In this document: one piece after another, positions 1-24,561 of the stretch
Position numbering within the stretch: position 1 is the stretch's first letter
How the letters are laid out: each line of letters opens with the position of its first letter
From: Nitrospinota bacterium
GTDB lineage: Bacteria; Nitrospinota; Nitrospinia; JACRGO01
Direction of reading: 5' to 3'
Length of the DNA stretch: 24,561 bases
NCBI GenBank assembly: GCA_016212295.1
Contig: JACRGO010000178.1
Coordinates: forward strand, 1-24,561
The notes under the pieces: model-generated
Databases searched by the model: none
The model's input: only the letters and a program-made list of their open reading frames with translations
Told to the model about the DNA's origin: nothing
Made by a program: the position numbers and the translations under genes

Positions 1-169
1 AGAAATTTGAGTTGTCAGCGGCGTCTGAAAATTTCTTTTTAAAAAATTCCCCTCTTGAGAGGGGTGGCCGAAGGCCGGGGTGTGTTAAGGAGCTTCTTAT
101 TCATGCCTCGGTATAAACATTTTTTCAAGACAGCTTCTTAGTGCCTTCGTGGCTTTGTGTGAGACATTG
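1..169. repeat. Intergenic palindromic repeats downstream of lpd
   Basis: There is no gene here. Bases 49-64 form a perfect 6-bp hairpin (CCCCTC, loop TTGA, GAGGGG). It is followed at 66-76 by a second small palindrome (GGCC, loop GAA, GGCC). Bases 141-168 carry a copy of the CTTCGTGGCTTTGTGTGAGACA-type word that also occurs at 2792-2820 and, inverted, at 8147-8178. The hairpins lie just past the lpd stop on the minus strand and could act as a 3' end structure, but no clear T-run follows, so they are listed as repeats rather than a terminator. Confidence 0.6.
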
Positions 170-1555
170 CTATTTTCCCCCATGAATGGACGTCTTATAT
201 CCAGCCCAGGCCGCTTCCATGATGGCCTCGGAAAAAGTCGGGTGGCTGTGGACGGTCTCTCCCATGTCCCTTACTGTAAGGCCCTTGGACACCGCCAGGG
301 CAGCCTCATGTATGAGTTCCGAAGCGTAAGGGCCGATGATCCGCGCCCCTAAAAGCCTTTCGCTCCCCTCCTCGATTGTCAGCCTCACCTCGCCTGCCAA
401 TTCGTTCGTTACCTGCGCCTTGCCAAGCATCCTTGTGGAAAAGGTTCCGGTCTTCACCCTGAACCCTTTTTTCTCAGCGTCCTGGATGGAAAGGCCCACG
501 CTCCCGATCTCCGGGTCACAGAACACAGCGGAGGGGACAGCGGAATAGTCCATTACGGACTGGAACCCCATGGCGTTTTCAACGGCCACGATCCCTTCCT
601 TGGACGCAGCATGGGCCAGAAGCCATTTGCCCGTAATGTCCCCTATGGCATAAACCCCGGCGACAGAGGTCTCCATCCTCTCGTTCACTATAATATTGCC
701 CTTGGGGTCAAGGGCGATTCCAATGCCTTCAAGCCCAAGGCCGGAGGAATTGGGCCTCCTGCCGACCGAGACCAGGATTTTCTCGGCCTCTATCTCTTTT
801 CCGCCTTCAAGGCAAAGCGCCTTCCTTCCGTCCCGTTCCTCGGCCTTCACCACCTTCACGCCGCACAGCAATTTTATTTTTTTCTTCTTGAACTCCCTTT
901 CCAGGATTTTTACTATTTCCGGGTCTTCGCCGGGCAGGAGCCGGGACTCCAATTCGAGTATGGTCACCTCTGATCCAAAGCCGCTGAAAATGGAGGCGAA
1001 TTCACACCCGACCACTCCGCCTCCGATAATGGCAAGGGAGGACGGGATGCCTTCCATGTTGAACACAGTATCAGTTGTGAGGACGTCAATTCCCTGAAAG
1101 GCCGGGAGCGGCGCGGGCGAAGAGCCCGCGGCGATTATTATTTTCTCCGACTCTATATCGGTCCGGCTTCCCTCCCCGCCATCAATGCGGATTTTTTGTG
1201 TCGATGCCAGGGAAGCCTCGCCATTAATGACTTCAATGCCATTGGACTTCAGAAGATGTTGTATTCCATTTTCCAGGTTGGAGATAATCCGTTGGGTCCT
1301 CTCCCGGATTTTCCCAAGGTCCGGCTTGGCCTCGCCTCCCACCTCCACTCCAAACAGGCCGGCCTCCCTAACGTTTTTAAGCGCTTTGGCGGAGCAGATA
1401 TAACTCTTTGACGGGATGCATCCCCTGTGCAGACAGGTCCCTCCTACCCTTTCCTTCTCCACAAGACACACCTTAGCCCCAAGCTGGGCGGCACGGACAG
1501 CGGCCACGTATCCGCCTGGACCCGCGCCGATAATGGCGATAGTGTATTTTTTCAT
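170..1555 (-). CDS. lpdA: Dihydrolipoyl dehydrogenase (E3)
   Basis: This FAD-dependent cytoplasmic enzyme reoxidises dihydrolipoamide with NAD+ and serves 2-oxoacid dehydrogenase complexes or the glycine cleavage system. The 461-aa length is typical. The N-terminal FAD dinucleotide motif GAGPGGY is at residues 10-16. The redox disulfide GGTCLHRGC follows, with C41 and C46. A second GGGVVGCEFAS Rossmann motif for NAD lies near residue 177, and the C-terminal dimer-interface signature HSHPTFSEAI supplies the catalytic His-Glu pair. The ATG at 1555 sits directly before the FAD motif; I see no clear Shine-Dalgarno sequence. No E1, E2 or lipoylation gene is in the window, so its complex cannot be named. 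A related flavoprotein disulfide reductase such as mercuric reductase is less likely, because the C-terminus and length match E3. Confidence 0.95.
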   Translation of the reverse strand: MKKYTIAIIGAGPGGYVAAVRAAQLGAKVCLVEKERVGGTCLHRGCIPSKSYICSAKALKNVREAGLFGVEVGGEAKPDLGKIRERTQRIISNLENGIQHLLKSNGIEVINGEASLASTQKIRIDGGEGSRTDIESEKIIIAAGSSPAPLPAFQGIDVLTTDTVFNMEGIPSSLAIIGGGVVGCEFASIFSGFGSEVTILELESRLLPGEDPEIVKILEREFKKKKIKLLCGVKVVKAEERDGRKALCLEGGKEIEAEKILVSVGRRPNSSGLGLEGIGIALDPKGNIIVNERMETSVAGVYAIGDITGKWLLAHAASKEGIVAVENAMGFQSVMDYSAVPSAVFCDPEIGSVGLSIQDAEKKGFRVKTGTFSTRMLGKAQVTNELAGEVRLTIEEGSERLLGARIIGPYASELIHEAALAVSKGLTVRDMGETVHSHPTFSEAIMEAAWAGYKTSIHGGK

Positions 1556-1766
1556 GTAAGGATTTATTGTTACTGTATCGGAATTTCAAACTTTTTTTTA
1601 AAAATCAACGGGATAGCAATGCGAGTGGCTAATTTTAAACTTCGTGTTTCTTCGTGGCTTAGCGGCTTTGTGGCTATCTTTTTTTTGCCACTAAGACACA
1701 AAGGCGCTAAGAAACACGAAGAACTATGCATTATTAACTACGCTAAGTTGCAAGTGACTGAAGTTC
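1556..1766. repeat. Long imperfect inverted repeat between lpd and prepilin peptidase
   Basis: Bases 1640-1652 (CTTCGTGTTTCTT) and 1709-1721 (AAGAAACACGAAG) are exact reverse complements. The pairing continues inward imperfectly through the AGCGGCTTTGTGG and CACAAAGGCGCT words. The spacer includes a T-rich run at about 1677-1686. This is a member of the widespread CACAAAG/CACGAAG intergenic repeat type. It lies 3' of the prepilin peptidase and 5' of lpd on the minus strand. Confidence 0.7.
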
Positions 1767-2534
1767 TTAAAAAGTAAAATACAAATAAAGTTCTATGAGC
1801 CAGTCCCCCCAGAAAAGGGCGATGGCCCCGCCCAGCGCCAGAAAGGGACCGTATGGAATCTTGCTCTTCCGCCCCTTTTTTCCAAGCGCCATGAGAATGA
1901 GGCCGATAACTGATCCGCTCAGTGATGAGATAAAAATGGTCAGCAGCATCTTTTGCCATCCGAGAAAGCTGCCGATCATGGCGATCAGCTTGATGTCCCC
2001 TCCCCCCATTCCTCCCCTGCTGGCGAAGGCGATTATAAAAAAAATCGCCCCTCCAAGGAAAGCGCCGGCCACCGATTCCAAAAAGGGGACTGGAATCAAG
2101 CCAAAGAGACTCAGCGCCAAACCTATCACTATCCCAGGCAGGGAAATGACGTCAGGAATGATCTGGTGGTCCAGGTCGATGGCGGTGATCACCACCAGGG
2201 ACGTGAGCCAGGCCGCATGGATAAAAAAATAGGGAAGCCCGTATTGGTTGTAAGCCGCGAGAAAGATCAGACCCACCGCCAACTCAACTATGGGATACCG
2301 GATGGAGATCGGGGCCTTGCAAAAATCGCATTTTCCCAGCAAGAGGACATAGCTGAGCAAGGGAATATTTAAATGGGCGGGCAGAGATTCCTTGCAATTG
2401 GGGCAAAAGGACCTTATGGGATAAAAGACGGAGCCGCCATTGGGAAGCCGGTAAATGGCAACGTTGCAAAAACTTCCAACGCAAAGTCCAAGGACAAAAA
2501 CAAACTGAGGGAGGGCGCAATGAAAAAGGTCCAT
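1767..2534 (-). CDS. pilD: Type IV prepilin leader peptidase / N-methyltransferase
   Basis: This inner-membrane aspartyl protease cleaves prepilin and pseudopilin leader peptides for type IV pili or type II secretion, and usually methylates the new N-terminus. The cytoplasmic zinc-type loop is present as CPNC (about C44 and C47) and CDFC (about C69 and C72). The two catalytic aspartates are in ITAIDLDHQIIPD (about D120) and GGMGGGDIK (about D180). The rest is a series of hydrophobic spans. The start was placed at 2534, giving 255 aa, because an upstream AGGA lies 8 bases before that ATG and family members begin with this hydrophobic segment. The open frame extends to 2603. No pilin genes are in the window. 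Confidence 0.92.
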   Translation of the reverse strand: MDLFHCALPQFVFVLGLCVGSFCNVAIYRLPNGGSVFYPIRSFCPNCKESLPAHLNIPLLSYVLLLGKCDFCKAPISIRYPIVELAVGLIFLAAYNQYGLPYFFIHAAWLTSLVVITAIDLDHQIIPDVISLPGIVIGLALSLFGLIPVPFLESVAGAFLGGAIFFIIAFASRGGMGGGDIKLIAMIGSFLGWQKMLLTIFISSLSGSVIGLILMALGKKGRKSKIPYGPFLALGGAIALFWGDWLIELYLYFTF

Positions 2535-2624
2535 GAATGATTTCCTAAAGATCACAAAAAAAAATCGTAACCGTTCACAGGGTTGTCGTGAAAAACCGGA
2601 CAAAGCCTCATCAGCTATTTTTTA

Positions 2625-2822
2625 CATCCCCCTTCATCCCCCTTGCCAAGGGGGAATTAAAACAGAGCCCATTTTAGGGGCGTTTCCGTATTCCCCCTTG
2701 CCAAAGGGGGACCAAGGGGGATATGGTTTCCCCTGCAATTGAGCGTGAAGCCGTTTCCCATGACACATCATGAACGGTTACAAAAAAACTTAATGCCTTA
2801 GTGGCATTGTGTGAGACATTCT
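2625..2822. repeat. C/G-rich palindromic repeat block upstream of prepilin peptidase
   Basis: Bases 2625-2725 hold two related units built on CCCCCTTGCCAAGGGGG and CCCCCTTGCCAAAGGGGG, each able to fold into a strong hairpin. A related block lies at 22391-22525. Bases 2792-2820 carry the GCCTTAGTGGCATTGTGTGAGACATT word, abutting the recX stop. That word shares its TTGTGTGAGACATT end with the copy abutting the lpd stop at 170. Confidence 0.7.
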
Positions 2823-3299
2823 TTACTCGCCCAATACCTTCCTTAACGCGGACAAGGCCGATTCCGTGGAAAAACCCTTCCTCTGCAAATAACCGAACAG
2901 CCTCCTCTTCAACTTTTCACCGGAGACGTCCTTATAGATTTTCAACCTGCGCTCAGCGGCCTTGAGGGCCAAGCCCTTCTCATCCGACCGTCTGAAATAT
3001 TCATCCACTGCCTCGTTGCGGATTTCCTCGTCCACCCCTTTGGCTTCCAATTCCTTCCTCAGCCGCAGGGGGCCAATAAACCTGTTCCCGGAGCGGCATT
3101 CCACCCAATCGGCAGCGAAGGCGCGGTCATCAAGATATTTCAAATTTCCAAGGACGGCCAGCGCCTCGAGGATGGTCTCCTCGCCGAAGCCTTTGTCCCG
3201 GAGTTTTTTTTCCACCTCACGGCAGGTCCGCGCCCGTGGGGACAGAAACCGTAAGGCGGCGTCCTTCGCTTGTTCCAGTGGGGATTTTTGCCGGGGCAT
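2823..3299 (-). CDS. recX: Regulatory protein RecX
   Basis: RecX binds RecA filaments and RecA monomers and modulates, usually inhibits, recombinase activity. The 158-aa protein is all-helical with the family's three tandem three-helix repeats. Diagnostic segments are the N-terminal ALRFLSPRARTCREVEKKL, the central LDDRAFAADWVECR followed by GPLRLRKELEAKGV, and a C-terminal repeat ending RRLFGYLQRKGFSTESALSAL. It lies downstream of recA on the same strand, the classic order, but is separated by 133 bp of repeat sequence instead of overlapping. The start is the ATG at 3299; no strong ribosome-binding site is visible, because repeat sequence lies immediately upstream. Confidence 0.93.
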   Translation of the reverse strand: MPRQKSPLEQAKDAALRFLSPRARTCREVEKKLRDKGFGEETILEALAVLGNLKYLDDRAFAADWVECRSGNRFIGPLRLRKELEAKGVDEEIRNEAVDEYFRRSDEKGLALKAAERRLKIYKDVSGEKLKRRLFGYLQRKGFSTESALSALRKVLGE

Positions 3300-3302
3300 G
3301 GT

Positions 3303-3424
3303 GACTTCAGGTTTCAGGGGGCAGGTTTCAGGTATCAGGTATCAGGGGGCAGAGATCAGTGGCCAGGGGTTGGTTTTCCTGACCCCTGAAACCTGACCCC
3401 TGAAACCTGACCCCTGAAACCTGA
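3303..3424. repeat. Direct and inverted CAGGTTTCAGGGGTCAGG repeats between recA and recX
   Basis: On the plus strand, ACCCCTGAAACCTG is repeated about three times in tandem at 3380-3422. Inverted versions (TTCAGGGGGCAGGTTTCAGG) lie at 3307-3350. The block can fold into a long hairpin that would separate recX from recA on a shared transcript. There are no unique spacers, so this is not a CRISPR array. Confidence 0.75.
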
Positions 3425-3432
3425 ATTTCATC

Positions 3433-4491
3433 CTACTTCTTCCTTGGGCTTTTTTCTTCCTGCTGTGGGACCGGCGGCTCTTCCCTGGGGACAAGGCCAA
3501 GTTTTTCCCGGCACTTGGTTTCAATGGCTTGGAGTACATCCGGTTTTTCCTTCAGGAATAACTTGGCGTTTTCCCTGCCCTGGCCGATTCTCTCATTATC
3601 GAAGTTATACCAGGTGCCGCTTTTTGATACTATATCGTATTTCACGGCAATGTCCAGAACGTCGCCTGTCCTTGAAATCCCTTCCCCGTACATGATATCG
3701 AATTCGGCCTCACGGAAGGGCGGCGCCAATTTATTCTTGACCACCTTGACGCGCGTGCGGCTCCCTGACACGTCCTCTCCTGTTTTAATGGCGGCGATTC
3801 TGCGTATATCCAGGCGCAGTGAGGAATAGAATTTCAGGGCGTTACCGCCCGTGGTGGTTTCAGGGTTCCCGAACATGACGCCTATCTTCATGCGGATCTG
3901 GTTAATGAATATAACCGTGGTCTTGGACTTGCTGATGACTCCGGTCAGCTTCCTCATTGCCTGTGACATGAGCCTTGCCTGGAGTCCCATGTGGGAGTCG
4001 CCCATGTCGCCGTCCAACTCCGCCTTGGGCGTCAGGGCGGCGACCGAGTCGATCACGATGACGTCCACCGCTCCGCTTCTCACCAGGACCTCCGCTATGT
4101 CCAGGGTCTGCTCGCCCGTGTCCGGCTGTGATATCAAAAGCTCGTCAGTGTTGACCCCTATCTTCTTGGCGTAATTGGGGTCAAGGGCGTGTTCCGCGTC
4201 GATGAAGGCCGCCACGCCTCCGGCCTTTTGGGCCTCTGCTATCACTTGCAGGGCCAGGGTGGTTTTCCCGGAGGCCTCGGGCCCGAAGATCTCGCAAATC
4301 CTGCCCCTGGGAAAACCTCCTATGCCGAGGGCGGCGTCCAGGGAAAGAGCGCCTGTGGGAATGACAGGGATGCTGACAAAGGCCCCGGACGCTCCAAGCT
4401 TCATGATGGAGCCCTTGCCGAATTGTTTTTCTATCTGGGAAAAGGCCAGTTCAAGGGCCTTTTGCTTTTCCTGGGGGATGGGGGAAGACAT
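3433..4491 (-). CDS. recA: Recombinase RecA
   Basis: This DNA-dependent ATPase forms filaments on single-stranded DNA, carries out strand exchange and activates the SOS response. The 352-aa length is normal. It has the N-terminal oligomerisation helix, Walker A GPEASGKT (residues 70-77), Walker [13 protein letters not shown], the L1/L2 region around [17 protein letters not shown] and [17 protein letters not shown], and the RecA signature [14 protein letters not shown]. The C-terminal tail is short and mixed-charge. An AGGAG sequence lies 8 bases before the ATG at 4491. I looked for a LexA operator in 4492-4581 and saw neither a CTG-N10-CAG palindrome nor a clear GAAC-type box. recX follows on the same strand. 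Confidence 0.98.
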
Positions 4492-4581
4492 GGGGTTTTC
4501 TCCTGATTTGGGAAGGGTTTTAAAATGAGCAGACTGGTTTTCAATTTATAGTTTTATCCATCTAAAAGTCAAGAATGGTGG

Positions 4582-4938
4582 TCATCTCTCTCTCATCCAC
4601 TTTCTTATTACCTGAACCACCATATCAACGTCCTGCTTCACCAATTCCCTTGTGAAATTCACCACAAACTGGGTTTCCGGGGAAAACCTGCGCGCTCTTG
4701 GAACCAACGCAGTTTTTGAGTAAGCCGGCTTTCGGGCCTTCTTGGCTGGAGGAGGGCCGGGGCGGGTCTTCACGGTTGTTTCCTTCGCTGCCTGGACCTT
4801 GGACTTAAGCAAGGGCGGGGCCTTGGCAACGGGTTTGGCCTGCGGCTGTTGTTTTGGCCTGAAAATAAAAAAGTACAGAAGAAGGGCCGATAACAGGGAC
4901 ACGGCAAACAGAAATAAAAACCCATAGACGATGTTCAT
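4582..4938 (-). CDS. Small single-span membrane protein with FliF-like C-terminal tail
   Basis: I do not recognise a named family. The 118-aa protein has one N-terminal membrane span (about residues 4-26). A Lys/Pro/Ala-rich linker (about 28-85) looks disordered, and a compact amphipathic C-terminus reads RELVKQDVDMVVQVIRKWMR. That tail resembles, from memory, the extreme C-terminus of the flagellar MS-ring protein FliF (RE-x4-D-x3-VV-x-VIR-x-W), which binds the N-terminal domain of FliG. No flagellar gene is nearby. It lies upstream of recA on the same strand. An extended -10 (TGGTATAAT on the minus strand, 4947-4955) sits only 8 bases before the ATG, suggesting a leaderless or very short-leader transcript. 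Function unknown. Confidence 0.75.
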   Translation of the reverse strand: MNIVYGFLFLFAVSLLSALLLYFFIFRPKQQPQAKPVAKAPPLLKSKVQAAKETTVKTRPGPPPAKKARKPAYSKTALVPRARRFSPETQFVVNFTRELVKQDVDMVVQVIRKWMRER

Positions 4939-4946
4939 GGGAATAT

Positions 4947-4955
4947 ATTATACCA
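4947..4955 (-). promoter_or_regulatory. Extended -10 promoter element for the small membrane protein
   Basis: The minus strand reads TGGTATAAT, a perfect extended -10 hexamer. The -35 region is poor. Transcription would be expected to begin at about 4940, within a few bases of the ATG at 4936-4938, so there is no room for a Shine-Dalgarno sequence. Confidence 0.45.
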
Positions 4956-5206
4956 GGAACTAGTCTTAATGCCCTATCATACAAAGGAAAGCAAAATTAC
5001 AAAACCCAAATAACAAATTCCAAATAAATTCCAAATTACAATTACTGAATGTCCAGAACAATTTCATTTCCTTGGCTTATTCCTTTTCCTTTCATTACAA
5101 GGGCAAATTCCTGTAAAATAACATTTCAATTTTCATAGTTCGGTTGAAAAACTTGCGCGGAAAACGCAAATTTCTGGACTTTAATAATCTACAATCCGGA
5201 TAAATC
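4956..5206. repeat. AT-rich intergenic region with a copy of dispersed repeat
   Basis: There is no gene. Bases 4998-5040 contain short degenerate CCAAAT/AAATTCC repeats. Bases 5134-5188 are a copy of a dispersed element (CATAG, then a GGTTGAAAAACTTGCGCGG core, then AAATTTCTGGAC and AATAAT) found again at 6396-6444 and 16332-16392. The copy ends about 18 bases before the trpS start, so it may contribute to the trpS promoter or leader. Confidence 0.7.
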
Positions 5207-6196
5207 ATGATAAAAAAACGAGTTTTAAGCGGTATGCAGGCGTCGGGCAAACTCCACCTTGGAAACCTGGTTGGCGCCCTGGAAAACTGGAAAAAAATGC
5301 AGGACGAATACGAATGCTTCTACTTTATCGCTGATTGGCACGCCTTGAGCACCAATTACGAAGACACCGGAGAAATCGCCTCCAACCGGCTGGAAATAGC
5401 GGCGGATTGGCTTGCCGCCGGGCTTGACCCTGAAAAATCCACCATCTTCGTGCAATCGCACATACCCGAACACGCTGTGCTGCATCTCTTTTTGTCCATG
5501 ATCGTGCCGGTCCCGTGGCTGGAGCGCAATCCAACTTATAAGGAAAAGATGGAGAACATCCAGGACAAGGACCTTGCCACCTATGGTTTCCTGGGCTATC
5601 CGGTCCTACAGGCCGCGGACATCTCTCTGTACAAGGCGGACTACGTGCCTGTGGGGATCGACCAGTTGCCGCACCTTGAGCTGACTCGCGAGCTTGTTCG
5701 CCGGTTCAACGGCATCTATCGCTGCAATGTCCTCAAGGAACCGGAGGGAAAGATTTCAGAGGTCCCGAAATTGAAGGGAACTGACGGGAGGAAGATGAGC
5801 AAGAGTTATAACAACGCCATCTTTCTCGGCGAAGAGCCGGCGTCGGTTGAAACAAAAATAAAGGGGATGGTGACCGACACCAAGCGCGCCCGGAGAAAAG
5901 ATCCGGGAGAGCCCAACGACTGCAACCTCTTTCCCCTGCACAAGATTTACAGTTCAGAGGAAGATATCCGGGAAATTTGCAAAGGATGCCGCTCAGCTGA
6001 GATGGGATGCACTGACTGCAAGGCCATGCTTTTGAAAAATCTCCTTCCAGCCATGGCCCCTATCCGGGAGAAACGCAAGGACTTTATCAGCAAGCCTGAT
6101 AAAATCAATGAAATCCTTGTAGAAGGGAGCAAGAAGGCCAGACTGGTTGCCATGGCGACCCTTGAGGAGGTCAAGGCCGCCATGAAAATAGGGTGA
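5207..6196 (+). CDS. trpS: Tryptophan--tRNA ligase
   Basis: This class I aminoacyl-tRNA synthetase charges tRNA-Trp with tryptophan. The 329-aa protein has the standard length. It has the HIGH-type motif in GMQASGKLHLGN (residues 9-20) and the KMSKS loop in GRKMSKSYNN (about residue 196). A C-terminal cysteine cluster NDC ... CKGC ... GCTDCK follows with spacing C-x21-C-x6-C-x2-C. This is close to the Fe-S-binding TrpRS motif described for Thermotoga (C-x22-C-x6-C-x2-C, recalled from memory). The ATG at 5207 is preceded by only a weak GGA. It stands alone on the plus strand between oppositely oriented genes. Confidence 0.96.
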   Translation: MIKKRVLSGMQASGKLHLGNLVGALENWKKMQDEYECFYFIADWHALSTNYEDTGEIASNRLEIAADWLAAGLDPEKSTIFVQSHIPEHAVLHLFLSMIVPVPWLERNPTYKEKMENIQDKDLATYGFLGYPVLQAADISLYKADYVPVGIDQLPHLELTRELVRRFNGIYRCNVLKEPEGKISEVPKLKGTDGRKMSKSYNNAIFLGEEPASVETKIKGMVTDTKRARRKDPGEPNDCNLFPLHKIYSSEEDIREICKGCRSAEMGCTDCKAMLLKNLLPAMAPIREKRKDFISKPDKINEILVEGSKKARLVAMATLEEVKAAMKIG

Positions 6197-6234
6197 GCCC
6201 CTTGTGTTTCTTGGCCCGAATAAACTGGAAATGA

Positions 6235-6445
6235 CATAGCGCGACGTGGCCGCAACCAAAATAAATTTCGATGTATTCAAACGTTTGATGATATTATTGC
6301 GTTCAGAAATTTACTTTTTACGCTTGAAATAAAACCGGCGTTGAATGCTTCAAGAGGAATTTATTTTGGTTGCGGCCATGCCGCGCTCCAAGAAACGGTT
6401 GAAAAATTTGCGCGGAAAACGAAAATTTCTGAACGTAATAATATA
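6235..6445. repeat. Interleaved inverted-repeat (MITE/REP-like) element
   Basis: Two pairs of inverted arms alternate. Arm A is at 6247-6267 and its exact 21-base complement A' at 6358-6378; the pairing extends to AGCGCG at 6238-6243 and CGCGCT at 6382-6387. Arm B is at about 6291-6322 and its near-complement B' at about 6411-6444. The order A, B, A', B' is not a simple hairpin; folding both would make a pseudoknot-like structure, or it reflects two element copies in opposite orientation. It fills most of the gap between the convergent trpS and GNAT genes and may terminate both. No coding capacity is apparent. Confidence 0.8.
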
Positions 6446-6492
6446 TACCATGTAATTCGTGGTGGGAAAAAGTCCGCGCGAAGGGCGCTAAT

Positions 6493-6996
6493 TTAATTAA
6501 GCCTTTTCCTCAGCACAACCTTGTTATCGTTGTCCGCGTAGTAGTCCGGTATATTGGCCACTTCCTGGTAAGCCTGTTTGATGTAAAAATTTCTCGTGGG
6601 CTTGTATATCTCCTTGGAGGAGGTCTCCACGAAGATATAACGTCCCCCGGCCTCCAGGATGCTTTTTTCCGTTTCCATGATCAGGAAGGCGCCGATCCCC
6701 TCGCGCTGTATTTCCTCGTGGACGGCTATCCAATAAATGTCGAACCTTTCTTCCGCCATGGTTATTGGACCGTAACAGACATAGCCTATAACCTTGCCTT
6801 CCCGCTCCGCGAAGATAAAAAAGTATTCGCTCTTCGCGCCCTTGTCCAGCCTGTCCTGGACCAATTCAAGGGCCACGTCTATTTCATGGGAATGAAATTT
6901 TCCGGTGGAGAGGAGTATGTCCCGCACCCTTTCCAGGTCGCCTTTTTCAGGTTCCCTTCGCAATGTGAGTTTTTTAAAATCCATACGATAAACCAT
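6493..6996 (-). CDS. GNAT-family N-acetyltransferase
   Basis: This 167-aa protein fits the Gcn5-related acetyltransferase fold, which transfers acetyl groups from acetyl-CoA to amines. The acetyl-CoA pyrophosphate-binding motif A is seen as AVHEEIQREGIGAFLI (R-E-G-I-G-A, about residues 91-106), preceded by the beta4 strand FDIYWIAV. A C-terminal beta5 to alpha4 region (YIFVETSS, then PTRNFYIKQAYQEV) carries the usual late Tyr/Phe. It is the last gene of the kamA cluster, 15 bp downstream of an ATP-grasp ligase, so the likely substrate is the cluster's amino-acid product; this is inference. It is much shorter than the beta-lysine acetyltransferase AblB as I recall that family. The true start may be the internal ATG at 6984; neither start has a clear ribosome-binding site. 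Confidence 0.85.
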   Translation of the reverse strand: MVYRMDFKKLTLRREPEKGDLERVRDILLSTGKFHSHEIDVALELVQDRLDKGAKSEYFFIFAEREGKVIGYVCYGPITMAEERFDIYWIAVHEEIQREGIGAFLIMETEKSILEAGGRYIFVETSSKEIYKPTRNFYIKQAYQEVANIPDYYADNDNKVVLRKRLN

Positions 6997-7011
6997 TAAA
7001 TAAAAATGATT

Positions 7012-8046
7012 TCAGCACAAGGCCGCCTCCATTATTTTTTTCACGATGTCCCTTGGTTCATAACCCGCTTCCTTCGCGGCGGCGACAAACCCGGAGTCGG
7101 CGGAGATGCAAGGGTTGGCGTTGATCTCGATTACATACACCCTTCCCTTGGCGTCCACCCGCATGTCCACCCTGGCATAGCCCTTTAAGTGAAAGGCGTT
7201 CCAGCATCGAAGCGCAGTGCCACGGATGGGGTCCAGGGGGGCGTCTCCAGGGTTGAATATTCTTATGGTGTTTTGATACTCAAAGGAGTCCTTGTCCCAT
7301 TTAGCGCTGTAGTTGATGATCCTCGGTTTTCCCTCAGGCCAGCCGCGAAAGACCTGTTCCGCCGCCGGCAGCGTTTCCACCACGCCATCCTGGCCTTCCA
7401 AAAGGGAGATATTGAATTCCCGGCCTTCTATATATTCCTCAACCACCAAGGGTTGGGAACAGAATTTTTTAAAGATCAGCGGGAGGTCTTTCATGAGGAG
7501 GTCAGCGTCGTGGTAAATCGAGCCGTCCTCAATTCCCACCGAGGCGTCTTCCCATGCGGGTTTCACGATCCAGGGCGGGTTAGTTGCGGCAAGAGAAAAA
7601 TCCTGGACCTTGCCTCGGAATTCATTTCCGCCGGGAACAGGGATGCCGTTGGCCCTGAGCACGGCCCTGGAGAGCGTCTTGTCCGTGCAGAGAAGGATTG
7701 AACTGAAGGGGGAGCCGGTGAATGGATAGCCGGAATATTCGAAGACTGCCGGCGGCAGGGAATGAAGCCGAGCGTCTTCCTCCCATTCTTCGAAAAGATT
7801 AAAGATTATGTCAGGCGAATATTGATTCAGGGCCTTTAAAAAATTCAGCCCCCGGTCCTTGCCGTGCAACTGATAAACCCCTGCGCCTTCTTGTTGAGAA
7901 AAGGATTTGCCGGTTGAGAGAGCGAAGGTTTGGAAATCATGGCCAAGGGCGCTCAAGCCCGCGCTGACGAAGCCAACCTGCTCCAGGACGTCCTCGGAGT
8001 CCGTCTTGCCTGGAGCCGGCTGGTTGTATGTTATGGCTACTTTCAT
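7012..8046 (-). CDS. ATP-grasp ligase, D-Ala-D-Ala ligase-like (copy 2)
   Basis: This 344-aa ATP-grasp protein is predicted to activate a carboxylate as an acylphosphate and join it to an amine. An N-terminal Rossmann-like domain is followed by a CTDKTLSRAVLRANGIPVP segment. The ATP-binding stretch WIVKPAWEDASVGIE and the grasp strand VVEEYIEGREFNISLL come next. The Mg/ATP site lies in ARVDMRVDAKGRVYVIEINA followed by NPCIS. It differs from canonical Ddl by lacking the N-terminal HGxxGEDG signature (here IFNLFEEWEEDARLHSLPPA), so the donor substrate is probably not D-alanine. It follows another 344-aa ATP-grasp gene after a 245-bp repeat-bearing gap and precedes a GNAT gene. A minus-strand TATAAT (8055-8060) lies just before the ATG. 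Confidence 0.9.
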   Translation of the reverse strand: MKVAITYNQPAPGKTDSEDVLEQVGFVSAGLSALGHDFQTFALSTGKSFSQQEGAGVYQLHGKDRGLNFLKALNQYSPDIIFNLFEEWEEDARLHSLPPAVFEYSGYPFTGSPFSSILLCTDKTLSRAVLRANGIPVPGGNEFRGKVQDFSLAATNPPWIVKPAWEDASVGIEDGSIYHDADLLMKDLPLIFKKFCSQPLVVEEYIEGREFNISLLEGQDGVVETLPAAEQVFRGWPEGKPRIINYSAKWDKDSFEYQNTIRIFNPGDAPLDPIRGTALRCWNAFHLKGYARVDMRVDAKGRVYVIEINANPCISADSGFVAAAKEAGYEPRDIVKKIMEAALC

Positions 8047-8291
8047 GAATCAAAATTATATTTTAAGCCGCCAAGAACGCGAAGGAACGCGAAATTTTTT
8101 AACATTTTAGCTCTTTGAAAAATATTCGCCTTATCGATTTGAAAGAATGTCTCACACAAAGCCACGAAGGCACTAAGATTTTTTCTTTGTGATCTTTGTG
8201 CCTTTGTGTGAGGCATCTCTTAATTTTTATTTCTTTTAACGTTTTTAGTGGCCTTCGCGGCTGATTTCTTTTTGGCTGCGGCGAAGCAGCG
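8047..8291. repeat. Inverted repeat in the gap between the two ATP-grasp genes
   Basis: Bases 8147-8178 carry ATGTCTCACACAAAGCCACG and continuing sequence. They are complemented imperfectly by CTTTGTGCCTTTGTGTGAGG at 8194-8218, giving a hairpin separated by a T-rich loop. This is the same word family found at the 3' ends of lpd (141-168) and recX (2792-2820). It lies about 73 bases 3' of the upstream ATP-grasp stop and may separate two transcripts. I do not consider the open frame at 8099-8365 a gene; it is built mostly of this repeat. Confidence 0.7.
8055..8060 (-). promoter_or_regulatory. Candidate -10 box for ATP-grasp copy 2 and GNAT
   Basis: The minus strand reads TATAAT here, 8 bases before the ATG at 8044-8046. 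No good -35 is present. If used, it would give a leaderless mRNA and allow the last two genes of the cluster to be expressed apart from kamA. Confidence 0.3.
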
Positions 8292-9326
8292 CTATGAAAC
8301 AAAGGCAGGTAACTCGTTGAAACGGAAGGCCGCTGTTTTGCCTTGCCGCTTGAAGGCGGAATCAAGGATCTTCGATAAAAGGTCCCTGTAGGAAATTCCC
8401 ACCTTGGAGCAGAGTATGGGAAGGTCGGAATGGACAGGATTAATGCCGGCCAGGGGATTCAGTTCAAGGAAATGAATCCTTCCGTTCTGGTCAGTACGGA
8501 GGTCGACCCTTCCCGCATCACGGCAGCCAAGGGCCAGGTAGGCCCTCAAGGCCGTTTCCATTGCCTCTTCCGCTATATCATCTTCCTCCACCAGGTCGTA
8601 AACGATCCTTTCCTCGCATTCCTCCTTGTTTATATAGGAGTAAACGCCTGGCTCGGCCTTATCGGATAACTTTACCTCCAGGGCGCCTATGGCGCGGGCG
8701 CTTTCACCTGTCCCTAGGACGCCCACGGTGAATTCCCGTCCAGGCAAGTACGTTTCAACCAGGACCGGTTGGCGGAATTTCCGGAGGAGGGCCTCGCATT
8801 GGATTTCCAGTTCCCCGCGGTTACGCACAATTGACAGCGGCGTGATACCCTTGCCTGTCCCTTCGGATATAGGTTTTGCGAAAAGGGGAAAAGCAATTTC
8901 CTGGAGCGTCCGCCAATTTTCCAGGTCTTCCAGGCTGGAGACTTCCATGAACTCCGGCGTTGGGATATCCGCCGCGCTGACTATCCTCTTGGCCAATGCC
9001 TTGTCATGGCAAAGGCACAGGGTGACCGGGTCGCTGAAGGTGTATGGAACTGAAAAGGCTTCAAGCAGGGCAGGGACCTGCGCCTCGCGGCTTCTTCCGT
9101 GAAGTCCCTCGCAGATATTGAACACCATGTCCCACCGTTCGCCGATGGTGAGCCGCCGCGTCAGCTCGAAAATATTACCTATCCTGGCCACGCCATGGCC
9201 GAGACCGCTGATGGTCTCGTCCAGGGCGTTAATGGTCGCTTCACTGTCAAACTCAGCGGTCTCCTCCTCGGAGTACCCCATCTCCAGATAGTCTTTTCTC
9301 AGATCATAGGCAAGGCCGATCTTCAT
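8292..9326 (-). CDS. ATP-grasp ligase, D-Ala-D-Ala ligase-like (copy 1)
   Basis: This 344-aa ATP-grasp protein is predicted to form an amide bond using ATP. Visible elements are the N-terminal domain ending NICEGLHGRSREAQVPALLE, which partly recalls the HGxxGEDG-to-xxxLLE helix of Ddl. Then follow the switch segment CHDKALAKRIVSAADIPTP, the P-loop-like AKPISEGTGKGI, the grasp strand VLVETYLPGREFTVGVLG, and the metal site GRVDLRTDQNGRIHFLELNP with LAGINPVHSDLP after it. The E-x-N-P and D-L-R pattern is intact, so it should be active. Its ATG abuts the kamA TGA with no spacing, and an AAGGA lies 8 bases upstream inside kamA; this indicates translational coupling. It is only distantly similar to copy 2, so the two probably act on different substrates. 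Confidence 0.9.
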   Translation of the reverse strand: MKIGLAYDLRKDYLEMGYSEEETAEFDSEATINALDETISGLGHGVARIGNIFELTRRLTIGERWDMVFNICEGLHGRSREAQVPALLEAFSVPYTFSDPVTLCLCHDKALAKRIVSAADIPTPEFMEVSSLEDLENWRTLQEIAFPLFAKPISEGTGKGITPLSIVRNRGELEIQCEALLRKFRQPVLVETYLPGREFTVGVLGTGESARAIGALEVKLSDKAEPGVYSYINKEECEERIVYDLVEEDDIAEEAMETALRAYLALGCRDAGRVDLRTDQNGRIHFLELNPLAGINPVHSDLPILCSKVGISYRDLLSKILDSAFKRQGKTAAFRFNELPAFVS

Positions 9327-10724
9327 TCAGTTGTCCTTCCAGAAGGGAAACGCCTGCTGGTTATGAGTATCGAGGCAGCGTTGGAGATTTTTCTTCCGCC
9401 TCCTGGCGAACCTCGGAGTGTTTTGAGGGATGACGATCTTCGCGTTCTCCTTGAATAGCGCCGCCTTGCCTCCGCTCTTGCCGTTGCCGTTAGTCTTTTT
9501 GGGTTTCGAGGCCCCGTTTTCCTGGGGATTATAGTACTTGACGATCATCCCCTCGTAGTTTCTCAGGAGCACTTCCTTGTCGGTGGCTGACAGGAGATAA
9601 AAGGGCTGGAGAGGGATCTTGCCTCCGCCGCCGGGGGCGTCCACCACGAAGGTCGGGATGGATAGTCCACCCGTGTAGCCCCGGAACATCTCTATTATCT
9701 CGATCCCCTTCCAGATGCTTGTCCTGAAATGCTCAACGCCCCTGACCGGATCGCATTGGAACAGGTAGTAGGGCCTTACCATTATTTTTTGCAGGGAGTG
9801 GTTCAACTCCTTCATGATTTCAACTGAGTCGTTTATACCCTTGAGAAGAACGGATTGGTTGGACACCGGTATGCCGGCCCTGATGATTTTGTCGCATGCC
9901 TCTTGCGCCTCCGGGGTGATTTCCCTCGGATGGTTGAACTGTGTGTTTAGCCAGAGGGGCCGGTGGGAGGCGAGCATTTTGGTAAGGTCATCGGTTATCC
10001 TCATTGGAAGCACCACCGGGACACGGGTGCCTATCCTCAACACGTCCACGTGGGAAATTTTTCCAAGCTCACCAAGGAACCAATCGAGATTATCCATGTT
10101 GGAGGTGAGCGGGTCGCCGCCTGAGATAACCACTTCCCTTACCTTTGGGGTTGACCTCACGTACGCCACCATGGCCTCAAGGTCTTTTCTTGATGACGCG
10201 GACTCTCCCTCGTGCCATATCCTCTTCCTGGTGCAGTGGCGGCAATACATGGCGCAGGTATTGGTGACGATGGCCAGCACCCTGTTCGGATAGCGGTGCA
10301 CGAGATTAGGGACCGGCATGTCCTCCTCTTCTTCCAATGGGTCGATATCGCCCACTACCTCGAAGCTGGCCTCCTGAAGGTCAGGAATGGCCTGTTTTCT
10401 TATGGGGTCTTCCGGGTCGGACCAATCAATGAGTGAAAGATAATAAGGGGTCGCCGAGTAGTGAAAAACTTCGAGGAGTTTCTTAAAGGCCGAAACCTGG
10501 TAGGGTTTCAGATTTAGAAGGGAGGAAAGCGCCTGGAGGGACCGAAGCCGGTTCGCCATTTGCCACCGCCAGTCGTTCCATTGCTTGGAGGTGGCGTCAG
10601 GCCAAAATCTGTTGAAAATCGTTTCTTTTTTCAGGGTAACTACGCCATTGTCACTGCACGACCATTCGAGCAACTGGCTTGGGGGTTCTTCGTCCCCCTC
10701 TTTTAAAATTTGTGACGTCTCCAT
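9327..10724 (-). CDS. kamA: KamA-family radical SAM lysine 2,3-aminomutase-like protein
   Basis: This family uses S-adenosylmethionine, a 4Fe-4S cluster and pyridoxal phosphate to move the alpha-amino group of lysine to the beta carbon. The 465-aa protein has a KamA N-terminus (WNDWRWQMANR), the radical-SAM motif CAMYCRHC (C157, C161, C164), and the PLP lysine in PGGGGK (K369). Both carboxylates that bind the lysine side-chain amine in the clostridial enzyme are conserved: D325 in QCDPVRGVEHFRT and D362 in FVVDAPGGGGK, at the same 37-residue spacing. It lacks the C-terminal Cys-x-Cys-x2-Cys zinc cluster I recall from the clostridial enzyme. In its place is a Lys/Gly/Asn-rich linker and a basic tail. 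First gene of the cluster, with a strong GGAGG ribosome-binding site. Glutamate aminomutase or the EF-P enzyme EpmB are alternatives; no efp or epmA is nearby. Confidence 0.92.
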   Translation of the reverse strand: METSQILKEGDEEPPSQLLEWSCSDNGVVTLKKETIFNRFWPDATSKQWNDWRWQMANRLRSLQALSSLLNLKPYQVSAFKKLLEVFHYSATPYYLSLIDWSDPEDPIRKQAIPDLQEASFEVVGDIDPLEEEEDMPVPNLVHRYPNRVLAIVTNTCAMYCRHCTRKRIWHEGESASSRKDLEAMVAYVRSTPKVREVVISGGDPLTSNMDNLDWFLGELGKISHVDVLRIGTRVPVVLPMRITDDLTKMLASHRPLWLNTQFNHPREITPEAQEACDKIIRAGIPVSNQSVLLKGINDSVEIMKELNHSLQKIMVRPYYLFQCDPVRGVEHFRTSIWKGIEIIEMFRGYTGGLSIPTFVVDAPGGGGKIPLQPFYLLSATDKEVLLRNYEGMIVKYYNPQENGASKPKKTNGNGKSGGKAALFKENAKIVIPQNTPRFARRRKKNLQRCLDTHNQQAFPFWKDN

Positions 10725-11248
10725 CCGGTCCCTCCAAAAAAGTTAAAGAAAAAGATATGAGCTACAATATCTTGTATACATTAGCAATTATAATGCCATT
10801 TTTTTTAATTTTCTGCAAGAATAAAAAAACTATATTTAAAAGTGGCCTTTATAGGGGAAAGCGCCGGTTCATGCAGGGCGACAGGAGCGATTGGCCAGTG
10901 GCTGGACGCCGCGCTACACGGAAAATTCCACTTTATCGGCAAAAAACAAAAAAAATTTCTCTTGGCCTGTTCATTTATGCCAAAATGACATAGCAAAAGT
11001 TTCAGAATTAAAGATATTACTCTCAAGTACGCCATATTGTCATCAATATTGAATGAATGTACTACCTATTGGACGTGAAGGACAGAAAAAGAAAGTCGGT
11101 AATAATTTTGTTTTTTCATGCCGAGTGTTGATTCGCCGGCCGCCGGCAACATATCCATGAAAATTTGACAAAATCCCCGCATTAGGGTGTACCATGTTAA
11201 GGAAGGAAAAACGTATGGCGGCTTCACTTAAACGAAAGGAGACTAATC
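10725..11248. other. 524-bp divergent intergenic region between kamA and the 122-aa gene
   Basis: There is no gene. On the minus strand, GGAGG (10731-10735) is the kamA ribosome-binding site, 6 bases from the ATG, and a TATAAT at 10787-10792 is a possible -10 with a poor -35. A GC-rich segment at 10852-10920 stands out from the AT-rich flanks and can fold: AGCGC 10860-10864 with GCGCT 10911-10915, GGCG 10877-10880 with CGCC 10907-10910, and CCAG/CTGG at 10895-10905. At 11032-11047 is a short palindrome, ATATTG-TCAT-CAATAT. The plus-strand promoter of the next gene lies near 11166. Confidence 0.55.
11166..11196 (+). promoter_or_regulatory. Candidate promoter of the 122-aa gene
   Basis: A perfect TTGACA -35 is at 11166-11171. 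The best -10 candidate is TACCAT at 11191-11196, preceded by TG, at a long 19-base spacing. The downstream ribosome-binding site AAGGAG (11236-11241) is 7 bases from the ATG. The -10 is weak, so the call rests mainly on the -35. Confidence 0.35.
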
Positions 11249-11617
11249 ATGGAAAAACAGATTTCATTTGTAAAGGCCGAGCATGATGTACGGCCCGGAT
11301 TCAGACGCGATCTCAGCGTTGCGGAGTCCACGGAGGATGTGAAAAAGTTTTTCGTATACGCGGCAAAGGGGCTCGTGGAAAAGGCATTGGAGGGAAAGGT
11401 GTCCCTGGAAAACGGGGACATACATCTTGATCCAAGGCAAGAGGACGGTTTCGCCGCCAGCGGGCGTTTGCTGGACAACCAGGATTTTCTGAATGCCTGG
11501 AACAACTCCGACCTGCGTCCCATTCTAAAACGAATGGCCGGGGCGGCGGCCAAGAGGCACCTGCACCTGGAAAAACACACGGAAAAGACGGAAAGCAAGA
11601 TTTTCCACGGACGTTAA
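11249..11617 (+). CDS. Conserved-looking hypothetical protein, 122 aa
   Basis: I do not recognise a family. The protein is soluble, has no cysteine, no signal peptide and no membrane span, and is rich in charged residues. It appears mainly helical, with an acidic-polar centre (VSLENGDIHLDPRQEDGF) and a His/Lys-rich end (KRHLHLEKHTEKTESKIFHG). Evidence that it is real is a strong AAGGAG ribosome-binding site 7 bases before the ATG, a TTGACA element upstream, and codon use like its neighbours. It ends exactly where the convergent HPt gene ends (the two stop codons are adjacent), so no terminator separates them. Its position beside c-di-GMP/HPt genes hints at signalling or a stress role, but nothing in the sequence shows this. 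Confidence 0.75.
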   Translation: MEKQISFVKAEHDVRPGFRRDLSVAESTEDVKKFFVYAAKGLVEKALEGKVSLENGDIHLDPRQEDGFAASGRLLDNQDFLNAWNNSDLRPILKRMAGAAAKRHLHLEKHTEKTESKIFHGR

Positions 11618-11932
11618 TTACTCGAAAACAACCTCCACCCTGTCAAGGTAATTGGAGAGGTCCGCCGTTTGTTTCCTTATTCCTTCCTTATTGTCGTTTT
11701 TAGCGGCGATTTCCAAAACCCCTCCTATTTCCGATATGCGGTCAAATCCATATCCTCCGCCTGAGCCCTTCATGCTGTGGCCCAGGATTTCAATTGTTCT
11801 TAAATCATTTTTCAGCAACGCTGACTGAATTGACTTAATGTCGTCACGTCTCATTTTCAAGAAATCAGGTATTAAATCTTGAATATCAGGATCCACGCGG
11901 ACAATGATTTTTTCATTCTGAGTTAAGCCCAT
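11618..11932 (-). CDS. HPt domain histidine phosphotransfer protein
   Basis: This 104-aa stand-alone histidine phosphotransfer protein would pass phosphoryl groups between a hybrid kinase and a response regulator. The phospho-accepting histidine is H52 in the motif LGHSMKGSGGGYGFDRISEI, where the HxxKGxxxxxG signature is intact. The remainder is the expected helical bundle. It lies 49 bp downstream of a response regulator-GGDEF gene on the same strand and is probably cotranscribed, suggesting that regulator as its partner. An AGGAT lies very close to the ATG. No receiver-containing hybrid kinase is in the window; the kinase at 20563-22236 lacks a receiver domain. Confidence 0.88.
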   Translation of the reverse strand: MGLTQNEKIIVRVDPDIQDLIPDFLKMRRDDIKSIQSALLKNDLRTIEILGHSMKGSGGGYGFDRISEIGGVLEIAAKNDNKEGIRKQTADLSNYLDRVEVVFE

Positions 11933-11981
11933 ATCCTGTTTGCCTACTGCAATCCGTTGTACAAAAAGTACGTCTCATGGC

Positions 11982-12941
11982 CTAATGCGAAACCCGTACC
12001 TGGTTCCTGCCTTCATGCTTGGCTTGATACAGGGCCGTGTCCGCGGCCTCTATCAAACCTGCCGGTTTGTGGCTTCTGGATGGTATGGCCGTGGCCACTC
12101 CCAGGCTAAGCGTCACCACTTCGGCCGCTTTTGAAAAGCCATGTGGAATTTTTTGCGATGCCACCTTTTTGCGAATGTCCTCGGCCAGGATGGCCGCATT
12201 ATTTTTGTCCGTTTCGGGAAGGACCACCACGAATTCCTCTCCGCCGTACCGGGCAACCAGGTCGCCTGGACGCTTCAGCGCCGCGCTTATGGCGTCAGCC
12301 ACCCGCTTGAGGCAAACGTCCCCGGCCTGGTGACCATAGTTGTCGTTATATGCCTTGAAGCTGTCAATATCAGTAAGTATCAAGGACAAGGGGAATTCAT
12401 CGCGAAGGCCGCGCCGCCACTCCTTATCAAAGGTCTGGTCGAAATGGCGGCGGTTGGCGATGCCTGTAAGGCCGTCCAACGCGGAGAGCAGCTGCAACTG
12501 GTGGTTCGCGGCTTCCAGGTGTCTTGTCACCTCCATGCGGCGGTCCATCTCATTTTTCAATTTCAGCACGGAGCGCACCCGCGCCAGCAACTCCACCTTG
12601 TTGACCGGCTTTGTTATGTAATCAATTGCCCCCATATCGAAGGCCCGTTGCAGGTTTCCATCGTCCTTTTTCGCGGTGACCATGATGACCGGGACGTCGC
12701 GCAGTGAGTCCACGGCCTTGATTTTTCCGCACGCCTCTATGCCGTCCATTTCAGGCATAACGATGTCAAGCAGAATCAGATCAATTTCCGTGGATGGCGT
12801 CGAAGGCCCGTCCATGCCCAGTTTCTGAAATGCCGCGGCCGCTGAGTCGGCCATTTCCACGTCGGCATATCCTGCATTGCTCAGCAGACGCTCCAGCAAC
12901 AATCGCGAACTTTCAGAATCATCAACAATAAGTATTTTCAT
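11982..12941 (-). CDS. Response regulator with GGDEF diguanylate cyclase domain
   Basis: A PleD-like cytoplasmic regulator of 319 aa that would make cyclic di-GMP from GTP when phosphorylated. The N-terminal receiver domain (1-125) has the acidic pair in VDD, the phosphoacceptor D59 in LLDIVMPEMDG, the conserved Thr in VTAKKDD and the Lys in YITKPVNK. A short helical linker leads to the GGDEF domain (from about 155, LDGLTGIANRR), whose active loop is GGEEF at 233-237. The product-inhibition I-site RxxD is present as RPGD (224-227), exactly five residues before the GGEEF. The start at 12941 was chosen because MKILIVDD is the standard receiver N-terminus; the frame is open to 12971. Adjacent HPt gene downstream. 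Confidence 0.94.
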   Translation of the reverse strand: MKILIVDDSESSRLLLERLLSNAGYADVEMADSAAAAFQKLGMDGPSTPSTEIDLILLDIVMPEMDGIEACGKIKAVDSLRDVPVIMVTAKKDDGNLQRAFDMGAIDYITKPVNKVELLARVRSVLKLKNEMDRRMEVTRHLEAANHQLQLLSALDGLTGIANRRHFDQTFDKEWRRGLRDEFPLSLILTDIDSFKAYNDNYGHQAGDVCLKRVADAISAALKRPGDLVARYGGEEFVVVLPETDKNNAAILAEDIRKKVASQKIPHGFSKAAEVVTLSLGVATAIPSRSHKPAGLIEAADTALYQAKHEGRNQVRVSH

Positions 12942-13127
12942 AAGAATACAAAAAATGGGCCGCTGAGACACAAGCGCGGAAATAGAAAAAGTTTATGCCA
13001 TGCGGTATTGGATTGCAAGTGGACGAGTCCATTAAAGGATGAAAATAAATTTCCTTCCAAGGACCGTGGACATTGAAAATAAAAAATAAAACCGCAATAA
13101 TAATCCATGTCTCCAGGATAAAAACCC

Positions 13128-15212
13128 TTGCATAAAAACCTGCCTCGTTTTTATATCTCAATCCCCGTTCTCTTTATTGTTGCCATTGCCTTGCTCTTCC
13201 TGCTTGCGCCGCTGATTCTGGAGACCCTGGCTGAGCGCAAGGCCGCCGGACTCGGCTTCAAGGACCCAAGGCTGAGAGTCAGGACCTTCAACCATCACGC
13301 CCTTTTGCTCAACGATATCTCAATAGGCGGGGCCGGCGGACCTGATATAAAAATTTCCAGTCTGTCCGCCAAGTACGGCCTGTCCGGTTTGCTGCGTGGA
13401 AAAGTGGAAAGGATTGAAGTCTCCGGCCTGGAGGCCAAGGCGCGATTTCAGGACGGCGAATTGGTCCTGCAAGGCATACCCGCGCCTGTAGACAAAAAAC
13501 AAGTTCAGACAAAAGAGCAGGCCCCTCCTCCAATAATAGCCTCATATATCAAAATTGATTCTTCCTTCCTGGACCTCAATATATTCCACAATAACATCCG
13601 CGTTCCCTTTGAATGCGAATTCAAGGAAAAGGGAGGGCCTGGAGAATATGAGATACGCGTCCGCTCCAGCCTTCTTGGACAGGAATTCATGGCCATGGGA
13701 AACCTGGACATTAATACCGGCAACGGAAAGTTTGAAATATCGGTTGCCAGGTTCGACCTTAAATCATTGGAGTTCTTTTCCAGCGGCGCTCAAAGGCCCC
13801 TGCCCCAAGGGGGCGGGGGAGGGGGCATACGCTTTGCCTTGGCCGCATGGAAGCCTGAAGGGGCGCAAGGTTCTCTTGATTTGAGGAACGTTAATTGGGG
13901 GCAAAAGGACTTTAAAATATCGGGCGGCGTCCGCGCGGATTTCACCATGCCGGATATAAACGCAAGGGCTGACGTCTCCAGCGCCTCATGGGGCCAAGCG
14001 GAGCTCGGGTCCCCTTTTTCCTGCTCTGTTTCAGGCCAGGTTTCACGCGAGCTTAAAATGGAATGCTCTGCTCTGATACTAAGTTCTCCGTACCCGGCTT
14101 CTATCACGGATTTGACGGCCAAGGCGTCCACGGACGTTGCAATTGATGATATCGGGAAGTGGATTGAAAAATCTGAAATCAGGGGAGAAGGCCGTGTGCC
14201 GTTTCAAGGCCTTTTCCCTGGTCTTACGGGTCCGCCGGAGTTGATTTTCAGCTTCTTCGTTCTTCCAGGCAAGGGGCCGGAATTTGGATTGGATTTTGAA
14301 TTTCCTGAAAGTGTCTTTCCTGCCAAAACCCCGCTGCATGACATCCACCCCTCGCTTCAAGGCATTAATTTTTCAGGGTCAATCTCGGCCAAGGGCGGGA
14401 TATCCATGAACGGCCAAGGGACAAGCAGCCACGCAACGCTTGCGGTAAAGGACGCGGCGCTGGCCTCGGAAGATCAACACGTCTCCATTGAGGGCTTCAA
14501 CGCTGATTTGAAGTTCACCGACCTCTTGAACCTTGCCACCGGACCTGACCAGGGGTTCAGATTTGAAAAATTGTCATGGGGGAGTATTCCCTTGTCAGAT
14601 GGGAAGGCGTTTTTCCAGGTGGAGGGCCAGGAATCCATTTTCCTGCGCCATGGAGAATTCAAGTTGGGCAATGGAAAGATCGCCTTTGACGAGGCCAGGT
14701 TTAATACCGTCAGCGGGGAATTTGACGCTGTTCTCTCCTGCGAGGACATCGGACTTTCAGAGATGCTGAATCTTCTGTACGCGAAAAAAATAGCCGCCGG
14801 GGAATGCAGGATAAGCGGGAAGGTCCCGTTGAGGATTAAAAACGGGAACGCTTACGTGAGCAAAGGCTCTTTTTATTCAACCCCTGGCGAATCCGGCGTG
14901 ATAAAAATAAAGGAAAGCGGTATAATCTTCGGCGGCAACCCCTTAGTGGAGGAGGCCATAAAGGAATTCCGCTATGACCAGGTCCAGGTTGATTTGAACT
15001 CAAAGGGTGAAAAGCTTAATATCTTTATGAGTCTTAAGGGCGCGCCGAATCGCACCCTTCCCCTTGCGCTGGACCCTGAAACGAAGAATTTCAAACGGGA
15101 CGAGAAAGGAAGGGGCGTGAACCTTCAGGGGCTTCATCTGGAACTGCGGTTCAATGAAATCCCCTTGGATGAGCTTATTAAGAAGCGGAAACTTTTTCAG
15201 GAGATCTTATGA
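13128..15212 (+). CDS. ydbH: YdbH-family AsmA-like envelope lipid-transport protein
   Basis: YdbH is one of the AsmA-like proteins (with TamB and YhdP) thought to bridge the periplasm and move phospholipids from inner to outer membrane. This 694-aa protein has an N-terminal membrane anchor (about residues 10-30) and a long periplasmic region of amphipathic beta-strands. Its C-terminal part (SGKVPLRIKNGNAYVSKGSF, then PGESGVIKIKESG) is typical of the YdbH/DUF2868-like dicarboxylate-type annotation group. The call rests strongly on what follows: YnbE and YdbL genes that overlap by ATGA. The start is a TTG at 13128; an in-frame TAA lies three codons upstream, and AGGAT precedes it. A Gly-rich loop (PQGGGGGG, about residue 227) is low complexity. 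Confidence 0.85.
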   Translation: MHKNLPRFYISIPVLFIVAIALLFLLAPLILETLAERKAAGLGFKDPRLRVRTFNHHALLLNDISIGGAGGPDIKISSLSAKYGLSGLLRGKVERIEVSGLEAKARFQDGELVLQGIPAPVDKKQVQTKEQAPPPIIASYIKIDSSFLDLNIFHNNIRVPFECEFKEKGGPGEYEIRVRSSLLGQEFMAMGNLDINTGNGKFEISVARFDLKSLEFFSSGAQRPLPQGGGGGGIRFALAAWKPEGAQGSLDLRNVNWGQKDFKISGGVRADFTMPDINARADVSSASWGQAELGSPFSCSVSGQVSRELKMECSALILSSPYPASITDLTAKASTDVAIDDIGKWIEKSEIRGEGRVPFQGLFPGLTGPPELIFSFFVLPGKGPEFGLDFEFPESVFPAKTPLHDIHPSLQGINFSGSISAKGGISMNGQGTSSHATLAVKDAALASEDQHVSIEGFNADLKFTDLLNLATGPDQGFRFEKLSWGSIPLSDGKAFFQVEGQESIFLRHGEFKLGNGKIAFDEARFNTVSGEFDAVLSCEDIGLSEMLNLLYAKKIAAGECRISGKVPLRIKNGNAYVSKGSFYSTPGESGVIKIKESGIIFGGNPLVEEAIKEFRYDQVQVDLNSKGEKLNIFMSLKGAPNRTLPLALDPETKNFKRDEKGRGVNLQGLHLELRFNEIPLDELIKKRKLFQEIL

Positions 15213-15391
15213 AAAAACGTATTTTGTTGGGGCTCGCGGCTTATGCCATGCTGGGGCCGGCGGCATGCGCCACTGTGAAGGTTGAGCCTATAGAAATAAA
15301 GCCTATCCATATTGTCATGGACGTCAATGTCAAGATTGACAAGGAACTGGCTGACTTCTTTTCGGATATAGACAAGGGAGAAAAAAAATGA
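15209..15391 (+). CDS. ynbE: YnbE-like lipoprotein
   Basis: A 60-aa outer-membrane lipoprotein that in Enterobacteria partners YdbH in forming a continuous bridge for phospholipids. The start MKKRILLGLAAYAMLGPAAC is a lipoprotein signal peptide. The lipobox (PAAC) is imperfect, with Pro at -3 where Leu is usual. The mature part carries the family core KVEPIEIKPIHIVMDVNVKI and ends DKELADFFSDID. Its ATG overlaps the ydbH TGA (ATGA), and its own stop overlaps the ydbL start in the same way, so the three are translationally coupled. The protein is very short but the motif is convincing. Confidence 0.9.
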   Translation: MKKRILLGLAAYAMLGPAACATVKVEPIEIKPIHIVMDVNVKIDKELADFFSDIDKGEKK

Positions 15392-15753
15392 ACAAAAAAT
15401 TATTTTTGCCGTTATTAATCGCGTTTGCCTTTATTTTTGTGTCCTCTCCTGGGTTCGGTGATGACCTCAAGGCCAGGTTCCTTGAAAGACAGTCCGCCAT
15501 AGCCTCGCTCAAGGACAACGGGATAGTAGGGGAAAGCAATAGGGGATACCTGGAGTTCGTTGGGCCAAAAAGGGAGAGTGAAGGCGTGGTGAACGAGGAG
15601 AACGCCGACAGGAAAAAGGTTTATGAAAACATAGGCCAAAAAACCGGGGTGGATTCAGAAACGGTTGGCCGCCGCCGCGCCGCGCAGATCGGGCAAAACT
15701 CGCCGCAAGGCCATTTCCTCCAGGACGGCCAGGGGAAGTGGAACAGGAAGTAA
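15388..15753 (+). CDS. ydbL: YdbL family (DUF1318) periplasmic protein
   Basis: A 121-aa secreted protein with a Sec signal peptide (MNKKLFLPLLIAFAFIFVSS, cleavage probably around GFG-DD, residue 24). The DUF1318 body follows: DNGIVGESNRGYLEF, then NEENADRKKVYENIGQKTGV, then the terminal GHFLQDGQGKWNRK, closely parallel to E. coli YdbL, which ends in NGKWVRK. In E. coli, YdbL is linked to correct YdbH-YnbE complex formation. It is the third gene of the coupled operon, overlapping ynbE by ATGA. The operon converges on trmL with a 47-bp gap. Confidence 0.92.
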   Translation: MNKKLFLPLLIAFAFIFVSSPGFGDDLKARFLERQSAIASLKDNGIVGESNRGYLEFVGPKRESEGVVNEENADRKKVYENIGQKTGVDSETVGRRRAAQIGQNSPQGHFLQDGQGKWNRK

Positions 15754-15795
15754 GAGGACCAATAAGAAAAGGATATGGACATGGCGTTCAATGCC

Positions 15796-15827
15796 TTTCA
15801 TTAATCAATTCGCGAAGCTATGTTCTT
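15796..15827. repeat. 32-base repeat, copy 1 (trmL 3' end)
   Basis: Begins TTTCATTAATCAATT and ends CTATGTTCTT. It matches 23352-23383 at 30 of 32 positions by eye. A 12-base fragment, AGCTATGTTCTT, recurs at 17546-17557, two bases beyond the GT4 stop. In this copy it supplies the trmL stop codon and last codons. Confidence 0.8.
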
Positions 15828-16334
15828 CAAGGACGATGGCATTAAAATATCCACCTGCCGGATAGCCTCGTACAGGACCACGGCGCAAGCGTTGGAGAGG
15901 TTCAGGGAGCGGACAAGGCCGGTCGTGGGAATGAAGAACATGGAATCCTTGTTTTCCTCCAGAATTTCCCTCGGCAGGCCTTTTGTCTCCGACCCGAATA
16001 CCAGGAAATCGCCTGGCCTGTATTCCGTCCTGGTGTACGGAGTCTCCCCGTGTTTTGAAAAATAAAGCAAGCGGGCGCGGTCATGCGCGCTTTTAAAGGA
16101 GACCCAATCAGCGTGCCTTTTCAGATTCAAATGCGGCCAATGGTCGAGTCCGGCCCGTTTCAATGTCCTGTCGCTTATCTCGAACCCCAGCTTCCCCACC
16201 AGGTGCAGGACCGATCCGGTCCCGACGCATAGCCGGGAAATGTTTCCTGTATTGGGCGGGATCTCCGGTTCCACGAGCACGATATGGAATGGATTGAGGT
16301 CCGGGTTTGTTAAGATGGTTCCGTTATTTTTCAT
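15801..16334 (-). CDS. trmL: tRNA (cytidine(34)-2'-O)-methyltransferase, SpoU/TrmH class
   Basis: A SPOUT-fold methyltransferase that 2'-O-methylates the wobble base of leucine tRNAs using SAM. The 177-aa length fits. Motif 1 is PEIPPNTGNISRLCVGTGS, motif 2 is LVFGSETKGLPREIL, and motif 3 is PTTGLVRSLNLSNACAVVLY, which together form the trefoil-knot SAM pocket. TrmL is the closest fit because of the small size and the LxxxGF(E)-S-D-R-LKRAGLDHW stretch. The last codons (NIASRID and stop) lie inside a 32-base repeat shared with 23352-23383, and the start codon overlaps the edge of a dispersed repeat copy (16332-16392). No Shine-Dalgarno is visible. Confidence 0.93.
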   Translation of the reverse strand: MKNNGTILTNPDLNPFHIVLVEPEIPPNTGNISRLCVGTGSVLHLVGKLGFEISDRTLKRAGLDHWPHLNLKRHADWVSFKSAHDRARLLYFSKHGETPYTRTEYRPGDFLVFGSETKGLPREILEENKDSMFFIPTTGLVRSLNLSNACAVVLYEAIRQVDILMPSSLKNIASRID

Positions 16335-16392
16335 AGCGCGACCGGCTTAAAAAACTTGCGCGGAAAACGTAAATTCCGGAACGTAATAATAT
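16332..16392. repeat. Dispersed repeat copy at the trmL start
   Basis: Reads CATAGCGCGACCGGC, then AAAAAACTTGCGCGGAAAAC, then AATTCCGGAACGTAATAAT. It matches 5134-5188 and 6396-6444 with few differences. Its CATAGCGCG end also opens the copies at 6235, 17449 (CATAGCGCT) and 20535. It occupies the whole 62-bp gap between the trmL start and the next gene's end. Confidence 0.75.
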
Positions 16393-16396
16393 CAAA

Positions 16397-17356
16397 TCAT
16401 TTCTTGGGGCCGCGCACATTTTTCATCTCAATCTTTTTTATCCGGTAAAGAATGTCCTCCAACTTCTCCCGGTTTATGGAAATCAGCTCCGAGACGAGGC
16501 CTATCAAGCAAATTTGAAAGCCCACGATCAGACATATAGCGGAGAGTATCAGAGACTGAATATGTCCAGCCGTGGATTGCAAGAAGAAAAAATACAAGTA
16601 GCGGAGCCCAAGCAGGAATCCAAACGTAAAAATTGAGGTCCCAATATAAGTGAAAATCTGAAGGGGCCTGTACATTGAGAAGATTTTCGACAATGTGATT
16701 ATCGATTCTTTAATATAATAAAAGTTGGATCGAAAAAGCCTGGACTCGCGCAGTTTCTGGTTTGTCCTGATTTTAACTGAATCTATGGCAATGGATTTTC
16801 TGCCCGCGCTGATTATTGTTTCAAGGGTATAAGTGAACCTGGACACGACGTTCAGCCTTAGCGCCGCCTCGCGGTTAAAGGCCCTGAAACCGCTGGTGAC
16901 GTCCGGGATATTGGTGCCTGAGAGCCGCCGCACCACAAAGCTCCCTAATTTTTGGAGGAAAATCTTGGTTTTTGAAAAATGAGGGATATTTCCCACTTCC
17001 CTGTCGCCGACTATGATGTCCGCCTTGCCGGCAAGGATTGGGGCAATTAATTTTGGTATGTCCGCGCCTTGATACTGGTTGTCCGCGTCCGTGTTGACAA
17101 TGATGTCGGCCCCCAGCTTCAAACAGGCGTCCAGTCCGGCGGAGAAGGCGGCGGCGAGCCCTTTGTGATTCGTGAAGCGGATTATGTGCTCAACGCCTGC
17201 CTCCCTGGCCACATCGGAGGTCCTGTCCGCGCTTCCGTCATCTATAACCAGTATTTCAACGCAATCCACTCCCTCGATTTTCCTGGGAATGTCCCTTAAG
17301 GTAATTGGCAGGTATTCCTCTTCGTTTCTGCAGGGTATTTGAACGATAAGTTTCAT
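16397..17356 (-). CDS. Family 2 glycosyltransferase with C-terminal membrane spans
   Basis: A 319-aa membrane-associated GT-A transferase, probably adding a sugar to a polyprenyl-phosphate or glycan intermediate. The N-terminus IVQIPCRNEEEYLP is the GT2 nucleotide-sugar strand. VIDDGSADRT and NTDADNQY supply the metal-binding DxD-type acidic residues. SGFRAFNREAALRL is the acceptor-side motif of polyprenyl-phosphate-sugar synthases. Two hydrophobic spans near the C-terminus (about 231-252 and 262-289) resemble DPM1/GtrB-like enzymes. The start at 17356 was chosen because MKLIVQIPCRNEEE begins the fold; the frame runs open to 17461 through repeat sequence. It closes the glycan operon. Sugar specificity cannot be told. 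Confidence 0.9.
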   Translation of the reverse strand: MKLIVQIPCRNEEEYLPITLRDIPRKIEGVDCVEILVIDDGSADRTSDVAREAGVEHIIRFTNHKGLAAAFSAGLDACLKLGADIIVNTDADNQYQGADIPKLIAPILAGKADIIVGDREVGNIPHFSKTKIFLQKLGSFVVRRLSGTNIPDVTSGFRAFNREAALRLNVVSRFTYTLETIISAGRKSIAIDSVKIRTNQKLRESRLFRSNFYYIKESIITLSKIFSMYRPLQIFTYIGTSIFTFGFLLGLRYLYFFFLQSTAGHIQSLILSAICLIVGFQICLIGLVSELISINREKLEDILYRIKKIEMKNVRGPKK

Positions 17357-17363
17357 AAGTGGA

Positions 17364-17413
17364 TAAAGTAAAAAGTGAGCTAAAGTAAAAAGTGAGCTAA
17401 AGTGAGCTAAAGT
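17364..17413. repeat. Short tandem repeat upstream of GT2
   Basis: The 17-base unit TAAAGTAAAAAGTGAGC occurs twice in tandem, followed by a shortened TAAAGTGAGC and a TAAAGT remnant. It lies immediately upstream of the GT2 start on the minus strand. Confidence 0.8.
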
Positions 17414-17448
17414 TGGGGAAGTTATTTTAATTATAAAAAGAAATCTGT

Positions 17449-17512
17449 CATAGCGCTGCATTGCCGCAACAAAAATAAATTTCGACGCATTAAAACGTTC
17501 GATATAAGTTTA
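17449..17512. repeat. Partial copy of the dispersed inverted-repeat element
   Basis: CATAGCGCTGCATTGCCGCA, followed by ACAAAAATAAATTTCG, matches the left part of the element at 6235-6290, including the arm-A core and the following ATTAAAACGTTCGAT. The other arms are missing, so it is a truncated copy. Confidence 0.75.
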
Positions 17513-17559
17513 GGCACTTTAGTTCACTTGACTCTTTAGTCACTCAGCTATGTTCTTTC

Positions 17560-18692
17560 TCAAAGCCCCTTATAAACCTGGATGTACCGCTCTATGATAG
17601 AGTCCCAGTTGTAATTTTTTTCCACCAGGCCGCGGATTTTATTGCCGAAGCCCTCGCGTATTCCGGATGGCCGAAGGTTTTCGACGCACTCCGATATCTC
17701 CTTGGGATCAAGCCCGGTGAGAAAGCCGGTTTCACCGGGAATTACTATGTCCCTGGCTATTCCCACCGGAGTGGATATGACCGGCAGGCCGGCGGTGGCC
17801 GCTTCAAGTACAGGCTGACCTAAATTTTCATAACTGGAGGGGTAGATAAAAACATCGGACTCCAGATAAAAACGTTGAAGCTCCGCGCCGTACTTGGGTC
17901 CAATGAAAAACACCTTGCCTTGAGCGCCCAGTTCGCGAACCAGGGCCTCCAGTTCCGCGACATAGCCTTTTTTGGATGTGCTGCTCGTCCTTTCCTCGCT
18001 CCCTACAATATGCAAGACGGCGTCTTCCATCAGGGAGACCGCCTTGATCGCTGCTTCAACGTTCCTGTTCCTGGCAAGCCTTCCCACAAAGAGCAGTTTC
18101 AACGGACCGGACTCATTATACGCCCGTTTTTGCTGGAGAGTTGAGGCGTTGGCCCCAGCGGGAATTATTTCCAGTTTTTTGCAGTCTATTCCAAATTCAA
18201 CGGCGTCTTCGTGTTCCAGCTTAGTGGAGACGATGACCTTGGTTGCCCGTTTTGCCGTTGTCTTGAAAGAGAGGGAGTCGTAGAGCGCATAAGGGAGTTT
18301 TGATTTCCAGCCGTGGAGGTATTTCTTGAAGCCGAGAAGGGAGCCGTGTGTGCTGAGGACAAAGGGTTTCTTGTGGAGACGGGAAAAAAAAAAGCCAGAT
18401 CGGATTGAAAATTCCTGTAGTTGTGGGCGTGAAGGATATCATAGTCCCTGAATGACATGGCCATGCCAAGGCTCAGGCAGTATCTCATTATCCTGGCCTG
18501 GTTTTTATGCCTGTATACCTCAACGCCATTGATCGTTTCCTTGGCGGGAAGGGTCGGGTCCACGTCGCAATAAGTGGTGAGCACCGGGGAAGCAATGCCG
18601 CGTTCCTCCAAACCCCTTGAAATTTGAAACGCCTGGTTAGCCGGACCGCACACGTAAGGGTAGAAGGTTTCAATTGTCCTCAGGATTTTCAT
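17560..18692 (-). CDS. Family 4 glycosyltransferase, interrupted by a frameshift at a 10-base homopolymer
   Basis: A GT-B retaining glycosyltransferase (GT4) for surface polysaccharide. The frame starting at 18692 (MKILRTIETFYPYVCGPANQ) encodes the acceptor domain through HAHNYRNFQSDLAFFF. It then meets ten T on the coding strand (18384-18393) and goes out of frame. One extra T restores a continuous frame reading SRLHKKPFVLSTHGSLLGFK, on into AKRATKVIVSTKLEHEDAVE, and then the donor domain LLFVGRLARNRNVEAAI with the EX7E motif ENLGQPVLE. The repaired protein would be 377 aa, normal for GT4. As written, the gene appears as two pieces, 18186-18713 and 17560-18102. The cause could be a sequencing or assembly error, transcriptional slippage, phase variation or a real mutation. 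HTH gene upstream, GT2 downstream. Confidence 0.85.
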
Positions 18693-18705
18693 GGCGCGAT
18701 ATGTT

Positions 18706-19284
18706 TTAAACAAAAACTATCTTTTCCCTGGAAATGTTCATTTCCGTTATTTGCTTGTGGATGATCTCTCTCGATGAGAAAGCGGTGATGATTACCCTGT
18801 CGAATTCGTCCTGGAGGAGTTTTTCCTTTGGGTAAATATTCTTGTCGAAGAATTTGGCCCCATGTTTGTGATCGTCCACCAAATACAACAGTCCTAAATT
18901 ACTGCCGTTAAGGGAAATATAAGCGATCTCCGCCACTTCTCCAGCGCCGTAGAATACCACGTTGCGCAGCCTTTTTTCCTCGATTTCCTGAAATGCCTCC
19001 TTGAATTTCAGCCTGATGTTTTTATAGTATTCAAAGGAAAATTTCATGTACTCGTATGTCAGGCTGGCTTTTTCCGATATGCCTTTGGGCGTGAGATTGT
19101 AAATGATTCTGTTTCCCGGCATTGCCCTGACCATGATGTGGCCTTTTCGAACAAGCCTTTTCAGGTAGGTGTTGGCCAGCCCCAGGGCGATTCCCAGATT
19201 TTTCGCCATTTCCCTTTGGGTAAGCGGTTGTTCCTTGGAGACCTCGGTTAAAATTTGAAGATTTCGTAAAAGGACTTTATCCAT
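18706..19284 (-). CDS. Winged-helix regulator fused to a Rossmann-like nucleotide-binding domain
   Basis: A 192-aa protein. Residues 1-75 form a MarR-type winged helix (LTQREMAKNLGIALGLANTY as the helix-turn-helix and IIYNLTPKGISEK as the wing). This resembles regulators annotated as EPS-associated. Residues 108-192 look like a Rossmann half-domain starting NVVFYGAGEVAEIAYISL, with a GxGxxA nucleotide loop, then LVDDHKHGAKFFDK and VIITAFSSREII, resembling the CoA/NAD-binding module found in PglD-like sugar enzymes. The combination suggests a regulator that senses a nucleotide or nucleotide sugar; this is inference. Its ATG overlaps the stop of the DUF2304 gene (TAATG), and the GT4 follows after 13 bp, so it sits inside the glycan operon and may autoregulate it. 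Confidence 0.82.
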   Translation of the reverse strand: MDKVLLRNLQILTEVSKEQPLTQREMAKNLGIALGLANTYLKRLVRKGHIMVRAMPGNRIIYNLTPKGISEKASLTYEYMKFSFEYYKNIRLKFKEAFQEIEEKRLRNVVFYGAGEVAEIAYISLNGSNLGLLYLVDDHKHGAKFFDKNIYPKEKLLQDEFDRVIITAFSSREIIHKQITEMNISREKIVFV

Positions 19285-19631
19285 TATTCCTTCTCTTTTT
19301 CCTCAAGGTCCGAAACAAGGATGGACAGTTTTTGCGTCAATCGCCTCACCTGCTTCGTAAGGGCGGAAATCCTGATGGAGAAATGAAGGTTAATGATGAT
19401 CAGGAAAATAAAGCCGAAGAAAAATATCGTGGAGGGATAGTTGGTGCCTCCTATCATATAGGTGATTTTCTCCAGGAGGTCGCGCCAGAGGGACAGGAAA
19501 AAAATAAAGACCGCCGCCACCATCCACCCGAAGGAGTATTCCTCGTTCAAATGCCTGCGCCGTACAAGTTCAAACACATAGGCGAAAAGAATCACGCTGA
19601 GGCATACTGTGATAATTCCTAAACGTCCCAC
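19284..19631 (-). CDS. DUF2304 membrane protein
   Basis: A 115-aa protein with three hydrophobic spans (about residues 4-21, 35-53 and 69-88) and a charged coiled C-terminus (ALTKQVRRLTQKLSILVSDL). The EEYSFGWMVAAVFIFFLSLW stretch is the characteristic part of DUF2304, commonly encoded next to dolichyl-phosphate-mannose-synthase-like GT2 genes, as here. It probably serves as a membrane partner of that transferase. It starts with GTG at 19631, with AAGGAG five bases upstream, and lies 2 bp from the preceding GT2 stop. It overlaps the regulator gene by one base. Confidence 0.88.
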   Translation of the reverse strand: MGRLGIITVCLSVILFAYVFELVRRRHLNEEYSFGWMVAAVFIFFLSLWRDLLEKITYMIGGTNYPSTIFFFGFIFLIIINLHFSIRISALTKQVRRLTQKLSILVSDLEEKEKE

Positions 19632-19633
19632 TT

Positions 19634-20359
19634 TTACTCCTTATTGTCCTTTGAGGGGTTTTTCCGCATCAGGGTCACGACAATGGAAAGAAACATTTTA
19701 AATATATAATATATGATTTTATGGCCTCTGTGCATGGACTTCTTCATGTGCGCCGCATACATTTTCACCGGGATTTCCTTTAAACGAAAACCCGCCAGGT
19801 GCAGAAGGATCAACATATCCGTGTCCGGGTAATCCGGTGGATAAAGGTCCTGGGTAAAAAAATGGACCACGTTTTTCTTCAATGCCTGAAATCCAGAGGT
19901 CGGGTCGGTGATTTTTTGTCCAGTGATGAACGAGGCGATGTTTCCGAAAATCATCATCCCTATTTTTCTCATCACCGGCGTTTTGTAGCCGTTATTTTTC
20001 AGATACCTGGACCCTATGGCCACGTCCACGTCCTCATTTCTAAGGGTATGTATAAAATCCTTTATATGGATAGTATCGTGCTGGCCGTCCGCGTCTATTT
20101 GGACTATGATATCGTAGTTTTTCTGGTGCGAGTAAATATAACCTGTCTGAAGCGCCGCCCCGTATCCGAGATTAAAAGGATGGCTGATGACCTTGACGCC
20201 GGCCTTTTTGGCGACTTCTTCCGTCTGGTCAATGGAGCCGTCATTTACCACGAGTATGTCAATATCTCCCGCGTTTTTTTTGATATCGCCCAGGACCTTT
20301 CCCAAGCTTAGCTCCTCATTGTACGCCGGGATGAGAACCAATATTTTTTCATTTTCCAT
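19634..20359 (-). CDS. Family 2 glycosyltransferase, polyprenyl-phosphate sugar synthase-like
   Basis: A 241-aa GT2 of the DPM1 type, likely to move a sugar from a nucleotide to polyprenyl phosphate. Key segments are VLIPAYNEELSLGKVL, LVVNDGSIDQT, VQIDADGQHD (metal-binding DxD), IGSRYLKNNGYKTPVMRKIG and the acceptor motif DPTSGFQALKK. There are no clear membrane spans apart from a hydrophobic stretch near the C-terminus (IIYYIFKMFLSIVVTLM). The enzyme therefore probably relies on the DUF2304 protein encoded 2 bp downstream for anchoring. It is the first gene of the operon. The ATG at 20359 precedes MENEKILVLIPAYNEE; no strong ribosome-binding site is visible. Confidence 0.92.
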   Translation of the reverse strand: MENEKILVLIPAYNEELSLGKVLGDIKKNAGDIDILVVNDGSIDQTEEVAKKAGVKVISHPFNLGYGAALQTGYIYSHQKNYDIIVQIDADGQHDTIHIKDFIHTLRNEDVDVAIGSRYLKNNGYKTPVMRKIGMMIFGNIASFITGQKITDPTSGFQALKKNVVHFFTQDLYPPDYPDTDMLILLHLAGFRLKEIPVKMYAAHMKKSMHRGHKIIYYIFKMFLSIVVTLMRKNPSKDNKE

Positions 20360-20562
20360 TTTTTTGCCGATATATTTAAAAGTCTCGGGATTACAAGAGG
20401 GATTTTGATGGGCGGGCAGCGTGAACTCTCAAAAATTTCCTATCATTCAAAATTTGGTGATGCCGGAAGCAGTTTGCCTTATTAAAGGTGAGCGATAATA
20501 ATCATATCACTTTTCCCTTTGCATGATCAATAATCATAGCGCGGCCATGCGCGTTCCAATAG
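20360..20562. other. Intergenic region upstream of the glycan operon
   Basis: There is no gene. A fragment of the dispersed repeat, CATAGCGCGGCCATGCGCG, lies at 20535-20557, just past the histidine kinase stop on the minus strand. The segment near 20375-20395 is AT-rich (TTTAAATATAT on the minus strand) and could hold the operon promoter, but I see no convincing -35/-10 pair. Confidence 0.5.
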
Positions 20563-22236
20563 TCACTCCAATGAATTTTTCGGCAGTGTGAGGGTAAAAG
20601 TGGCGCCCTTGCCAGGAGAAGAAACCACCTCAATGCCTCCCCCATGTTTTTTAATGATGTTGTAACATATCGGAAGCCCCAATCCCGTGCCGCCGTCCTT
20701 GGCCTTGGTGGTGAAAAAAGGGGTGAAGATTTTGTTCAATGTTTCCTGGTCCATTCCCTTGCCGTTATCCGCCACCGTCACTTGAATCCGGCGTTCATTC
20801 TGCGCGGCGGCCACGGAGAGCCGGGCGTCTTTCATCCCTTCCATGGCGTGGGCGGCGTTGGTGAAAAGGTTTATAAGCACCTGTTCGATCTCTTGCCGGT
20901 TCAACTGGATGTCCGGTATGCCGTCCGGCAGATCGAGGTCGATTTTCACGTCATGCTTCAATGTGGTGTTGAATTTGCTGAATTTGACGGCCTCCTCGAT
21001 GCACCGGCAAATGCTTCCAGGTTCGAGGGTTGGTTTTTCCTGCCTGGAAAAATCCTTAAGGCCGTCCACTATCCTGCTGATACGGACCGTGCCTTCTTCA
21101 ATGGCCTGGAGGACCTTCGGAGTTTCGTTAAGAATACACTCCAGCTTCTGGAGGTCGGATGGCCTTTCCTGCGTCGTCTTTTCAATGGCCCCCTTAATGT
21201 GCCGGTCCCAAAAAATTTTGAGCATGTTGGCGTTGGACCTGATGAAGGCCGTGGGATTATTGATCTCGTGCGCCACGCCGGCTGACATGATCCCAAGGGT
21301 TGCCATCCGGTCGGCGTGGATGAGTTGCTTGGACCTCTCCTCCGCCAACTGCTCCATTTCGTTGGCGTATCTGCCGACCTCTTCATTTTTTTGGGCCAGT
21401 TCCTGTGTCATGCCTTGTAATTGGGCGTAGGCATCTTCCAGATCATTCAGATATTTTTCCCTTTCTTCTTCCCTTTCATGCCTGTTGATCTCCTCCAGCT
21501 TGCCGAAAAGCCCGATAACAAGAAGGAGCCCGGCCACGAAGCCCGCCACCTTGATCATCTCCCGCCCCAGTTCCCAGGCCAGGCCGGATTGGATGGCCTT
21601 CTGGTCGATGATCATTTTGATGACAGCGTTTTCCCCGGAGTGGCAGACGCTCCCGCATTCTTCCCTGTCGATCCGGATGAATTTTTCAATCAAGCCCTGA
21701 TGGCTCGGATCATCGCTTTCCCCGGCCAGCAGGGCCTCCTCGAATATTTTTTTATCGTGCCGCTGCTCCGGGTCGTCTAAATAGGGGATGGATTCCCTGG
21801 GCCTGCCGCGCTTCAACACTTCTTCCGCTTCGGCAAGGACTTCCCGCAGGGGAATGGACGAGAGGGTTTCCTCGCCGGATTTCAAAGCCTCCTTCGCCAA
21901 GGCCAGCACATGCTCGGCGGTCTGGTTGTCCGAGAACGCCTCACGTCCGTCCCGGCGGAAGATAAGGAAGGCAATTCCTTTTTTTCGGGCTGTTTCCTTT
22001 ATGCGCTTAAACGATTCCTCAAGGTTTTGAAATCTTCCTGAAGCCATGATTCTAACGGCCTCGTTCTTGATATAGCCTGTGATCATGGCGGCGTCATCCA
22101 CTTTCCTCGCCGTCTCCCTTTCTATTTTTTCATTGAATTTCCAGCAGGAGTGTACGGCAAAGCAAAGGAGGACTATCGCTCCAGCCGTCTGGATGGACCG
22201 TTTGTTTCCTGCAATGAAGGCCGCTAGCTTTTTCAT
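20563..22236 (-). CDS. Membrane sensor histidine kinase with periplasmic CX3CH motif
   Basis: A 557-aa kinase. The first membrane span is at about 16-32 and the second at about 228-247, leaving a roughly 195-residue periplasmic sensor. That sensor ends in DREECGSVCHSGEN, a Cys-x3-Cys-His motif at 194-199, close to a c-type haem site, which is normally CxxCH. A cytoplasmic coiled coil (250-305) leads to the HisKA H-box GVAHEINNPTAFI (H323). The catalytic domain follows with N-box LINLFTNAAHAM, G1 VADNGKGMD, F-box IFTPFFTTK and G2 GGTGLGLPICYNIIKKHGG. This is the NtrB-like class. There is no receiver domain and no response regulator next to it, so its partner is unknown. Confidence 0.93.
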   Translation of the reverse strand: MKKLAAFIAGNKRSIQTAGAIVLLCFAVHSCWKFNEKIERETARKVDDAAMITGYIKNEAVRIMASGRFQNLEESFKRIKETARKKGIAFLIFRRDGREAFSDNQTAEHVLALAKEALKSGEETLSSIPLREVLAEAEEVLKRGRPRESIPYLDDPEQRHDKKIFEEALLAGESDDPSHQGLIEKFIRIDREECGSVCHSGENAVIKMIIDQKAIQSGLAWELGREMIKVAGFVAGLLLVIGLFGKLEEINRHEREEEREKYLNDLEDAYAQLQGMTQELAQKNEEVGRYANEMEQLAEERSKQLIHADRMATLGIMSAGVAHEINNPTAFIRSNANMLKIFWDRHIKGAIEKTTQERPSDLQKLECILNETPKVLQAIEEGTVRISRIVDGLKDFSRQEKPTLEPGSICRCIEEAVKFSKFNTTLKHDVKIDLDLPDGIPDIQLNRQEIEQVLINLFTNAAHAMEGMKDARLSVAAAQNERRIQVTVADNGKGMDQETLNKIFTPFFTTKAKDGGTGLGLPICYNIIKKHGGGIEVVSSPGKGATFTLTLPKNSLE

Positions 22237-22563
22237 ACGCCGCCAAGGCCAGCGCTGTGAGCGCCGCCATTAAAAATCTTCTTTGAAATTTTTTGTAAAT
22301 TCATGAAATTTAATTTACCTTATCCATCCGATAATTATAGCATAGGAATTTCCATTTTTAATCTTTTAAATCAAATGGATATATGAAGCACACCCCCCTT
22401 GATCCCCCCTTGCCAGGGGGGAATTTCTGTGATGCCTTCCCTTGCCAGGGGGGAATTTTGTAGATATTCACCGCCGTGGTGGAATTTTGGAGATATTCCC
22501 CCTTAAAAAAGGGGGCAGGGGGATGTTCAATTCTTTAAAGTCCGCCCGAAGGCGTTAAGTCCT
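22237..22563. repeat. Intergenic region with C/G-rich palindromic repeats
   Basis: There is no gene in these 327 bases. Bases 22391-22525 hold several units based on CCCCCCTTGCCAGGGGGGAA and a hairpin CCCCCTT-AAAA-AAGGGGG at 22498-22515. The block is related to the one at 2625-2725. It lies downstream of rsmE and upstream of the histidine kinase. The stretch 22280-22390 is AT-rich and could contain the kinase promoter, though no clear pair of boxes is seen. Confidence 0.65.
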
Positions 22564-23274
22564 TCAAAACAGCTTGGCCAGCAAGGCCGGCACCGCGGAC
22601 TCCACGCGAAGGACCCGCTCTCCAAGGCCCGCCATTTGAAATCCGAGTCTTTTAAAACTCTCCAATTCGTAGGGAATGAAGCCGCCCTCCGGCCCGACGG
22701 CCAGGACAACCGGGCGGTCCACTTCCCTTGGAAATATAGCTGCGCCTCCTGGGTGCGCCACTATGGAGATAGAGTCTTTCACTATATCCGGCAACTCGTC
22801 CTCCACGAAGGGCTTGAACAACGGCCGGAGCATGACTTGCGGCAGGATAGTGTCGCGTGCCTGCTCCAAGCCAAGGGCCAGGGCCTCGCTGACTTTTTCT
22901 TTTTCCAGGGCCGGACTCTTCCAGAAACTCTTTTCCACCCTCCAGGAGTTTATAAGAAAGATCCGCTTTACGCCCATTGAGGCAGCGCACAGCAGGACCC
23001 TTTTCAACACCTTGGGCCGGGGCAGGGAGAGCAGAAGGATAACCGGAAGCGGGGGAGGGGGGGCGTGGTCCAGCAGCACCTCCATTTCAAGGGCGTCCAG
23101 GTCCAGCCTGGTGACAGCGCCGGTCCCCATTTTTCCAGAAGCCAAGCCGACGTTTAACGTGTCGCCAACGGCGGCGCGATGGACCTCCAAGACATGCCGG
23201 AGCCTGCGGCCCGTCAAACGTACCTTTTCGCGGCCGCTGTAAAAGTCTTCTGGAAAAAGAAGGATGAGGTTCAT
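22564..23274 (-). CDS. rsmE: 16S rRNA (uracil(1498)-N(3))-methyltransferase
   Basis: A SPOUT-class enzyme that methylates N3 of U1498 in 16S rRNA with SAM. The 236-aa length fits. The N-terminal PUA-like domain contains VRLTGRRLRHVLEVHRAAVG. The middle PVILLLSLPRPKVLKRVLLC and ASMGVKRIFLINSWRVEKSF segments are typical. The C-terminal knot has VLAVGPEGGFIPYELESF and LGERVLRVESAVPALLA, with Val-Glu-Ser-Ala replacing the commoner T-E-T-A. The ATG at 23274 begins MNLILLFPEDF. There is no prmA next to it, which is a common partner in other genomes. Confidence 0.94.
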   Translation of the reverse strand: MNLILLFPEDFYSGREKVRLTGRRLRHVLEVHRAAVGDTLNVGLASGKMGTGAVTRLDLDALEMEVLLDHAPPPPLPVILLLSLPRPKVLKRVLLCAASMGVKRIFLINSWRVEKSFWKSPALEKEKVSEALALGLEQARDTILPQVMLRPLFKPFVEDELPDIVKDSISIVAHPGGAAIFPREVDRPVVLAVGPEGGFIPYELESFKRLGFQMAGLGERVLRVESAVPALLAKLF

Positions 23275-23351
23275 GGGATTTTGGCTAAGGTCAAAAAGTA
23301 TGTTTTCATGAAATATTCGTGTTCATTCGTGTTAATTCGTGGCTCCAGGTT

Positions 23352-23383
23352 TTTCATTAATCAATTTGCGAAACTATGTTCTT
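23352..23383. repeat. 32-base repeat, copy 2
   Basis: Matches the trmL 3' repeat at 15796-15827 in 30 of 32 positions. It lies immediately before the EI24-like gene, and just upstream (23307-23343) is a run of ATTCGTGTT/ATTCGTGG words. The copy may hold upstream signals for the next gene, or simply be a mobile repeat fragment. Confidence 0.8.
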
Positions 23384-23385
23384 AG

Positions 23386-24141
23386 TTGTATCATTCCACA
23401 ATGCTCTCAGGATTAATGGCCCCCATAACCGCCGTGAAATTTTTATTCCGCCATAAGGGTTTATTAAGGTTTCTCGTTATCCCGTTTCTGATAAACACCG
23501 CTGTCTTTTCATTCTTCCTCTACTTTGCCGCGCATTGGCTCCTTGGAATCATCGGCTCTTTCTTGCCGGATCCGGAGGCTAGCAGTCTGCTGAGGATTCT
23601 GAATTACGCTCTGGTCGGGCTTAGTTTCGCCCTGGTCCTTTTGATTTCCGTGGTTTGTTTTTCCATCGTCGGGAAAATCATAGCGTTTCCCTTCGCGGAT
23701 CTTCTGACCCAAAAGGTGGAGGAGATCGTGACAGGGACCCATGTAGAGGACAGCGGCCTTTTCCTTGGGAACCTTGGGAAGATTGTAAGGGGAATGCGGG
23801 AAGAACTCAAGAGAATAGGTTTCGTTCTTTTCGTTTTTTTTCTTCTGTTTCCTCTGAATTTGCTCCCCGGACTTGGACAGGTCTTGTACCTTTTTTTGAA
23901 CTCCTTGGTGGTTGCGGTTTTCCTGGGCCTGGAGTTTTTCAGCTACAGCATGGACCGGAGGAGTTTTACATTCAGACAAAAGATGGGATTCGCGCGGCGA
24001 AGATTTTTAAACGTATTGGGAGTAGGAATATCGGCCTATGCCCTCATGCTTGTGCCGCTGGTGAATTTCGGCGTTCTGCCTCTGGCCGCTGTGGGGGCCA
24101 CGCTTGATTTTTTCGAATACGAGTTGGACAAGCCGGAATAG
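23386..24141 (+). CDS. EI24 domain (CysZ-like) integral membrane protein
   Basis: A 251-aa polytopic protein resembling the CysZ/EI24 family, some members of which import sulfate. The opening GLMAPITAVKFLFRHKGLLR followed by FLVIPFLINTAVFSFFLYF is the family's usual start. Hydrophobic spans occur at about 30-52, 72-98, 142-175 and 206-235. The loop LGIIGSFLPD and the late segment EFFSYSMDRRSFTFRQKMGF also fit. The reading frame begins with TTG at 23386; the ATG at 23401 is an equally likely start, and neither has a clear ribosome-binding site. There are no cys genes nearby, so a sulfate role is not supported by context. Confidence 0.85.
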   Translation: MYHSTMLSGLMAPITAVKFLFRHKGLLRFLVIPFLINTAVFSFFLYFAAHWLLGIIGSFLPDPEASSLLRILNYALVGLSFALVLLISVVCFSIVGKIIAFPFADLLTQKVEEIVTGTHVEDSGLFLGNLGKIVRGMREELKRIGFVLFVFFLLFPLNLLPGLGQVLYLFLNSLVVAVFLGLEFFSYSMDRRSFTFRQKMGFARRRFLNVLGVGISAYALMLVPLVNFGVLPLAAVGATLDFFEYELDKPE

Positions 24142-24561
24142 CGGCCCGTGTCTGTTTATTTTTTGCGTTTGCCATGAATCTGAAAACAGTGACTGCAAAT
24201 TTCTGCAAACCATGAAGGAAATTGCAAATGCTGTTTCCCCATTTGAATTCAAGCCTCTACCGCCTTTCCCCCTCCGTTTTCAGCCGAAAATTTCCGCAGT
24301 CTTCCCGCCAATTTTTTTTCAATCCCTGTTAAATCAATTACTTAAACATTGGCACTGTTCGTGTAATACCTAAAGTCTCAAGCCTATTGAATGTACGCTG
24401 ATAGCCAATAATAACGTTTTTTCACTGCTGTCCGGTTAAAATTGTCATAGCATGCTCTAACATACTGTTTTTTAAAACAAAATAGTCGTTTTATGGGTGT
24501 TACCGACTTGAATTTTAAAATATATCCCTTTATTCTCCCCCGCAGGATTATTTCTGAGGAG
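24142..24561. other. 420-bp terminal intergenic region, possible IS end and leader of a downstream gene
   Basis: There is no complete gene. The DNA is more AT-rich than its surroundings. At 24423-24450 is CACTGCTGTCCGGTTAAAAT and following bases, which recalls the terminal repeats of some IS4-type transposons; this is a memory-based resemblance. The window ends in TGAGGAG (24555-24561), a good Shine-Dalgarno sequence, so a plus-strand gene probably starts within about 10 bases past the end. Confidence 0.4.

Follow-up and report, generated by a model that had tools for sequence, protein, structure and literature searches.

The AblA/AblB osmolyte pathway, in which a KamA-type lysine 2,3-aminomutase acts together with a GNAT acetyltransferase, is known from methanogens and has been proposed for Pelobacter (PMC3543383), and in Dehalobacter ablA is under the control of a Na+ riboswitch (PMC9337991). 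The locus described here, which lies in a window of 24,561 nucleotides (the whole stretch of DNA that was analysed), likewise brings a KamA-type enzyme and a GNAT together in one cluster, but it adds two conserved ATP-grasp ligases, its GNAT is not clearly an AblB and its KamA scores below the AblA cut-off. The neutral solute N-acetylglutaminylglutamine amide (NAGGN) is also made by an amide ligase, which forms the peptide bond, and a GNAT, which carries out the N-acetylation. The cassette would share both of these steps with the NAGGN pathway, but it is devoid of an asparagine synthetase-like gene, in place of which it has two ligases of the Ddl type and an enzyme for a beta-amino acid. With the Ddl/Van ligases the two cassette ligases (LigA and LigB) have in common the fold, the ATP, Mg and oxyanion residues and the logic of a dipeptide ligase, whereas they fall in separate clades, far below the Ddl cut-offs, and their donor-pocket residues have been replaced. 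The cassette seems to combine the chemistry of AblA/AblB with that of stand-alone peptide ligases; on the tests run, it does not belong to the AblA/AblB pathway and its ligases are not Ddl enzymes. We found no description of this gene set in the open-access literature and prior notice is possible; Iyer et al. are said to have surveyed amidoligase gene neighbourhoods in Mol Biosyst in 2009. The features of the locus are the following:

9327..10724, minus strand: KamA, radical SAM/PLP lysine 2,3-aminomutase-like protein, 465 aa (ORF call, Pfam/NCBIfam, alignment to 2a5h)
8292..9326, minus strand: LigA, Ddl-fold ATP-grasp ligase of the first conserved family, 344 aa (Pfam, NCBIfam, tree, residues, model)
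8047..8291, no strand: gap between LigA and LigB with a dispersed palindromic repeat (8147-8169/8194-8216), outside the conserved cassette (sequence, genome search)
7012..8046, minus strand: LigB, Ddl-fold ATP-grasp ligase of the second conserved family, 344 aa (Pfam, NCBIfam, tree, residues, model)
6493..6996, minus strand: GNAT N-acetyltransferase of 167 aa; some relatives have it as a fusion with LigB (Pfam, NCBIfam, loci of relatives)

The list of minus-strand ORFs bears out the four same-strand genes and the coordinates given by the first-pass annotation, and the sequence agrees with it in that the KamA TGA directly abuts the LigA ATG and that LigB and the GNAT are 15 bp apart. Pfam assigns LAM_C and Radical_SAM domains to KamA, one Dala_Dala_lig_C domain to each ligase and Acetyltransf_1 to the GNAT. 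The equal length of the ligases, on which the same annotation had remarked, is real and, as judged from the sequences, a coincidence, since they belong to different families and share 29% identity; the 245 bp that separate LigA from LigB had not been mentioned there. The palindrome found in this gap occurs also at 136-168 and 2782-2824 and has ~45 partial matches in the same genome, so the wide spacing reflects a local insertion and not a feature of the cassette.

The first-pass annotation, which had called for a synteny search, took a lack of conservation of the four genes in relatives as a refutation of its reading. In fact, the quartet is conserved. A first search, with 148 relatives, already revealed the same gene set in unrelated genomes, and a LigA profile search of named genomes confirmed at least 539 relatives, the best 80 of which by score were taken for inspection of their loci. 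Among these best 80, KamA lies upstream of LigA in 73 and the order KamA-LigA-LigB-GNAT is complete in 54, the full quartet being present in 42 of the 52 that have enough flanking sequence. As the best 80 were selected by score, we additionally drew an even sample of 198 genomes within a single phylum. About a fifth of these genomes (41) have a LigA above 400 bits; in the 40 LigA loci inspected there, KamA was directly upstream in 39, LigB downstream in 38 and the GNAT present in 32, with contig ends cutting off 3 more, and 32 hold the full quartet. According to record titles, quartet loci are distributed over at least nine phyla (Nitrospirota, Thermodesulfobacteriota, Planctomycetota, Pseudomonadota, Acidobacteriota, Bacteroidota, Ignavibacteriota, Krumholzibacteriota and Aminicenantes among them); most of the records are metagenome bins, so that individual assignments may err; the wide range as such is certain. 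The same four families thus recur on the same strand and in the same order in distant genomes, which is more than chance would give. Desulfocarbo indianensis SCBM (L040) is a named carrier. The distribution is patchy, as illustrated by a congener of the window genome (G001) that has KamA without the ligases beside it. Spread by plasmids was considered and rejected, as a plasmid search with LigB returned only matches below 60% identity. Several loci (L045, L049, L071, L073, L075 and L246) have KamA and LigA without LigB or the GNAT nearby, so this pair looks like the core and LigA probably uses the product of KamA, and in four others (L033, L034, L072 and L116) LigB is fused to the GNAT, which ties the GNAT to the pathway.

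KamA aligns to the lysine 2,3-aminomutase of C. subterminale (2a5h) with an E-value of 2.7e-125 and a constant offset of 32. The residues that had been singled out from the window sequence were confirmed by this alignment, in which C157, C161 and C164 (a CxxxCxxC radical SAM motif) correspond to the cluster cysteines and D325, D362 and K369 to D293, D330 and K337, K369 being the PLP lysine and the two aspartates the counterparts of those that hold the epsilon-amino group of lysine in 2a5h. All 73 KamAs that were compared have both aspartates and K369, and the three cysteines are kept wherever readable. These residues point to lysine as the substrate; D325 and D362 are present also in KamAs from outside the cassette, so they are not specific to its use there. 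Among the aminomutase models, the lysine one (TIGR03820, the AblA equivalog of NCBIfam) scores best, with 504.4 bits, 21 under its cut-off of 525.4, followed by the glutamate (471 bits) and arginine (376 bits) models. A role in EF-P beta-lysylation was rejected on score (243.2 bits against the EpmB model TIGR03821, cut-off 369.3). In the KamA tree, the window protein and those of Nitrospirota form a clade outside the main clade of cassette KamAs, and a tree holding all cassette KamAs together was rejected (AU p 0.003 and 0.005). LigA and LigB show no such split, each being one family, and the simplest reading, provisional because of long branches, would be the replacement of one KamA by another that serves the same function. 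Such an exchange would give independent support to the need for an aminomutase step.

A ligase tree with eight Ddl controls, the kind of test that the first-pass annotation had suggested, separated LigA and LigB into two orthologous families that extend across phyla and are distinct from each other and from Ddl. Against the Ddl models PRK01372 and TIGR01205, with cut-offs of 243-246 bits, LigA scores 140 and 128 bits and LigB 110 and 99 bits, respectively. The AlphaFold models (pLDDT 91 for LigA and 90 for LigB) have Ddl structures as best structural matches and the counterparts of DdlB K97, K144, E180, E187, R255, D257, E270 and N272, the roles of which are established for DdlB, are invariant in 25 of 25 LigA and 25 of 25 LigB sequences, two of the Ddl controls (L174 and L180), probably mis-picked ORFs, having been excluded from the comparison. 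Both proteins hence keep the Ddl fold with its ATP, Mg and oxyanion residues and look catalytically competent. The pocket for the first D-Ala (E15, H63, S150 and Y216 in DdlB) is not kept. By sequence alignment to Ddl, in which the N-terminal loop is gapped and includes the E15 position, H63 is replaced by an invariant glutamate (E73 in LigA and E86 in LigB, 25 sequences each), Y216 by E235 in 23 of 25 LigA and by an invariant W250 in LigB, and S150 by T157 and A168, respectively. On the acceptor side, the serine S281 is kept in LigA and is A, S or G in LigB, which has an invariant cysteine at the position of DdlB G276. In our reading, both are competent amide ligases whose donor is no longer D-Ala. 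The extra acids would suit the donor pocket of LigA to a cationic donor, for example beta-lysine. The possibility that they are ordinary Ddl duplicates was rejected by the tree and by the pocket residues; a separate Ddl is encoded on another contig (C219) of the window genome.

With regard to the GNAT, a parallel with AblB had been drawn in the first-pass annotation and this part did not hold up well, as TIGR03827 (AblB) does not match the window protein at E 0.01 and gives weak matches to only 3 of 16 GNATs from cassettes. Furthermore, 19 of the best 80 cassettes and 8 of the 40 from the even draw contain a gene for a protein of ~580 aa whose N-terminus resembles a GNAT and whose Hist_deacetyl domain is intact; it is fused to the GNAT in some loci and lies between KamA and LigA in others. 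Its best PDB matches are acetylpolyamine amidohydrolases, with which it shares the Hist_deacetyl domain and the conserved HH and DxH motifs, but from which it differs in the extra N-terminal domain and in its place within the cassette. A deacetylase of this type makes it likely that a terminal amine is acetylated, possibly in a reversible manner. It is absent from the window cassette and from most others, and the single Hist_deacetyl protein of the window genome (319 aa) is encoded on a different contig. Thirteen loci carry a small CxxCxxCC protein between KamA and LigA, and in one family of the window's class (L112, L162, L165, L166 and L168) a pyruvoyl-dependent arginine decarboxylase adjoins a LigB variant and the GNAT, with KamA and a LigA variant nearby or elsewhere. 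In the neighbourhoods of relatives, neither osmolyte genes nor genes for exporters, carrier proteins, resistance or regulation recur with the cassette, and a search for Rfam riboswitches at the cassette returned nothing in the window and seven related loci.

All these data are consistent with a cassette for the biosynthesis of a small peptide-like molecule that is N-acetylated and contains beta-lysine, a reading to which we give about an even chance and for which we infer every substrate, the order of the steps and the product. KamA would convert L-lysine to beta-lysine, and LigA would activate its carboxylate with ATP and couple it to a second amino acid, as suggested by an acceptor-side carboxylate site like that of Ddl and a donor pocket with extra conserved acids. 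LigB, with its different acceptor site, would form a second amide bond, and the GNAT would acetylate a free amine, most likely the terminal one; in many lineages the fused GNAT/acetylpolyamine-amidohydrolase-type enzyme could take the acetyl group off again. The product would most likely stay inside the cell as a neutral or zwitterionic solute, a proposed role to which neither the riboswitch search nor the neighbouring genes lend support and which we hold less firmly than the peptide reading itself. The broader proposal of a pathway to a new compatible solute or core metabolite that crosses phyla, an N-acetylated beta-lysyl di- or tripeptide made by two stand-alone ATP-grasp ligases and subject to reversible acetylation in many lineages, falls somewhat short of an even chance in our estimation. 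If true, a metabolite common among anaerobic and environmental bacteria has been overlooked so far, one with a bearing on beta-amino acid metabolism, on osmoadaptation and on the reversible acetylation of amines. The ligation and acetylation of beta-lysine had been put forward in the first-pass annotation, and this idea comes out strengthened, not proven, by the synteny, the lysine-type KamA residues, the competent-looking ligases and the recurrent deacetylase. Its option of an antibiotic-like product is weakened: an antibiotic is unlikely, because no exporter, regulator, carrier protein or resistance gene recurs and the spread is wide and housekeeping-like.

Other explanations would account for parts of these observations. 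The acetyl group could be a temporary protecting group for regioselective ligation, the deacetylase then freeing the amine to leave a cationic, polyamine-like beta-lysyl peptide. The deacetylase gene inside the cassettes and the arginine decarboxylase, a polyamine enzyme, beside the LigB-GNAT variant agree with this, but most cassettes, including that of the window, do without the deacetylase and the gene would make equal sense in the turnover of an acetylated solute, and we regard this possibility as unlikely. Slightly less probable, in our view, is a modification of the cell envelope in which a wall or lipid precursor would receive beta-lysine from the ligases. The Ddl fold of both ligases would fit, as would the MraY-like ORF, identified by eye, that four loci of Planctomycetota have upstream of the cassette; however, this neighbour is confined to one lineage, genes for membrane proteins, transferases or transport do not recur from one lineage to another and all four proteins belong to families of soluble enzymes.

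It could also be that KamA and the GNAT make N-epsilon-acetyl-beta-lysine, the known osmolyte, while the ligases serve a separate purpose, as the two enzymes follow the AblA/AblB logic of methanogens and Pelobacter and the Dehalobacter ablA responds to a Na+ riboswitch. Against this, the gene most tightly tied to KamA is LigA, the GNATs match the AblB model poorly or not at all and LigB-GNAT fusions exist, which places this explanation lower again in our ranking. Finally, KamA might act on another amino acid, such as arginine or ornithine, and the pathway lead to a different beta-amino acid peptide, and its score just under the lysine equivalog cut-off and the arginine decarboxylase adjoining the variant cluster could be taken in this sense. 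This we consider the least probable of the four, given that the lysine model scores above the glutamate and arginine ones and that D325 and D362 are invariant.

Some further observations concern related genes and the rest of the window. Tandem-fused double ligases of ~700-965 aa related to LigA were found (L120, 6723-9584; G103 and G154), and ligase-like proteins of 650-740 aa occur in many genomes of the window's class. In Syntrophaceae/Smithella loci (L067, L082, L086, L094, L097, L104 and L106), a LysA/ornithine-type PLP decarboxylase follows downstream at a distance of a few kb from the cassette, past phosphate-transport-like genes. Positions 6235-6447 of the window hold a non-coding dispersed repeat of ~210 bp without a match in Rfam, made of two interleaved inverted repeats (a-b-a'-b') with arms at 6238-6267/6358-6387 and 6291-6323/6412-6444. 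About 40 copies in the same genome were scored out of 404 candidates, mostly full length and with 81-94% identity, and in 21 aligned copies both helices covary, with 14 pairs changed on both sides and 93% of cells paired as compared to 36-47% when the helices are slid. This repeat may represent a mobile element or else an RNA with a pseudoknot. Moreover, a group 1 glycosyltransferase at 17560-18713 is apparently split into two ORFs (17560-18102 and 18186-18713), the Pfam domain being in the downstream half only, and looks frameshifted or decayed.
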